Below are positions 1-64,000 of a stretch of DNA of 64,000 nucleotides, in pieces. Source of the DNA: Haloarcula rubra. Lineage in GTDB: Archaea; Halobacteriota; Halobacteria; Halobacteriales; Haloarculaceae. Below the pieces are notes generated by a model, which did no database searches, had not been told where the DNA came from, and saw only the letters and a list, made by a program, of their open reading frames with translations. The DNA lies in the NCBI RefSeq assembly GCF_019599465.1, contig NZ_RKLR01000005.1:1-64000 (forward strand). The letters are read 5' to 3'. Within the stretch, counting starts at the first letter, position 1, and each line of letters begins with the position of its first letter. The translations under genes were made by a program, and so were the position numbers.

Positions 1-71
1 GTGCGCTCATTCTCCCAAACGTCTTCATTGTCCTCGTTCAACGTCTCGCTGAGGAGGTCTGCGAGTTGCAT
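1..71 (-). CDS. 5' end of an unidentified gene, cut by the window edge
   Basis: An ATG on the minus strand at 71-69 opens a frame that runs off the left edge. The visible 23 residues begin MQLADLLSETLNEDN and are rich in Asp and Glu, as haloarchaeal proteins are. Nothing more can be said about its function. It reads away from the debris that follows at 72-1440, so it probably marks the near edge of the neighbouring transcription unit. Confidence 0.4.
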   Translation of the reverse strand, partial: MQLADLLSETLNEDNEDVWENER

Positions 72-1437
72 GAGCACTTCTCGCTACGGCCTCCTCGCTT
101 CTCAAACTCGCTCAACTAGACAGTGCCGCACAGCTGGTTAGTTTACTCGTCGAGAGTAACCACCCCGGTGTTGGAGCACCGAGGTGCGTGGGTTCCGAGA
201 TACCCATGCAGGATTCCGAATCCAACTCACAAGAACGTATCGCACACAAGCAGGCGATCCAGCAATCGCACTGTAGTAGCATCGACAATAATGCTCTTAA
301 TTACCGCTGCCACAGAGACAATCGTTACGTCTCTGATTGGTTCCCTTCCGCATCATTCGATTGTAGCCAAGGCAGTGGTTCATACAGCCGCAGACCAATA
401 GGTGACAGTCCAGTCAAGATGAGGGGAGTGAATACTGATGGTCTGTAATGCTGGCCAGTCCGATCGAGCGCGTGTCCAGCGTGCAGCCCGGTCACTTAGA
501 CTCCGTGAACCGACAGCGAGAGTTGATACCATCAGTCCGGCTAACAGTATTTACAATTGCTGGACATTAGAAGCAACGTTGTCTGAAACGGATTGTGCTA
601 CTCCTGTAGTTTACGGGGCATTAAAAGACGAGGAATTAGACCTGCGGTTAGCACAGTCAAGAAGACCTCATTTTGTAATTATCGCGACGGCCTGATTGGT
701 TGATTCTCGTCGTCCCTCAGTGCGGTCACTTCAGAACGCGATGGAGACGACGAGACAAATCCGAGACAGTGATAGCTGAGGGATTCTCAGTAGGTCAGAT
801 GACCATGATATTACCTCCTCGTATATTTCCCTGGAAGTGAGCTTCCCGACCTCTCCGACCTCTGCTTTGGACCCGTGCCCCTGCTGGAATCAAGACGACG
901 CCGAATGGTGTTTGCATCAGCGAGACGCGGGTACGACCTCAAAGAATCGCTGATGGATAGCTTTCTCGAAGGGCTGTATGTCTCACCTACGATACGTAAT
1001 ACGGACATCTCGATTCACGTCGCCTCACTGAATATCGAGGGAACATTTGATTCACTGAAGAATCGTATCGAAGGGCTTGGATGCCGACGTCAAGTATCTG
1101 CAGGAGAAACGTTGAGTCGGAGCCCGCAGGATTTGATAGGGTTTGGAAGACTATTCACTCTCTAAGACACTCTTCGGAATAGTTCGATGCAAGCGTTCGA
1201 CATTCGGGACGTCACTCACCAGTCGGGTCGATAGCTCAGAAGCAAGCTCTAGGAGTTTCCATCCGGAAGATGGTTCGACAACCGCCAGTCTCATATCTGT
1301 GATCAAAATTGAACACGGACAGAATCCGCACTCTTTGAGCGTGGGCCGTCACGATTAGGGAAGAAGTCAACTGAGGCACCACTCGTCCCAAAAGATACCG
1401 ACGCTAGCCATGATTTTCACTAGTGATGAAAGTGCGT
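72..1437. other. 1.4 kb without a convincing gene; decayed DNA
   Basis: No open frame here has haloarchaeal protein character: the translations are basic, Ser/Arg-rich and lack domain motifs. A few in-frame stretches look like relics. At about 875-1100 the plus strand reads through segments such as SLNIEGTFDSLKNRIEGL, and a shifted frame then gives DADVKYLQEK, as if a coiled-coil-like gene had been frameshifted. The family could not be recognised. Base composition is AT-richer than the core to the right. It is best read as remnants left by insertion and deletion at the edge of a polysaccharide island. Confidence 0.45.
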
Positions 1438-1441
1438 AGGA

Positions 1442-1449
1442 TTTATATT
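1442..1449 (+). promoter_or_regulatory. TATA box of the sugar transferase gene
   Basis: TTTATATT lies 24 bases before the ATG at 1473, the usual spacing for a haloarchaeal leaderless promoter. No Shine-Dalgarno sequence precedes the start, which fits a leaderless mRNA. Confidence 0.5.
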
Positions 1450-1472
1450 GATATTCATTCATCAGTAAGAGG

Positions 1473-2864
1473 ATGGATAGCGGATGGCGGTACCGGTTGG
1501 TAAGCATCTCAGGTGTGGTTCTTCTCACAGCTATCACTGTTGCACTCGTCAACAACGCAACTGTGCAGTCGGGCGCGCAGGCGATGCCAGTCCTCAAGCG
1601 GTTGTCAGGCAACCCTACGACTGCGCCTGAGTTTACTATTGAGCTGTTGTTGGCTGTCAGTGTTTTTAGTGGTGCGTTCATGCCTCTCTACAAGCCACGA
1701 CCCCGACGTATTCTCGACATTGTCTCGCTCACACACAAACGTATATTCGTCGCCGTATTTGCCCTGGCAACCATCGGCTACTTCGACTACAGCTACCGGT
1801 TACCACGGCTGAGCGTCTTGCTGATGACGCCGCTACTGCTCGTGGCACTGCCTGCATGGTTCGTCTGGATCCGCCAGCGGCCATCAACTAATGGAGATCG
1901 GACCATCGTCGTAGGAGACGATTTTGAGGTCATTGAGTCCGTCGCCAACGAGATCAAGGGACCACTGCTAGGCTATCTCTGCCCGACGAGTGCGATGCTA
2001 ACACAGATTGAGGCACGCGCTGTCCCCGATGGCGGCGTCGAAGCACTTGGCTTGGAGCGACTGGGTGGCCTCTCACGCATTGAGGATGTTCTCGTGGAGT
2101 ACGATATTGACACGGTAGTACTCGCATTTAGCCACTCCGACCGCGCGGAGTTTTTTGGTGCGCTTGACGCCTGCTACGAGCATGGTGTAGATGCCAAAGT
2201 CCACCAGAAGCATGCAGACGCAGTATTGACCGCTGACAGTCAGCAAGGGTCGTTGGTTGAAGTCGCTATCGAGCCGTGGGATTTGCAAGATTATTTAATA
2301 AAACGGGCGTTCGATGTTGTTTTCTCAGTGGCAGGGCTCGTCACGTTGACCCCCGTGATTTGTGTTATATCCGCTATAATCAAGTTAGAGGACCGGGGTC
2401 CAGTCCTGTACAGCCAAGAGCGAACGGCTGTCTTGGGCGAGACTTTCAACATCCACAAGTTCCGGACGATGGTGCCCGATAGCGGGAAGGTCGAACCGAT
2501 TGAAGACGTTGAGAACGACCGAATCACCAAAGTCGGACGGCTACTTCGACAGACCCATTTTGACGAAATCCCACAACTCTGGTCGATTCTCCGTGGAGAT
2601 ATGAGTGTGGTGGGTCCCCGCGCCGTTTGGACGGACGAAGAGCACCTGCTGGAAGCAGAATCGGAAATGTGGCGCAAAAGATGGTTTGTCAAGCCAGGGC
2701 TAACGGGGTTGGCACAAATCCACAATGCTAACAGTACCAATCCTGAACAGAAGCTGCGATACGATCTCGAATATGTACGCAAGCAGTCTTTCCGGTTTGA
2801 TTTGCAGATTGTTGCACGGCAGATCTGGAAAGTCTTTGACGATCTAATTAGTTCATTCCGCTAG
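1473..2864 (+). CDS. Polyprenyl (dolichyl) glycosylphosphotransferase, sugar transferase
   Basis: A 463-residue membrane enzyme of the Bac_transf family (WcaJ/EpsE type), which moves a sugar-1-phosphate from a nucleotide sugar to a lipid phosphate and so starts a glycan chain. The N-terminal half has membrane segments at about 9-27, 55-72, 91-105 and 112-132, then a Rossmann-like region (about 143-245). The catalytic half begins at KRAFDVVFS (277-285) with a further hydrophobic segment and carries the family blocks YSQERTAVLGETF (313-325), KFRTM (329-333), FDEIPQLWSILRGD (363-376) and MSVVGPR (377-383). Length is normal and the frame intact. It is the only whole copy: the gene after it (3009-4409) is a broken paralogue. 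The donor sugar cannot be read from sequence. Confidence 0.9.
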   Translation: MDSGWRYRLVSISGVVLLTAITVALVNNATVQSGAQAMPVLKRLSGNPTTAPEFTIELLLAVSVFSGAFMPLYKPRPRRILDIVSLTHKRIFVAVFALATIGYFDYSYRLPRLSVLLMTPLLLVALPAWFVWIRQRPSTNGDRTIVVGDDFEVIESVANEIKGPLLGYLCPTSAMLTQIEARAVPDGGVEALGLERLGGLSRIEDVLVEYDIDTVVLAFSHSDRAEFFGALDACYEHGVDAKVHQKHADAVLTADSQQGSLVEVAIEPWDLQDYLIKRAFDVVFSVAGLVTLTPVICVISAIIKLEDRGPVLYSQERTAVLGETFNIHKFRTMVPDSGKVEPIEDVENDRITKVGRLLRQTHFDEIPQLWSILRGDMSVVGPRAVWTDEEHLLEAESEMWRKRWFVKPGLTGLAQIHNANSTNPEQKLRYDLEYVRKQSFRFDLQIVARQIWKVFDDLISSFR

Positions 2865-3008
2865 ATGGCTGTCGATGACGCCACTCAACAGTATCATAAT
2901 ACCCACCAAATGTGTGTCTATATATTTCTTTAATTTTTTATAATTCTACCATAACTACGGAGTTTATTACTATATTGTAATTAGTTAAATAATAAGTGAT
3001 GATATCAA

Positions 3009-4409
3009 TTGGCAAGTTTCGCAAGAACCACTTTTTTTGCAGTCGTAGTTACACTGGTCAACAATCCCGTCGTCCAGCTGATTGCGCAGGCATTTCCTAT
3101 CATTACCCGATTAGCTGAGAATCCAGCCACCGCTCCGGAGTTTACTATCGAATTACTCCTGAATGTCGCCATCGTCACAGGTGCGTTCTTCCTGCTGTAC
3201 AAGCCACGTCCCGCCGTATCCTCGATATCGTCGCATTAGCTCACAAGCGGGTACTCGTGGCTGTGTTCGCACTGGCGACTATCGGCTACTTCGGTTATAC
3301 GTATCGGCTCCCGCGATTGAGTCTTCTGCTAGTGACCCCAGTATTATTGGTTGCACTACCCGCATGGCACATTTGGATCCGACGATGGCCGTCCGGAAAC
3401 GGTGATCGGACCATCGTTGTCGGTGACAATCTCGAAGTCATCAATCACATTGTGTCTGAAGTGGAGGGGTCGCTGCTCGGCTATCTCTTATCTCTGTCCA
3501 ACGAACGCATTCAGAAGGCGCAGTGAGGCCGCTGTTGTCCCTGACGGTGGGTTGAGATGAGGGGTTTGAATCGGCTTGGCGGTCTTTCGCGCATTGAAGA
3601 CGTCCTTGTGGAGTATGACGTGGACAGGGTTGTACTGGCGTTCGACCAATCCGACCGGGCGGAGTTTTTTTTTTGACGCACTGGATGCCTGCTCTGAACA
3701 CGGTGTAAACGCGAAGGTGCACCGTGATCACGAAGACTCGGTGTTAGTGAGCGAGATGAGCGTTGAGATGATCGTTAACGTAGATATCGAACCCTGGGAC
3801 ATGCAGGATTATATGATGAAGCGAGCGTTCGATATCGTGTTCGCCGGCGTGGGGTTGCTGGGGTTGTCCCCAGTCATTGTTGGAATCGCGGTCGCCCTAA
3901 AACTGGACGACGGTGGCTCGGTACTGTACAGCCAAGAACGGACCGCCGTGTTTGGCGAAACGTTCCCGGTGTATAAATTCCGGTCAATGGTCGAAAACGC
4001 TGAAGAGAAGATAGGTGCGAAAATCAGCGAAGAGGATAGTGGTGGCGTGGACCCGCGGGTTACGTCCGTCGGTCGGATTCTTCGACAGGCACATTTCGAC
4101 GAAATTCCACAGCTATGGTCGGTGTTGCAAGGGGATATGAGCGTAGTTGGTCCGCGTCCAGAACGACCGGCGTTGGACTTGGATATTCAGACGGGAGTTG
4201 CCGCATGGCAAAAGCGGTGGTTCGTGAAACCAGGCTTGACTGGCCCTGCACAAGTGAGCGGGGTGACAGGAACAGACCCAATGGAGAAGCTTCGCTACAA
4301 TATAGAATAGGTGAAATGTCAGTCGTTTCGGTACGATCTAAAGCTCGTCGTACGACAAGTTTGGCGTGTGATTGCCGATACTGCGGGTGTAGTGCGCGAA
4401 TCAGAATAG
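3009..4409 (+). pseudogene. Frameshifted paralogue of the sugar transferase
   Basis: Translation matches the gene at 1473-2864 along its whole length, but the matching blocks sit in different frames. LVNNPVVQ...YKPRP is in one frame to about 3210, where a short C run has lost a base. FALATIGYFGYTYRLPRLS is in a second frame to about 3480. PTN...VPDGG and RLGGLSRIEDVLVEYD use further frames between 3490 and 3660. A run of ten T at 3666-3675 shifts the frame again before DALDACSEHGVNAKVH. The catalytic half KRAFDIVFAG...FDEIPQLWSVLQGD...VVGPRPE is clean, but a TAG at 4308-4310 interrupts RYNIE-VKCQSF. The homology ends at the TAG at 4407-4409. At least four lesions make this a pseudogene rather than a switchable gene. 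An upstream ATG at 2999 is also possible as the original start. Confidence 0.85.
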
Positions 4410-4863
4410 CATCCGCAATACACTCGGGAGGTGCAGCCACCACGGCGATGAAGTCTTTTGATTTACTACTATCATTCAAAAAGTATCATTTCCGAAGGAG
4501 TTATTGACTACATCAATTCTGGCCCTAGGAACTAACCGAACATCTGGCGGATTATCGTCATAGTGTGATAATTTTGTTAATATAGAGGCATCAAATGCCG
4601 GTACTTGCAAATCGAAACCGCAATCGCTCGTCGTATGTACGATTGCGCGGTGTCGCTAACGGGAGCATCAGTGTGGGCTATTGTGATTACGGAGGTGCAA
4701 AAAGAAAATCCGTGTTTTTAGTGATTTGCTGACTGCGCTCGAATCATACTGTTTTTTTCTCCCAAGAGAACGTCACCATCGTGTTCAACGGAGATGAGTG
4801 GAACGTTCTCCACAATTGCCTACCACTCGGGCGGCGGGATAGGTTTCCCCTCGGCAGGCATCG
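4410..4863. other. AT-rich intergenic stretch between convergent genes
   Basis: Lies between the 3' end of the broken sugar transferase and the 3' end of rmlB, so it is a convergent terminator region. It has short A and T runs (for example about 4698-4720 and 4748-4757) that could end transcripts. On the minus strand a 13-codon open stub follows the rmlB stop directly, perhaps the beginning of a lost downstream gene. No gene, RNA or repeat was recognised. Confidence 0.4.
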
Positions 4864-5790
4864 TCAGTCCAAGTAGTACTCGACGGTTCGTTCGAGTCCC
4901 TCCTCGAACGAGTATTCCGGTTCCCAGCCGAGTGCTTCGATTTTCCCAGTTTCGAGTGCGTATCGCTGGTCGTGGCTGGCGCGGTCATCAACGAACTCAA
5001 TCAGGTCGTCGTCCGCGCCGACAGCATCCAGAATCGCTTCGGTGACTTCGAGGTTTGTCTTTTCTGCGTGACTCCCAACATTATAGATATCTCCAACCGT
5101 CCCCTCTCGGAGGGCTACGTCGAGTGCTCGGCAGTTGTCCTCGACGTAGATCCACTCGCGGACGTTCGACCCGTCTCCGTATACAGGAAGGTTCTCACCG
5201 GCGGCGGCATTCTGGATGAATTTCGGAATGAGTTTCTCGGGGTGCTGACGGGGACCGAAGTTGTTGCAGGTGCGCGTGATGAGGACAGGGAGGTCGTGAG
5301 TCGTCTGGAAGCTCTGTGCAAAGAGGTCCGCACCTGCCTTCGTCGCCGAATAGGGGTTCCGGGGATTGAGTGGATCGTCCTCGGAGAACTTCCCATCGAG
5401 GGTCTGGCCGTACACCTCATCGGTCGAGATCTGGAGGAAGCGCTCGATATCTGCTTCGTTAGCAGCGTCGAGGAGGGTCTGAGTACCCTGAACGTTCGTC
5501 GTGACGAAGGATTTCGCACCTTCTATTGATCGATCTACGTGGGACTCCGCCGCGAAGTTGACTATTGCATCGACGTCGGAAACGAGATCCGTAACGAGAT
5601 CGCGGTCGCGGATATTACCTTCGACGAACTCGTGACGTGGGTCGTCGAGAACACCATCGAGATTCTCCTTCGAACCCGCATACGTCAACGCGTCCAGCGT
5701 GATGATTTCGTCGTCTTCGTGCTCGCTGAGGACGTAATGAACGAAGTTTGACCCAATAAACCCAGCACCGCCAGTGACGAGAATTCGCAT
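4864..5790 (-). CDS. rmlB: dTDP-glucose 4,6-dehydratase
   Basis: Converts dTDP-glucose to dTDP-4-keto-6-deoxyglucose, the branch point to dTDP-rhamnose and other deoxysugars. The 308-residue protein is an extended short-chain dehydrogenase: NAD-binding GGAGFIG at 7-13, the RmlB active-site block STDEVYG at 122-128 with Thr-Asp-Glu, and YSATK (147-151) with the catalytic Tyr and Lys. The start at 5790 (MRILVTGG) is chosen because the Rossmann strand begins immediately; a longer frame to 5883 adds 31 residues with no fold. An RmlA fragment lies upstream on the same strand, but an insertion sequence now separates the two. No rmlC or rmlD is present, so the rhamnose pathway is incomplete in this window. 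Confidence 0.93.
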   Translation of the reverse strand: MRILVTGGAGFIGSNFVHYVLSEHEDDEIITLDALTYAGSKENLDGVLDDPRHEFVEGNIRDRDLVTDLVSDVDAIVNFAAESHVDRSIEGAKSFVTTNVQGTQTLLDAANEADIERFLQISTDEVYGQTLDGKFSEDDPLNPRNPYSATKAGADLFAQSFQTTHDLPVLITRTCNNFGPRQHPEKLIPKFIQNAAAGENLPVYGDGSNVREWIYVEDNCRALDVALREGTVGDIYNVGSHAEKTNLEVTEAILDAVGADDDLIEFVDDRASHDQRYALETGKIEALGWEPEYSFEEGLERTVEYYLD

Positions 5791-6044
5791 GGTATGACCG
5801 TGTTCGTAATAGCTATTTACATTATTGTCGGAATACGGTAGTATATGACCCGCCGTCGCTGCGAATGGTCTTCTGGCAAGCAATGTAGTATATGAAGGGC
5901 AGCAACGTATATGACATATCTGGGGACCTATCAGTCAACGCGACCTGCGGTCCGACATTCATTCACGCAGTTCAATCTCCGAGAATACGACTTTTTATGT
6001 GCCACGCATCGAAATATTCAGAGCCTGAAGTCCACAACAACTTT

Positions 6045-6052
6045 ATCTGAGG
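6045..6052. repeat. Left target-site duplication of the IS
   Basis: ATCTGAGG stands directly outside the left terminal repeat and is repeated exactly at 7049-7056. Eight bases is the duplication length reported for IS1595-family elements. Confidence 0.9.
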
Positions 6053-7048
6053 CGCTCTTGTGAAGCATGTTGTTGATTTTCAGAATGCGGCGTCGAGAGC
6101 ATGTTTGAGCGCTTCGTCACCTGGTTTTCTGTAGAGTTCGCAGCGGAGCTGAAAGGCTCTAAGATACGGTGTTAGCTTGTCTTTTGACACTCCTCGGTGG
6201 GGCGAGAGCCACCGTCGCGTCAGCGACGCGTGGCTCTCGCAGCTGTTGACGTGGATATCGCCGTCAGCGTATTCGCCGTCGCCGTGGACGACGTATTTGC
6301 GGGTAAATGCGTCGTCTTCTTCGAGCGAATCGTAGGCCCGAAATCCGTCCGTATAGACGGTCAGCGACTCCTCACCGTGGTTAGCAAGCAGGAGTCGAAC
6401 GGTCGATTCGTTGGCGGATTTCGCTGGGACGACGTACCGATCGTCCGAGCCCCGATCGACCAGCGTGAACACCGGCGGTTTGTCCCCGTCGTACGAACCA
6501 CGCCCGCGCGTAGACAGGCCACGCGAGCGCGACTCCTGGTCGCGCTCGCGGCCTTTGAGACCGGCAGACACGTACACTTCGTCGATTTCAACCGGTCCAG
6601 ACAGCGTGATCGAAGGCGCGTCGAGCGCTCTGGCGAAGCGCTCGACGCGCCGTCTCACCGTCTTGTAAGAAAGATCGAGTTCCGCCTCAATCTGCCGAAT
6701 ACTCGTGTTGAACCGTAAAAACACGTAGATCGTGAAGAACCACTCTTTCAGCGAGAGCTTCGAGTGAGCGAAGATCGTGCCGGTCTTGTCGTTGAACGTC
6801 CGACCGCAATTCTTACACAAATACCGCTGATACACCCGATAGCTGCCGTTTCTGACCGTCAGGTCAGAACGGCAGCGGGGGCACTCAACGCCATCACGCC
6901 AGCGAACCTGTTCCAGCAGGTCCGCTGCAGCCGATCCCGACACGAATCGGCTCATTGGGAACATATCGGGCACCGCTGGCGCGGTGCCCTTGCCCTCTTC
7001 GACTTTCAGCCGCACCTCTCGCTATCAACAATCTACTTCGCAAGAGCG
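6053..7048 (-). mobile_element. Complete IS1595-family insertion sequence, 996 bp
   Basis: The element is bounded by 25-bp imperfect terminal inverted repeats at 6053-6077 and 7024-7048; 21 of 25 positions agree and both outer ends read CGCTCTTG. Exact 8-bp direct repeats (ATCTGAGG) flank it at 6045-6052 and 7049-7056. One intact transposase gene fills the inside on the minus strand. Perfect flanks and an open transposase suggest a recent insertion that may still be mobile. It landed just downstream of the 59-residue zinc protein gene and upstream of rmlB, splitting a former minus-strand rml transcription unit. Confidence 0.93.
6080..7015 (-). CDS. IS1595-family transposase (ISH4-like group)
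   Basis: A 311-residue DDE-type transposase that cuts and joins the ends of its own element. An N-terminal zinc ribbon has Cys45, Cys48, Cys67 and Cys70 (CPRC...CKNC). A helix-turn-helix-like part (about 100-130, LSYKTVRRRVERF) follows, then the catalytic domain with EIDEVYV (Asp145), YTDGFRAYD (Asp223) and HVNSCESHA (His255, Asn257, Glu260), followed by RWLSPHRG, a block typical of this family. The open frame is complete. A shorter start at MFPMSRF (residue 18) is possible. The assignment to the ISH4-like group rests on the HVNSCE motif and is less certain than the family. Confidence 0.9.
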   Translation of the reverse strand: MRLKVEEGKGTAPAVPDMFPMSRFVSGSAAADLLEQVRWRDGVECPRCRSDLTVRNGSYRVYQRYLCKNCGRTFNDKTGTIFAHSKLSLKEWFFTIYVFLRFNTSIRQIEAELDLSYKTVRRRVERFARALDAPSITLSGPVEIDEVYVSAGLKGRERDQESRSRGLSTRGRGSYDGDKPPVFTLVDRGSDDRYVVPAKSANESTVRLLLANHGEESLTVYTDGFRAYDSLEEDDAFTRKYVVHGDGEYADGDIHVNSCESHASLTRRWLSPHRGVSKDKLTPYLRAFQLRCELYRKPGDEALKHALDAAF

Positions 7049-7056
7049 ATCTGAGG
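7049..7056. repeat. Right target-site duplication of the IS
   Basis: Exact copy of ATCTGAGG at 6045-6052. Removing the IS and one copy rejoins the 3' flank of the zinc protein gene to the rmlB upstream region. Confidence 0.9.
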
Positions 7057-7082
7057 GGAAAAGTGCCCGAAAACGCGTTGCG

Positions 7083-7262
7083 TTAAATCTGATAGCGATC
7101 TCGGTTTTCGAGAAAGTATTCGCGTTCGTCTTCAGGCATATCGGCGAAGCGGAGAACTTCTTGGCAGTTCAGTCCTGGACACTTCATGATGCGATTGTCT
7201 TCGAGTTCGTTCGCCGCAACGATGGAACCACAGGCCGGACAGGAGTGTGTGATGATACGCAT
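7083..7262 (-). CDS. Small zinc-binding protein, 59 residues
   Basis: ATG at 7262-7260, TAA at 7085-7083. The protein starts MRIITHSCPACG and has two cysteine pairs, Cys8/Cys11 (CPAC) and Cys28/Cys33 (CPGLNC), followed by an acidic C-terminal helix. Such an arrangement should hold one zinc ion. It starts 2 bases after the stop of the RmlA fragment, so it was probably co-transcribed with rmlA, and the IS now sits 27 bases beyond its stop. Its job is unknown; small zinc proteins of this kind are common in haloarchaea. The intact frame amid broken neighbours suggests that it is either still used or recently cut off. Confidence 0.7.
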   Translation of the reverse strand: MRIITHSCPACGSIVAANELEDNRIMKCPGLNCQEVLRFADMPEDEREYFLENRDRYQI

Positions 7263-7264
7263 CG

Positions 7265-7615
7265 TTATAGTTTAAGTTGGGAATTCTCGCCGACGACGAG
7301 TCGCCGACCCTCCGGAAGTAGTTCATCTGCACTCCTGACGTTGGCGTTCCGTCCGAGCAAGCTGTCGACGATACGGCCGTTCGCGGTGAGTTCAGAGTCG
7401 CCAATGATGACACTATTCTCAATATGAATATTCTCCAATGTGGAGTTCGCCCCAATCGATGTATACGGACCGACGTACGTTCCGCTCTTGATGATAGTGT
7501 TCTCTGCCATGGAGACCGGGCCTCGAACGACAGCCCCGTCTTCGATGACCGAGGAGTCTGCAAGCCCAATGCGTCCGTCAGTCTCCGCGCCGTCCTCGAC
7601 GATGCCTTTTGTGTT
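7265..7615 (-). pseudogene. C-terminal fragment of glucose-1-phosphate thymidylyltransferase (RmlA type)
   Basis: About 116 residues of hexapeptide left-handed beta-helix (…IGLADSSVIEDGAVV, IIKSGTYVGPYTSIG, NIHIENSVIIGDS) ending LVVGENSQLKL, as at the C-terminus of archaeal long-form sugar-phosphate nucleotidylyltransferases of the RmlA type. The whole N-terminal nucleotidyltransferase domain is missing. Directly upstream, in the same frame and separated by a single TGA (7616-7618), lies the N-terminal half of an unrelated glycosyltransferase. The fragment was therefore created by a deletion or recombination joint. Translation could restart at the ATG at 7510 (MAENTIIKSG), but the product would lack the active site. 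Confidence 0.8.
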
Positions 7616-8149
7616 TCAGTCTGCCCGACAGTAGAGAAACCGGACAGTATTGTCGAGCATCCAGATAACGAGACGATTGTCGAAATCACTGACCGCGAGT
7701 ATGGATTCCGGCCAGAGATCCCGAATTTCAAAGACAAAATCAGCCCGCTTAAGTCGCGCGATAACCCAGGCGGAAACCCCGGTCAGTGGTTGCGGAGACG
7801 TAGCGACGACAACTGACGGAGACGTATACCACAATCCGACAACTATCGAGATGAACATAAACCAGACGAATTTCAAGCTTCGTCGAAGAAGGTTACCACT
7901 TGACGAGGGTGCAGTCTTCGTATAGAGAACGTCAACATCCCCACGTTGCTCACGACGGAGCAATTCGTTGTCGTAGCCATCGTACAGTTCCCCCTCTGGG
8001 TAATCCGGTGCCGATGTGAGTACAGTCACCGATACCTCTTCGCTCCACCGTCGTGAAAGTTCATCCCAGCGGATCGGTGCCGCTCCCGTTTCTGGCGGGA
8101 AGTACTGTGTTACGATGAGGACGGAATCGTCGCCATCAGGCATAGACAT
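7616..8149 (-). pseudogene. N-terminal half of a GT4-family glycosyltransferase (WbuB-like)
   Basis: The 177-residue frame begins MSMPDGDDSVLIVTQYFPPE, the typical GT-B N-terminal start of WbuB-like enzymes, and continues through WDELSRRW, LTSAPDYPEG, a membrane-associating hydrophobic stretch (about 90-110) and FEIRDLWPESI, a well-conserved block of the family. It then stops at TGA (7616-7618), right where RmlA-type sequence begins in the same frame. Whole enzymes are about 400 residues and need the C-terminal nucleotide-sugar domain, so this is a truncated gene. The start at 8149 is supported by the conserved N-terminus. Confidence 0.82.
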
Positions 8150-8435
8150 AGGCTTAAAATCTGGGTACTTTGCTATTACTATCTCTTATTCATCCCGCGA
8201 ATCATATAATAAGAGCACTATCAATCGTACGATAAATGGTATCATCAACAACGCTTAATCGTCGGACTCTCCCTCGTTTTGGATAGAGAGTTGTTGGTCA
8301 GTTCATATCGACAACTGAAAGTCACAGCGGGCAATGGCACCGCGAACACGCCACCTGACGAAGCATTATCAACATTCGAAGAAGCGACAGAAGTACAACG
8401 AAACACCCAAAACATGTCCGATAAATGCCTACAGC

Positions 8436-9857
8436 ATGGCAGATAGACCCTCGTCAACGCTCCTTGATGAGGATGGAAACCTCTTCGGCCTTCTCAATAT
8501 CGTCGATGCACTAGTCGTACTCCTTATCATTGCAGTCGTTACAGCAGGTGCAGCCCTCGTCTTACAATCAGAACCTGAACAAAACACCCCAGATCTCACG
8601 ACAACCAACGTCACGCTCGACCTCGGCACACACTCTCCCTATATCGTCTCCGAAATCAACGAAGGCGACACCTACAGTCCAGGTGGCAACGCCCAACTCA
8701 CAATCACAGACGTCCATCTCACACCACAAGGTGAGCAAACACGAGTCATCCTAAGAACCACACTCCAGGGAACCCCAAACGGAGACAGCCTCACCTACGC
8801 GAGTGCCCCACCTCGCCTTAGCCGTTCACTCACTATCGCCACGAGTCGGTACAAAGTAAGCGGCCAGATACGCGACGTGGGTGGTGACAACAGCCTCACC
8901 CAGGACAAAACGACGGTCGTCCTCAGAGACACGATGGGTGCCACCAACGCCCGAGACGTCACTCCCGGTGACGAGGTCCGCCTCGCCGGACGCACCGTCG
9001 CGACTGTCGAAGATGTAACCGCGTACGCAACTGAAGACCCAAGCCAACAAACCGTCTTCATCGAAGCTACCCTCGATACCTACACCCAGAATGACAACCG
9101 TCGGTTTGGCGGCACTCAACTCCGCCGCGGGCAAACAATCACACTCCCAGCCACCGACTACACGATCAACGGTCGGATCCAGCAGGTCGGCTCCAGCCTC
9201 CAACCCACAACTACTGACGTACTCCTCCAGACAACTGTCGACGCCGAAACGGCCGACCGGATCGGCGCTGGCAATATCGCGACCGTCGCCGGCCACGAGA
9301 CAGCCGAGGTCAAGATCGTTACTACCTACGCGACACAGAACCCCAACCAAAAACGCGTCTTGATTGGCCTCTCACTGACAACACTCGAAAACGGCGAACG
9401 CCAACAGTTCGGGGGTACCTACGTCCAGCGCGGGAACACTATCACGATCTCGACCGACAGCTACGAACTGTCAGGCGCCATCAAACGCGTCGACGCACTC
9501 GAACCGCGGGGCACACCCGAGACTCGGACCGTGACACTCCGGATGAGCGACGTCCGTGACGACATGGCCGATGCGATCGAACCCGGCATGACCGAAGCCA
9601 GTCGTGGTGAGACGATTGCTCGCATCACTCGCGTCAATTCAGAACCCTCGCTCATCATCACCACTGGCGACAACGGCTCTGTGAACGTCGTCGACCACCC
9701 GTTCCTGCGTGACGTTACAATCACGACCGAACTGCAGGTCCGTGAGACGACCAGCGGTGTGCAATTCAAAGGAGACTCCATCCAACAGAACTCGAGAGTC
9801 GTCATCAACCTCGGGACGATCACAATCGAAGCGACCGTCGTGAGTATCGGAGCCTAA
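8436..9857 (+). CDS. Membrane-anchored DUF4330 protein with tandem repeats
   Basis: A 473-residue protein with one N-terminal membrane helix (about 19-43) preceded by DEDGNLFGLLNIVDALVVL, the DUF4330 signature, and an otherwise extracytoplasmic beta-rich chain. The chain has tandem units of about 101 residues: FGGTQLRRGQTITL...YTINGRIQQVG recurs as FGGTYVQRGNTITI...YELSGAIKRVD, and a more diverged unit precedes them (YKVSGQIRDVG). The start at 8436 (MADRPSS) is chosen over an in-frame ATG 34 codons upstream whose extension is basic and unlike the family. It is followed by a small soluble protein (9903) and the oligosaccharyltransferase-like gene (10568). Function is unknown; position suggests a surface or glycan-related role. 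Confidence 0.8.
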   Translation: MADRPSSTLLDEDGNLFGLLNIVDALVVLLIIAVVTAGAALVLQSEPEQNTPDLTTTNVTLDLGTHSPYIVSEINEGDTYSPGGNAQLTITDVHLTPQGEQTRVILRTTLQGTPNGDSLTYASAPPRLSRSLTIATSRYKVSGQIRDVGGDNSLTQDKTTVVLRDTMGATNARDVTPGDEVRLAGRTVATVEDVTAYATEDPSQQTVFIEATLDTYTQNDNRRFGGTQLRRGQTITLPATDYTINGRIQQVGSSLQPTTTDVLLQTTVDAETADRIGAGNIATVAGHETAEVKIVTTYATQNPNQKRVLIGLSLTTLENGERQQFGGTYVQRGNTITISTDSYELSGAIKRVDALEPRGTPETRTVTLRMSDVRDDMADAIEPGMTEASRGETIARITRVNSEPSLIITTGDNGSVNVVDHPFLRDVTITTELQVRETTSGVQFKGDSIQQNSRVVINLGTITIEATVVSIGA

Positions 9858-9902
9858 CACCGAAAACGACATACTACATCACGCCAACCAGTATTCAGTT
9901 GG

Positions 9903-10349
9903 ATGGCTGGGGAATCCGAGTCGGCAGGCTCCATCGACACGGTTGGGGAGAAAATCAGCGAAATCACAGACGGGTCACGAATTATCCGCACTGGGCGAGC
10001 AATGGCGACTCGAACGACGAGTCTCATCCAAGAGTCGTACTGCTACCGCTGGCTCACCAAGGAACCTGACCCAGACGTCATCGTCATCGATCTCCGAGAG
10101 ACGTACACTGTCGGCCCGTTCATAACCCTACTAGACAAAATCATCCCGCATGTCGAACGAGCGTGGCAACACTCGCGTGTTGGAGCAATCACCACCAATG
10201 TGTACGAACAGCTTAATGAGACAGTGTTCGAACCACTGTCCGAAACGCGGGGCTACGAGCTCGCCGTCGCCGTGTTGACACCACCAGAGCCACCAGAAGA
10301 AGAGCAGCCGTCAGCTGACGATGCAACGTCGGACGACGAAACGGCCTGA
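9903..10349 (+). CDS. Uncharacterised haloarchaeal protein between DUF4330 and the AglB-like gene
   Basis: A 148-residue acidic protein without signal peptide or membrane segment. The core (about 20-125) alternates predicted helices and strands (DVIVIDLRETYTVGPF, YELAVAVLTPP) and ends in a Pro/Glu/Asp-rich tail (from about 126). I do not recognise a family. It starts 45 bases after the DUF4330 gene on the same strand, so the two are probably co-transcribed, and the oligosaccharyltransferase-like gene follows from its own promoter. A cytoplasmic accessory role is only a guess from position. Confidence 0.7.
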   Translation: MAGESESAGSIDTVGEKISEITDGSRIIRTGRAMATRTTSLIQESYCYRWLTKEPDPDVIVIDLRETYTVGPFITLLDKIIPHVERAWQHSRVGAITTNVYEQLNETVFEPLSETRGYELAVAVLTPPEPPEEEQPSADDATSDDETA

Positions 10350-10538
10350 GTACTGACACTCGTCTGTTCACCAGATACTGCAGTGTATGAGAACCCGTAG
10401 AGAACCTGCTGGCAGAGAGCCACCCCAAGCCAACTAGTCCAGCCGAGACAAAAACTCCGGCAACCCCAACCTGGCAACTTCCTTCGCCGTCGAATTCACC
10501 GACACCGAGTCATGCCACACGATTGGATTCCCGGTGGG

Positions 10539-10544
10539 TTTATT
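10539..10544 (+). promoter_or_regulatory. TATA box of the oligosaccharyltransferase-like gene
   Basis: GGGTTTATTC places a TATA element 24 bases before the ATG at 10568, fitting a leaderless transcript and a promoter separate from the two upstream genes. Confidence 0.45.
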
Positions 10545-10567
10545 CACTCGACAGGAAAGCATGAAGC

Positions 10568-12916
10568 ATGAGCGAGGAGATCGGGGCACCCACGTTACTG
10601 GAGGAGCGTCCCGAGCTGGAACCTGCACTTGAGACCGTTCTTGCCGTCGACGCTGAAACCAAGGAATGGACCTTCGACGACGTCGCTATCGACTCGGGCG
10701 CATTCGGTGAACTCGTCTCACGTGGCGTCGTCGAAAAAACCGACGACGGCCAGTACCAACTTGCCAATCCCGACACAGTCAGACGAGCACTCAACGGCGA
10801 ATCCACAGACGAAACCGACACAACCCCCAGTATTTCCACGCCAACGATTGCCTGGCCAACGGTCAATACGTCAGCCACCGGCATGCTCGTCGGAGCACTC
10901 GCTGTCGTTTTTGTCGCCCGTACCTACATCCTCGGCTCGATCTACCGCAACGGTGACATCGTCCTCTCGGGGAACGACCCCTACTACTACCGCTACTGGG
11001 TCGAGCAGGTGGCCGCCCAAGCTGGTGGCGCCGACCTCTCTTCGCTCGCTGTCCTCCCAGATGCAGTCACGAAGGGCGAACCGCTGATGGTCGCAACATT
11101 GTGGTGGCTCGCCGAACTCTTCGGCGGCAATCCTGACATCATTGGCCACGTGCTAGCGTGGTACCCCGTCGGATCAGCGCTCCTCTCGGCACTGCTCCTC
11201 TACGTACTTGCCGTCCGAATCACCAACGACCGACGAATCGGGATCGCCTCGGTACTCTTACTCGCGTTCATCCCGGGCCATGCATTTCGAACGAGCCTTG
11301 GATTTGCTGACCACCACGCCTTCGACTATCCGTGGCTGGGACTCACGGCATTCGCACTCGTCGTCCTCCTCACACTCGGAGAAGACGACGACACCACCTG
11401 GCTCCGAACACTGACACCATGGCTGGCCGCAGGTACACTCGGAATCGGCATCACCGGACAGGTCCTCTCCTGGGAAGCCGGCCCACTGCTAATCGCACCG
11501 GTCGGACTATCCGTACTATTGGCGACAATCGTCGACCGCCACGCAGGACGTAGTGCAACACTCCGATACATCCCCGTCGTCGTCGGAACCGGCCTCGGCG
11601 CACTGCTCACATGGTTACTCCACACCGAAGCGGGCTGGCACACATCACTCGTCGCCAGTACGCCAACACTCCTGTTCGTCGGCACCGTCGGCGTCGTCCT
11701 GACGGCAATCGCCGTCGACCAACTCGGTGGGACGGCCAAACACCTGCTCGCTGTCGACGTCGTCGCCGGCCTACTCGGATTCGGACTCGTTCGCACCGTC
11801 TTTGCCGAACAGTTCGCCGAGGCACTCGCACGCACGGACGCACTGTTCCGCACGGACGCTATCGCCGAAGTGTATGGTTTGTTCAGCACCGAATCGTTCG
11901 GCTTCCTCTTCCTGCTGGGCTTCACACTCGTCCTCGCGCTCCCAGCGATGCTGTGGGCAAGCCGCCTCGCCTCGGAGGGCCGAACTGACTGGCTCGTCGC
12001 CGCCGTCTACGCCTGGTACTTCCTCGGCCTCGCAACCATCCAGGTTCGATTCGTCGGTGAGTTCGCGACCTTCGGCGCGCTGTTTGCCGGCTATGGGTTC
12101 GTCTACCTCGCCGCTCACATCGATCTTGCCCGGCCGGTGACCACGCGACCAGCGTCGCTCGTCTCCCCGAACATCCCGGACACCAGAACGATCGGTGCGC
12201 TCGTCGCACTGTTTCTCATCGTCGGGAGCTTCGGCATGCTACAGACGCCGGTCAAGACGAGCCAGGTGATGACCGACGACGGCGCCCACGACACAGCGGT
12301 CACGATCGAAAACGACAGCGCCGAACGGGCACTCGAGTATCCGCAAAACTACGTCCTCAGTCAGTGGAGTCACAATCGGATGTACAACTACTTCGTGAAC
12401 GGTGAGTCACGAAGCTACGGCTACGCTCGAAGCAACTACGCCTCATTTGCTACCACAACGGACCCACAAGGGTGGGCCAACAGCCACCAGAATCGCGTGG
12501 GCTACGTCGTCGTCACAGACGACATCCCAGTCAACGATTCGGCGGCGCTCTACACGCGACTGTACGAAAACTTCGGCTCACGGACCGACGGCGTCGCCGG
12601 AGTGGGACAGTACCATCCAGTCTACGCCAGTCCCGATGGCAGCTACAAGGCGTTCGCCATCGTCCCCGGTGCAACGATACAGGGGACGGCTGCACCAAAC
12701 ACGACGGTAACAGTCAGTACGACTGCCTCGGTCTCAGACACGACGTTCACGTACGACCGACAGACAGTCACCGATCAGAACGGCCGCTTTGCAGTCACTG
12801 TGGCGAACCCAGGCGAGTACGACGTGCAGACGGCCAATAGCTCGTACACCGTCTCAGTAGCAGAGACAGCCGTATATCAAGGACAGAATGTGACGGTGCA
12901 ACAGAAGCAATCCTGA
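10568..12916 (+). CDS. AglB/STT3-like oligosaccharyltransferase with variant catalytic signature
   Basis: A 782-residue polytopic membrane protein of the STT3/AglB superfamily, whose members transfer a lipid-linked glycan to Asn on secreted proteins. Recognisable landmarks are GNDPYYYRYW (135-144, first acidic metal-binding motif), GFADHHAFDYP with DHH at 248-250 (second acidic motif), an AIAEVYG-type block before STES (external loop 5) and IQVRF near TM12. The C-terminal WWDYG motif is missing: the aligned place reads LSQWSHNR (Gln599-Trp-Ser-His-Asn603). Before the first membrane helix lie about 100 cytoplasmic residues that resemble a winged-helix unit (WTFDDVAIDSGAFGELV...). The C-terminus (about 698-782) is an Ig-like domain. 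At 782 residues it is shorter than typical haloarchaeal AglB. It may glycosylate with a different acceptor preference or be a different GT-C transferase. Confidence 0.8.
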   Translation: MSEEIGAPTLLEERPELEPALETVLAVDAETKEWTFDDVAIDSGAFGELVSRGVVEKTDDGQYQLANPDTVRRALNGESTDETDTTPSISTPTIAWPTVNTSATGMLVGALAVVFVARTYILGSIYRNGDIVLSGNDPYYYRYWVEQVAAQAGGADLSSLAVLPDAVTKGEPLMVATLWWLAELFGGNPDIIGHVLAWYPVGSALLSALLLYVLAVRITNDRRIGIASVLLLAFIPGHAFRTSLGFADHHAFDYPWLGLTAFALVVLLTLGEDDDTTWLRTLTPWLAAGTLGIGITGQVLSWEAGPLLIAPVGLSVLLATIVDRHAGRSATLRYIPVVVGTGLGALLTWLLHTEAGWHTSLVASTPTLLFVGTVGVVLTAIAVDQLGGTAKHLLAVDVVAGLLGFGLVRTVFAEQFAEALARTDALFRTDAIAEVYGLFSTESFGFLFLLGFTLVLALPAMLWASRLASEGRTDWLVAAVYAWYFLGLATIQVRFVGEFATFGALFAGYGFVYLAAHIDLARPVTTRPASLVSPNIPDTRTIGALVALFLIVGSFGMLQTPVKTSQVMTDDGAHDTAVTIENDSAERALEYPQNYVLSQWSHNRMYNYFVNGESRSYGYARSNYASFATTTDPQGWANSHQNRVGYVVVTDDIPVNDSAALYTRLYENFGSRTDGVAGVGQYHPVYASPDGSYKAFAIVPGATIQGTAAPNTTVTVSTTASVSDTTFTYDRQTVTDQNGRFAVTVANPGEYDVQTANSSYTVSVAETAVYQGQNVTVQQKQS

Positions 12917-13022
12917 ATGACTTCAATAGCCGAACTGGTGAATTATCAGCCACCGAGACCAGCTCGGTGACATCAAAGCACAAGTCGCCTCGAACAGTAA
13001 CGACTCTGGGTACACTACTCAC

Positions 13023-14399
13023 CTACTCGTCTTCACGGAGTTCCAGATAGCCGAGTGCCTCCAGCTGCTCTTTGTCGGGCTGATCCTTCGGCGGACGGGG
13101 CGTTTTGGTATCCCGACCGAAGAGGCGCTGAGGAATCTTCCGCTGGAGACGGGCAGCCACGCGTTGATTGGAGTCAATGACGTTCGTTTGCTCTCCAGGA
13201 TCAGAGGTCAGATCATAGAGCTGTTTGTCAGACTCAGTGTGGATATACTTCCAGTCACCCGTTCTGATCGTGACCGCTGGAACATCCATCCCGGGCTGCC
13301 CTAAGGAGATAACGTCTCGCCCATCACCCTCGTACAGAGGCGTCCCGAGGAACGAATAGTCGTCTGTATCCACGTCGTGGAACGAGCAAATCGTCGGGAC
13401 GAGATCCAGCAATTCACGCTGTTCCACAATAGTATCAGTGGGAGGGGTCCTGGCTGGCTTCAGAATGAGCGGAACGTGGGTCAATTCATCGTAGGGGAAA
13501 TTTCGGTGGAAGAACAGACCGTGTTCGCCGAACTCTTCACCGTGATCACTCGAGAAGAGGATGTTCAAATCATCCCAGATATCCGCCTGCTCAAAACTAT
13601 CGAAGAGCCTCGAGATGTGTCGGGAACAGTATCTGAGATCCGAATCGTAGCGGTCGATCATTCGTGATGTCTCAGCCTCAGAGATTGCTTCAGGCGTTTG
13701 TCCGGCTGTCTTCATCAAGCGACGGATTTCTTCGTCATCTGCCGGTTCGTCACAGTAGGCCGGGTCCGTGTCGTGAATCCCATACGGTCGGTGGGCCTCC
13801 ATATAGTGAAGCCAGAGAAAGAACTCCTCGTGCTCGTTGTCCTGAATCCAGGAAATCGCTCTATCAGTGACCTCTTCAGCACTGTTATAGCCTCGAAGCC
13901 GAACGGTATCGGCGTCGCCAAACATTGCATTGTACGGTCGCTGCAGGAAATCATACACCTTGGTGAGGCGATGGTGCTGTAACCAGTCACTAACATCCGC
14001 AGCAACGCTATCGAGCTGCAGCAGCGCCTTCTGAGCTGTAGACCGTTCAGCCCCGTCTTCGAAATCATCTCGACCCAGATCCACCATCTCGTCGAATCGG
14101 AACTCACCCTGAACCATATCGATTCCAGTCTGGGTACCGATGGCGGTCGTCTGGACGCCCGCAGAGCTCAAAACGGAGGCGATGGTGGGGAATGCACCGA
14201 GATCACCGTACGAGAGATACCGTGACGTATGGAAAGAAGGGATCGAGATGCGTGTGTATGGGCCATTCGAAAACGCGTTTTCAAACGTGGTCCCTTCCGC
14301 AGTCAGCCGATCAAGGACCGGCATCGTGTCACGTTCGTAGCCATATTGTTTGAGATGATCTGCACGAAGAGAGTCAACTGTTAGTAAAACCGTCGGCAT
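13023..14399 (-). CDS. Sulfatase-like hydrolase/transferase
   Basis: A 458-residue cytoplasmic-looking protein of the alkaline phosphatase/sulfatase superfamily (PF00884). It starts MPTVLLTVDSLRADHL, with the first metal-binding Asp, and has the second metal site at SSDHGEEFGEHG. The nucleophile region reads GPYTRISIPSF, so a Ser or Thr takes the place of the formylglycine Cys and the usual C/S-x-P-x-R arginine is a Phe. It may therefore act on phosphate or sulfate esters by a serine/threonine mechanism. GAGG stands three bases before the ATG at 14399; a GTG at 14408 would add three residues. It faces the AglB-like gene tail to tail, and sulfated glycans are known in haloarchaeal S-layers, so glycan modification is a reasonable inference. 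Confidence 0.82.
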   Translation of the reverse strand: MPTVLLTVDSLRADHLKQYGYERDTMPVLDRLTAEGTTFENAFSNGPYTRISIPSFHTSRYLSYGDLGAFPTIASVLSSAGVQTTAIGTQTGIDMVQGEFRFDEMVDLGRDDFEDGAERSTAQKALLQLDSVAADVSDWLQHHRLTKVYDFLQRPYNAMFGDADTVRLRGYNSAEEVTDRAISWIQDNEHEEFFLWLHYMEAHRPYGIHDTDPAYCDEPADDEEIRRLMKTAGQTPEAISEAETSRMIDRYDSDLRYCSRHISRLFDSFEQADIWDDLNILFSSDHGEEFGEHGLFFHRNFPYDELTHVPLILKPARTPPTDTIVEQRELLDLVPTICSFHDVDTDDYSFLGTPLYEGDGRDVISLGQPGMDVPAVTIRTGDWKYIHTESDKQLYDLTSDPGEQTNVIDSNQRVAARLQRKIPQRLFGRDTKTPRPPKDQPDKEQLEALGYLELREDE

Positions 14400-14609
14400 A
14401 TACCTCACTCATAGATGGCTATTAATATAGATGGCTGAATCTCTGCCTCCCTGACGGGTTTGATCAGTACCTCCTATTCTGGCATAGCAGTGGTATTCGG
14501 ATACGTCAATCGCAGTGGCCGGATGAGCCACGGATACTAACGTAGCCAACCATCCGGAAACGAACACATCCGCACAGACGTTCGAGAGAATGCCGGGCTT
14601 CGGCGTCAC

Positions 14610-16400
14610 CTACTCCACAGTCACACTCTTGGCCAGATTCCGCGGCTTGTCGATGTTCCGCCCGAGCAGATTCGCGACGTGATACGACACCAGCTGGAGA
14701 TGCGTGTTCGCCAACACTGCCGCAGCCCGCGGATGCGTCTCCGGTAGCTCCAACACGTGATCGGCGTACCGATCCACGTCGGACTGCCCGTCGGAAATCG
14801 CCACCACAGGTGCGTCCCGCGCTTCGACCTCCTTGACGTTCCCGACGGTCTTCCGAGCCTGTTCGCCGTCGCCGGTCACCACCGCAAACACGGGCGTGTT
14901 CTCGGTCACGAGCGCCAGCGGGCCGTGTTTCAACTCACCCGACGCGAAGCCCTCGGCGTGCTTGTAGGTAATCTCCTTCATCTTCAGCGCTCCCTCAAGC
15001 GCGACCGGGTACTGGTAGCCCCGGCCGATGAAGAAGTACGCACCCGCATCTTCGTACACTTCGGCCACGTCCTCCGCAACGGACTCGTCCAACACCCGCT
15101 GAACGTTACCCGGAAGTTCCCGCAACGCCGTAATGATCTCGCGAACGTCACCGGTGTTCGTCATCCCCAGTGCAAGCAGGTTCAGCGCCACCTGCTGAGA
15201 GGAGAACGTCTTGCTCGCAGCCACCCCGATCTCGGGGCCGGCCCGGATGTAGAAGGCGTGGTCACATTCTCGGGCAGCTGTCGACCCGACGACGTTCGTG
15301 ACCGTCATCGTCCGTGCGCCGCGCTTGCGGGCCGCCCGGAGCGCAGAGAGGGTATCGGCCGTCTCACCGCTCTGGGTCACGCCCACGACCAACGCATCGC
15401 CGATTGGCGGCACTGACGTGGCGTATTCACTCGCCAGGAACGCCTGTGCGGGGATGCCGGCCTCACGGAACAACTGCGCTCCATAGAGCGCGGCGTGATA
15501 CGACGTCCCGCAGGCGACGAACTGCACACCGGTCGGGGAGAGGTCACCGAGGTCCTCGATATCGACCGTGCCGGCCATCTCGTCGACACGGCCGCGGAGA
15601 CACTGGCGCAACGCCCGTGGCTGTTCGTGAATCTCTTTGAGCATGTAGTGGTCGTACCCACTCTTGCCCGTCTCCTCCGGGTCCCACTCGATCGTATCCA
15701 CATCCTTCTCGACGGGCTCCCCGTCGAGCGTCGTGACCGTCCAGCCTTCGGCGTCAAGTTTGGCGAACTCTCCGTCGGCGAGATAGACGACCTGATCAGT
15801 GAAGTCACGGAAGGCGGGCACGTCGCTCGCGAGGAACGTTTCACCCTCACCGAGGCCCAACACGAGTGGCGAGTCGTTACGCGCCGCATACACCGTCTCC
15901 TCGCCGGCGATGACGACAGCGACGGCGTAACTCCCCTCCAACCGAGATACAGCGTCACGAACCGCCCGTTCCGGGTCGACGCCCGCTTCGAGGGCGTCCT
16001 CGACGAGGTGTGGGACGACCTCGGTGTCGGTATCGGAGGTGAACGTATGGCCGGCGCCGACGAGTTCGTCACGCAGCGACTGGTAGTTCTCGATGATGCC
16101 GTTGTGGACGACCGCAACGTCTCCAGTACAATCCTGATGTGGATGGGCGTTCGCGTCGGTCGGCGGCCCGTGGGTACTCCAGCGCGTGTGACCGATACCG
16201 ACGTCGCCGGTCAGGGCCGACCCCTCCAGCGTCTCTCGCAGGTCATCGATCTCGCCGGAGGTCTTGACGACGTCAACGCCGCCGTTGGCCATCGCGACAC
16301 CGGCCGAGTCGTAGCCGCGATACTCCAGCTTCGAGAGGCCATGCACCAACGTCTCGAGCGTTGCGTCGTCACGCCCAACACAGCCGATGATCCCACACAT
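14610..16400 (-). CDS. glmS: Glutamine-fructose-6-phosphate aminotransferase (isomerising)
   Basis: Makes glucosamine-6-phosphate from fructose-6-phosphate and glutamine, the entry to UDP-N-acetylhexosamines. The 596-residue chain begins with MCGIIG, whose Cys2 is the glutaminase nucleophile after Met removal, and has RWSTHG and NGIIENY in the class II amidotransferase domain. Two SIS sugar-isomerase domains follow (GTSYHAALYGAQ, SQSGETADT, SKTFSSQQ, LEGALKMKEITY), and it ends with DKPRNLAKSVTVE, the usual GlmS tail. Its ATG overlaps the stop of glmU by one base (TGATG), so the two are translationally coupled. Confidence 0.96.
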   Translation of the reverse strand: MCGIIGCVGRDDATLETLVHGLSKLEYRGYDSAGVAMANGGVDVVKTSGEIDDLRETLEGSALTGDVGIGHTRWSTHGPPTDANAHPHQDCTGDVAVVHNGIIENYQSLRDELVGAGHTFTSDTDTEVVPHLVEDALEAGVDPERAVRDAVSRLEGSYAVAVVIAGEETVYAARNDSPLVLGLGEGETFLASDVPAFRDFTDQVVYLADGEFAKLDAEGWTVTTLDGEPVEKDVDTIEWDPEETGKSGYDHYMLKEIHEQPRALRQCLRGRVDEMAGTVDIEDLGDLSPTGVQFVACGTSYHAALYGAQLFREAGIPAQAFLASEYATSVPPIGDALVVGVTQSGETADTLSALRAARKRGARTMTVTNVVGSTAARECDHAFYIRAGPEIGVAASKTFSSQQVALNLLALGMTNTGDVREIITALRELPGNVQRVLDESVAEDVAEVYEDAGAYFFIGRGYQYPVALEGALKMKEITYKHAEGFASGELKHGPLALVTENTPVFAVVTGDGEQARKTVGNVKEVEARDAPVVAISDGQSDVDRYADHVLELPETHPRAAAVLANTHLQLVSYHVANLLGRNIDKPRNLAKSVTVE

Positions 16401-17590
16401 CAGCGGGTCACCTCCACACCCTCGTCGACGTTTCCATCGACGGTCACGCCGGCATCGAGCGTGACGTTCGGCCCGACGAGCGACCCCGGCGAGAAACTCA
16501 CGTCACCACGGGCACGCGCCCGGTCGGCGATGACCGCACCCAGCCGTTGATCCTCGAAAACACGCGTCCCGACCTGCACGTCAGCTGGCCCGCCAGGCAC
16601 CACTGTACTGGCACCCAGGTGGACATCCTGCCCGGTGACGGTCTGCAGTAGCGTCGATCCAGCGTCGACGCGGGTATCAGCATCCAACACACTTCGCTGG
16701 ACCACAGTGTTCGCGCCGACAGTGACGTTCGCACCGAGTGCGACGTCCGGTCCGACAATCGCGTCAGGGCCGACCTCACAGTCCGGGCCGATGACGACAG
16801 GGCCTTGCACCACTGCTTCGTTGTGCACGCGCGCGGAGTCATCGATCCACACCTGTTCACGACGGGCGCTTTCGACGACACGCCCACGAGCAAGCACCTC
16901 ACGTGCAACGGTCAGCAGGTCCCACGGGTAGGTCGCATCGACCCACATCCCGTCGACCTCCACCCCACGGACGCGATTCGACTCGATGAGGTTCGCGAGC
17001 GTATCCGTGAGTGCAAGCTCACCCTCCTCTCGAGAGGTCTCCTCGATGGCGTCGAAGATGGCCGCCGAGAACGCGTAGACGCCGCCGTTGATGAGGCGAT
17101 AATCACCCTCTCGTGGCTTCTCGACGAGGTCCGAGATGACACCGTCACGTACCTCGACGGCGCCGTAGCGGCGCGTGTCCTGTCGCTCGACGACGGCAAG
17201 AGAAGGGTCACCCGTCGTCGAGAAGGTGTCCGCAACTGCTTCGACAGTCCCGGCGTCGATGAGCCGGTCCCCATTCAAAACGAGCGTCGGTCCATCGACG
17301 GCTGACTGGGCCTGCAGGAGTGCGTGGCCGCTCCCGAGTTGCTTGTGCTGTGTGACGTAGGTGATTGGGACACCCCGATACGTCGGTCCGAAGTGGTCCT
17401 GTACCCGGTCACGCTTGTAGCCTACGACAGTCAGGAGTCGCTCGACCCCAGCCTCGACCAGCGCATCGAAAACGTGCGCCAGAATCGGCCGGTTGCCGGC
17501 CGGCAGCATCGGCTTCGGCCGGTTCCGCGTGAGCGGGCGAAGCCGCGTGCCCTCGCCGGCAGCGAGGACGACAGCCGTGTCGATTTCCAT
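16400..17590 (-). CDS. glmU: Bifunctional sugar-1-phosphate nucleotidylyltransferase / acetyltransferase
   Basis: The 396-residue protein should attach UTP (or dTTP) to glucosamine- or N-acetylglucosamine-1-phosphate, and acetylate the amino group as archaeal GlmU homologues do. The N-terminal nucleotidyltransferase domain has LAAGEGTRLRPLTRNRPKPM at 9-28 with the pyrophosphorylase signature, LNGDRLID and NGGVYAF. From about 245 there is a left-handed beta-helix of hexapeptide repeats (VVIGPDCEVGPDAIVG...). Overlap by one base with glmS makes a two-gene operon supplying amino-sugar nucleotides, likely for N-glycans. The exact sugar is inferred from the partner gene. Confidence 0.9.
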   Translation of the reverse strand: MEIDTAVVLAAGEGTRLRPLTRNRPKPMLPAGNRPILAHVFDALVEAGVERLLTVVGYKRDRVQDHFGPTYRGVPITYVTQHKQLGSGHALLQAQSAVDGPTLVLNGDRLIDAGTVEAVADTFSTTGDPSLAVVERQDTRRYGAVEVRDGVISDLVEKPREGDYRLINGGVYAFSAAIFDAIEETSREEGELALTDTLANLIESNRVRGVEVDGMWVDATYPWDLLTVAREVLARGRVVESARREQVWIDDSARVHNEAVVQGPVVIGPDCEVGPDAIVGPDVALGANVTVGANTVVQRSVLDADTRVDAGSTLLQTVTGQDVHLGASTVVPGGPADVQVGTRVFEDQRLGAVIADRARARGDVSFSPGSLVGPNVTLDAGVTVDGNVDEGVEVTR

Positions 17591-17753
17591 ACTCGTATCA
17601 ACAGGAGTGGGGATTTGAATATGGCGGGACTACTGCCGGTTTCGCGATTCGTACAGGAGCAGTGGGTACACACATCGCAGGCACTGCCTACTGCTTACTG
17701 GCTCAGTGGACGCTAGTTGCCGTCAGCAAGTTGCTCACTCGCTCCGACCCGCG

Positions 17754-18614
17754 CTATTGCTCCCCCATCCGGTCGCCAGCGACACGCCGTCCCTTCGTCG
17801 TCAGCGCCACCTCGGTCCGCTCGCGGACGACGCTGATGACGTCGAGTTCGATGAGGCGGTCGAAGATGGCCTCGGTCTTCTCGACGTCGATACCGACGAA
17901 GTTGGGGATATCGAACGGGGAGACGCCCGAATGAAGCGCCATGATGACGCGTTTCTCCGTCGAGGAGAGATCCAGGTCCGCACGGTTCTGTTCGGCGCTG
18001 TCTTCGAGCATCGTCCGGAGGACGGTAGCGTGGAACTCCTCGCCGGCCAGATGCGTCTCGACGCTGATGTCGCCCTCGCTGTGTTCGACCTGGATGACGG
18101 TGCGTTCCTCACCGGAGACCTGTTTGTCTTCGACGGTCAGATCGCCGATGTCGGCCCGTTCGATGTCGACAGCTTGCCCGTCTGCCAGTGCCAGCCGAAG
18201 GGCCTCGTCGGTCACCTTCAGTCGGCCTTTGGTCCACGACGCGTCCTGGACGACGCCGCCTTTCAGCGCGGGGTGTTGGGCGAGGACGACCGCGCCGTCA
18301 AGGCTCGCCCGGTAGAAGTCCGTCTGGAACACCTCATGGTCCGACGCCGCAACCAGGATGACGTCTTCGCCGACGTGGAACGCGAGGTACTCGGAGACCC
18401 CAGCACTCTGCTGGTTCACGTCGAAGCGGTCGGCGATGCGGTCTATGTCGTCGAGTGCGATCTGGCGCTTGCTGTCGCCGATGAGGACGATGCGCTCGGT
18501 CGTGAGGACGACGCGACAGTTTCGCCACTCGGCGTCGGTGAGCCGCTGACCCTGCGAGACAGCGAGCAGGTATTGGCCCTGCATGTCGGCGATTTTCTTC
18601 TCTGTGTCGCTCAT
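17754..18614 (-). CDS. cheF: Taxis protein CheF (first copy)
   Basis: CheF is a haloarchaeal adaptor that joins the chemotaxis response regulator CheY to the archaellum motor switch. This 286-residue protein shows the family pattern: an N-terminal beta-rich part (YLLAVSQGQRLTDAEWRNCRVVLTTERIVLI), a central PH-like region, and a C-terminal winged helix (SSTEKRVIMALHSGVSPFDIPNFVGIDVEKTEAIFDRLIEL). A second copy lies at 33275-34138 with the same layout (MALYSGVSPFEMADFVG). CheF genes often sit beside che or arl genes; no other che or arl gene is in this window. A TATA-like GGTATATTC lies about 40 bases upstream of the start. Confidence 0.88.
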   Translation of the reverse strand: MSDTEKKIADMQGQYLLAVSQGQRLTDAEWRNCRVVLTTERIVLIGDSKRQIALDDIDRIADRFDVNQQSAGVSEYLAFHVGEDVILVAASDHEVFQTDFYRASLDGAVVLAQHPALKGGVVQDASWTKGRLKVTDEALRLALADGQAVDIERADIGDLTVEDKQVSGEERTVIQVEHSEGDISVETHLAGEEFHATVLRTMLEDSAEQNRADLDLSSTEKRVIMALHSGVSPFDIPNFVGIDVEKTEAIFDRLIELDVISVVRERTEVALTTKGRRVAGDRMGEQ

Positions 18615-18851
18615 ACCCCGTGACCGGTCTCTATCGGTCGTTGTGAAGGGTCGTGAATATACCTTCCGCCGCCAGTGTCGATAGTGAGAACATCAAAATG
18701 GACTCTGTCGTGATCAATTGAACCAATGATTCGTAATTTGTCCCTTTAGAGCGGGTATGCAAGGACGTATAGAGGCCGGATGCATGACGGCACTGACAGA
18801 TTCCAAACAGATAATACAATATCCCAGCCCGCTCAATTATATCGTAGAGTA

Positions 18852-19499
18852 ATGACTAAGGCGTATGAAAAACTTCAGAATGGGCCACAGACTGGTATTG
18901 CTCGTTCGGAGTTGAACTATGAGGAGCGAGCGAACACCCGTGTAATCGATGTTCGGGGAACAACCGGACTCGCACAGGTAAACAACCCAGGGAAATTCAC
19001 CAACGTGCTCTATTTGGAGGGTAACGAGGAGGCAGCTGCGGAGCTCTTTGCGGATGTCAATGATGATCTCATCGATGCGGTGGATCTCTCTGCTAAGAAT
19101 GTCTTGCAAACGAGCCTACCACGGCCCATGTACGACCGCATCCTCGACGCATCTGGACGACGTAAAATTCGAAAATATTCAACTGTTGTCTTCGAGGGAC
19201 GCGAAGATGGGACCATCTGGCTCATCGATCGAGACCGATACGAGACACGGGTCGACCGTCGCTACACCACCAGTGAAACCGAGAGCGCACGGGTTCCACC
19301 GGAAATCTCGCTGGAAGAACTATATGAACAACAGGGGTCGATAATTACAGAATCCGATATCAGATCGACTGCTATCACGGGTGATGTTCGACAAGTGCTC
19401 GACTACTATCGCGTCGCCTCCGGCTATCACTGTCGGCCGACGACTACAGAAAACAACCAGCTTGCAATCAAAAAAACGCATAACGAGGAACGACTCTGA
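18852..19499 (+). CDS. Unrecognised protein, 215 residues
   Basis: The protein starts MTKAYEKLQNGPQTG and has no signal peptide, membrane segment or motif I can name. It is less acidic than its neighbours and rich in Arg, Thr and Tyr, and its codons use more A and T at third positions than the core genes, so it may be acquired DNA. There is an in-frame ATG 24 codons upstream (18780), but those residues look like spacer. It stands alone between cheF and the S-layer gene, divergent from the former. Whether it is expressed is unclear. Confidence 0.55.
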   Translation: MTKAYEKLQNGPQTGIARSELNYEERANTRVIDVRGTTGLAQVNNPGKFTNVLYLEGNEEAAAELFADVNDDLIDAVDLSAKNVLQTSLPRPMYDRILDASGRRKIRKYSTVVFEGREDGTIWLIDRDRYETRVDRRYTTSETESARVPPEISLEELYEQQGSIITESDIRSTAITGDVRQVLDYYRVASGYHCRPTTTENNQLAIKKTHNEERL

Positions 19500-19689
19500 A
19501 TCGCGATCGCATATGACTACCTAACGCATAGTGGTTGTTAATTGATGAGTATCCACAGCGACAGGATTAGTTTTCACTCTGTACATCGGTTCACGCCAGT
19601 TTGCCCACAATAGAGACGCTATCTGCGGCGCTGCCGCTATCTGAGTAGCACGCGAAAGAAAAGTCGAGAGTCAGGACGGGACGGTCCCG

Positions 19690-22452
19690 TTAGTTGTCGC
19701 GTCGGACTGCGAGGAGCGCAGCAGCGACGAGGGCGACGAGGGCGAGGACCGCGGTGAAGCCGGGGCCACTGTCACCAGTGGTCGTCTCCTCCGTGGTCGT
19801 CTCCATCGTCGTGGCCTCTTCGGTGGTCTCCTCGGTCGTCGGCTGCTCCGTGGTCGTCTGCTCCGTGGTCGTCTGCTCCGTGGTGGTCTCCTCGCCGGAG
19901 ACAATCGTCACGGCAGCAGAGTCAGTCACGGCGGAGCCGTTGGCCGTGTACGGGCCGTCGTTGTCCGGGAAGTCGTAGGTCTGGTCACCGTCAGTGTCGA
20001 GGTGCGGCATCGCAACCGCCGTGAAGTCCTCGGACTGCGTGGTGTCCAGGGTGACCTCGACGTCCTCGTGGCTGCCAGCTTCGAGGTAGCTGGAGGCACC
20101 GATGACGTCGCCCGTTGCGGAGCCGTTGTGGATGGCGATGAAGCCGCCCTGCGACAGCGTTGCGCTGTCGACGACGACCGTCTCACCGTTGGACTCCTGA
20201 TCGCTGATGCTCACGGACGCGGACGGAGCGGCACCGATGGTGCCGTCAATCTCGTCGTCCGAGATAGCAGTCGAGGCAGTGAAGTTCGTGCCCGGGCTGT
20301 TCTCGCTGAAGTCAGCGACCGCAGTGAAGCTACCGTCCGCCTGAACGTAGGCAGTCGGCTGCTTCAGGAACGGACTGGCATCAGACTGGCTGCTAATCTT
20401 GACCGTGACTTCCGTCCCGGGTGCGACGTTGGTCGTACCGGGGATTTCCTGACCGCTCGCGGCCTGGACCGTGATGTCCTGGTCACCATTGAGCGTCGAG
20501 TCAGGCTCCTCGAAGGTGAACGTGTCGTTCACTGCGACAGTGTCTTCGGAGAGATCAGACTCCTCGCTCACGGTGAAGTTAGCCACGTACTCGTCGCCGT
20601 CCTTGACAGCGCTGAGGTCGCCATCGGCGCTGTTGACCGAGTCGGTGTCAATGGCAACGAAGTGCGTGTCGTTAGCTTCGTCGTAGATAACTGCAACATC
20701 CTCGGTTGTAATATCGTTGATGTTGAAGTCATCTCCGGCACTGTTCGCACCGGGGTTGGCTTCCTCCAGCGTGAGCTGGAAGATACCGTCCTCCGTACCC
20801 GAAACGGACTTATAGGCCTCAGCGTCGCCCCCTTCAGATTCGAATGCTCCTTCGAGACCCGACGCCTCAACCTGCACGACGAGCGTGTCGTCAAAGGCGA
20901 CGGTGTCGGACTGCGTCAGGTTGTCGTTAGCAGCGAGCTCGTAGACTGCCGCGACGTCGTCGTCGTCAGCGGCATCGCTGATATCGCTGAACGTGTCGTC
21001 TGGGGCAGTCCAGACCTGTGCGTTCTCGGTCGAACGCTCCTGCAGGTCCAGCGTTGCGACGTCCTGACTGTCGTCAACGACGCCGTTCGAGAGGGCACTC
21101 GATCCGGCACCAGCAGTAACGTTCATGGAGTAGGACGACGCGTCAAGGATATCGTTACCGGCTGGTGGTCCGTTGAACGTAGCGGTTTCACCATCACCAG
21201 CGATTTCGACGTCGTCGTCGTCGTTGACGGTGTCAATGACACTGCTCGGGCTGCCGCTCGCCGCGAGGAAGGTGTTGAACGTGACGACAACTTCACCGTC
21301 ACCGTTACCGTCCTCAACGTCGAGAGTCATCTGGTAACCGTCGTCGTTACGGTTACCGATCGTTGCGGTTGCTTCGTCGGTATTTTCGAGCTCGATTGGG
21401 ATGCGTGCGATGTCACCACGCTCTTCGGAGACGACGGACTCACCGAAGGAGGCTTCGGCGTCGCCAACCGAGACGACTTCGAACTCATCCGTGGTGGACG
21501 TGATACCGGTTCCAACGTCGGTCACTTCGACCGTGTAGTTGTCCGGATCAACGTCCGAGAAGCTGATAGTTGCTTCACCATCGGAGTCGATAGTGGCCGT
21601 GGTGTCGGCGTCGACGTTCCCGTTCGCGTCGATGAGTTCAGCGTCGACGTCCCGGCCGATAGAGCTCGCTTCGACCGTCACTTCGACGTCTTCGTCCTCG
21701 TCGAACGTGCTCTCAACAGCAGTCGCCGAGAAGCCGAGGTCTTCGACGGAGAGCGTCGCGTTCGTGTCACCGTAGTTGGCGTCGCCGCTGGTCTGGATAT
21801 TGTAGTCGCCGAGTTCCAGGTTGCCCGTGCCCAGAACGTAGACGAAGTCGCCGCCAGTCCCACGCGTCCGGCTGACACTGTGGTCTTCGGACGGCTCAGA
21901 TACGATGTCGAACTCGGTATCAGGCTGTCCCTGGATGACGACGTTGGCACCACGGAACTCTTCGTTGCTACTGTCACCATCAGCGAGGTCAACAGTGGTC
22001 GGAGCGTAGATCGCATCGAAGTCCTCCTCGGAGTCGATGGCGACAGCCGGGTCGCTCGTGTCAGAGACTCCGCTGAAGCTCACGTTCTCGATACGCTGGA
22101 CCTCTGTATCGGTGGCGATGACGAGCTGGTCACCGTTGAGGTAATAGTCTTGTCCCTCGGTGCCGAAGTCAACGTCCTGCTCCGAACCATCGGTCTTACC
22201 AATGGTGACGGTGGCCGGAGAGCCAGTAACCTGGACATCTTGATCGAACTGTACTTCTAGGACCGGGTCGCCTTCGCTAACATCTGTCAGCACGCTAGCT
22301 GCGGCATTCCCAGCCCCATAATGGACTGCTTGGTCAACCGTAGGCTCGTCCGCTGCAGCGGCACCGGCGAACGCGGTGCTCATCGCGAACACCGAGAACA
22401 CCATCAGCGCTGTCAGGAACAGGCTACGGATTTTTTCGTTTGTATCTGTCAT
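19690..22452 (-). CDS. csg: S-layer glycoprotein with PGF-CTERM anchor
   Basis: The 920-residue protein starts MTDTNEKIRSLFLTALMVFSVFAMS, the signal peptide peculiar to haloarchaeal surface glycoproteins, with cleavage probably after AGAAAA. A long acidic beta-rich ectodomain follows (Asp and Glu abundant, repeated DGNGD-like Asp clusters) with several N-glycosylation sequons (NYT, NLT, NFT, NDT, NGS). A Thr/Glu linker built of TTEQ and TTEE units (about 860-895) is a likely O-glycosylation zone. The C-terminus has DSGPGFTAVLALVALVAAALLAVRRDN: PGF, hydrophobic helix, then Arg-Arg, the archaeosortase A recognition signal that leads to lipid attachment. Start 22452 fits the signal peptide; an upstream ATG at 22512 is rejected. 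It should be the main cell-wall protein or a close paralogue. Confidence 0.9.
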   Translation of the reverse strand: MTDTNEKIRSLFLTALMVFSVFAMSTAFAGAAAADEPTVDQAVHYGAGNAAASVLTDVSEGDPVLEVQFDQDVQVTGSPATVTIGKTDGSEQDVDFGTEGQDYYLNGDQLVIATDTEVQRIENVSFSGVSDTSDPAVAIDSEEDFDAIYAPTTVDLADGDSSNEEFRGANVVIQGQPDTEFDIVSEPSEDHSVSRTRGTGGDFVYVLGTGNLELGDYNIQTSGDANYGDTNATLSVEDLGFSATAVESTFDEDEDVEVTVEASSIGRDVDAELIDANGNVDADTTATIDSDGEATISFSDVDPDNYTVEVTDVGTGITSTTDEFEVVSVGDAEASFGESVVSEERGDIARIPIELENTDEATATIGNRNDDGYQMTLDVEDGNGDGEVVVTFNTFLAASGSPSSVIDTVNDDDDVEIAGDGETATFNGPPAGNDILDASSYSMNVTAGAGSSALSNGVVDDSQDVATLDLQERSTENAQVWTAPDDTFSDISDAADDDDVAAVYELAANDNLTQSDTVAFDDTLVVQVEASGLEGAFESEGGDAEAYKSVSGTEDGIFQLTLEEANPGANSAGDDFNINDITTEDVAVIYDEANDTHFVAIDTDSVNSADGDLSAVKDGDEYVANFTVSEESDLSEDTVAVNDTFTFEEPDSTLNGDQDITVQAASGQEIPGTTNVAPGTEVTVKISSQSDASPFLKQPTAYVQADGSFTAVADFSENSPGTNFTASTAISDDEIDGTIGAAPSASVSISDQESNGETVVVDSATLSQGGFIAIHNGSATGDVIGASSYLEAGSHEDVEVTLDTTQSEDFTAVAMPHLDTDGDQTYDFPDNDGPYTANGSAVTDSAAVTIVSGEETTTEQTTTEQTTTEQPTTEETTEEATTMETTTEETTTGDSGPGFTAVLALVALVAAALLAVRRDN

Positions 22453-22903
22453 AGTTTGTTGGTTGCTATCGGGCGGCGTCAGCCGTTTTCCACGTGGTCG
22501 GAACGCAGTCACCGTGACCGCGCGTAGACCGAACCGGTGTACTCACTTCTGGCGCCATGGGTAGGGGTACGGACCATTCTTTTGGTGGGTATGGTAAATG
22601 CTTTGTGTCTCTGAAAGCCATCTATGTCAACACAACACAAACCCGAGATAGGCGGTGTTTAACACGAAAACGAGACAGTGAATGCTATCTGCGCCCGTTC
22701 TCGCATATCACCACGCCGTAGTAATCAGAACGAGTTCATATCTATGGCCCTCTCTACGGTTGATGACGTGGGCACGCGCACGACTCCACACATAGCGGGC
22801 AGCACACCAACCAGACAGTACTCGCTGCATGAGTAGCACGACCACGTGTACCGCTTCGTGACTAGCGCCAACGCTTATCACGGCGCCACCAAACCATCGA
22901 CCA
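22453..22903. other. Divergent intergenic region of the S-layer and acs genes
   Basis: Holds the promoters of both divergent genes. On the minus strand a TATA-like CATTTACCATA lies near 22590-22600, which would give a leader of roughly 110-120 bases; S-layer genes of other haloarchaea also have long leaders. No RNA gene or repeat was recognised. Sequence to the right is clearly more GC-rich than to the left, so the composition boundary of the window falls here. Confidence 0.4.
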
Positions 22904-24847
22904 ATGACAGAGGGCGACGGCTCCGGCCGCGACACCGCCATAGGCGACCGGCCGACCATCGACCCACCCAGGTGGTTCGTCGAACAGGCGAACATCTCGG
23001 ACCCGGCCGTCTACGAGACGTTCGAGCAGGAGTGGCCGGACTGCTGGGACCGGGCCGCAGACCTACTCGACTGGGACGAGCCCTACGACGACGTGTTCCG
23101 TGGCGGCGACGACCCGCCGTTCGAGTGGTTCCCCGGCGGTCGGCTAAACGCCTCGTACAACTGCATCGACCGACACCTCCCCGAGCGGAAGAACCAGTTG
23201 GCGCTCATCTGGGAGGGCCACCTCGACGAGTCACGCACCTACACCTATCGAGAACTGCACCGTGAGGTCAACGCCGTCGCGGCCGCACTGCGCGAGCAGG
23301 GCATCGAAGAGGACGACGTCGTCACCATCTACCTCCCGATGGTGCCCGAACTCCCCATCGTGATGCTGGCCTGCGTGCGTCTGGGCGTCGTCCACAACGT
23401 CGTGTTCGCGGGCTTCTCGGCAGACGCGCTGGCCGAGCGGATGGAGCGGACCGGCTCGGAGCTGCTCGTGACCTGCGACGGCTACTACCGTCGGGGGAGC
23501 GCCGTCGCCCAGAAGAACAAGGCTGACAACGCCCGCATCGCCGTCGAACAGGACGTCTCCGTCGTCGTGCTGGACATCCTGAACCGGGACGTCCATCTCG
23601 GCGAGGGCTACTACGACTACGACACGCTGCGGGCAGCCCACGACGGCGAGACGGTCGACCCCGTACCGCGAGACGCCAGCGACACTCTCTTCCGCATTTA
23701 TACCTCCGGTACCACTGGCGAACCGAAGGCCGTCGACCACACGACCGGAGGGTATCTCGCCCACGTCGCGTGGACCGCCGAGTCCGTGCTGGACATCAAG
23801 CCCGAGGACACCTACTGGTGTTCGGCCGACATCGGCTGGATTACGGGCCACTCCTACATCGTCTACGGGCCTCTCGCACTGGGGACGACGGCGGTGCTGT
23901 ACAACGGCACGCCGGACCACCCCGAGAAGGACCGCGTCTGGGAGATCGTCGAACGGTACGCCGTCGACGTGTTCTACACCGCGCCCACGGCCGTGCGGAC
24001 GTTCATGAAGTGGGGCGAGGAGTACCCCGACAGCCACGACCTCTCCAGCCTGCGACTGCTGGGCACCGTCGGCGAACCCATCGACGAACGGGCGTGGCGC
24101 TGGTATCGCGAGCACATAGGCGGCGGCGAGTGCCCTGTGGTCGACACGTGGTGGCAGACCGAGACGGGCGCCATCCTCGTCTCGACGCTGCCGGGCGTCG
24201 ACGCGATGAAACCCGGCGCGGCGGGCAAGCCGCTGCCCGGTATCGAGACGGACGTCGTCGACCCCGCGGGCGAGAGCGTCGAGGTAGACGAGGCCGGCGA
24301 ACTCGTCGTCACGCGCCCGTGGCCGGGGATGCCCAGCGACCTGCGAACCGGCGAGGGCTGGGGCGAAGCGGCGACCTTCGGCGACGAGTGGCGCTACTAC
24401 CCGGAAGACGGCGCATCGGTCGACGGCGACGGCTACGTCACCGTCCTCGGGCGCGTCGACGACGCCATCAACGTGGCCGGCCGGCGCTTCAGCACGATGG
24501 AACTCGAATCGGCCATCACCGGCGTCACCGGCGTCGCGGAGGCCGCCGTCGTCGGCGCGTCCCACGAGACGGCCGGGACGGCACTCTACGCCTACGTCTC
24601 GCCCGAGGACGGCTACACCGAGACGGACTTGCGCGGACGCATCGAATCGGCCGTCAGAGACGCCATCGGTGGCGTCGCCACACCCGAAACGGTGGTGTTC
24701 ACGCCCGACCTCCCGAAGACGCGGTCGGGAAAGGTGATGCGACGCCTGCTGACTGCCGTGGCCAACGGCGAGGAGTTGGGCGACACCAGCGCGCTGCGCA
24801 ACCCCGAGATACTCGGCGAGTTGCAGTCGGCGACGCCCGAGCGGTGA
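22904..24847 (+). CDS. acs: Acetyl-CoA synthetase, AMP-forming (first copy)
   Basis: Activates acetate, or a similar short acid, to the acyl-CoA through an acyl-adenylate. The 647-residue protein has the Acs-type N-terminus (FVEQANISDPAVYETFEQEWPDCWDRAADLLDW), the phosphate loop YTSGTTGEPKAVDHTTGGY (Ala where the Gly of PKGV is usual), WWQTETG, LGRVDDAINVAGRRFSTMELE and PKTRSGKVMRR with the catalytic, acetylatable Lys. The second copy at 26753 is close throughout. The Ala substitution and a more divergent mid-part suggest a different substrate preference from the second copy. It lies directly upstream of the Bat-type regulator. Confidence 0.88.
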   Translation: MTEGDGSGRDTAIGDRPTIDPPRWFVEQANISDPAVYETFEQEWPDCWDRAADLLDWDEPYDDVFRGGDDPPFEWFPGGRLNASYNCIDRHLPERKNQLALIWEGHLDESRTYTYRELHREVNAVAAALREQGIEEDDVVTIYLPMVPELPIVMLACVRLGVVHNVVFAGFSADALAERMERTGSELLVTCDGYYRRGSAVAQKNKADNARIAVEQDVSVVVLDILNRDVHLGEGYYDYDTLRAAHDGETVDPVPRDASDTLFRIYTSGTTGEPKAVDHTTGGYLAHVAWTAESVLDIKPEDTYWCSADIGWITGHSYIVYGPLALGTTAVLYNGTPDHPEKDRVWEIVERYAVDVFYTAPTAVRTFMKWGEEYPDSHDLSSLRLLGTVGEPIDERAWRWYREHIGGGECPVVDTWWQTETGAILVSTLPGVDAMKPGAAGKPLPGIETDVVDPAGESVEVDEAGELVVTRPWPGMPSDLRTGEGWGEAATFGDEWRYYPEDGASVDGDGYVTVLGRVDDAINVAGRRFSTMELESAITGVTGVAEAAVVGASHETAGTALYAYVSPEDGYTETDLRGRIESAVRDAIGGVATPETVVFTPDLPKTRSGKVMRRLLTAVANGEELGDTSALRNPEILGELQSATPER

Positions 24848-24966
24848 GTTCCGTTTCGCCGAGATACAATATCCCGAAGCGATACCGCTCTTCATTTCGT
24901 ATACAGACAGGGATTGATTCGTAAGCACCGGGTTCGGGCGCTGACTATCCCGTATGCTTATTTCGC

Positions 24967-26682
24967 ATGTCTTCGAAGACGCGAAACGATATGGCAGAGC
25001 GGACCGACGTCCTCGGTGCGCGCGGGTACGAGCAGTTGCGCCGCGCCGCCGAGACTCACCGAGAAGACCTCGTCTTGCGGTTCGGCGCGGAGGTGGGCCT
25101 GCGGCCGGCGGAGATGACCCGCGTCCGACTGGCCGACGTGACCAGCACCGAGGACCACTTCTTCCTGCGCGTGCGCGACGCGGACAGCGTCGACCGGGAG
25201 GCGTACCTGCCGGCCGGCGTCGAACACGACATGCGGAAGTTCGCCAGCGCGGCCGACAGAGACGCTGACGAACCGCTCCTCTCGGTGTCGGCCCGCCGCC
25301 TCCAGATGCTCGTCTCGGAGGTGGCCGACCGCGCCGCGGAGGCGACACCGCGCCTCGAAGGCGTCTCCTCGCGGGACCTGCGCTGGCGGTTCGCGGCGAC
25401 GATGCTCTCGGAGGGCGTGCCACCACACGTCGTCTGTGCGCTGGGCGGGTGGGACCGCCTCGCCAGACTGGAACCGTTACTCGACGACCCGAACCGGGAG
25501 ACGGTAGTTCGAGCCATCGAGGGGGCCGAGGACGTCCCGACGCCGGCGCGTCTCCGACGGACCATCAGTGTCGCCGCCGACGTGGGCGAGTCCCTGGCCG
25601 TCGCAGCCACCGGCGAGGAGATAGAGCAGACCGTGTGCGACCGACTGGCTGCGACCGAAGGGTTCCGGTTCGCGTGGGTGAGCGAACGGACCGGCGACGG
25701 CCTGACGCCGCAAGCGACCGCCGGTATCGACGAGAGTCGCGTCGCCGACCACGTGCAGACCCAGCGCGACGCCGCGACGGCCGCGATGGACAGCCACGAG
25801 GTGCGCGTGGTCGAGGGCGACGAAGGACCGATGGCGCTCGTCCCCATCGTCCGGGATGATGCCGCTGCTGGCGTCCTCGCTATCGGCACGACCGTCCACG
25901 TCGTCGACGCCGAACAGGACCTGCTGGCGGCGCTGGGCGCACAAGTCGGAGCGGCGCTGGCGGCCGTCGAGCGCAAGCGCCTCCTGTTGGCGGATACGGT
26001 CACGGAGCTGGCCTTCGAGTGTACCGACGACGAGGCGTTCACCGTGGCGCTGACCCGGGCGCTCGACTGCTCGCTCGAACTGTCGGGCGTCGTCCCCGTC
26101 GGCGGTCGCTCGCTGCTGTACTATCTGGTCGTCGACGGCGCGCCCGCCGGCCCGGCGCTGTCGTACGCGGCCGAGGACGACGACATCGCCGACGCACGCC
26201 TCATCGAGGACTACGGGGACGGTGCTTTGCTGGAAGTCGTCGTGACGGCCGCGCCGACGCTCGAGTTGGTCGAGAACGGCGCCCGCGTCCGGTCGCTCGA
26301 AGCCGAGAACGGCACCGCAGCTATCGAGGTGGAACTGCCCGGCGACAGCGACCTCCGGGAGGTGGTCGACGGCGTCGTCGACACCTACCCGGAGACGTCG
26401 CTGACGGCCAAACGAGAGGCCGAGCGGCCCGCCGAGACGGATACCGGTTTTCGCGAACGCCTCTCGGACCGCCTCTCGGAGCGACAGTCGACGGTGCTGG
26501 CGGCCGCCTACCACAGCGGCTACTTCGAGTGGCCCCGCGGGACCACCGCCGAGGAGCTCGCCGAGTCGCTGGACGTCTCGGCACCGACGTTCCACAACCA
26601 CCTCAGAAAGGCCCAGCAGAAGGTCCTGACTGCGTTTTTTGCCGACAGACCCACCGAACCGCCGACGGCACTCGACGAGTAA
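24967..26682 (+). CDS. Bat-type transcription regulator with recombinase-like N-terminal domain
   Basis: A 571-residue DNA-binding regulator. Residues about 20-170 have the fold pattern of a tyrosine-recombinase catalytic domain (FGAEVGLRPAEMTRVRLADV with Arg46, then SSRDLRWRFAATMLSEGVPPHVVCALGGWDRLARLEPLL), but the HxxR box and the catalytic Tyr are absent. A GAF domain (about 205-340), the Bat-associated domain (about 345-490) and a C-terminal HTH_10 follow (LSERQSTVLAAAYHSGYFEWPRGTTAEELAESLDVSAPTFHNHLRKAQQKVL). It stands between two acs genes with a sodium symporter behind, so acetate or acyl-CoA metabolism is the likely target. Start may also be the ATG at 24991. Confidence 0.88.
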   Translation: MSSKTRNDMAERTDVLGARGYEQLRRAAETHREDLVLRFGAEVGLRPAEMTRVRLADVTSTEDHFFLRVRDADSVDREAYLPAGVEHDMRKFASAADRDADEPLLSVSARRLQMLVSEVADRAAEATPRLEGVSSRDLRWRFAATMLSEGVPPHVVCALGGWDRLARLEPLLDDPNRETVVRAIEGAEDVPTPARLRRTISVAADVGESLAVAATGEEIEQTVCDRLAATEGFRFAWVSERTGDGLTPQATAGIDESRVADHVQTQRDAATAAMDSHEVRVVEGDEGPMALVPIVRDDAAAGVLAIGTTVHVVDAEQDLLAALGAQVGAALAAVERKRLLLADTVTELAFECTDDEAFTVALTRALDCSLELSGVVPVGGRSLLYYLVVDGAPAGPALSYAAEDDDIADARLIEDYGDGALLEVVVTAAPTLELVENGARVRSLEAENGTAAIEVELPGDSDLREVVDGVVDTYPETSLTAKREAERPAETDTGFRERLSDRLSERQSTVLAAAYHSGYFEWPRGTTAEELAESLDVSAPTFHNHLRKAQQKVLTAFFADRPTEPPTALDE

Positions 26683-26752
26683 GTGTCAGTCAAGTATTCA
26701 GACAGTTAGACCCCCCGTTTATCAGTGCCCCGATGGTTGTGAGTGATAGACC

Positions 26753-28747
<1,995 letters not shown>

Positions 28748-28801
28748 GCGGCACCGCTTTCCAACAAACCACCACCCGACCTACACACCACGGTCACATT
28801 C

Positions 28802-29260
28802 ATGGCAGACACAGAGACGCATGACTCGGACGGAGAGTCGCCACTGCAGACAGACGGCGGCACCGCCACGCAGGCCGCACAGGCACACCAGAACACCAAC
28901 TACCTCGACAAGGAGGTGAACCTGCTGAGCCCCAGCACGGCGTTCATGCGGGACCACCTCAAGATCGTCTGGACGAGTTTCATCGTCTGGGCGCTCATCG
29001 TCTTCGGGCCGGTGACGTTGACAGCCGTCGCCCCCGGCGCGATGACGGCGACGATGCCGGTCATCGGCTTCCCGCTGCACTACTTCCTCGTCGCCTTCGG
29101 CGCGCCGACCGGCGCGCTCATCCTCGCGGCGGTGTACGCCCGCCAGCGGGACAAACTCGACGAGAAGTACGGTATCGACCACAGTACCGGCGGCCCCGAC
29201 GAGACTGAAACCGACGAGACTAGCGAGGCGACGGCCACCGACGGAGGTGTCGACCAGTGA
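28802..29260 (+). CDS. DUF4212 small subunit of a sodium/solute symporter
   Basis: A 152-residue membrane protein that pairs with the large SSS-family subunit. Two membrane helices (about 57-78 and 83-107, around IVWALIVFGPVTLTAVAPG and FPLHYFLVAFGAPTGALILAAVY) are preceded by NYLDKEVNLLSP and followed by a charged YARQRDKLDEKYGI, the usual DUF4212 pattern. Termini are acidic, and the N-terminal and C-terminal tails are longer than usual. Its stop overlaps the GTG of the large subunit by 4 bases (GTGA), so the two are translationally coupled. Confidence 0.9.
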   Translation: MADTETHDSDGESPLQTDGGTATQAAQAHQNTNYLDKEVNLLSPSTAFMRDHLKIVWTSFIVWALIVFGPVTLTAVAPGAMTATMPVIGFPLHYFLVAFGAPTGALILAAVYARQRDKLDEKYGIDHSTGGPDETETDETSEATATDGGVDQ

Positions 29261-30936
29261 CGGTTCCGTTGCAGGCCGAGGCCCTCGACATCTCGTTCAA
29301 ACTCGTGCCGGCCATCATCGTCTTCCTGATGATGGCGTCGTTCCTCGTCATCGGCTACGTGTTCAAGGTGGCCGACACCGAGGGGATGTGGGTCGCCGGC
29401 CGCGGCATCGGGAACATCGAGAACGGGATGGCCATCGGGGCCAACTGGATGTCGGCGGCATCGTATCTCGGGCTGGCCGGACTGGTCGCGCTGGCCGGCT
29501 TCTACGGCCTCGCGTTCATCGTCGGCTGGACCACCGGCTACTTCGTCCTGCTCATCTTCCTCGCGGCGCAGATGCGCCGCTTCGGGAAGTACACCGCGCC
29601 GGACTTCGTCGCCGACCGGTTCAACTCGCCGACGGCGCGCGCGCTGGCGGCCTTTACGACGCTGCTCATCGCGTACGTCTACTCGGTCGGACAGGCCCGC
29701 GGCATGGGGCTGGTCGGCCAGTACGTCTTCGGGCTGGACATCGTCCCGATGATCATCGTGATGATGACCATCACCGTCGGCTACCTCGCGCTCTCGGGCA
29801 TGCTGGGCGCGACGAAGAACATGGCCGTGCAGTACGTCATCCTCATCGTCGCGTTCCTCGCCGGCGTCTACGTCGTCGGCTTCACGCAGGGGTACTCGAC
29901 GATTCTCCCGCAGATAGAGTACGGGCTGCTCATCAACGACCTGAGCCGGGAGTTCTCGGCACCCTTCCGGAACGCCTCGTACTACATCTGGATCGCGACG
30001 GCGTTCTCGCTCATCTTCGGGACCTGTGGTCTCCCGCACGTCCTCGTGCGGTTCTACACGGTCAAGAGCGAACGGACCGCTCGCTGGTCCACGGTCTGGG
30101 GGCTCTTCTTCATCCTCCTGCTGTACTGGGCCGCCCCCGCGATGGCCGCCTTCGGCGTCGACCTGTTCGCGCAGGTCAACAACATCTCGCCGGAGGCCGT
30201 CTTCACGGGCGAACAGGCGATGACCGGCGCGGAAGGTGACGTCATCGTCGTCCTCGCCGCGCAGTTCGCCAACCTCCCGCGCTGGTTCGTCGGCCTCGTC
30301 GCGGCCGGCGCGATGGCCGCCGCAATCGCGACCACCGCTGGCCTGTTCATCACGGCCTCGTCGGCGGTCGCCCACGACATCTACTCGGAGCTCATCAACC
30401 CCGACGCGACCCAGCGAGAGCAGATCCTCATCGGCCGTGCGACGATTATCGTCGTCGGCGCGCTCGTCACGGTGACGGCGTTCAACCCGCCGGCGCTCAT
30501 CGGCGAGCTCGTCGCGTACGCGTTCTCGCTCGCGGGAACCGTGCTGTTCCCGATGTTCTTCCTCGGCCTCTGGTGGGAGAACACCAACCGACAGGGGGCG
30601 CTGGCGGGGATGTCCGTCGGCCTCCTGCTGTGGATAACGTCGATCATCAACAGCGTCCTCCCATCGTATATCGGCGCGCTCGCGGACATCGCCGGTGGCT
30701 CCGGGCAGGCGCTCGTCCCGATATACGCACAGTACGTGCCGCCCATCGGGGCCGCGCTGGTCGGGACGCCGCTGGTGTTCATCGTCACCATCGCCGTCTC
30801 GCTGGCGACGCCGGAACCGCCGATGGAGACCAAGCGGATGGTCCGGCAGTGTCACAGCCCCGAACCGATGGGCCAGCAACAGACCGCCGAGGACATCGTC
30901 GCCAGCGACGGCGGCGAGACGCCCGCTGACGACTAA
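29257..30936 (+). CDS. Sodium/solute symporter, acetate-permease type (large subunit)
   Basis: The 559-residue, roughly 13-helix SSS-family transporter belongs to the VC_2705-type group that pairs with DUF4212 proteins. Family features include AGRGIGNIENGMAIGANWMSAASYLGLAGL, GYFVLL and TAPDFVADRF, and GLPHVLVRFYT in the middle. It starts with GTG at 29257 inside the stop of the small subunit. With acs upstream, acetate or another short carboxylate is the likely cargo, taken up with sodium, but substrate cannot be read from sequence. Confidence 0.88.
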   Translation: MTVPLQAEALDISFKLVPAIIVFLMMASFLVIGYVFKVADTEGMWVAGRGIGNIENGMAIGANWMSAASYLGLAGLVALAGFYGLAFIVGWTTGYFVLLIFLAAQMRRFGKYTAPDFVADRFNSPTARALAAFTTLLIAYVYSVGQARGMGLVGQYVFGLDIVPMIIVMMTITVGYLALSGMLGATKNMAVQYVILIVAFLAGVYVVGFTQGYSTILPQIEYGLLINDLSREFSAPFRNASYYIWIATAFSLIFGTCGLPHVLVRFYTVKSERTARWSTVWGLFFILLLYWAAPAMAAFGVDLFAQVNNISPEAVFTGEQAMTGAEGDVIVVLAAQFANLPRWFVGLVAAGAMAAAIATTAGLFITASSAVAHDIYSELINPDATQREQILIGRATIIVVGALVTVTAFNPPALIGELVAYAFSLAGTVLFPMFFLGLWWENTNRQGALAGMSVGLLLWITSIINSVLPSYIGALADIAGGSGQALVPIYAQYVPPIGAALVGTPLVFIVTIAVSLATPEPPMETKRMVRQCHSPEPMGQQQTAEDIVASDGGETPADD

Positions 30937-30938
30937 CA

Positions 30939-31400
30939 ATGTACGAACACATCCTCATCCCGACGGACGGTAGCGACACGGCGAACGTAGCGGTCGACCA
31001 CGCCGTCGACCTCGCCGAGAAGTACGGCGCGCAACTGCACGCGCTGTACGTCGTCGACATCGACGCGGTGAACTTCGGCCTCGGCACCGAGCAGGTCGAC
31101 CGCATCAAGCAGGGCAACTTCGGCGAGATGACCGAACTGGAGGAGAAGGCCGACGCGGCCACCGGGAAAGTCGCCGACGCCGCCGCAGAACACGGCATCG
31201 AGGTCCACGAGGAGGTCCGGGTCGGCGCGCCACACGAGGTCATCGCCGGCTACGCCGACGCGAAGGACATCGACCTCGTCGTGATGGGCAGTCACGGCCG
31301 GTCGGGCGTCCGCCGGGCCCTGCTCGGGAGCGTCACCGAGCGGGTCCTGCGCTCGACACACACGCCCGTGCTCGTGGTCGACGAACACGAGGAGGAGTGA
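30939..31400 (+). CDS. Universal stress protein UspA family
   Basis: A 153-residue single-domain Usp. It begins MYEHILIPTDGSDTANVAVDHAVDLA and ends with the ATP-binding G-2x-G-9x-G-S/T pattern in MGSHGRSGVRRALLGSVTERVLRSTHTPVLVV, so it should bind ATP. It starts 2 bases after the symporter stop and is followed by a small membrane protein 3 bases later, so it belongs to the acetate operon. Usp proteins beside transporters are often thought to be regulatory, which is only an inference here. Confidence 0.92.
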   Translation: MYEHILIPTDGSDTANVAVDHAVDLAEKYGAQLHALYVVDIDAVNFGLGTEQVDRIKQGNFGEMTELEEKADAATGKVADAAAEHGIEVHEEVRVGAPHEVIAGYADAKDIDLVVMGSHGRSGVRRALLGSVTERVLRSTHTPVLVVDEHEEE

Positions 31401-31403
31401 GCG

Positions 31404-31643
31404 ATGGCCATGGCCTCGGGGAAAGGTCTGCTCGAAACCGTCGGCGAGCACGTCTGTGAGCACCGCTCGGGGATGTTCGTCGACCTCGTGTTCGCCATCG
31501 CGTGGGTGACCGTCGTCACCCTCGTCTTCGACCTCCTGCCGGGCGGCCCGCAGTGGCTCTACTACCTCACGCTGCTCGGCGGCGTCGTGGCGTATTTCGG
31601 CTTCTTCGCGTCGCTGGAGGCCGTCCGCGAAGGCGACGAGTAG
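31404..31643 (+). CDS. Small membrane protein ending the acetate operon
   Basis: A 79-residue protein with two predicted membrane helices (about 25-45, VDLVFAIAWVTVVTLVFDLLP, and 51-70, WLYYLTLLGGVVAYFGFFASLE) joined by a short Pro/Gly loop. It starts 3 bases after the uspA-like stop, so it is probably translated with it. Two-helix partners of this kind are found downstream of haloarchaeal symporter genes, but I know of no function. Confidence 0.75.
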   Translation: MAMASGKGLLETVGEHVCEHRSGMFVDLVFAIAWVTVVTLVFDLLPGGPQWLYYLTLLGGVVAYFGFFASLEAVREGDE

Positions 31644-31680
31644 CGGGCGACCGACCGCAGTTTTCGCGACGAGAGCGAGG

Positions 31681-32898
31681 TCAGTAGCCTCTTTTTAAAC
31701 GGTTAGGCGCGCCGTCGTCCGGCAACACCGACGGCGTCTCACCCAGTTCGAGTTCGTCGATGGTGTCGAACACGTAGCGGTGGAGTTCGCGGTTCCCGGC
31801 GAGGACGTCCTCGAACGGCCTGTCCACCAGGTCGGCGACCCAGTCGTGGAGTCCGTCGTCGAGGTAGACCCTGAGCGCGCCGACCCACTCCAGCCACCGG
31901 TTGACGACGTGGAGGCGGTACCCCCGCGAGACGACGGCCGCCGGACCGTCCCAGCCCACATCGGCCAATCCCTCGCGGTAGCCGTCCAGCACCGCGCGTT
32001 CCAGTTCGTCGGCCCTGTCGATGGGCCAGTCGAAGAACATCAGCGTCAGGAGGACGAGCGCGCCGGCGTCGTCACCGACTCTCGCGAGTCCGCACTGGTC
32101 CCAGTCGATGGCCACGGTCCGGAGCGTTCCGTCGGCTGTCGACGTAGCGAACAGGTTCCGTCCGAACGCATCGAAGTGACAGAAGGTCCGTGGGACGGTC
32201 TCGCGGGCGTCGACGAACCGCTCCCGCGCCTGCCACGCCGCGAGCAGCCGTTCGCGGTCCTCGGCGGTCGGGAACTGACGCCGAACGATGGGGTCGTCGG
32301 GCACCTGGTCGACGAGCGCGACGACCCCCGCAGTCGTCCCGAAGTCGAAGGTCCGCTCGACGACCCACGGCTCCTCGATTCGGTCCGTCTCCCCGATGTA
32401 ACCCCCGTTGAACTGGCCGAGATGGCGGGCAGCCCGGCGGTACTGTTCGAGCGGCCAGTCGTCGTCGTACTCGTCGGTCAGGTCCGCCAGCCAGAGCCAG
32501 ACGGCCTCGCCCGGGAACTCGTCGACGTCGTACAGTTCGGCCGGGACCAGTGGTCCCTCGACGTCCTCGAGCAGGTCCGAGCGGTAGGCTTCGGCCTCCC
32601 GTTTCCAGTACGGATGACCGGACGGCGCCTCGCCGGGGCGGTGGGCGAGAACTTTGAGCACGACCGACCAGTCGGAGCGCCCCGAGCGAGTCGCCGCTGT
32701 GCCCTCGAACCGAAACAGCGCCGTCCCGAAGTATCCCCCGCCCGCACCGCAGTGGAGTGGCGTCCGATGCCACTCCGCGACCGTCGCCGTCCCGTCGTCG
32801 AGCACCGTCCGAACTATCGGCGTCAGCGTCTCGCCGTCGACAGATGCGATGCGTTGCTCGATTGCCGACCCGATTCCGGGGAGGTTCAGTGACGCCAT
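31681..32898 (-). CDS. Phosphotransferase of the aminoglycoside/choline kinase fold
   Basis: A 405-residue protein of the APH-type kinase superfamily. The catalytic loop reads TFCHFDAFGRNLF (His-x-Asp...Asn) and the metal-binding Asp follows in VAIDWDQCGLARVGDD. N-terminally, SVVLKVLAHR carries the likely ATP-binding Lys, and KREAEAYRSDLL the Glu that pairs with it. The substrate is unknown: small alcohols, sugars and antibiotics are all used in this fold. It converges with the end of the acetate operon and has no operon partner. Confidence 0.8.
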   Translation of the reverse strand: MASLNLPGIGSAIEQRIASVDGETLTPIVRTVLDDGTATVAEWHRTPLHCGAGGGYFGTALFRFEGTAATRSGRSDWSVVLKVLAHRPGEAPSGHPYWKREAEAYRSDLLEDVEGPLVPAELYDVDEFPGEAVWLWLADLTDEYDDDWPLEQYRRAARHLGQFNGGYIGETDRIEEPWVVERTFDFGTTAGVVALVDQVPDDPIVRRQFPTAEDRERLLAAWQARERFVDARETVPRTFCHFDAFGRNLFATSTADGTLRTVAIDWDQCGLARVGDDAGALVLLTLMFFDWPIDRADELERAVLDGYREGLADVGWDGPAAVVSRGYRLHVVNRWLEWVGALRVYLDDGLHDWVADLVDRPFEDVLAGNRELHRYVFDTIDELELGETPSVLPDDGAPNRLKRGY

Positions 32899-33274
32899 CG
32901 GTGCCTCCGAACCCGGTGTCCTGTCTTCACCGGTCGGTGCGTCGACGGTGGCCCGCCGTCACGCCTCTCGCTGCGTCCCCGACTCTCGTCGATGCTGGTG
33001 GGTGGCGACATTGGTTCCTCCCCTCGGAGCGCCCGAGCCGACCGGTCGCCTCTCGCGTCGTCGCGTCGGTGCGGGCGGGACGTGTATCTACGTCGCGTGG
33101 TTTGTTAACTACACCCATGGTTGAAACGTCGAACGAACAGTAGGACCACGTTACTGCTCGTGGTTCCGCCGTCGGCGGGCGAGGGGTGCCGTCGCGGGCC
33201 ACTCACTACTGCTCGCGGCTCACAGCGTTCGCCGCTGCGCGTCTCGGAGACCCCTCGCTTCGCTCGGGCTCTCC
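32899..33274. other. 376-bp gap between cheF and the kinase gene
   Basis: Both flanking genes are on the minus strand, so this holds the kinase promoter and the end of the cheF transcript. A TTTGTTAACTA segment near 33102 is AT-rich and could serve as a promoter element. Close to the cheF stop there are GAGCGAAGCGA-like low-complexity repeats (about 33238-33303 on the minus strand), common in haloarchaeal spacers. No gene was recognised. Confidence 0.4.
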
Positions 33275-34138
33275 CTACTCTCCACTCATCGCTTCGCTCG
33301 CCATGTTCCGCCCCTGCGCGTTCAGACTGACCTCCGTCCGGGTTCGCACCTTGTCCACCGCGCCGACGTCGAGCAGTTTCTGGTAGATCTCCTCGACGTC
33401 GTCGGGCGTCGTCCCGACGAAGTCGGCCATCTCGAACGGGGAGACGCCGGAGTACAGCGCCATCAGCACCTGACTCTCCATCTCGGTGAGTTCGTAGTCG
33501 TCCTCGCGGCGCTCGACGACCTGCGAGAACAACCGTTCGAGCGCGTCCGTGTGGTGGGGCATGCCCGAAAAATGCGTCTCGACGCTCCGGTCCGATTCGT
33601 CGGTGTGTTCGACTTCGACGACGGCGCGTGTCTCGCCCATCACCGTGCTCTCGCTGGTCTCGATGGTCCCGACGTCTTCGATGTCGAAGACGGTCGAGCC
33701 GCCGCCGGGGAACTGGAGCCGGACCTCCTCGTCGTCGAGGCGGAAGCGGGCCTTCGACCACTCGGCGTCGTCCTGGATGACGCCGCCGACGACGGCCGGA
33801 CTCCGGGCGAGGATGACCGCGCCGTGGAGCGTCGCCCGGCAGTACTCGAAGGCGAAGTCGTCGAGGTTCGTCGCGTCGACCAGCAGGACGTTGCCGCCGA
33901 CTCGCAGGGCGGTGGCGTCGGTCGGTACGCCGTTCGGAACCGTCGACTCGTCCTCGACCAGCGAAATCTTCGAGTGGGGAATCGGTTGGTTCCCATCGTT
34001 CGTCGCCAGCAGGAGGCGTTTGTTGGTGACGACGAGTCGGCAGGAGCGCCACTGCGGGTCGGCGACGGGGTCGCCGTCCCGGACGACGTACTGGTAGTCG
34101 CCGGACGTGTCCACAACCTTTCGTTCGTCACCACTCAT
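33275..34138 (-). CDS. cheF: Taxis protein CheF (second copy)
   Basis: The 287-residue paralogue of the protein at 17754-18614. It has the same layout: a beta-rich N-terminus (YQYVVRDGDPVADPQWRSCRLVVTNKRLLLA), a middle region with AVVEVEHTDESDRSVETHF, and a C-terminal winged helix (TEMESQVLMALYSGVSPFEMADFVGTTPDDVEEIYQKLLDV). Start MSGDERKV is chosen because a longer frame to 34237 adds an unlikely Cys/Ala-rich stretch. It lies next to uppP, not che genes. Two CheF proteins are known in Halobacterium, so one per window half could mean separate regulation of motor signalling. Confidence 0.88.
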   Translation of the reverse strand: MSGDERKVVDTSGDYQYVVRDGDPVADPQWRSCRLVVTNKRLLLATNDGNQPIPHSKISLVEDESTVPNGVPTDATALRVGGNVLLVDATNLDDFAFEYCRATLHGAVILARSPAVVGGVIQDDAEWSKARFRLDDEEVRLQFPGGGSTVFDIEDVGTIETSESTVMGETRAVVEVEHTDESDRSVETHFSGMPHHTDALERLFSQVVERREDDYELTEMESQVLMALYSGVSPFEMADFVGTTPDDVEEIYQKLLDVGAVDKVRTRTEVSLNAQGRNMASEAMSGE

Positions 34139-34193
34139 AGCCGCAGTTACTGGAGCGTTGTCGCCGAATCCTATATAACTTCCAGCACCGCAC

Positions 34194-35006
34194 TCACAGC
34201 GCCACCAGCAGGCCGCCGACGACGCCGAGGCCGCCAAAGACCGTACACACCGCCCAGAACGGGACCTGCCGGACCAGCCGGACGAGGGCGTCGACGGTGA
34301 GGTAGCCGACGACGGCGCTGACCGCGAGGGCGACGACGGCCTGCGCGGGCGCTATCGACGGGAGGCCCGTGTCCACGAGGACGAGGGCGTTGGCCGCCAG
34401 CGCGGCCGGAATCGAGAGCAGGAAGGAGAGGCGGAGCGACGACTCGCCCTCGTGGCCGCGCAACAGGAGGGCGCTCACGGTGGTTCCGGAGCGCGAGACG
34501 CCCGGGAGGATAGCGAGTCCCTGCAGGGCGCCGACGAGGAGGGCATCGGCCCAGTCGGGTCGGCTGCGTTCGCCCAGCGACAGCGCGGCCGCGAACCGCT
34601 GGACGAGGCCGGTCAGGACGAGCAAGCCGCCGACGAGCGCCAGAAACAGCCCGCCTTCGAGTTCGGAGACGGCTGCGTCGAGTGCGAGATACGCCGGGAG
34701 GCCGGTGACACCCGTCGCCAGCGTCGCGAGGACGAGGAAGGAGAGGTCCGCCGTCTCGTCGGCGAAGGGGCGTCGGGAGAGACGGGTCAGCGAGTCGAGA
34801 ATCTCGCGGACCTCGCCGCGGTAGTACGCGACGGCGGCGACGGCCGTGCCGGCGTGCAGAAACAGCGCCAGCCGAGTGGCGTCGCCGGGGTCCAACCCGG
34901 CGAGGACCGTCGACGCGAGGGCGACACCCCCCTCGCTGGAGACGGGAATCCACTCCAGAATCCCCTGCAACAGACCCAGCAGGATGGCGACGAGAATCGG
35001 ATTCAC
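34194..35006 (-). CDS. uppP: Undecaprenyl-diphosphatase-like phosphatase UppP
   Basis: A 270-residue integral membrane phosphatase of the BacA/UppP family. In bacteria it recycles the lipid carrier of cell-wall sugars; in archaea the substrate is probably a dolichyl or related polyprenyl diphosphate. Both family blocks are present: LLQGILEWIPVSSEGG near the N-terminus and GVSRSGTTVSALLLRG in the middle, with the conserved Glu, Ser and Arg. The start is taken at GTG (35006) because the N-terminal helix begins there; longer frames add a hydrophilic tail. It is relevant to the glycan genes in the left part but is not adjacent to them. Confidence 0.9.
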   Translation of the reverse strand: MNPILVAILLGLLQGILEWIPVSSEGGVALASTVLAGLDPGDATRLALFLHAGTAVAAVAYYRGEVREILDSLTRLSRRPFADETADLSFLVLATLATGVTGLPAYLALDAAVSELEGGLFLALVGGLLVLTGLVQRFAAALSLGERSRPDWADALLVGALQGLAILPGVSRSGTTVSALLLRGHEGESSLRLSFLLSIPAALAANALVLVDTGLPSIAPAQAVVALAVSAVVGYLTVDALVRLVRQVPFWAVCTVFGGLGVVGGLLVAL

Positions 35007-35071
35007 AGTTACGGAGCGGTCAGCCGTGATTAAAGGCGGTTCGGTCTCGCGTTCGGGCGTAGGGTGACCAG

Positions 35072-35079
35072 TATATATA
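35072..35079 (+). promoter_or_regulatory. TATA box of the MscS gene
   Basis: TATATATA lies 22 bases before the ATG at 35102, typical for a leaderless haloarchaeal promoter. It also lies within the divergent space shared with uppP. Confidence 0.5.
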
Positions 35080-35101
35080 CGTCGGCCAGCCAACGGGTGG
35101 T

Positions 35102-36208
35102 ATGCAACTGGGTGGTGTCACCGACCTGCTGGCCTCGCTTCCGGCGTGGCAGGGGTTCGCCGTGTTGATTCTCGCCGGCCTCGGCCTCGGCTTCCTCGTC
35201 CGGGGCGTCGGCGACCGGTATCTCAAGCGCGTGACCACCCGTATCGACGGCGAGGTCGACGACATCGTCCTCCGCGGGGTCCACTCGGCGCTGTACGTCA
35301 CGCTGAGCGTCGCCGGCGTCTACGTCGGGACGCAGGTGTACGACGTCTCGCCCGACCTCGCCGTGCCGCTGGAGGCCGGGACGCTCTCGGTCGTCATCGT
35401 CGTCTGGGCGGTGACGCTGATGCGGGTCGGACGGAAAGCCTCCAGCGTCGCCACCGATAGCCGCTACATCGACCGACAGGTCGTCCCCATTCTCCAGAAC
35501 GTCTGGAGCGCGGTAATCGCGGGCGCGAGCGTTCTGCTTTTGCTGGTCCTCTGGGACATCGACCCGACGCCGCTGCTGGCGTCGGCCGGCCTCATCGGCA
35601 TCATCGTCGGCCTCGCGGCGCGTGACACCCTCGCGAACTTCTTCGGGTCGCTGTCGCTGTATCTGGACGGGACCTACAAGGTCGGCGACTACGTCGTCCT
35701 CGAGACGGGCGAACGCGGCCGCGTCGAGGACATCTCCGTGCGCTCGACGGTCATCCGCACCCGCGACGACATCCTCGTCACCGTCCCCAACTCGAAGCTC
35801 TCGAATGCCGCCATCGTCAACGAGTCCACGCCCAAACAGAAACGGCGCATCCGCGTCCCTGTCGGCGTCGCCTACGGCACCGACGTCGACGCCGTCGAGG
35901 AGATACTCATGGCGGTGGCCGAGGCAGAGGGACTGGTCCTCGACCGGCCGAAACCCAGGGTTCGCTTCCGCGAGTTTGGCGGGTCCGCGCTGAACTTCGA
36001 ACTCCTCTGCTGGGTGTCGAACCCCGCGCTCAACGCGCGCGCCATCCACAATCTGAACAAGGCCGTCTACGAGCGCTTCCAGTCGGCCGGCGTCGAGATT
36101 CCGTTCCCACAGCGGGACGTCTCGGTGTCGGTCACCGACGTTCCGGGCGAGCTGTTCGCCCGAGAGCCGACGGAGTACACCGCCGACGGCGGCCGCGACG
36201 AGCGCTGA
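35102..36208 (+). CDS. MscS-type mechanosensitive ion channel
   Basis: A 368-residue channel that should open on osmotic down-shock. N-terminal membrane helices (about 18-40, 60-80, 91-105) lead to the pore helix LLASAGLIGIIVGLAARDTLANFFGSLSLYLDGTYKVGDYV (about 158-200), the MscS signature with Gly/Ala packing. The beta domain has GERGRVEDISVRSTVIRTRDDILVTVPNSKLSNAAIVNES. The cytoplasmic part (about 245-350) is the usual vestibule. Confidence 0.93.
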   Translation: MQLGGVTDLLASLPAWQGFAVLILAGLGLGFLVRGVGDRYLKRVTTRIDGEVDDIVLRGVHSALYVTLSVAGVYVGTQVYDVSPDLAVPLEAGTLSVVIVVWAVTLMRVGRKASSVATDSRYIDRQVVPILQNVWSAVIAGASVLLLLVLWDIDPTPLLASAGLIGIIVGLAARDTLANFFGSLSLYLDGTYKVGDYVVLETGERGRVEDISVRSTVIRTRDDILVTVPNSKLSNAAIVNESTPKQKRRIRVPVGVAYGTDVDAVEEILMAVAEAEGLVLDRPKPRVRFREFGGSALNFELLCWVSNPALNARAIHNLNKAVYERFQSAGVEIPFPQRDVSVSVTDVPGELFAREPTEYTADGGRDER

Positions 36209-36452
36209 GACGCCGCAGGATGCTGCCGGTAAGACAACCGCCGAGGTGGGACTGAAAGGGGCGGCGCGCTGAACGATGGCAGACGAAGTAAGCACTGGAC
36301 GGCGCGAGTAACGCGAGCGACGGAAGCGCGCAACGAGGCTCCCGAGTTCAGCGCGCCGGGGCTTTCTGGTCGTGAGTCACGGCACCGTTGGTGGGGGCGA
36401 CGGCGGCGAAGAGGTCGAAACGCAGTTACGGACCGGCCGCGTCGGACCGACA
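36209..36452. repeat. Long fold-back element upstream of pus10
   Basis: Two 21-base arms at 36254-36274 and 36346-36366 are inverted copies: a perfect 12-bp core (GGCGCGCTGAAC against GTTCAGCGCGCC) extended by GAAAG against CTTTC at the outer ends. The 71-base loop is purine-rich with GCGAG-type repeats. The whole could fold as a large hairpin in RNA or DNA. It looks like a dispersed, MITE-like haloarchaeal element, but no other copy was found in this window. It lies between mscS and pus10 and could act as a terminator. Confidence 0.6.
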
Positions 36453-37730
36453 ATGACCGTACTGGAGGATGCACGGGCCGCACTGGCGACTGGCCCACTC
36501 TGTGACGCCTGCCTCGGCCGGCTGTTCGCCGACCGGAGTTTCGGGCTGACCAACGCCGAGCGGGGTCACGCGCTGCGGGTGACCCTCGCGCTCGAAGCCG
36601 ACGACGACTTCGAGGCCAGTGAGGACTGCTGGGTGTGTGAGGGGGAGTCCGACCGCGTCGACTGGTGGGCCGAACAGGCCGCCACCGCCGTCCGCGGCTA
36701 CGACTTTGCGACGTATCAGGTCGGGACGAAGGTCCCGCCGCTCTTAGAGGAGAACGACGTCCTCCTCCGGGAGGACGTGGGCCTGGACGAGGACGCCGGC
36801 GAGGCGCTGAAGACCGAGCTCAACCGCGAGGTCGGCAAGCGCATCGGCGACCTGACCGGCGCCGAAGTCGAGTTCGGCCGGCCGGAGGTCCAGTTCACGC
36901 TCGACCTCGCGACGGACGAGGTCGAGGCGCGGGTGAACTCCGCGTTCGTCTACGGCCGGTACCGCAAACTGGAGCGTGACATCCCCCAGACGAAGTGGCC
37001 CTGCAACGACTGCAACGGCACCGGCCGCTGGCAGGGCCAGCCCTGTGACGGCTGTGACGGTACCGGCTACCGCTACGATGAGAGCGTCGAGCAACTGACC
37101 GCACCGGTCGTCAAGGAGACCATGGACGGCGACGGCGCGACGTTCCACGGCGCCGGCCGCGAGGACGTCGACGCCCTGATGCTCGAGTCCGGCCGCCCGT
37201 TCGTCATCGAGGTGGACGAACCCCGCACGCGCGACGTCGACACCGACGCGCTCGAAGCGGACGTCAACGAGTTCGCCGACGGGAAAGTCGAGGTCGAAGG
37301 GCTCCGACTGGCGACCCACGAGATGGTCGAGCGCGTGAAGGAACTCGACGCCTCGAAGACCTACCGGATGGACGTCGAGTTCGAGGAACAGGTCACCGAC
37401 GAGGCCCTGCAGGCGGCGCTTGCCGACCTCGAAGGTACGACCGTCGAACAGGAGACGCCACAGCGCGTGGCCCACCGCCGCGCGGACCTCACACGCACCC
37501 GCGACGTCTACGCCGCCAGCGGCGAACTGGTCGACGAGACCCACGCCGACGTCCGCATCCACGGCGAGGGCGGCCTCTACGTGAAGGAGCTCGTCTCCAG
37601 CGACGAGGGGCGCACCGAACCGAGTCTCTCCGGCCTGCTTGGGGTCGGTGCCGTGGTGACCGCACTAGACGTCGTCGACGTGGAGGGTGAAGACGAACCG
37701 TTCGCGAAGGCCGAGTTCCTCAAAGAATAA
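36453..37730 (+). CDS. pus10: tRNA pseudouridine synthase Pus10
   Basis: Makes pseudouridine at tRNA positions 54 and 55 in archaea. The 425-residue protein has an N-terminal zinc module (CDACLGRLF and CWVCEG) within a THUMP-type RNA-binding region, then the catalytic part: GAGREDVDALMLESGRPFVIEVDEPR carries the catalytic Asp in the Pus10 consensus. Between them there is a second cysteine-rich insertion, CNDCNGTGRWQGQPCDGCDGTG, of DnaJ zinc-finger type (CxxCxGxG twice). Start 36453 fits the family N-terminus, and in-frame codons upstream are ignored. Confidence 0.9.
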   Translation: MTVLEDARAALATGPLCDACLGRLFADRSFGLTNAERGHALRVTLALEADDDFEASEDCWVCEGESDRVDWWAEQAATAVRGYDFATYQVGTKVPPLLEENDVLLREDVGLDEDAGEALKTELNREVGKRIGDLTGAEVEFGRPEVQFTLDLATDEVEARVNSAFVYGRYRKLERDIPQTKWPCNDCNGTGRWQGQPCDGCDGTGYRYDESVEQLTAPVVKETMDGDGATFHGAGREDVDALMLESGRPFVIEVDEPRTRDVDTDALEADVNEFADGKVEVEGLRLATHEMVERVKELDASKTYRMDVEFEEQVTDEALQAALADLEGTTVEQETPQRVAHRRADLTRTRDVYAASGELVDETHADVRIHGEGGLYVKELVSSDEGRTEPSLSGLLGVGAVVTALDVVDVEGEDEPFAKAEFLKE

Positions 37731-37810
37731 CGCGGGCGTCGAGTCCCGCCCGAGCGGCTGGTAAGATGGTTCTAACGCGCGCAGAACCGTCTGAACGTAA
37801 TGTTGCACTT

Positions 37811-39037
37811 ATGCCCCGCTGGTCAGTCGGGGCAACCGTGGGTTATCTGCGAGACACAGACACCGGCATCTCACGCCGGGCGGTACTGAAACGCGGAGCG
37901 ATAGCGGCCGGCGTGCTGGGACTCGGTGGCCTCGCCGGGCCGGCGGCCGCGAACAGTACCGTCGCCGGCGGTGGCGACGCGCTCCAGAGCGCCATCGACG
38001 CGGCCAGCGACGGCGACACGCTCACGGTGACCGATTCGGCGACGTACGACCCAGTCGCCGTCGACGTCGCGGTGACCATCGAGACGGACGCCGACCCGAC
38101 GATAGCAGGCGGTGGGGCGAACACGGCCGTCAGTGTCGCGGCCGACGGCGTGACCCTGGACGGCCTCACTGTCACGACCCCCGACGGTCGACTCGGTGTG
38201 AAAGTCGAACGTGGCGTCGACGACGTCACCGTCGTGGGCACGACCGTCGAGGACGTCGGCCCGACTGGTCGACGGGACGTCGCCGGTATCCTCGTGGGCC
38301 AGGGTGACCACGACGGCATCGAGATAGCGAACAACACTATTCGAAACCTCGATCAAGAGACGACAGAGCGGTCGGGGTTCCCGACGGCCAACGGCATCCG
38401 CTTCCATGCCGACAACGACGGCCCCGGCACCGTCACAGACGCGGTGGTGAACGGCAACACCATCGAAGGCATCGAGAGCGACCTCGCGGCGCTGGGCATC
38501 GTCGTCCAGCACAGCACCGCGACCGTCGACGTCGACGACAACGAGATACGCGGTCTCGTCGCAGCAAGCGACACCGACTCCGATCCATCCGACGGCCAGG
38601 GTTTCGGCTTCACGTTCGCACAGGGAATCAGTATCGGAATTTCCGCTAATATCACTGGCCAGACCCTCAGCACGACCGAAGATACGAGTATCACCGGCAA
38701 CGTCATCGAGGACATCACGAGCGCGGAGGGGATACTCCCCGAGGCCGTGAAAATCGATGGCGACGGGAGTGGACTCACGTTCAGGGAGAACCAGTTCCTC
38801 GTCGCTATCGGCCTCAACAACCGGAACGGGACCGACGGCGGGAGGCGAGACCCGTCTGCGGACCCCGAAGTCGACGCGAGGAACAACTGGTGGGGCAGTC
38901 CCGACGGCCCAGAGGAAGCCACGTACAATCAGGCCGCGGACGACGACGGCCGGAGCGACGTCGTCGGCAACGTCGATTTCGAGCCCTTCCTCCGGCAACC
39001 GCCGGGCAACGGAAACGGTACCGGCGGGCCGAACTAA
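37811..39037 (+). CDS. Tat-exported parallel beta-helix protein
   Basis: A 408-residue exported protein with the twin-Arg motif SRRAVLKRGAIAAG followed by a hydrophobic stretch and probable cleavage after PAAANS. The body is a right-handed parallel beta-helix (pectate-lyase-like): recurring N-N-x-I and G-x-x-V motifs, for example IEIANNTIRNL, VVNGNTIEGI and ITGNVIEDI, and NNWWGSPDGP near the end, as in surface glycan-processing or adhesion proteins. No catalytic residues are evident, so enzyme or adhesin cannot be decided. A GNGNGTGGPN tail follows. It stands alone after pus10. Confidence 0.82.
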   Translation: MPRWSVGATVGYLRDTDTGISRRAVLKRGAIAAGVLGLGGLAGPAAANSTVAGGGDALQSAIDAASDGDTLTVTDSATYDPVAVDVAVTIETDADPTIAGGGANTAVSVAADGVTLDGLTVTTPDGRLGVKVERGVDDVTVVGTTVEDVGPTGRRDVAGILVGQGDHDGIEIANNTIRNLDQETTERSGFPTANGIRFHADNDGPGTVTDAVVNGNTIEGIESDLAALGIVVQHSTATVDVDDNEIRGLVAASDTDSDPSDGQGFGFTFAQGISIGISANITGQTLSTTEDTSITGNVIEDITSAEGILPEAVKIDGDGSGLTFRENQFLVAIGLNNRNGTDGGRRDPSADPEVDARNNWWGSPDGPEEATYNQAADDDGRSDVVGNVDFEPFLRQPPGNGNGTGGPN

Positions 39038-39079
39038 CGACGACACTCGGACACCGACAAAGCAGTTCGCGAGGAGCAG

Positions 39080-39427
39080 TCAGTCGCCGATGCTGTCGGT
39101 CGGAAACGCCCGTAACCGCTCGACGTTCTCCTCGACGGAGTCCAGCGCCGCCGGAATCCGGTCCGTCGCGGCCACGAGGTCGTCCTCCTGACTGTACCGG
39201 ACCAGTCCACAGTCTTCGAGGACCGGCACGTGCGTGTGGTAGAGCTGAAAGTACGTATCGCGGAGCCGTTCGCCCGAGAGACTCGCGACGTCCGCGTCCT
39301 GCTGGCGCTCGAGGACCAGCTCTGCGAGGTCAGGGAGCGTCAGCTGCCGGTGGTGTTCGAGACATGCGAGCGCCAGTCGGCGCTCTTCTGCAGCGAGGGC
39401 CCGGTAGACGCGGTCCAAATCGGCCAT
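39080..39427 (-). CDS. Winged-helix DNA-binding protein (DUF7344-like)
   Basis: A 115-residue small regulator of the haloarchaeal DUF7344-type helix-turn-helix group. Helices around MADLDRVYRALAAEERRLALACLEHHRQLTLPDLAELVLER form the DNA-binding part, with YFQLYHTHVPVLEDCGLVRYSQEDDLV as wing and dimer part. It is divergent from rnhB and shares its upstream region. Targets are unknown. Confidence 0.8.
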   Translation of the reverse strand: MADLDRVYRALAAEERRLALACLEHHRQLTLPDLAELVLERQQDADVASLSGERLRDTYFQLYHTHVPVLEDCGLVRYSQEDDLVAATDRIPAALDSVEENVERLRAFPTDSIGD

Positions 39428-39540
39428 CGTCGGTCGGAAATACGCTCTCGACTGTCAATCTTACGAATAGTCGTGGCGACCCCACCGTTGGCTGTGGCCC
39501 GACCGCAACGACTTTGCTCGCGCCAGCAGACCGACCAGCC

Positions 39541-40176
39541 ATGCGATTCGGCGTCGACGAAGCCGGGAAGGGGCCCGTACTTGGGTCGATGTTCGCCGCC
39601 GTGGTCCGGGCCGACCCGGCGGCGCTCCCCGAGGGCGTGGGCGACTCGAAAGGTATCCCGCCGGCCCGGCGCGAGCGACTGGACGAGGCGATACGCGACG
39701 CCGCCGACGCCGTCGCCGTCGCCGAGATTCCGGTCGAACGCATCGACGACCCGGAGACGGACATGAACACGCTGACCGTCGCGGCCCACGGCGAAGCGCT
39801 GGCCGGCGTCGCGACGGACGGTCTCTCGGGCACTGTCGACGCCGGCGACACCGACGCCGAGCGGTTCGGCAGGCGGGTCGCCGAACGAGTCGAGGCGACG
39901 GTGACCGTCGATGCCGAGCACGGCGCCGACGAGACGGATCCGCTGGTGGGCGCGGCCTCTATCGTGGCGAAAGTGGCCCGCGACGCACACGTGGCGTCGC
40001 TCTCGGAGACGTACGGTGCCGTCGGCTCCGGCTATCCGAGCGACCCGACGACGCGCGAGTTTCTGGCAGGGTACGTCGACGAGAACGGCGACCTGCCCGA
40101 CTGCGCGCGAGCGTCGTGGTCGACCTGCGAGGACGTCCTCGCGGCGGCCGAACAGGCGACGCTCGGCGAGTTCTGA
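39541..40176 (+). CDS. rnhB: Ribonuclease HII
   Basis: Removes ribonucleotides from RNA-DNA hybrids. The 211-residue protein starts MRFGVDEAGKGPVLGSM, with the catalytic Asp6 and Glu7 at the very N-terminus, and has DSKGIPPARRERL, VDAEHGAD (third Asp) and GAASIVAKVARD, all RNase HII blocks, plus GSGYPSDPTT. The start at 39541 is required by the N-terminal DEAG motif; the long open frame before it is not coding. Confidence 0.95.
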   Translation: MRFGVDEAGKGPVLGSMFAAVVRADPAALPEGVGDSKGIPPARRERLDEAIRDAADAVAVAEIPVERIDDPETDMNTLTVAAHGEALAGVATDGLSGTVDAGDTDAERFGRRVAERVEATVTVDAEHGADETDPLVGAASIVAKVARDAHVASLSETYGAVGSGYPSDPTTREFLAGYVDENGDLPDCARASWSTCEDVLAAAEQATLGEF

Positions 40177-40689
40177 CAGCCGAAAATTCCCGTGAACGCG
40201 GCTTGGACCTGGACGGGAGATGTTTTCAGCAGCCCTTGCGACCCGTCCAGCACTCGTGTCAGCGTTTAGCCGGGCTTCCACCGGCCTTGCCCTTGCGGGC
40301 TTTAGCTGGGCTTGCACCAGCCTTTGCCGACGTGCTGGGTTCCCGAGCGTCACTTACGTGACGTCCGGTACTTGGCCTTCTTACCGACCCTGCCGGCCGG
40401 GCCGGCGATGGGCTGTGGCGGTTCTCCTTCGGAGCGTTAACCTCGGAATCCTGTGACGGACTGCTCGGTTGTTGCCCCCAACGCATCCCTTTCCGTCCTG
40501 AACGGACAGTCTGAGATACGTCGTCCAGTGTATCCCCGCGTTCCAACGGGAAGTGAACGTAGGGCGCGACAGGTGATAAGTCAATCTAAACGAATTTGTC
40601 ACGTCGTACCAAGGAATATCTCGACGCCGTCGTGAAACGAGGTCGGACGACGACGTCGAGGCGGGCGAGAGCGGTGGCAGTCGCCGGGT
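40177..40689 (-). other. Structured 513-bp gap; possible TnpB/guide-RNA remnant
   Basis: No confident gene. On the minus strand a basic frame runs through RSGRKGMRWGQQPSS and EVNAPKENRHSPSPARPAG (40259-40546). Low-acid tails of this kind occur at the ends of haloarchaeal IS1341-type tnpB genes, whose 3' ends overlap a structured RNA. DNA structure is striking: stem TGGACGGG/CCCGTCCA at 40210-40217 and 40242-40249, hairpin GCCCTTGCGGGC at 40289-40300, and two near-identical hairpins at 40269-40285 and 40305-40321 that repeat TTTAGC(C/T)GGGCTT(C/G)CACC about 36 bases apart. The zinc ribbon and RuvC parts of TnpB are not seen. It could also be an unrelated RNA. Confidence 0.35.
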
Positions 40690-42249
40690 TCAGTCCTCGT
40701 CCAGCACGAGGTTCCGGAGGATGTCACCGTAGGCCGGACGGGTGACCAGCACGCCGATGAGGACGCCGACGATGGTGATGATGGCGAACCCGGAGAGGTC
40801 CCCCAGCGAGAGCACCATCAGCGGACTCATCGCGACGATGGTCGTCGCCGCGGCGGCGCCGATGACCCAGAACGCCTTCCGGAAGCGACTCTGGAACACC
40901 CGGCCTGTCTCGACTTTCCCCTGCTGGAGTATCTCGTCGGCGATGATGATGAGGTCGTCCACCCCCGTCCCGATGACGGCGATGAACCCTGCCAGATGCG
41001 AGAGGTTCAGGGGGTACTGGACCAGCGCGACGAACCCGAGGAGGATGAACACCTCCGAGAGCGCCGTCACAATCATCGGGAACGCGACTTCGGGTCGGCC
41101 GTAGCGGCCGTAGACGACCATGCTGACGGCGAGGACGGCCAGCAGGCCGGTGACGAGCGAGTTCTGCTGGAACTGCTCGGCCAGCGCCGGCGAGAGGGAG
41201 AGCTGGTCGGAGTTCTCGAAGTCCAGCGGCGCGGGCAGGCGGCCGGCCTTCAGGTTCAGTTCGATCTCGCGCGCCATCTCCATGCTGTCGGCCGGGAGGA
41301 CGAAGATGGGGTCGTCCTTGAACGTGTTCTCACGGAACGACTCCGCGAGGCCGGGTGCGACACCGCGGGCGTAGAACGGTTCGCCGTTGAGCGTCGCCAC
41401 CAGACAGTGGCCCTCGGTCTGCTGGATGTCGCTGTGGTTGTAGTTGCGACAGCTCCGTGCCTGTCCGAAGCCGGCGTCGACCATCTCGCTACTGAAGCGT
41501 TCGGCGGCGCTCTGTTCGACGGTGACCCGTGCGACCGGGCCGCGAGACTGCGTGTCGTCCGAGGCCACGCCGGCGAACTCGTCCTGCGAGAGGACCTGTT
41601 CGCGGACGTAGCTCCCGTTGTTCGACGGGTAGACGGCGTACATCCGGACCACACCGCGCTCTTCGAGGATGTCGACGAGCGCCTCGGGTTCGCGGTCCGG
41701 CGCGGTGATGCTGATGAAGCTCCGGGAGCTACCGGGCGCACTGACCTCCTGTACCCGGCCGCCGCTGAGTGCGGAGGTCCGGATCTTGTCGGTGACGCTC
41801 TCGACCATCTCCTCGCGGGTGGCCTGTGTCACGCCGGGCCGTATCGTCGAGGGGTTGTACCCCTCGGCTTCGAGGGCGGCCCGGAGTTCCTGATTCGTGA
41901 CGTTGCGCGTGAACACTTCGACGGTGCCGTTCGCGCCTCGCTGGCCCGCCCGCACCTCGACGTCGATGGGGTCGATACCGAGTTCGTTCGAGACGTTCTG
42001 TGCGAGCGCGGCCGTCTGGTTCGGCGCCACGTCGACACCTTCGGCCGTCGTGCCGACGATTGGCGCGCGGATGCGGGTCCCGCCGGAGAGCTGGATGCCG
42101 TACTGGAGGTTGCTCACCTTCGAGGCGTCGCCCGCACCCTCCTCGGGCGTCGTGCCCGGCGGCGTGCCGGGGACGAACAGCGCGACGGCACTGCCCAGCA
42201 GGAGGACGACGAGCAGGGCGATGCGCCAGTTCTCGCGGAGCGTGCTCAT
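40690..42249 (-). CDS. secD: Protein-export membrane protein SecD
   Basis: The 519-residue partner of SecF in the SecDF export motor. One N-terminal helix (about 10-27, WRIALLVVLLLGSAVALFVPG) is followed by a large external domain (QYGIQLSGGTRIRAPI...) and a C-terminal membrane bundle with LSHLAGFIAVIGTGVDDLIIIADEILQ, the SecD signature of the RND-type motor. Shorter than bacterial SecD, as in other archaea. Its ATG overlaps the secF stop by 4 bases (ATGA), giving a translationally coupled secF-secD operon. Confidence 0.95.
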   Translation of the reverse strand: MSTLRENWRIALLVVLLLGSAVALFVPGTPPGTTPEEGAGDASKVSNLQYGIQLSGGTRIRAPIVGTTAEGVDVAPNQTAALAQNVSNELGIDPIDVEVRAGQRGANGTVEVFTRNVTNQELRAALEAEGYNPSTIRPGVTQATREEMVESVTDKIRTSALSGGRVQEVSAPGSSRSFISITAPDREPEALVDILEERGVVRMYAVYPSNNGSYVREQVLSQDEFAGVASDDTQSRGPVARVTVEQSAAERFSSEMVDAGFGQARSCRNYNHSDIQQTEGHCLVATLNGEPFYARGVAPGLAESFRENTFKDDPIFVLPADSMEMAREIELNLKAGRLPAPLDFENSDQLSLSPALAEQFQQNSLVTGLLAVLAVSMVVYGRYGRPEVAFPMIVTALSEVFILLGFVALVQYPLNLSHLAGFIAVIGTGVDDLIIIADEILQQGKVETGRVFQSRFRKAFWVIGAAAATTIVAMSPLMVLSLGDLSGFAIITIVGVLIGVLVTRPAYGDILRNLVLDED

Positions 42250-43109
42250 CGGTTGACCCCCTCGTACTTGTACCAGCGAAGCAGCGTGACGTTGAGCATG
42301 TAGGTGTTCATCAGGTCGGCGGTCAGCCCCAGCACCAGCACGATGCCGATGGAGGCCATCAGCTCGATACCGAACAGCGTCGCGGTGACGGCCATGACGG
42401 CCATCGCGGCGATAGAGGTCAGCGTCATCGTCACCCCGGTCCGCATCGCCCGGTAGGTGGACTCGTAGAACCCGCCCGAGCGACGGAGGACGTGGTTGTT
42501 CAGCAGGATGTCCGAGTCGACGGAGTACCCGATGAGCATCAGGAGGGCGGCGACGGTGCCCAGCGAGAGTTTGATGCCCACCAGATTCATGATGGCGACG
42601 GGGATGACGATGTCCGAGAACGCCGAGATGACGATGGCGATGCTCGGCACGAACGTCCGGAAGAGGGCAAATGCGAGCAGACTCATTCCGAGGAAGGCGA
42701 CCCCGACGCCGACGACGGCCAGGCGCTGGTTCTCGGCGCCAAAGAGCGGCGAGGTGGTGCCGCTACGGAGCCGCTCCATCCCCTCGGTGTCGTCGACCGT
42801 CTGGCGGATGGCGTCGATGTTCGACGAGTCGAACGTGACGATGTACTGGTTGCTCTGTCCTTGGACGCCCTGCACGGAGACGACCGGCTCGTCGAACGAC
42901 TGGCGTATCTCCTGTTGTGAGAGCGTCGTCTCGACCGTGACCTCCGACCCGCCCTTGAAGTCGACACCGAGCGTGACCGGCGACCCGGTCATGGCCCACC
43001 AGCCCGCGAGGACGATGAGCGCCACCAGCAGTACCGCCAGCGGAACCGCCACCAGTTGGCGGTTGGAGTACTGGGTGTAATCGACTTCCGGGACCTCGAA
43101 CTCGACCAT
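42246..43109 (-). CDS. secF: Protein-export membrane protein SecF
   Basis: The 287-residue SecF has a first helix (about 20-42), the conserved LGVDFKGGSEVTVET after it, and a C-terminal five-helix bundle with LMLIGYSVDSDILLNNHVLRR, the D...D signature of the proton or ion path. Start MVEFEVPEVDYTQYSNRQ at 43109 fits archaeal SecF. The much longer open frame upstream to 44186 is antisense noise. It precedes secD with a 4-base overlap. Confidence 0.95.
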   Translation of the reverse strand: MVEFEVPEVDYTQYSNRQLVAVPLAVLLVALIVLAGWWAMTGSPVTLGVDFKGGSEVTVETTLSQQEIRQSFDEPVVSVQGVQGQSNQYIVTFDSSNIDAIRQTVDDTEGMERLRSGTTSPLFGAENQRLAVVGVGVAFLGMSLLAFALFRTFVPSIAIVISAFSDIVIPVAIMNLVGIKLSLGTVAALLMLIGYSVDSDILLNNHVLRRSGGFYESTYRAMRTGVTMTLTSIAAMAVMAVTATLFGIELMASIGIVLVLGLTADLMNTYMLNVTLLRWYKYEGVNR

Positions 43110-43237
43110 GGGCGAGAGTGTGGCACGGCTTTGAATAAGCCTTCCCAATCTGGGAAGGGTGCGACCGTCGTTCGCGGCCCGCCGGAGCGCAGTGGCGGCC
43201 GACTGGAACGCCGCACCCGCGACGAGCGAGTCCGCCC

Positions 43238-43705
43238 TCAGTCGGGCAGATAGCGGACGCTGACGACGCCTGTAGCGGTACGGACCTCCACCCGGTCGAC
43301 GCCGAGGCGGGCCGCCCGCGAGAGGGTGGCCTCGTCCTCGACGACCTCCGTGGCCGCCTCGTCGGTGTCGCCCTCGGGCACGGTCAGGACGTGAATCTCG
43401 CCCTCGCCGGCCCGTTCGCGGGTGGTCAGGTCGCCCACGGGCTGGTCGGCCGCGATGTCCTTGACCTGTGTCGTCGGTTCGAAGTCGACCCGTTCGACGG
43501 GGATGGTGCGCTCGGCGTCCAGTTCGACGACGGTGTAGGTCACCTCCATCGGTGGTTCCGCCTCGACGGTGGCGTCGACGACGTTCCCGGCGTCGACCCC
43601 CGGGTTCTCCGACAGCGTCAGTACCTGCGAGTCGGCGACGTCGCGCAGTGTCGCCGACTCGTCGTCGGCGTGCGTGACGAGGAAGGTCCCCTCTTTCGTG
43701 GTCAT
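43238..43705 (-). CDS. DUF5812 family protein
   Basis: A 155-residue acidic haloarchaeal protein beginning MTKKEGT-like (MTTKEGTFLVTHADDESATLRDVADSQVLTLSENPG), as DUF5812 proteins do. It has no signal peptide or membrane segment; it looks like a small beta-domain (about 1-70) followed by a region with VDFEPTTQVKDIAADQPVGDL. Function is unknown. It lies upstream of secF on the same strand with about 130 bases between, so linkage to protein export is possible but not shown. Confidence 0.85.
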   Translation of the reverse strand: MTTKEGTFLVTHADDESATLRDVADSQVLTLSENPGVDAGNVVDATVEAEPPMEVTYTVVELDAERTIPVERVDFEPTTQVKDIAADQPVGDLTTRERAGEGEIHVLTVPEGDTDEAATEVVEDEATLSRAARLGVDRVEVRTATGVVSVRYLPD

Positions 43706-43750
43706 GGACAGGGGTACGCTGTCGGCGTTCTTCCGGGTTTCGACCCGCGC

Positions 43751-44284
43751 TCACCGCAACAGTCTGTGGACAGCGTACATCACGCCGACGGCGACCAGCG
43801 GCGGCACGAGGCCCGCGATCTGGGGAAGCCCGTACAGCGTCGCGACGACGGCGCTCCCGGTCGGTTCCTGCAACTGTGGCGGGACCGAGACGACGAGGCC
43901 GACGTACAGCGACGCGACGAACAGCAACGCAGACAGCGCCAGTCCCCGGTCGTAGGTCACCGACGACGCCGAGCGGCGGTGTCGGCGGGCGACGAGTAAC
44001 ACCGGCGCCAGCAGCGGCGCGACGACGAGCACGCCGACGAACAGGAAGAACGACCGGGAGAAGGTGAACGTCCCGCCGCGGACGCTGCTGGTCTGGGCCA
44101 GTATCGAGACGAGGCCGAAGACGAACACGAGGCCGATGGCCAGCGAGAGGAGGAGCGCCAGCACGACGTACCCCTTGAATAGCCACGACTCGCTCGTGCG
44201 GACGGCGTAGAGGAAGGCGCCCGGGAGCCCATTGTACGTCTGTTGGGCCTCCTCGCCGCGGTCGGCGGTCGTCGCGTCTGTCAT
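43751..44284 (-). CDS. Uncharacterised four-helix membrane protein
   Basis: A 177-residue integral membrane protein. Four predicted helices: about 32-60 (WLFKGYVVLALLLSLAIGLVF), 75-97 (SFFLFVGVLVVAPLLAPVLLV), 108-130 and 145-170. Start MTDATTADRGEEAQQTYNG at 44284 is chosen because the acidic head is followed directly by the first helix. I do not recognise the family. It lies upstream of the DUF5812 gene and divergently from pgi. Confidence 0.72.
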   Translation of the reverse strand: MTDATTADRGEEAQQTYNGLPGAFLYAVRTSESWLFKGYVVLALLLSLAIGLVFVFGLVSILAQTSSVRGGTFTFSRSFFLFVGVLVVAPLLAPVLLVARRHRRSASSVTYDRGLALSALLFVASLYVGLVVSVPPQLQEPTGSAVVATLYGLPQIAGLVPPLVAVGVMYAVHRLLR

Positions 44285-44372
44285 CGTCGGCGCTAGGGGC
44301 ACAGGGCGGTTAAACGCCCCGTTCGCTGGCGACTCCCCGAGACATATGTACGAGGCCCGCGACCTCTCGCGT

Positions 44373-45668
44373 ATGCACGTAGACATCGGTGCCGCTCTCG
44401 GTACCGTCGCAGACCCCGGCGTCGACGAGGACGCGCTGGACGCCCTCGACGAGCGCGTCGCCGCGGCCCACGAGACAATCGCCGACGGCCGCGAGGCCGA
44501 CGAGTTCGGCTACGCCGCGCTGAACCTCCCCGACCGCACCGACCCCGAGATGATTCGCGAGGCGGTCGAACCCGTCGCAGATGCCGAGTACGTCGTCACC
44601 GTCGGCATCGGTGGCTCCGCGCTGGGCGCGAAGACGGTCACGGCAGCGCTGGCCGACGACCCCGACCGACACGTCGTCCTCGACAACGTCGACCCCGAAC
44701 ACGTCGAGCGAACGCTCGCGGGCCTGCCGCTCGAAGACACGGCCATCAGCGTCGTCTCGAAGTCCGGCACCACCGCCGAGACGCTGGCGAACTTCCTCGT
44801 CGTCCGCGAGGCCTACGAGTCCCGCGGCGTCGACTGGACCGAGCGGACCGTCGCCACGACGGGCGAGTCCGGGCCGCTCCGGGAACTCGCCGACGAGGAG
44901 GACCTGCCGACGCTCCCCCTGCCCGACGGCGTGCCCGGCCGGTTCGCCGCGCTGTCGACGGTCGGACTGGTGCCGGCCGCCATCGTGGACCTCGACATCG
45001 AGGGCCTGCTCGCGGGGGCCGGCGACGTGGCCGACGACCTCGGGCCGTCGCTGTACGACACGCCCGCCTACGCCTACGGTGCCGTCGCCTACGCACTCGA
45101 AGAACGAGGCGCGAGCGTCAACGCCGTCATGCCCTACGCCGAACGACTGGAGTACTTCGCCGAGTGGTTCGCCCAACTGTGGGCCGAGAGCCTCGGGAAG
45201 GACGGCCGCGGCCAGACGCCGGCGCGGGCGCTGGGTGCGACCGACCAGCACTCCCAACTCCAACTGTATCGGGCCGGTCCCCGAGACAAGATGGTCACCG
45301 TCGTCCGCCCGCGCGAACGGGCCGACGTGCCCGTCCCGGACCCGGGCAACGAGTCGCTCTCGTATCTGGCCGGCGCCGACCTCGGCGAACTGCTCGACGC
45401 CGAGTACGACGCCACGGTCGCCAGCCTCTCGGCGGCCGGACGGCCGGCCGTCGAACTCGAACTCGACCGCCTCGACGCCCGCAATCTGGGCGAACTGCTG
45501 TACGCGATGGAGGCCGCCTGCGTCCTCGTGGGCGAACTCGCCGACGTGGAGACGTTCACGCAACCGGCCGTCGAGTGGGGCAAGCGGGCCGCCCGTGGAC
45601 TGCTCGCCGGCGAGGACACCGAGGAGACGCGCACGGTGGCCGACCGGCCGAGCTACCGAATCGACTAG
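44373..45668 (+). CDS. pgi: Glucose-6-phosphate isomerase
   Basis: Interconverts glucose-6-phosphate and fructose-6-phosphate, feeding the substrate of glmS among others. The 431-residue protein starts MHVDIGAALGTVADPG and has two SIS-type domains with VTVGIGGSALGAKTV, SVVSKSGTTAETL, GVPGRFAALSTVGL (the PGI family block), AQLWAESLGKDGRG and GATDQHSQLQLY. Start at 44373 is chosen as the haloarchaeal form; an in-frame ATG nine codons upstream (44346) is possible. Confidence 0.93.
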   Translation: MHVDIGAALGTVADPGVDEDALDALDERVAAAHETIADGREADEFGYAALNLPDRTDPEMIREAVEPVADAEYVVTVGIGGSALGAKTVTAALADDPDRHVVLDNVDPEHVERTLAGLPLEDTAISVVSKSGTTAETLANFLVVREAYESRGVDWTERTVATTGESGPLRELADEEDLPTLPLPDGVPGRFAALSTVGLVPAAIVDLDIEGLLAGAGDVADDLGPSLYDTPAYAYGAVAYALEERGASVNAVMPYAERLEYFAEWFAQLWAESLGKDGRGQTPARALGATDQHSQLQLYRAGPRDKMVTVVRPRERADVPVPDPGNESLSYLAGADLGELLDAEYDATVASLSAAGRPAVELELDRLDARNLGELLYAMEAACVLVGELADVETFTQPAVEWGKRAARGLLAGEDTEETRTVADRPSYRID

Positions 45669-45742
45669 CGGGACGCGTCGGTGTGCAGTCTCGAAGGACA
45701 AGCCCGCACCAGTATTTTGTCCCGTCGGGGCGACGGCACGGT

Positions 45743-45952
45743 ATGGTCATCTCGGACGAACCCGTCTGGGGCGACGCCCTCGACGACGTCGTACAGGAGT
45801 ACGCGGACGCCGTCGTGTACGCGGACATGGCACAGGAGACGGTGCTCCACGAAGGGGCCCTGCGGGTGCTCGCCAACGGTTGGGTGAAACTGCCGACCGG
45901 TCGCCTCCTCTCGCCGAGCGCCGTCCACCACATCGACGACCGGACGGGGTAG
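45743..45952 (+). CDS. Small conserved-looking protein, 69 residues
   Basis: The reading frame MVISDEPVWGDALDDVVQEY...LPTGRLLSPSAVHHIDDRTG is acidic, contains a helix followed by a beta-hairpin-like end, and has normal haloarchaeal codon bias. A TATA-like TATTTTGT about 26 bases upstream (45712-45719) suits a leaderless start. No family is recognised. It is between pgi and the CPBP protease gene. Confidence 0.6.
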   Translation: MVISDEPVWGDALDDVVQEYADAVVYADMAQETVLHEGALRVLANGWVKLPTGRLLSPSAVHHIDDRTG

Positions 45953-46027
45953 CGGGGCCCTCGCGCCCGACGCACCCAATCGGTGGGGTCTTGTGGACCC
46001 GACGACTACCGTGTATCAACGCTCGCT

Positions 46028-46822
46028 ATGGCACTCACTCCCCCGTACGTCTCGGTGGCTGACGGCCGCACAGTCGCGGTGAACGGCGTCCGGGCGCTGG
46101 CCGTCGTCGCGGCGGCGTTCCTCCTCGCGGGGCTTCTGGGACAGGTCGGAGCGGCGCTGTTCGGCGTCTCGCTCCCGTTGGACGCCGCTGGAACGCCCGC
46201 GTCCCTGTACGCGGCGGTCAACGCGGTGTCGTTCGTCGGATTCGTCGTCGCCGCGCTGGGTTTCGTCGGACTGCGGAACGAGCAGTCGCTCCTGCACGTC
46301 CGGTCGCCGACGCTCAGGGACGCCGGGTGGGTGGTGGCCGGTGTCGTCGGCATCTTCCTCGGCGCGATAGTGATGGGCGTCGTCGTCGACCTGCTCAGCA
46401 CCGTCGTCGAGACAGTGTTCGGTACCAGCGTCGAATCCGGCCAGAACAGCGTCATCGAGGCGGGCCGGGAGAACCCGCCGCTGTTCCTCTACATGGTCCC
46501 GGTCGCTCTCCTGCTGGTCGGCCCGGGCGAGGAACTCGTCTTCCGGGGCGTCGTGCAGGGTCTCTTTCGCCGTTCGTTCGGCGTCGTCCCGGCTATCGTC
46601 CTCGCCAGCCTGCTGTTCGGCCTCGGCCACGCCTTCGCCATCAGTTCCGGAAGCGCGTGGACGTACGTCCTCACCGCGGGTGCGCTGGGGCTGGTCCTCG
46701 GGACGGTCTACGAGTACACGGAGAGCATCGTCGTCCCGGCGCTGGCCCACGGCCTCTGGAACGCGGGGCTGTTCGTCCTGAACTACTACCTCGCGACGAC
46801 CGGGACGTCACTGCCGGTGTAA
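46028..46822 (+). CDS. CPBP-family intramembrane glutamic protease
   Basis: A 264-residue membrane protein of the CAAX protease/bacteriocin-processing family. Catalytic landmarks are GPGEELVFRGVVQGLF (EExxxR), FGLGHAF and HGLWNAG, all inside membrane helices. N-terminal helices are at about 20-45 and 70-92. Family members cleave prenylated or other membrane peptides, but the natural substrate here is unknown. Start MALTPPYVS at 46028 is chosen over an upstream GTG-less extension with no fold. Confidence 0.88.
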   Translation: MALTPPYVSVADGRTVAVNGVRALAVVAAAFLLAGLLGQVGAALFGVSLPLDAAGTPASLYAAVNAVSFVGFVVAALGFVGLRNEQSLLHVRSPTLRDAGWVVAGVVGIFLGAIVMGVVVDLLSTVVETVFGTSVESGQNSVIEAGRENPPLFLYMVPVALLLVGPGEELVFRGVVQGLFRRSFGVVPAIVLASLLFGLGHAFAISSGSAWTYVLTAGALGLVLGTVYEYTESIVVPALAHGLWNAGLFVLNYYLATTGTSLPV

Positions 46823-46864
46823 GGTAAGACGGCCATACTCGCCGTGTGACGGCTGTCTGACGGG

Positions 46865-46870
46865 TATTTA
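46865..46870 (+). promoter_or_regulatory. TATA box of the 48-residue protein gene
   Basis: GGGTATTTATG places TATTTA 26 bases before the ATG at 46897, the spacing of a leaderless promoter. Confidence 0.45.
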
Positions 46871-46896
46871 TGCGCTCGCCCGGTAGACGTAGTGAC

Positions 46897-47043
46897 ATGT
46901 CATCCCGGTTCACGGTCGTGTGCGACGACGGCCAAGCCCGGGCGATTCAGGTGTTGGCCCGCCGCTACGGCATCACCGAAGAGGAAGTGGTCAAGCAACT
47001 CATCGACCTCGGTCTGGAAGACGTCGAAGAGTCGACGGCGTGA
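46897..47043 (+). CDS. Small ribbon-helix-helix-like protein, 48 residues
   Basis: ATG at 46897, TGA at 47041-47043. The sequence begins MSSRFTVVCDDGQARAIQVLA and goes on RRYGITEEEVVKQLIDLGL, a short strand followed by two helices as in CopG/MetJ-type ribbon-helix-helix proteins, although shorter than most. A good TATA box precedes it. It converges with nob1, four bases past its stop. DNA binding is inferred from the fold pattern only. Confidence 0.7.
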   Translation: MSSRFTVVCDDGQARAIQVLARRYGITEEEVVKQLIDLGLEDVEESTA

Positions 47044-47047
47044 CTGC

Positions 47048-47506
47048 TCAGGCAGGGTTCTTCCGGGAGAGCGAACTCCCACAGACCGGACAGCGGTCGT
47101 GGTTCTCGTCGAACTCCCGCCCACACCCGGCACACTGGAACAGCCAGTCGCGCTGTTCGGAGATGCCGTCGCGGGCGATGACCTCGACGTCGACGTCGAG
47201 TTTCTCGGCGACGTTCTGCATCGCGTAGTCGTCGGTGACCAGTCTGGCGTCGAGTTCGAAGGCGGCGGCGACGAGGCGGACGTCCGTCTCCGAGAGTTCC
47301 GCGAGGTCACCCGTCTCGCGGGCGGCGCGTTCGATGCGCTCGACGGTGTCCTGCTCGGGGATGTGGAGGTGCATGCCCGACCCTTCGAGTGCGTCGAATC
47401 GGAAGGCAGCCTCCCCCTCTAACTCCTCTTGGACGAGCGGAATCGTCGCTATCTGCTCGTCAGTGTGGTACTCGTTGATGAACGCCGACGAGTCGAGAAC
47501 GTACAT
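47048..47506 (-). CDS. nob1: rRNA maturation endonuclease Nob1
   Basis: Cleaves the 3' end of 16S rRNA precursors during ribosome small-subunit maturation. The 152-residue protein has a PIN domain (MYVLDSSAFINEY with the first Asp, Glu-rich LVQEELEGE, ETDVRLVAAAFELDARLVTDDYAMQNVA with further Asp residues) and a C-terminal zinc ribbon (CAGCGREF...CPVCGSSL). Its ATG starts one base after the stop of the PRC-barrel gene upstream on the minus strand, so the two form an operon with the PRC-barrel gene second in transcription order reversed: nob1 lies downstream in coordinates only if read from 47746. Confidence 0.92.
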   Translation of the reverse strand: MYVLDSSAFINEYHTDEQIATIPLVQEELEGEAAFRFDALEGSGMHLHIPEQDTVERIERAARETGDLAELSETDVRLVAAAFELDARLVTDDYAMQNVAEKLDVDVEVIARDGISEQRDWLFQCAGCGREFDENHDRCPVCGSSLSRKNPA

Positions 47507-47746
47507 CTACCGTTTGACGATCATGTGGTCTTTGACTGCCTTCACGCGGTCGACCGGGACCATCAGCCGACCCTGGTCGCTGTACTCGAAGTCGGTGTTG
47601 CGGAGTGACTCCGCGGGGTCGATGACGAGGTGTTTCAGCGACCCCGACGAGAGGTCCATCGTGATGTTGTAGAGGCTACCCAGTTCCGCCCCGTCGCTAC
47701 CCATGACGTCTTTCCCCGAGAGGTTCTCGGCGAGTATCTCGGCCAT
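47507..47746 (-). CDS. PRC-barrel domain protein
   Basis: A 79-residue single PRC-barrel: MAEILAENLSGKDVMGSDGAELGSLYNITMDL, LKHLVIDPAES and LMVPVDRVKAVKDHMIV match the domain used in photosynthetic reaction centres and in ribosome maturation factor RimM. Its minus-strand gene ends right before nob1 begins, so transcription runs PRC-barrel then nob1. Coupling to Nob1 suggests a role in rRNA processing, though this is inference from position. Confidence 0.9.
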   Translation of the reverse strand: MAEILAENLSGKDVMGSDGAELGSLYNITMDLSSGSLKHLVIDPAESLRNTDFEYSDQGRLMVPVDRVKAVKDHMIVKR

Positions 47747-47833
47747 ACGGTCCCTTCTGAGCGAGATTACATAAACGCCACGGGCCGTCTGACGACGGAG
47801 TAGTGTTTTACCACCGGCGACCACAGTGGGCAC

Positions 47834-48352
47834 ATGACCGAGAGTAGACGCCGGTTCCTCGCAGCACTGGCCGCGGGCGTCACGGGGGCGCTCGCCGGGT
47901 GTGGCGGCGACGGCGGCGGCGAGACACCCCAGCAGACGGCGACAGAGACGACCACTGCCACGGACACACCGACGCCGTCGCCGACGGACACGTCCACACC
48001 GACAGAGACGGCGACGCCCACCGACTCCCCGACGGCCACCGGGACGGCGACGCCCGCCGACGCGGCCCAGCGAGTCCTCGTCGGGCCCGGCGACTTCGTC
48101 TTCGACCCGGAGACGTTCGCCGTCCCGGTCGGGAGTACCGTCCGCTGGGAGTGGCGCAGTAGCAACCACAACGTCAAGCCGGCGACGACGCCGAGCGGGA
48201 GCGACTGGACCGGGACGCCGGGCGACGGCGGCCGGACCTTCGAGAAAGGCCACACCTACACGTACACGTTCGAGACGGCAGGGGAGTACGAGTACTACTG
48301 TGCGCCACACCGCAGCGTCGGCATGACCGGGTCGTTCGCCGTCACCGAGTGA
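47834..48352 (+). CDS. Halocyanin-like blue copper lipoprotein
   Basis: A 172-residue secreted electron carrier. The N-terminus has twin Arg (SRRRFLAALAAGVTGALAGC) with a lipobox ending at Cys23, so it should be Tat-exported and lipid-anchored. A Thr/Pro linker of about 60 residues follows. The cupredoxin domain (about 88-172) has the type I copper ligands: His in SSNHNVKPA, then Cys, His and Met in YYCAPHRSVGM. Halocyanins pass electrons in the haloarchaeal respiratory chain. Confidence 0.92.
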   Translation: MTESRRRFLAALAAGVTGALAGCGGDGGGETPQQTATETTTATDTPTPSPTDTSTPTETATPTDSPTATGTATPADAAQRVLVGPGDFVFDPETFAVPVGSTVRWEWRSSNHNVKPATTPSGSDWTGTPGDGGRTFEKGHTYTYTFETAGEYEYYCAPHRSVGMTGSFAVTE

Positions 48353-48434
48353 GCGGCGCTCACGGCCCGTGCGCCCGATGACGACGAACTTAACTACTGT
48401 CACCGACTCGTTCCGATAACTTCTGGGGCCATCT

Positions 48435-50240
48435 ATGTCTGACACGGACGCCACCACAGAGACGGACCACACCCTTCGAACACCCATCGTCGCGGTGCTG
48501 GGCCACGTCGACCACGGGAAGACCAGCCTCCTGGATCGCATCCGCGGGTCGGCCGTAACGGCCGGGGAATCGGGCGCTATCACACAGCACATCGGCGCGA
48601 CGGCGGTGCCGCTGTCGGTCATCTCGGAGATAGCCGGGGAACTCGTCGACCCGACGGACTTCGACCTGCCGGGCCTGCTGTTCATCGACACGCCCGGCCA
48701 CCACTCGTTCTCGACGCTCCGCTCGCGGGGCGGGGCGCTGGCGGACATCGCCATCCTCGTCGTCGACGTCAACGACGGCTTCCAGCCACAGACGCTGGAG
48801 GCCATCGACATCCTCAAACGGACCCAGACGCCGTTCATCGTCGCTGCGAACAAGATAGACACCGTGCCGGGCTGGAACCCCAACGAGAACATGCCCGTGC
48901 AGGCGACGATGGACGCCCAGTCCGAGCGGGTCACCTCGGACCTGAACCAGAAACTGTACGAGATTATCGGCGAACTCTCGGACAACGGCTTCTCCGCGGA
49001 CATGTACTGGCGTGTGCAGGACTTCCAGGCCAACATCGGCGTCGTCCCCGTCTCCGCCGAGACGGGCGAAGGCGTCCCGGACCTCCTGACGGTGATGATG
49101 GGCCTCTCCCAGCGTTACATGAAAGAGGAGATGGAGATAGACACCGCCGGCCCCGGCGTCGGCACCGTCCTCGAAGTCAAGGACACGCAGGGCTTCGGGA
49201 CGACGCTCGACGCCATCGTCTACGACGGCACCATCCGCGCGGACGACACTATCGTCGTCGGTGGCCTGCAGGGACCCATCGTCACCGACGTTCGGGCGCT
49301 CTTGCGCCCCCGACCGCTCGAAGAGATTCGGACGGAGGCGCAGTTCGAACAGGTCGACGAAGTCACGGCCGCCGACGGCGTGAAGATAGCCGCCCCGGAC
49401 TTAGACGACGCCATGGCCGGCGCGCCGATTCGCGTCGTCCGGAACCGCGAGCAGAGCGAGGTCATCGCCGAAGTCGAGGAAGAACTGGCCGAAATCGAGG
49501 TCACAACCCAAGAGGAGGGTGTGGTCGTCAAGGCCGACACGCTCGGGTCGCTGGAGGCCATCTCCAGTACGCTCGCCGAAGAAGAGATACCCATCATGCG
49601 CGCCGAAGTGGGCGCCGTCGCGCCGCGGGACGTCCGGGTCGCCGAGACGGCCAACGAACCGACCCACCGGGCCATCCTCGCGTTCTCCGTCGAGGTGCTG
49701 GACGACGCCCGTGACCTCGCCGAACAGGAGGACGTCGAACTGTTCGAGGACGACGTCATCTACCAACTCGTCGAGCGCTACGACGACCACGTCACCGCCA
49801 TCGAGGAGGCCCAGCAGGAGCAGATTCTGGAGAACATCACGCGCCCCGCGAAGTTCCGTATCCTGCAGGACCACACCTTCCGCCAGTCCGACCCGGCCGT
49901 CGTCGGCGTGGAGATACTCTCGGGCGAACTCCGCCGGAACGTCAACGTCGTGAAGTGGGCGGACGGCGAACCGACGCGGGTCGGGCGCCTCAAGACCATC
50001 CAGGACGAGGGCGAGGACGTCGACTCGGCCCGCACCGGCGAGCGCATGGCCGTCTCCATCGACGGTCCCACCGTCGGCCGGCAAATCGAGGAGGGCGACG
50101 ACCTCTGGGTGGAGATTCCAGAGAAACACGCGAAGATTCTCGAACAGGAACTCAAAGAAGACATCTCCGTCGACGAACGCGAGGCGCTGTCGATGTACCT
50201 AGAGAAACACCGCAATCGGGACCCCTTCTGGGGGAAGTAG
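48435..50240 (+). CDS. infB: Translation initiation factor aIF5B/IF-2
   Basis: A 601-residue GTPase that joins ribosomal subunits at start of translation. P-loop GHVDHGKTS (about 24-32), switch II DTPGHHSF, NKID-type specificity motif (ANKIDTVPGW), then domains II to IV, ending LSMYLEKHRNRDPFWGK. The acidic N-terminal extension is short, as in other archaea. It is upstream of no other gene; a CTTAACTA element before it may be its promoter. Confidence 0.95.
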   Translation: MSDTDATTETDHTLRTPIVAVLGHVDHGKTSLLDRIRGSAVTAGESGAITQHIGATAVPLSVISEIAGELVDPTDFDLPGLLFIDTPGHHSFSTLRSRGGALADIAILVVDVNDGFQPQTLEAIDILKRTQTPFIVAANKIDTVPGWNPNENMPVQATMDAQSERVTSDLNQKLYEIIGELSDNGFSADMYWRVQDFQANIGVVPVSAETGEGVPDLLTVMMGLSQRYMKEEMEIDTAGPGVGTVLEVKDTQGFGTTLDAIVYDGTIRADDTIVVGGLQGPIVTDVRALLRPRPLEEIRTEAQFEQVDEVTAADGVKIAAPDLDDAMAGAPIRVVRNREQSEVIAEVEEELAEIEVTTQEEGVVVKADTLGSLEAISSTLAEEEIPIMRAEVGAVAPRDVRVAETANEPTHRAILAFSVEVLDDARDLAEQEDVELFEDDVIYQLVERYDDHVTAIEEAQQEQILENITRPAKFRILQDHTFRQSDPAVVGVEILSGELRRNVNVVKWADGEPTRVGRLKTIQDEGEDVDSARTGERMAVSIDGPTVGRQIEEGDDLWVEIPEKHAKILEQELKEDISVDEREALSMYLEKHRNRDPFWGK

Positions 50241-50321
50241 CGAGGAGCCGAGCGCAGTGAACTGCCTCGAAAAAGCGTAGCGAGGGGGAGCCACACGGGG
50301 GCGACGACCGTAGTAATAATA

Positions 50322-50327
50322 TTTAAT
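50322..50327 (+). promoter_or_regulatory. TATA box of the small membrane protein gene
   Basis: AATATTTAATTAG contains TTTAAT 27 bases before the ATG at 50355. Confidence 0.45.
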
Positions 50328-50354
50328 TAGCTGGCGCGTGTCCGAACAGGCACG

Positions 50355-50555
50355 ATGCTCGGTGCCGCCCACACCCTCTCCACGGCCGATCTCGTCCTCG
50401 CGAGTATCGCGCTCTCGATGCTGGTGGCCGCCGCCGGCGCCGTCCTCACGTCGCTCAGCGTCGTCGCCGCGCTGGCGGCCGGGTCGCTGCCGGCCAGCGG
50501 GTCTATCGGCTACGCGCTGTTCTACAACCCGCCGGAAGCGGCGAAGGCGGTCTAG
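50355..50555 (+). CDS. Small membrane protein, 66 residues
   Basis: Hydrophobic protein with one or two helices (about 12-32 LVLASIALSMLVAAAGAVLTS and 33-50) and a short polar tail GYALFYNPPEAAKAV. A TATA box 27 bases upstream supports expression. Converges with the DUF5811 gene, 3 bases apart. Function unknown. Confidence 0.65.
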   Translation: MLGAAHTLSTADLVLASIALSMLVAAAGAVLTSLSVVAALAAGSLPASGSIGYALFYNPPEAAKAV

Positions 50556-50558
50556 AAG

Positions 50559-50912
50559 TTACTGCGCCGTCGGCGTCGTCTCGTCACCCATCACCTGCTT
50601 GACCTGCAGGGCCGCGGAGGCCGCGATACCCTGTGCGAGGTCGTCGCGTTCGGCGTCGGTGATGGTCGCGCTGTCCGCGTCCTCGGGTGTGTAGTCGGCG
50701 CTGACGACCGAGCCCACCGGCGGCTGGACGGCGATGGTCGCCCGTGGCCCCGACTGACTGTCGCTTATCTCGGACCCGACGACGTACTCTCCCGGCAGTA
50801 GTTCCCGCGTCCGAGCGGCGACGCCCGCGAGGTCCTCGCGAAGCGTCTGGCGTTGCTCCGGCGTGAGCGTCACTTTCTCCGTGTCGCCACCGAGCGGCGA
50901 ATTCCCATACAT
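50559..50912 (-). CDS. DUF5811 family protein
   Basis: A 117-residue acidic protein of the haloarchaeal DUF5811 group. Its first third (MYGNSPLGGDTEKVTLTPEQRQTLREDLAGVAARTRELLPGEYVVGSEIS) and the DLAQGIAASAALQVKQVM helix match the group pattern: an N-terminal helix, a beta region (GPRATIAVQPPVGSVVSADYTPE) and a C-terminal helix. No signal peptide. It lies upstream of the decarboxylase gene in coordinates but transcribed first on the minus strand only if co-read; about 75 bases separate them. Confidence 0.85.
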   Translation of the reverse strand: MYGNSPLGGDTEKVTLTPEQRQTLREDLAGVAARTRELLPGEYVVGSEISDSQSGPRATIAVQPPVGSVVSADYTPEDADSATITDAERDDLAQGIAASAALQVKQVMGDETTPTAQ

Positions 50913-50987
50913 GGACGTTCTGCTCCACTTAGGCGGTAGGGTACTAAAAACCCCGTGACTAGTCAGATACGGCCGGCAGCGCGGCGT

Positions 50988-51458
50988 TCAGACGACGGGG
51001 TGACTCTCGCCGTAGGTCGCCAGCACGACGGCGCTGGCGTACGTCTCCTCGGGGGCGACGGACTCGACGTGGACCGACTCCTCGACGAAGTCCCAGTCCC
51101 GGAGGTCACGCCCGGCGGCGAGCCCCTCGCGAATCTCGGTCCGGACGGCGTCGGGGTCGGTCCCGTCCACCTCGTAGAAGATGCCCGGGCCGCCCTCGCT
51201 GCGGGCCCACCCGACGCCTGCCGCGGCCCGTTCGCCCGGCGCGGCCGTCGCCGCCGACTGGACGACTTCCAGCGCCTCGCCCGGCGGCCCGAGGTCCGGC
51301 GCCGTCTCGGCCACCTCGATAGTCGGTCCCTCGGGGATGACCGACGAGAGCGTCACGAGGTTGTAGTTGTGGACGCCCGCCTCGGCCAGCGCCGCGTCGT
51401 ACGACGACAGCGCGGTCGGCCCGGTGGCGGTCCCCCACACCACCCGAATCGTGCTCAT
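50988..51458 (-). CDS. pdaD: Pyruvoyl-dependent arginine decarboxylase
   Basis: Makes agmatine from arginine; archaea need agmatine for tRNA-Ile2 agmatidine and for polyamines. The 156-residue proenzyme has LVTLSSVIPEGP, whose Ser-Ser bond is cut by serinolysis to leave a pyruvoyl group on the second Ser. Other blocks are MSTIRVVWGTATGPTALSSYD (N-terminal beta chain) and GIFYEVDGTDPDAVRTEI. Start 51458 is chosen because it begins directly at the domain; an upstream in-frame ATG adds 18 basic residues. Confidence 0.92.
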   Translation of the reverse strand: MSTIRVVWGTATGPTALSSYDAALAEAGVHNYNLVTLSSVIPEGPTIEVAETAPDLGPPGEALEVVQSAATAAPGERAAAGVGWARSEGGPGIFYEVDGTDPDAVRTEIREGLAAGRDLRDWDFVEESVHVESVAPEETYASAVVLATYGESHPVV

Positions 51459-51657
51459 GTGTCCGCTTCGACGACGCGACCGGTAAGGCGTTTCGTTTCG
51501 AAGCACCGACACCCACAGAACTGCGGGAGTGCGACGCGGTTTCTCATGTCTTTCGAGGCCCTTACCGTCGGTAGGCAGGTTTCGGCGTCTCGAAAGTCCT
51601 GTCTAATTCTGGACAATGCGGTGATAACAATGACCGGTCCAGCCCTCGCTCCCGGCA

Positions 51658-53061
51658 ATGCAAGTGACGTATCTGGAATCGGCGGCGGTGTTGGTCGAGA
51701 CAGACGACGTGTCCGTCCTCTGTGACCCGTGGCTCGTCGACGGCGCGTACTACGGGTCGTGGGCCCACTACCCCGCGCCGGAGTTCGATCCCGAAGACTT
51801 CAATCACGTCGACTACATCTACGTCTCCCACGTCCACCCAGACCACTTCCACCCGGAGAGCCTCGAACGGATGGACACCGACATCCCGGTCCTCATCCAC
51901 GACTACCGCTGGGACTACCTGAGAGAGGCCGTCGAGGCCCTCGGGTTCGAGGCCGTCGAACTCCCACACGACGAACGGACCCACCTCGGCGGCGACACGC
52001 ACATCAACGTCCTCGCCGCCGACGGCTGTGACCCCGAGCGCTGTGGCAACTTCTTCGGGTGTACGTGGTACGACACGGAGGCCGACCAGACCGGGTCGAC
52101 GCAGGTCGACTCGATGGCGGTCATCGACGACGGCGAGGAGACCCTCGTCAACACGAACGACTGCCCCTACCCCATCGCCGAGCCCAGTTGCGAGAAGATA
52201 AAGGCCGACTACGGCGAGGTGGACATGCTCTGTCACCAGTACAGCGCCGCGCAGTTCTACCCGCAGGCGGTGACGAACTACGACCACGAAGAGAAGATAG
52301 CCGAGCGCGACCGGGTCATCCAGGAGAAACACGAACTCGCGCTGAACTTCATCGACTTGTTCGAACCGACCTACTACATGCCCTTCGCGGGTGAGTACGT
52401 CCTCGCGGGTGACCTCGCACACCTCAACGAGTACACTGCCAACCCACCGCGCGAGGACGCGAAGGCGTTCTTCGAGGCGAACACCGACGACGCCCACGAG
52501 TGCGTCTTCCTCAACTCCGGGGAGTACATCGACGTGACGACGGGCGAGCGCTCGGCTCCGTTCGAACCGGTCGACCCCGCGGCGAAACAGCGATACATCG
52601 AGGAGGAACTCGCCCCCCGCGAGTTCGACTACGAGTCCGACCCGATGCCCACCCTCGACGAGTTCCGGGCGTACGTCCCGCTGGCCTACGAGAACATGGA
52701 GGGGAAACGCGCCCGCATCGGCTACGAGACGGACACCACCGTCCTGATTCCGCTGGTCGACGACGTCTGTCTGGAACTGTCGATGGACGGCAGTGGGTTC
52801 GACTACACGCGGAACCTCGACACCGACGACTACGACGACGGGTGGGTGAAGATGGACGTCGCCCCGCAGCTGCTCAAGCGCCTGTTCGAGGGGCCACACA
52901 GCGCGTACTGGGCCGACGCGAAGATAGGGTCGCACATCGGCATCAGCAAGGACCCGGACATCTACGAGCGCGGCCTGTACAACACGCTCGGCGAGTTCCA
53001 CGCCGACGGCGCCGACGTGCAGGCCACCGCGAGTCACGACGCCACCGCCGAGTCAGACTAG
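51658..53061 (+). CDS. MBL-fold metallohydrolase, CMP-sialate hydroxylase-like
   Basis: A 467-residue metallo-beta-lactamase-fold protein. N-terminally MQVTYLESAAVLVETDDVSVLCDPWL is the UlaG/CMAH-type start, and YVSHVHPDHFHPESL holds the HxHxDH metal motif. Further metal residues may be in LVNTNDCPYPI and the GEYV region. The first 250 residues and the 467-residue length resemble CMP-N-acetylneuraminate hydroxylase-like proteins, but the N-terminal Rieske iron-sulfur domain of animal CMAH is missing. Substrate unknown; a sugar-nucleotide or lipid role is possible. ATG at 51658 chosen at the fold start. Confidence 0.8.
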   Translation: MQVTYLESAAVLVETDDVSVLCDPWLVDGAYYGSWAHYPAPEFDPEDFNHVDYIYVSHVHPDHFHPESLERMDTDIPVLIHDYRWDYLREAVEALGFEAVELPHDERTHLGGDTHINVLAADGCDPERCGNFFGCTWYDTEADQTGSTQVDSMAVIDDGEETLVNTNDCPYPIAEPSCEKIKADYGEVDMLCHQYSAAQFYPQAVTNYDHEEKIAERDRVIQEKHELALNFIDLFEPTYYMPFAGEYVLAGDLAHLNEYTANPPREDAKAFFEANTDDAHECVFLNSGEYIDVTTGERSAPFEPVDPAAKQRYIEEELAPREFDYESDPMPTLDEFRAYVPLAYENMEGKRARIGYETDTTVLIPLVDDVCLELSMDGSGFDYTRNLDTDDYDDGWVKMDVAPQLLKRLFEGPHSAYWADAKIGSHIGISKDPDIYERGLYNTLGEFHADGADVQATASHDATAESD

Positions 53062-53179
53062 CTATCCTCGAACCCGCGACTGCTCGAGACACGACCACCG
53101 GAACGCTCCCACCCACGTCGGTGGGTCCAATCGTCGCGGTGGACGTCGAACGCCTGAACGCCGGACGTAGAGCGGTTCC

Positions 53180-54394
53180 TCAGGCCGCGACGAGTTTGTA
53201 CAGATAGCCCGGCCGGTCGGCCTCACCGTCGACCGCTCGTTCCGTGTAATAAATCGCGTCCTCCGTGACCAGCGGCGCGCTGGTGACGTGGCCGCGGTTG
53301 TCGACGGCCCACGTCACGTCGCCGCTCTCGCGGCCCAGCGCGTACAGCGTACTCGTATACGACCCCACGAGGACGTGGTCCGGCGTGGCGACGGCGCTCC
53401 CGATGACCCACCCGTCGGTGTCGAAGCGCCACCGTTCTTCGCCACTCTCGAGGTCGATGGCGTAGAGGTTGTCGTCGTGGCTCCCGACGTAGACGGTCCC
53501 GCCGTCGACGGCCGGCGCACACATCAGGTCCGCGTCGGCCTCGAACTCCCACGCGACGGCGCCGTCTGCGACGTCCAGCGCAGTGACCGTGCCGGCCCAC
53601 GACGGGACGACGGCGAGGCCGTCGACGACGGCGATGGGCGCCTTCACGTCGCCGCCGGTGTCGTGGGTCCACGCCCGTTCGAGGTCGGGGAACGACCACG
53701 CGTAGACGTGGCCGTCGTTCGACCCGAACAGCAGGCGGCCGTCGTCTCGGGAGAGCGCCACGGTCGAGTGCGGATGGTTCGTCGGCCGCGAGTCGCGCCA
53801 CTGCACACTGCCGGTGGCGGCGTCGACGGCCGCGACGCTCCCGCTGGGCGCCGCGTGTTCGACGGCGACGTACAGCACGCCGTTGTAGTAGGTCGGACTC
53901 GCGCCGATGGCGTCGCCGAGGTCGGTCCGCCAGCGACGCCGGCCGGTTTCGAGGTCGAGCGCCGACACCGCCCCGTCGTAGGTGCCGACGTAGGCCGTCT
54001 CGTTGGCGACGGCGGCCGTGCCGTGGCTCCCACGCCCGGCCTGTGTGATGGTCGTCGCCCACTGCACCTCGCCGTCGGTGGAGATGGCCCGCACTCGCCC
54101 GGTGTCGTCGGCGACGACGAGGTCATCGGTCGGCGCCAGCACCGGACTCCCCTTGGCCGCGGTGTGGTCGCCGCGGTTGGTCGGTAGCTCCCACGCTTTC
54201 TCGACGTTCACCGGAATAGACCGGTCGGTGTAGCCCTGATTCAGGAGGCCCTGCCGGAACTGCGTCGCCGCGAACTCGTCCAGTGGCGTGGAGGCCAGCG
54301 GGTCGAACCCGGACTGACAGCCAGCCAGCGACCCGGCGACGGCGGTGCCGACGCCGGCGAGGAACGCCCGTCGTGTGTGGCCGCGCTCGTGCAC
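53180..54394 (-). CDS. PQQ-like beta-propeller lipoprotein
   Basis: A 404-residue exported protein. N-terminus RRAFLAGVGTAVAGSLAGC has twin Arg and lipobox, so it should be Tat-exported and lipid-anchored. The body is a beta-propeller of PQQ-type blades with repeats such as AYVGTYDGAVSALDLETGRRRW, VYVGSHDDNLYAIDLESGEERW and VLVGSYTSTLYALGRESGDVTW. It may bind partner proteins or a cofactor; no active-site set is apparent. GTG start at 54394 begins the short n-region of the signal. Confidence 0.88.
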   Translation of the reverse strand: MHERGHTRRAFLAGVGTAVAGSLAGCQSGFDPLASTPLDEFAATQFRQGLLNQGYTDRSIPVNVEKAWELPTNRGDHTAAKGSPVLAPTDDLVVADDTGRVRAISTDGEVQWATTITQAGRGSHGTAAVANETAYVGTYDGAVSALDLETGRRRWRTDLGDAIGASPTYYNGVLYVAVEHAAPSGSVAAVDAATGSVQWRDSRPTNHPHSTVALSRDDGRLLFGSNDGHVYAWSFPDLERAWTHDTGGDVKAPIAVVDGLAVVPSWAGTVTALDVADGAVAWEFEADADLMCAPAVDGGTVYVGSHDDNLYAIDLESGEERWRFDTDGWVIGSAVATPDHVLVGSYTSTLYALGRESGDVTWAVDNRGHVTSAPLVTEDAIYYTERAVDGEADRPGYLYKLVAA

Positions 54395-54500
54395 GCCAGT
54401 CGCTACCGGACGGGGTGGCTTAAATCGCGCGGCGTCGCGTCGCTCAAACCGCGGCTGACCGTCCAGAAAGCGTTTACTACGAGGGGACGACCCCGAGAGC

Positions 54501-56003
54501 ATGCGACGACGCGCCCTCCTCACCTCGCTCGCTGCCGCCGGCGCCGGTCTCGCGGGCTGTTCGTTCGGCGACGGCGGGGGCGACCCGGAACACACGGCGG
54601 TGGACCCGCCGGAGACAGACACGACCGACCACTCACAACCACAGAGGGACACCGAGACGGACCGGCGGACCGGCGACCCACCACGGCCGGCAGAGCCACC
54701 GCACGTGGTCGAGTTGGAGACCGGGCCACGGACCTACGCGCTCTCGCCGTACATCCGCGCGGACGACGGCGGACGGGTGGCGCTGTGGTTCGACCGCACC
54801 GCGACGGCCGACCACCCCGCTCGACTCCGGGGGTGGCTCAGGAACGGGAACGACTTCGAGAACACGTTTCGGGTTCGGCGGATTCCCGTCGTCGGCGACA
54901 TCCGCGCCCAGCAACCGCGTGGCTACGACCACGAGGCCAGTCTCCACCTCGCACCGACCGAGCGCAACGACCTCGCGGCGGCGGTCCCGGCGGTCGTCCG
55001 CGACGAGACCGGGTACTGGCGTGTCGAAGACGTCGGCCCGTGGCTGACCGAGACCCGTCGGCTGGCCCCCGGCGAGTGGGTCCGACTGGAGTACGAGGTG
55101 GTCGGGTCGCCGGGGATGTCCGAACGCCCGACCGGCACGTACGAGTTCGGCGACGAGGCGACACTGAGCGTCTGGGATACGACCAGTCCCGGTCCCGACA
55201 CGGACTCGCGCTTCGCCGGGCGGTCGCTCCCGGCGTTCCCCGGTGACGGCGACGTCCAGTGGTACCACGAGGCCGACGCCGAGACGGTCGCGTTCGTCCG
55301 CCCCTCGACCGAGCGCGTCGACCTCGACGGCCTCGTCGCGTTCGAGGTGGTCAACCACAGCCACGAGCGGCTCCGGTGTGGCCACTGGAACCTGTACAAG
55401 CTCGTCGACGGCGAGTGGTTCCGCGTCGGGCCGTGGATACACACCTCGGACTGCCGACTCCTGTCGCCGGGCGAGCGGAAACAGTGGCCGCTCCGGGCGT
55501 TCAACGGCGAGGCGGTCCCGACCGGCGGGGACTGTCACGGCGGCCTCACGCGCGGACACCTCGGCGGCGGGGAGTACGCCGTCGTCGCCGGCTACGGCCA
55601 CCCCGAACCGGAGAGCGGCGCGCTGGTCGAACTCGTCGGCGACCCGGCGACGGTGGCGCCCACGGCGGACGTGACCACCGAGCGCGACGGGTCGACAGTC
55701 ACGGTCACGAGCGAGCGGTACGGCGACGACGACCACCCGCCCGACGCGACGTTCACGCTCCAGTACGCCGCTGCCGGCGGCGAGCGCGTCGTCGCCGAAC
55801 AGGTGATGCGACCCAGCCGGTTCGGCGGCGACGGGCGCGGCCTCCGAAACGCCCTCCCGTTCCTCTCGGCCGACGTCGACCGAGTGGTGGTCCGCACGGA
55901 CGCCCACGTCGTCGACAGCGTGGTCGGCGACGAGCGCGACGCGCGTCGGTACACGTTCCGCGGACGGGACTACCTCGTCTCGCGTGGCGCCAGCGGCGAG
56001 TGA
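54501..56003 (+). CDS. Uncharacterised lipoprotein, 500 residues
   Basis: Begins MRRRALLTSLAAAGAGLAGC, a Tat-type signal with lipobox Cys20, then an acidic Thr-rich linker (about 21-70) and a beta-rich ectodomain with repeated Gly-Glu motifs (FGDEATLSVWDTT, RLAPGEWVRLEYEVV). Divergent from the beta-propeller lipoprotein, with only about 106 bases between. No family recognised; it looks like a surface protein unique to haloarchaea. Confidence 0.8.
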   Translation: MRRRALLTSLAAAGAGLAGCSFGDGGGDPEHTAVDPPETDTTDHSQPQRDTETDRRTGDPPRPAEPPHVVELETGPRTYALSPYIRADDGGRVALWFDRTATADHPARLRGWLRNGNDFENTFRVRRIPVVGDIRAQQPRGYDHEASLHLAPTERNDLAAAVPAVVRDETGYWRVEDVGPWLTETRRLAPGEWVRLEYEVVGSPGMSERPTGTYEFGDEATLSVWDTTSPGPDTDSRFAGRSLPAFPGDGDVQWYHEADAETVAFVRPSTERVDLDGLVAFEVVNHSHERLRCGHWNLYKLVDGEWFRVGPWIHTSDCRLLSPGERKQWPLRAFNGEAVPTGGDCHGGLTRGHLGGGEYAVVAGYGHPEPESGALVELVGDPATVAPTADVTTERDGSTVTVTSERYGDDDHPPDATFTLQYAAAGGERVVAEQVMRPSRFGGDGRGLRNALPFLSADVDRVVVRTDAHVVDSVVGDERDARRYTFRGRDYLVSRGASGE

Positions 56004-56073
56004 CCAAGGCGACGTGTAGTAGTCGCCGCGTGTCGCGGTGGCCGCAGGCCACCCGACGCAGTGAAAATGGGTT

Positions 56074-57294
56074 CTAGGCGAAGGCGACCGGCTGACTGCC
56101 CGTCTCCTCGTCCTGCGAAATCTTCTCGAGGGCGTCGCGGAAGTCCCGCTGTTCGACCGTGGTCCGCTGGTCGCGGATGGCGAACATCCCGGCCTCCGTC
56201 GCGAGCGAGGCCAGTTCCGCGCCGGAGAGGCCGTCCGTCTCGCGGGCCATCGCTCGCAGGTCGACGTCCTCGGAGAGGTTCATCTCCTCGGTGTGGATCT
56301 CGAGGATACGCTCGCGGCCCGCGACGTCGGGGTTGGGCACCTCGATGAGGCGGTCGAACCGGCCGGGCCGGAGGATGGCGCGGTCGAGCATGTCGAAGCG
56401 GTTGGTCGCGGCGATGATGCGAATCTCGCCCCGGTCGTCGAAGCCGTCCATCTCCGAGAGCAGTTGCATCATCGTCCGCTGGACTTCGGCGTCGCCGCTG
56501 GTCTTCGACTCCGTTCGCTTCGCGGCGATGGCGTCTATCTCGTCGATGAAGATGATGGCTGGCTGGCGCTCGCTGGCCAGTTCGAACAGGTCGCGGACGA
56601 GTCGCGCGCCCTCGCCGATGAACTTCCGGACCAGTTCGGACCCGGCCATCTTGATGAAGGTGGCGTCGGTCTCGTTGGCGACGGCCTTCGCCAGCATCGT
56701 CTTGCCCGTCCCCGGCGGGCCGTGGAGCAAGACGCCGCTGGGCGGTTCGATGCCCACGTCGCGGAACTGCTGGGCGTTGACGAGCGGTTCCTCGACGGCC
56801 TCGCGGACCTCGCGGATCTGCTCTTCGAGGCCGCCGATGTCGTCGTAGGTGACGTCCGGTGACCCGTCGACCTGCATGGCCTGTGCGCGGGCGTCGGTCT
56901 CGGGGTCGAGAATCTCCTTGACCGAGAAGGAGTCGTTGATGGCGACGCGGTCGCCGGCCTCCAGCGAGTCACGGATAGAGGGAGAGACTTCGGTCAGAAC
57001 CTCTTGGTTGTTGCCGTGCTGTTTGACGACGACGCCGTCGTCGGTGAGTTCCTCGGCCGTCGCGATGTACAGCGAGGAGGTCTTCAGCGTCTCGTTCTCC
57101 CGTTCTAGCTGGTCGACCTCGTCGGTGAGGTCCTGCCGACGGTCACGGGCGTCGTTCAGTTGTTCGGTGAGTTGTTCGTTGACACGGACGATGTCTTCGA
57201 AGTGGTCCCGGAGTGCCTCCAGACGCTCTTCGGGCGTCATGTCGGGGTCGAGGTCCAACCGTGGCCGCTCCGGAAGCGAGGGACTACGCGACAT
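56074..57294 (-). CDS. pan: Proteasome-activating nucleotidase
   Basis: The ATPase ring that unfolds proteins and feeds them to the 20S proteasome. The 406-residue chain has an N-terminal coiled coil (about 22-72), an OB fold (to about 125) and the AAA+ ATPase with Walker A GPPGTGKT, Walker [11 protein letters not shown] and arginine-finger block [14 protein letters not shown]. The C-terminus reads QPVAFA: the HbYX motif that docks into the proteasome has Phe in place of Tyr. Start [12 protein letters not shown] at 57294. A TATA-like TATAAATA lies about 65 bases upstream on the minus strand. Confidence 0.95.
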
Positions 57295-57354
57295 TTGGGT
57301 GGCCGGTACTACACGGTTGAGACACAAAGTGCCTTTGGGTGGTGTACTGAGTGA

Positions 57355-57370
57355 AACGTATTTATACGCT
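57355..57370 (-). promoter_or_regulatory. Probable TATA box of pan
   Basis: On the minus strand AGCGTATAAATACGTT contains a strong TATAAATA. The distance to the ATG at 57294 (about 65 bases) implies a short leader rather than leaderless RNA. Confidence 0.4.
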
Positions 57371-57412
57371 CCAGCGGTCGCCGACCCGCCGCCGGGCCCG
57401 GCAAAGCCCACT

Positions 57413-59203
57413 CTAGAGCAGGCGTTCGAACTCGTCGAGGTAGTCGCCGTACGTCGAGAGCGCCGCGTTCACCGGGTCGGGGCTGGCCATGTCGACGCCC
57501 GCGCCGCGCAGGAGGTCCAGCGGGTACTCCCGGGAGCCACTGCGGAGGAAGTCGACGTAGCGCTCGGCGGCCGGTTCGCCCTCCTCCAGGATACCGTCGA
57601 CCAGCGCCACGGCGGCGGAGATGCCGGTCGCGTACTGGTAGACGTAGAACGCCCGGTAGAAGTGCGGGATGCGCATCCACTCGCGGGCGATTCGGTCGTC
57701 GAGTTCGGCGGGCGCGTAGTACTCGCCCTTGAGGTCGGCGTAGAGGTCGTCGAGACGGTCCGGCGTCAGCGGTTCGCCGTTCTCGGCCATCTCGTGGGTC
57801 TCCTGCTCGAACTCCGCGAACATGGTCTGGCGGTACAGCGTCGACCGGAACCGCTCGAGGTACTCGTTGAGGACGTGTCGGCGCAGTCGCTCGTCCTCGA
57901 CGGTCTCCAGCAGGTGGTGGGTCAGGAGCGTCTCGTTGACCGTGCTGGCGACTTCGGCGACGAATATCTCGTAGCCCGAGTAGACGAACGGTTGCTCCTC
58001 GCTGGTGTACTCCGAGTGCATCGAGTGGCCCAGTTCGTGGGCCAGCGTGTACATCGACTCGACGTCGTCCTGGTAGTTCATCAGGATGAACGGCTGAGAG
58101 TCGTAGGTGCCCCCGGAGTAGGCACCCGACTGCTTGTGTTTCGTCTCGTAGACGTCGACCCACCGCGACTCCAGGCCCTCGGCCAGTCGGGACTGGTAGT
58201 CCTCGCCCAGCGGTGCGACGGCCTCGGTGACGTACTCACAGGCCTGCTCGTAGTCGACTTCGGGCGACTCCTCCTGCACGAGCGGGGTGTAGAGGTCCCA
58301 CATCCGCAACTCGTCGGCGCCGATGGCCTCCCGCTTCAGTTCGGCGTGGTGGTGGAGCGTGTCGAGGTTGTCGTGGACGGCGTCGACCAGCGTGTCGTAC
58401 ACCTCGACGGGGACGTTGGGGCCGTTCAGGGCGGCCTCGCGAGCCGTGTCGTAGTTGCGGGCCTGTGCCATCTTCACGTCGGTCTTGACGGCGTTCTTGT
58501 ACGCGGTGCCGACGGCGTTTCGAACGCCCTCCCACTCGTCGTAGAAGGCCTCGTACACCCGCTGGCGGAAGTCCCGGTCCGGGTGTTTCTGGAGCGTCGT
58601 GAAGTTGTTGAGGGTAATCGGCTGGTCGTCGCCGTCGGGGTCCTCGACGGTCGGGAACTCCATGTCGGCGTTGGCCAGCATGTTGTACACCTCGCCCGGC
58701 GCACCCGTGACCTCGCCCAGTTCCGCCAGCAGGTTCTCGACTTCGGCCGAGCGGGTGTGCTCTTTCATCCGGAGCACGTCGTCGAAGTAGTGCTCGTAGG
58801 CTTCGAGTTCGGGTTCCGCGTCCATCATCGCCTCAATGTCGTCCCACTCCAACTCCTGCAGTTCCGGTTCGAGGAAGGAGGCGGCGCTACTCGCGTCCGA
58901 GGAGAGCGACTGCGAGCGAGCGGTCAGCGCCTGATACGTGTCGTCGGTCGTGTCCTCGTCCTTGCGCATCCGGGCGTATGAGGCGACGTTCGAGACGGTC
59001 CGCATCAGGTCTTCGTAGGTCTCCAGCGTCGCCAGCAGGGTCGCGGCGTCCTCGGTCGCCCGCCCCTCGTAGGCTTCGAGGTCCTCGACGAGGGATTCGG
59101 CCTCCTCGTAGGCGGCCTCCCAGTCCTCGTCGGTGGCGAAGAGGGACTCGAGGTCCCACTTGTAGCTCTCGTCGATGTCACTGCGTGCGGGTACCGAACT
59201 CAT
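57413..59203 (-). CDS. pepF: Oligoendopeptidase F
   Basis: A 596-residue M3-family zinc peptidase that degrades short peptides; it lies beside pan, so may finish what the proteasome leaves. Zinc motif HELGH in [15 protein letters not shown], followed by [18 protein letters not shown] with the third ligand Glu. Also [11 protein letters not shown], typical of PepF. Start [22 protein letters not shown] at 59203 fits the family. A long open frame on the other strand is antisense. Confidence 0.95.
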
Positions 59204-59243
59204 GGCCCGGCCTAAGCGAGGCGGCGAGGTAAGCCTTTCCGGC

Positions 59244-60047
59244 CTACGGCAGGCCGTCACGGACGGTTCCGGCGATTCTCGCCGCGGTCTGGCGCTCGGC
59301 CCGCAGGTCGGCGAACACCTCGCGGGCGCTCGCCAGAGCGTCGGGGTCGGCCGCGAACGTGACGCCGGGATACGTCACAGCCGTCAGGACGAGCGGGTAG
59401 GCCGGGGCGGGCGCGACGCCCTCGGGACCGGAGAGCGGGGCGTCGTCGAGGACCCGGTCGACCTTCGACGGCGGGGACTCGCCGCGGGCGATTTCGGCGA
59501 CGAGGCCGACGACGCGGCGGACCAACTGCCGGCAGAACCCGCCTGCACGGAGTTCGAGGACGAGGTAGTCGCCGTCGCGGACGAGGTCGCCGTTGAGCGT
59601 CCGGACGGTCCCGTCGTCGTCGGGCGTGAGGTTGTGGAAGTCGTGGTCGCCACGGAGCGCCGCGAACGTGTCCCGGGCCCGTCCGTCGTCGGCGTCGGGC
59701 GCGTGGAGGTGGTAGGCGTAGGTCCGTTCGTCGGCGTCGTGCGTCGCGTGGAAGCCGTCGGGGACGTCGGCGCTGGCCCACGCCCGCACGCTCGCCGGCA
59801 GTTCGCTGTTGAACGCCGAGGGCGAGAGCCAGTCGGGGGCCTCGAAGGCGACGGTCTGGGCGAGGGCGGAGACGCCGGCGTCGGTCCGGCCGGCGGCGGC
59901 GTACCCCTCGGGCGGCCCCGCCGCACGGTCACGGACGCCGAGTCGGTCCAGCGCGTCCAGCAGTTCGTCCTCGACGGTCGGGACGTCGGGTTGGCGCTGG
60001 AACCCGTTGTACGGCCGGCCGTCGTAGGCGACCCGATACGCGCGCAT
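59244..60047 (-). CDS. truA: tRNA pseudouridine synthase A
   Basis: Makes pseudouridine 38-40 in tRNA anticodon arms. The 267-residue protein starts MRAYRVAYDGRPYNGFQRQPD and has the catalytic Asp in AAGRTDAGVSALAQTV, plus GGFCRQLVRRVVG, both TruA blocks. A GTG-less extension upstream is ignored. It lies upstream of pepF with 40 bases between, so it could be co-transcribed. Confidence 0.93.
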   Translation of the reverse strand: MRAYRVAYDGRPYNGFQRQPDVPTVEDELLDALDRLGVRDRAAGPPEGYAAAGRTDAGVSALAQTVAFEAPDWLSPSAFNSELPASVRAWASADVPDGFHATHDADERTYAYHLHAPDADDGRARDTFAALRGDHDFHNLTPDDDGTVRTLNGDLVRDGDYLVLELRAGGFCRQLVRRVVGLVAEIARGESPPSKVDRVLDDAPLSGPEGVAPAPAYPLVLTAVTYPGVTFAADPDALASAREVFADLRAERQTAARIAGTVRDGLP

Positions 60048-60144
60048 GGTCGACGTTCGTCGGGCGGGCACTTGTGCGGCCCGACTCCCGGTCGCTGGGA
60101 ACGATAGACGGGTTTAGGGCCGTCGACACCGTATCGCCGACACA

Positions 60145-60651
60145 ATGGCTCCGTCCGCCGACGAGGTCCGTCAGTTCCCGCGCCCGCCGGTCACGTTCAC
60201 CGACCAGGAAGACCGGACGGTCGACGTCGAGGCGTACACGGGCGACCCGACGCCGCTCGTGTCGATGTACGCCGAGTTCGACTCCGACTCCCGCGCACAG
60301 GGGGTCCCACCGCGGGGTGAGGAACAGATACGCGAGTGGGTCGAGACGCTGCTCGACGAAGGGCTGAACGTCGTCGTCTGGCACGGCGAGGACGCCGTCG
60401 GCCACGCCGTCCTCGTGCCCGAAGGCGACGGCTCCGAACTGGCCATCTTCGTCCATCCCGACTACCAGTCGGCCGGCATCGGGACACGACTCATCGAGGT
60501 ACTGCTCGGCCACGGGCAGGAGAACGGCTTCGACCACGTCTGGCTGGCCGTCTCGCGGACCAACCACGTCGCGATGAAACTGTACGACAAGGTCGGGTTC
60601 GAGACGCGCCTGCGCGACCGGGCCGAACACGAGATGGAACGGCCGCTCTAG
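60145..60651 (+). CDS. GNAT-family N-acetyltransferase
   Basis: The 168-residue enzyme moves an acetyl group from acetyl-CoA to an amine. The acetyl-CoA loop is seen in IFVHPDYQSAGIGTRLIEVLL (Q/R-x-x-G-x-G type), and SRTNHVAMKLYDKVGFE is the C-terminal motif B. Substrate unknown. It converges with hisS and overlaps its 3' end by 4 bases. Confidence 0.9.
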   Translation: MAPSADEVRQFPRPPVTFTDQEDRTVDVEAYTGDPTPLVSMYAEFDSDSRAQGVPPRGEEQIREWVETLLDEGLNVVVWHGEDAVGHAVLVPEGDGSELAIFVHPDYQSAGIGTRLIEVLLGHGQENGFDHVWLAVSRTNHVAMKLYDKVGFETRLRDRAEHEMERPL

Positions 60652-61946
60652 GCGAAATCGTCGAACGTCGGCCGGTCGTGGTCGCCGGGGAAGTCGTCGA
60701 CCGGAACCGATATCTGCTCGCCCTCGTCCATCTCCTTCAGCGTCACCTCGTCGTTGGCCAGGTCCTGTTCGCCGACGATGACCACCGTCTCGGCGTTGAT
60801 GCCGTCGGCGTAGCCCATCTGCGCGCCGAACGAGCGGTCGGCGACGTCCGCCTCGACGACGTGCCCCAGTTCCCGCAGGTCACGAGCGATGCGGGCGGCC
60901 GTAGCGCGGGTGTCGCCGACCTGCAGGACGTAGTAGTCCGTCGAGAGTGTCTCCTCGGGCCAGACGCCGGCGCGCTGACAGAGGAGTTGCAGGGTCGCGT
61001 GGCCGGGCGCGAACCCGACGGCGGGCGTCGATTGGCCGCCGAAGCCCTCGATGAGGTCGTCGTAGCGGCCGCCGCCGAACACCGACCGGGAGACTTCGCC
61101 GGTCGAGTCGAAACACTCGAAGACGACGCCAGTGTAGTAGTCCAGTCCGCGGGCGGTGGTCAGCGACAGCGTGAGGTGGTCGCGTACCCCGAAATCCTCG
61201 GTCGCCGCGAGGACCGCACGCAGGTTCTCGGTCGCCTCGGCGACGGCCTCGGAGCGCTCTGCCAGCGTGTCGAGTTCGTCTTCACTGCTCTGGAGTAACT
61301 CGTCGAACGCCTCGGCCTGGTCGTAGCTGAGGCCGGTCTCGTACAGCGAGTCGAGGTACTCGTCCCGGTCGACCTTCGCCCGTTTGTCGACGGCGCGGAT
61401 AGCTTCGCGGGTGTCCACGTCGGCGTCGAACGATTCGAGCAGACCCGAGAGGATGTCGCGGTGGGAGACGCGAATCTCGAAGTCCTCGCTCGTCAGGCCG
61501 AGGTCGGTCAGCATGTCGACGGCGACGGCCAGCACCTCGGCGTCGGCGGCGGGGTCCGAGGACCCGAAGATGTCGACGTTGGTCTGGTAGAACTCCCGGA
61601 AGCGGCCCTGCTGGACCTGCTCGTAGCGCCAGAACGGGCGGGTCGAGACCCACTTGACCGGCTTCGAGAGCGCCTGTTGCTTCTCGACGAACATCCGGGC
61701 GACGGAGGGAGTCAGTTCGGGGGTCAGCGCGACGCTCCGGCCGCCCTTGTCCTCGAAGCTGTACAGTTCCTCGACTATCTCCTCGCCGCTCTTGTCCGTG
61801 TACATCTCGGTCGGTTCGAGCGCGGGCGTCCCGATCTCCCGGAAGCCGTAGCGCTTGGCCACGGACTCCAGCGTGTCCATGGCCCACCGACGCGCCTGCA
61901 TCTCCTCGGGGTAGAAGTCGCGAAAGCCCTTGACGCGGTCGTACAT
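60648..61946 (-). CDS. hisS: Histidyl-tRNA synthetase
   Basis: A 432-residue class II synthetase. Motif 1 near the N-terminus (MYDRVKGFRDFYPEEM, with the class HisRS start), motif 2 PFWRYEQVQQGRFREFYQ, the His-A block LTTARGLDYYTGVVFE and His-B FGGGRYDDLIEGFGG, then the C-terminal anticodon-binding domain (about 340-432, YYVLQVGDTR...YADGINAETVVIVGEQD). Start 61946 is chosen at the conserved N-terminus; a longer open frame upstream is not coding. Confidence 0.95.
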   Translation of the reverse strand: MYDRVKGFRDFYPEEMQARRWAMDTLESVAKRYGFREIGTPALEPTEMYTDKSGEEIVEELYSFEDKGGRSVALTPELTPSVARMFVEKQQALSKPVKWVSTRPFWRYEQVQQGRFREFYQTNVDIFGSSDPAADAEVLAVAVDMLTDLGLTSEDFEIRVSHRDILSGLLESFDADVDTREAIRAVDKRAKVDRDEYLDSLYETGLSYDQAEAFDELLQSSEDELDTLAERSEAVAEATENLRAVLAATEDFGVRDHLTLSLTTARGLDYYTGVVFECFDSTGEVSRSVFGGGRYDDLIEGFGGQSTPAVGFAPGHATLQLLCQRAGVWPEETLSTDYYVLQVGDTRATAARIARDLRELGHVVEADVADRSFGAQMGYADGINAETVVIVGEQDLANDEVTLKEMDEGEQISVPVDDFPGDHDRPTFDDFA

Positions 61947-62028
61947 ACACCCGCGTACAGGCAGGGCGCGCTTGAACCTGTCCGTTCTGAACTGTGAGCG
62001 AAGTGAGTGAGGGCGGTGCTCAGGACAC

Positions 62029-62628
62029 TCACCGCAGTCCGACAACCCGCGACTGCGTGTGCTCGGGAAACACCTCGTCGACGGCCAACGCGCCGTGTTC
62101 GTCGGCCAGCAGCGCCCGCAGTTCCACCTCGTAGTCGGCCTTCGGAATCTCGGCGCTCGGACCCGCCTCAACGTCGAGGCGTCGGGCGGCCATCGCGTCG
62201 ATGGCACCGCGGCCGACGCCCGCCAGCGGTGCGAGGTAGTCCACGTCGAAGCGGTCCTCGACGCTCTGGGCCAGCGGTCGGTCGACGGTCGGCACCCGGT
62301 CGTCCCGGCGGGTCCCGTCGGCGACGGCGTCGAGCGAGTCGGTCCACCCGCCGGCGGCCACCGTCTCGACGGCGTGTTCGTGGACCCGCTGGATGCCGTT
62401 GCGAGGGTAGCCGTCCTCGTGCATCCGGTCGACGGCGGCGTGGGCCACGTCGGGGTCCAGGTCGACCGTCTCGTGGGCGAACCCGACCGCGGCGGCCGAC
62501 TCGCGGGCCGGCGACGGGTCGACGACGCCGAACGTGCCGCTGACCAGCGTCACGTCGTAGAACGGGTCCAACAAGAGCGCCGCCAGCGTCGAGTCCTTGC
62601 CGGCACTGTACAGCAGTCCGCAGTGCAT
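62029..62628 (-). CDS. PP-loop ATP-pyrophosphatase-like protein
   Basis: A 199-residue member of the PP-loop superfamily. It begins MHCGLLYSAGKDSTLAALLL with the SAGKDS loop (variant of SGGxDS) that activates a substrate as adenylate. A second part reads VDYLAPLAGVGRGAIDAMAARRLDVEAGPSAEIPKADYE. Related enzymes modify tRNA or make asparagine and other amides, but the substrate here is unknown. Start follows immediately after the 3' end of the PDCD5 gene (62629), so the two are adjacent on the same strand. Confidence 0.85.
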   Translation of the reverse strand: MHCGLLYSAGKDSTLAALLLDPFYDVTLVSGTFGVVDPSPARESAAAVGFAHETVDLDPDVAHAAVDRMHEDGYPRNGIQRVHEHAVETVAAGGWTDSLDAVADGTRRDDRVPTVDRPLAQSVEDRFDVDYLAPLAGVGRGAIDAMAARRLDVEAGPSAEIPKADYEVELRALLADEHGALAVDEVFPEHTQSRVVGLR

Positions 62629-62979
62629 CTACCGGCGCTTGATGTCGAAGCTCTTCGAGTCGGGGGTGAGTTCCGAGAGGAGTTCCTTCATCTGCTCTTC
62701 GTCTATCTGGTCCTGGATGCGGCCGCTCTGGGCCAGCGCGACGACCTGCTGTTCGACCTGCTCGCCGACCTGCGGTTTCGACATCTTGACCGTGTTGAGT
62801 CGCTTGCGCGCGCCGTCGCTGAGGTGCTGGCGCAACACCGCCTTCTTCTGGGCTTCGGCCTGTTCCTGTGCGGCCTGTTGGGCCTCGCCGTCGCCCTCGC
62901 CCTGCTGCTGTTCTTTGAGCTGTTCCATCTTCTTCTTGCGGAGTTCCTCTAGCTCCTCCTCGCTGGGGTCGCCACTCAT
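62629..62979 (-). CDS. DNA-binding protein of the PDCD5 family
   Basis: A 116-residue protein with an N-terminal Glu/Lys/Gln-rich coiled helix ([22 protein letters not shown]) and a three-helix core ending [11 protein letters not shown], as in archaeal PDCD5-like proteins (DNA/RNA-binding, chaperone-like). It is usually next to S19e in archaea, and here lies 66 bases downstream of rps19e on the same strand, so the pair is probably an operon with the PP-loop gene. Confidence 0.92.
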
Positions 62980-63045
62980 GAGTACCAGAAACTACCGGCG
63001 ACGGCCGGAAAACGATTTCGGACCGCCAAACAGGAGAGAGCGGCG

Positions 63046-63507
63046 TTACGCGTAGCGCTCGAGTTCCGGACGGTCGAGGTCCTGGATGACCTCACCGGCC
63101 GTGTCGTCCAGCAGCGCCTGTCCCTCGCCGGTGACGCGGCGGCCGTCGTTCTCGCTGGTCTCGACGTAGCCGGCGTCTTCGAGTTGCTGGAGCGCGGTGC
63201 GGATGATGTTGCCCGACCCCTTCGACTTCTGGTGGGGGCGGACGCGGTAGCGGGTGGTGCCCTGCTTCGAGGTGCCGTACGCCGAGCGGAGGGTACTGAC
63301 GCCGACGGGGCCGTCGACGGCGACCTTCCGGAGGAGGCTGGCGGCACGTCGTGCCCAGAAGTCCTCCTGCTCGGGCGGCAGTTCGCGGTCGACGCCGGTC
63401 TTGGCGACGGCCACCCACTCGGGGGCCTCGATGTCGTCTTCGGCTTCGAGCTTCTCGGTGAGGGCCTCGATGAGGTCCTCGGCGGGCGCGTCGTAGAGTG
63501 TCGTCAT
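63046..63507 (-). CDS. rps19e: 30S ribosomal protein S19e
   Basis: A 153-residue ribosomal protein. It starts MTTLYDAPAEDLIEALTEKL, with the winged-helix core WARRAASLLRKVAVDGPVGVSTLRSAYGTSKQGTTRYRVRPHQKSKGSGNIIRTALQQLEDAGYVE (about 50-115), all conserved S19e blocks. It heads a minus-strand unit with the PDCD5 and PP-loop genes. Start at 63507 fits the family; a longer frame to 63882 is not coding. Confidence 0.95.
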   Translation of the reverse strand: MTTLYDAPAEDLIEALTEKLEAEDDIEAPEWVAVAKTGVDRELPPEQEDFWARRAASLLRKVAVDGPVGVSTLRSAYGTSKQGTTRYRVRPHQKSKGSGNIIRTALQQLEDAGYVETSENDGRRVTGEGQALLDDTAGEVIQDLDRPELERYA

Positions 63508-63569
63508 TGGCACTTGCTTTCCGTCGGCGTCATTTAAGCGCATCGTTCGCGCCTCCGGGCGTGAACCGT

Positions 63570-64000
63570 TCACTCCCCCGCGCTGGCCGCCGCACGGCCC
63601 GCGCCGAGGGCGCTCGCGACGCCAGCGCCGACGAGCGTCGGGAGCAAGTAGGTCGCACCGCGGTGGATGAGCACCGCCGACGCCGCCGCCGGCCCCGAGA
63701 GCGGCGGCACCGTCGAGACGAGCAGCGTCACCAGCACCGTCTCGATGGCGCCGGACCCACCGGGAAGCGGGACGATGCTCGCGATGCTCCCGACGGGGAC
63801 GACGAGCAACACCGTCGCCACCGGAACGGTGTGGCCGACGGCGTACAGCGACGTCCACAGCGAGGCCGCCAGACACGCCCACCCGAGCGCGGAGAAGCCG
63901 AGCGTCTGGAGCAGCGTCGTCCGGTCGGTGGCGATGCGGTCGATAGCCGCGAAGAAGCTCTCGATGCGCGTCTCGACGACGGCCGTCGTCGGGGGCGACC
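63570..64000 (-). CDS. Flippase-like integral membrane protein, 3' part only
   Basis: The open frame runs from the right edge to a stop at 63570-63572, about 143 residues of C-terminus. Hydrophobic helices with LQTLGFSALGWACLAASLWTSLYAVG, VLLVVPVGSIASIVPLPGGSGAIETVLV and AVLIHRGATYLLPTLVG match the C-terminal half of the lysylphosphatidylglycerol synthase TM/UPF0104 family, often linked to glycolipid transport or flipping; PGGxGxxE is the family signature. The 5' part lies outside the window. Confidence 0.85.
   Translation of the reverse strand, partial: SPPTTAVVETRIESFFAAIDRIATDRTTLLQTLGFSALGWACLAASLWTSLYAVGHTVPVATVLLVVPVGSIASIVPLPGGSGAIETVLVTLLVSTVPPLSGPAAASAVLIHRGATYLLPTLVGAGVASALGAGRAAASAGE

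Follow-up and report, generated by a model that had tools for sequence, protein, structure and literature searches.

Which acceptor could be served by an archaeal oligosaccharyltransferase (OST) that carries QWSHN at the place where canonical AglB has WWDYG? The question is raised by a gene in the first 64,000 nucleotides of contig NZ_RKLR01000005.1 of Haloarcula rubra, the stretch that we have analysed and that we call the window. A first-pass annotation had proposed that the encoded protein keeps the catalytic core of the OSTs with a changed acceptor recognition, and that it may serve either a different sequence or a non-protein acceptor. We have compared the protein and its homologues (family F) with known OSTs in sequence, modelled structure and gene context.

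Fold and acceptor pocket of the family F protein

The gene and its recognizable parts are the following (window coordinates, strand).

10568..12916 (+): AglB/STT3-like oligosaccharyltransferase paralogue (family F), 782 aa; TIGR04154, PF18079, PF02516 and AfAglB fold match
10568..10804 (+): N-terminal winged-helix-like domain, residues 1-79, family-wide (models, fold comparison, alignment)
10970..10987 (+): GNDPYY, first acidic motif, residues 135-140; N136 and D137 invariant in 92 homologues (alignment)
11309..11317 (+): DHH, second acidic motif, residues 248-250; D/E248 and H249 in 92/92 (alignment)
11858..11872 (+): AIAEV, residues 431-435, with the external-loop Glu (TIXE-type); E434 in 89/92 (alignment)
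12038..12052 (+): IQVRF, residues 491-495; R494 in 92/92 (alignment)
12263..12664 (+): C-terminal catalytic unit in a shorter form, residues 566-699, lacking the DK-motif segment (alignment)
12362..12379 (+): QWSHNR, residues 599-604, in place of WWDYG, with xW[G/S]xNR as the consensus of the family (alignments)
12668..12889 (+): AglB_L1 peripheral beta domain, residues 701-774 (PF18079)

Curated models match the protein as an AglB only weakly, with 128.5 bits for TIGR04154 (the curated cut-off of 450 is not reached), 38.7 bits for PF18079 (AglB_L1) and 24.7 bits for PF02516 (STT3). The canonical AglB encoded elsewhere in the same genome scores 842.8 bits with TIGR04154. The AlphaFold model of the protein (79 homologues as input, pLDDT 93.6) superposes on AglB of A. 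fulgidus (7e9s) with a Z of 36.2 over 648 residues, and the OST fold, a GT-C membrane domain followed by a C-terminal catalytic unit, is present. The model lends strong structural support to a protein that would work like an OST. It is not a canonical AglB, because we looked for WWDYG, the DK motif and a TIGR04154 score above the cut-off and found none of them.

When profiles of the protein and of canonical AglBs were aligned (hhalign, E 1.4e-57), NYVLS-QWSHN came to lie opposite YGVMS-WWDYG, which confirms the position originally given for the replacement, and the positions of GNDPYY, DHH, AIAEV and IQVRF were borne out as well. WWDYG appeared neither elsewhere in the 782-aa chain (sequence and profile alignment) nor at that place in any of the homologues. 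QWSHN has to be discarded as a fixed family motif. The column mostly reads xW[G/S]xNR in the 92 members, as part of an invariant xW[G/S]xNRxxN (W600, R604, N607), and QWSHN is its local form; the separate clade that had been anticipated exists and has a fixed replacement of WWDYG, but QWSHN is not constant in it. Since V596, W600, R604 and N607, together with N136, D137, H249 and R494, never changed in 92 homologues, the replacement of the motif is not due to chance.

The loss of the DK-motif segment, which completes the Ser/Thr(+2) pocket (PMC3703281), escaped the first-pass annotation. The stretch from W600 to VPGA, the start of the last domain, is 97 residues long in family F (90-114) and has a median length of 246 in canonical AglB, and no conserved Lys was found between these two points in the 92 members. 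Both halves of the Ser/Thr(+2) pocket, the WWD and the DK segment, are shown to be gone in all 92 members. The metal, lipid-sugar and Asn-activating residues are kept in the 782-aa protein, and these together with the replaced WWDYG support the proposal of a preserved core with a different acceptor recognition.

At the other end of the protein, residues 1-79 modelled alone gave a winged-helix-like domain (pLDDT 87.5), and their PDB matches were nearly all winged helices with modest scores; the assignment is of moderate strength because the best Z was 7.4. The presence of this head had been correctly noticed, but it is a trait of the whole family rather than a peculiarity of this protein.

Distribution, gene neighbourhood and sugar carrier

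Relatives of family F were found in 217 of 391 Halobacteria genomes (E 1e-10), a few of them as weak matches. Canonical AglB was present in each of the 116 genomes in which we looked for it, so that family F is an extra enzyme. Among 345 genomes of the phylum from outside Halobacteria no protein came near the family scores (best 133 bits, against at least 734), and the matches inspected there keep WWDYG or a variant with YG. Two AglB-like proteins from outside Halobacteria, L170 (WWSYG) and L178 (SWSYG), might represent another change of the acceptor pocket; they are altered at the same motif as family F, but keep the YG and score far below the family. Phage records gave no match to family F. 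Some members are longer, 960-1030 aa (L365 7929-10877, L057, L064, L130), and those of Haladaptatus are annotated with a LamG-like domain. One gene (G202:C3:880848-883285) is split into two overlapping frames, likely by a frameshift or as a broken copy, and an Asn-bearing S-layer gene lies 8 kb from it.

The surroundings of the gene in the window contain the following features.

1473..2864 (+): polyprenyl-phosphate sugar-1-phosphate transferase (PF02397), a recurrent partner
4864..5883 (-): NAD-dependent nucleotide-sugar epimerase/dehydratase
6080-7015 (-): IS1595-type transposase, separating the epimerase gene from the family F locus
8334..9857 (+): DUF4330 protein, recurrent neighbour in 6/30 loci
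9903..10349 (+): 148-aa protein paired with DUF4330, recurrent in 6/30 loci
13023..14408 (-): sulfatase/alkaline-phosphatase-fold protein, adjoining the family F gene
14610..16400 (-): GlmS-like glutamine-fructose-6-phosphate aminotransferase, the same in Halobacterium salinarum
16400..17590 (-): sugar-1-phosphate nucleotidyltransferase with hexapeptide repeats (GlmU-like), in the same order beside family F in Halobacterium salinarum
19690..22512 (-): S-layer-type surface glycoprotein (halo_sig_pep, PGF-CTERM), with an ATG near 22452 as its likely start; no other halo_sig_pep protein was found in the genome
24967-26679 (+): 571-aa fusion of a Phage_integrase-like N-terminal part (PF00589, E 1.4e-6) with GAF, BAT and HTH_10

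The DUF4330 and 148-aa genes (8334-10349, +) lie directly upstream of the family F gene, and DUF4330 is also found within 20 kb of family F on plasmids of Haloplanus and Salinigranum. The gene of the 571-aa fusion is an odd one, sitting between two AMP-binding enzymes. We considered the exopolysaccharide cluster HAH_1661-1667 of Haloarcula hispanica (PMC5467301) as the same locus; this was not established.

A homologue of the PF02397 transferase of the window occurs in 203 of the 217 family F genomes (Fisher p 1.8e-51, kinship ignored), and 71 of 84 located pairs are at most 50 kb apart. The neighbours of family F include AglF-like and AglM-like enzymes, epimerases and a sulfatase, and on two plasmids a BacA/UppP diphosphate phosphatase adjoins it. 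The link to PF02397, these neighbours and BacA/UppP suggest a glycan carried on polyprenyl diphosphate, so that gene context, taken by itself, points to such a glycan as the putative donor of family F. For canonical haloarchaeal AglB, the donors are monophosphates (PMC3871713, PMC8674786). This connection, like the one to S-layer genes, was missing from the first-pass annotation.

Asparagine at the N terminus of S-layer proteins

The linkage to S-layer genes was followed mostly in one genus, that of genome G013, which is Halorubrum-like by its S-layer signal (52 genomes, family F in 25). There, family F lies 354-11137 bases (median 2.4 kb) from an S-layer-type gene in 20 of 20 pairs on the same contig. 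For the other genera, 9 of 15 chromosome-scale contigs with family F have it within 105 kb of an S-layer gene, against 1.4 expected, with a threshold picked after the data had been seen.

In the genus of G013, an Asn is found within residues 1-5 of the mature S-layer protein in 22 of 22 genomes with family F and in 4 of 24 without it (p 5e-9 for 21 against 24, the 22nd genome, G008, having been added later). We placed the signal cleavage sites by visual inspection of AxA runs, and the signal query of this search, taken from one protein of a family F genome, ended in Asn, although it was used alike for both groups. Over residues 6-60, Asn is at background in both groups. The first early Asn stands in N-X-S/T in just 3 of 21 proteins (4 of 22 including G008). 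On an EF-2 tree, family F status switches at least 8 times, and in independent pairs Asn follows family F 6-7 times and opposes it in none (median p 0.016). The contrast is also seen in other genera (early Asn in 18 of 22 genomes with family F and 7 of 26 without, p 2e-4), where the first early Asn belongs to N-X-S/T in 8 of 18. For the copies on plasmids, the S-layer protein of Salinibaculum begins with V-N-T-A and that of Salinigranum with E-N-T-N; Salinigranum has a second, more distant PGF-CTERM protein without early Asn.

A single Asn rule for all members is ruled out by the exceptions. No early Asn is found in the S-layer-type protein of the window itself (mature start ADEPTVDQ), in the S-layer proteins of G173, G042 and G014, or in the csg of the Haloplanus plasmid. 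Part of the association may also reflect linkage, because family F and the S-layer gene adjoin and are perhaps inherited as one cassette. Against pure cassette linkage, the ungapped identity among the S-layer N termini of the family F genomes is just 11% in the genus of G013.

Possible roles and comparison with known systems

The strong link to the PF02397 transferase, UDP-sugar enzymes, a sulfatase and glycosyltransferases, along with the loss of the peptide Ser/Thr pocket, would also suit a ligase or polymerase of an exopolysaccharide island whose lipid-linked glycan goes to an exopolysaccharide or a lipid instead of a protein. We consider this unlikely, since the adjacency of the S-layer gene and the pattern of N-terminal Asn would not be expected from it and since family F retains the Glu and the acidic motifs by which OSTs activate Asn. 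Of the two kinds of acceptor put forward originally, another Asn site on the S-layer protein is the likelier one. If family F were simply a further AglB that uses N-X-S/T sequons, its motif being merely divergent and its glycan donor the only difference, then the fold, the AglB_L1 domain and the catalytic residues that it shares with AglB would fit, and sequons do make up 8 of 18 early Asn in the other genera. That both pocket elements are missing from all 92 members, and that in the genus of G013 the majority of early Asn have no Ser/Thr at +2, makes this reading rather improbable.

Two further roles appear more remote. As no enzymes have been assigned to archaeal O-glycosylation (PMC8241124), and given the S-layer linkage, family F might add the Ser/Thr-linked disaccharide of S-layer proteins, but it occurs in just 217 of 391 genomes, the associated residue is Asn, and the S-layer of Haloferax volcanii has O-glycans (PMC8241124) with one AglB homologue (PMC3871713), all of which makes this very improbable. 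We give slightly less credence still to a catalytically dead paralogue with a regulatory or structural role; the added winged-helix head and the change at a site that is essential in AglB (PMC2952790) would fit it, but a dead enzyme would not keep the acidic motifs, Arg494 and the residues of the new motif invariant in 92 homologues, and Glu434 in 89.

Most likely, then, family F is an OST whose Ser/Thr pocket has been lost and which serves a second S-layer glycan, one borne on a diphosphate. From the order of the genes and the sequences of the targets it is probable that family F is a second haloarchaeal oligosaccharyltransferase beside AglB, independent of Ser/Thr and directed to the early Asn of S-layer proteins. 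The PF02397 transferase would load a sugar-1-phosphate on dolichol phosphate, and the dolichol-pyrophosphate glycan would be built and then flipped. At the outer face of the membrane, family F would transfer it to the early Asn by means of the metal site and the external-loop Glu, recognizing a free flexible N terminus or the residues around the Asn instead of N-X-S/T, and UppP would recycle the diphosphate. A wider proposal, for and against which we see the case as evenly balanced, is that of an OST class without the N-X-S/T sequon, glycosylating the Asn nearest the free S-layer N terminus from dolichol-pyrophosphate donors and spread across Halobacteria together with the S-layer gene in a movable cassette. 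In Haloferax volcanii one N-glycan does not depend on AglB, and there is no second AglB homologue (PMC3871713), so that another type of enzyme also exists; family F is ruled out as the low-salt enzyme of this species, which has a single AglB homologue (PMC3871713). If family F is active as proposed, it would make sequon-free N-glycosylation available for engineering and cast new light on the exchange of surface types among haloarchaea.

The discovery of glycoproteins outside eukaryotes began with the S-layer glycoprotein of Halobacterium salinarum. Its Asn-2 bears a sulfated repeat glycan, made on a dolichol pyrophosphate carrier and sensitive to bacitracin, which persists when Ser-4 of the sequon is replaced, and no second enzyme is known for it (PMC2952790, PMC8674786, PMC6591318). 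For this independence of Ser there was "no suitable explanation"; multiple OSTs were proposed, and a single OST gene was found (PMC2952790). Genome G018 of this species, whose bacteriorhodopsin is identical to the solved protein, contains a family F member (C1:932302-934620) at 3.3 kb from csg, the gene of the S-layer protein (1181 bits with TIGR04216); GlmS, two GlmU-like genes and a PF02397 transferase come next. The csg product (L182 11447-13984) starts with A-N-A-D, without a sequon at Asn-2; the literature describes Asn-Ala-Ser, so that the published replacement of Ser-4 has a natural counterpart here. Family F would place the sulfated repeat glycan on Asn-2, and such an activity would account for a long-standing departure of Halobacterium from the rule of N-glycosylation. 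What it adds is a concrete gene, adjoining csg in that species and with the right lesion in its Ser/Thr pocket. Family F also contradicts a proposed rule by which the OST paralogues of an organism all have one type of Ser/Thr pocket (PMC3703281).

Compared with known systems, family F shares with PglB/STT3 (GT66) the GT-C fold and the divalent-metal site (Z 25-32), while the WWD pocket and the MI/DK motif of those enzymes are both missing. With canonical AglB (AglB-L of A. fulgidus, 7e9s/3waj) it has in common the fold, GNDP, DHH, the loop Glu, QVRF and AglB_L1. It differs from canonical AglB (TIGR04154) in having xW[G/S]xNR and no DK segment instead of WWDYG plus the DK segment, a catalytic unit about 150 residues shorter, an added winged-helix head, and linkage to the PF02397 transferase and the S-layer gene. 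Compared with Asn-2 of Halobacterium salinarum, the Asn of other genera floats over positions 2-5, and some members go without an early Asn. What is predicted for family F as to donor type, acceptor protein, acceptor position and independence of Ser/Thr matches the enzyme sought for Asn-2 throughout, and in that species the family F gene adjoins csg.
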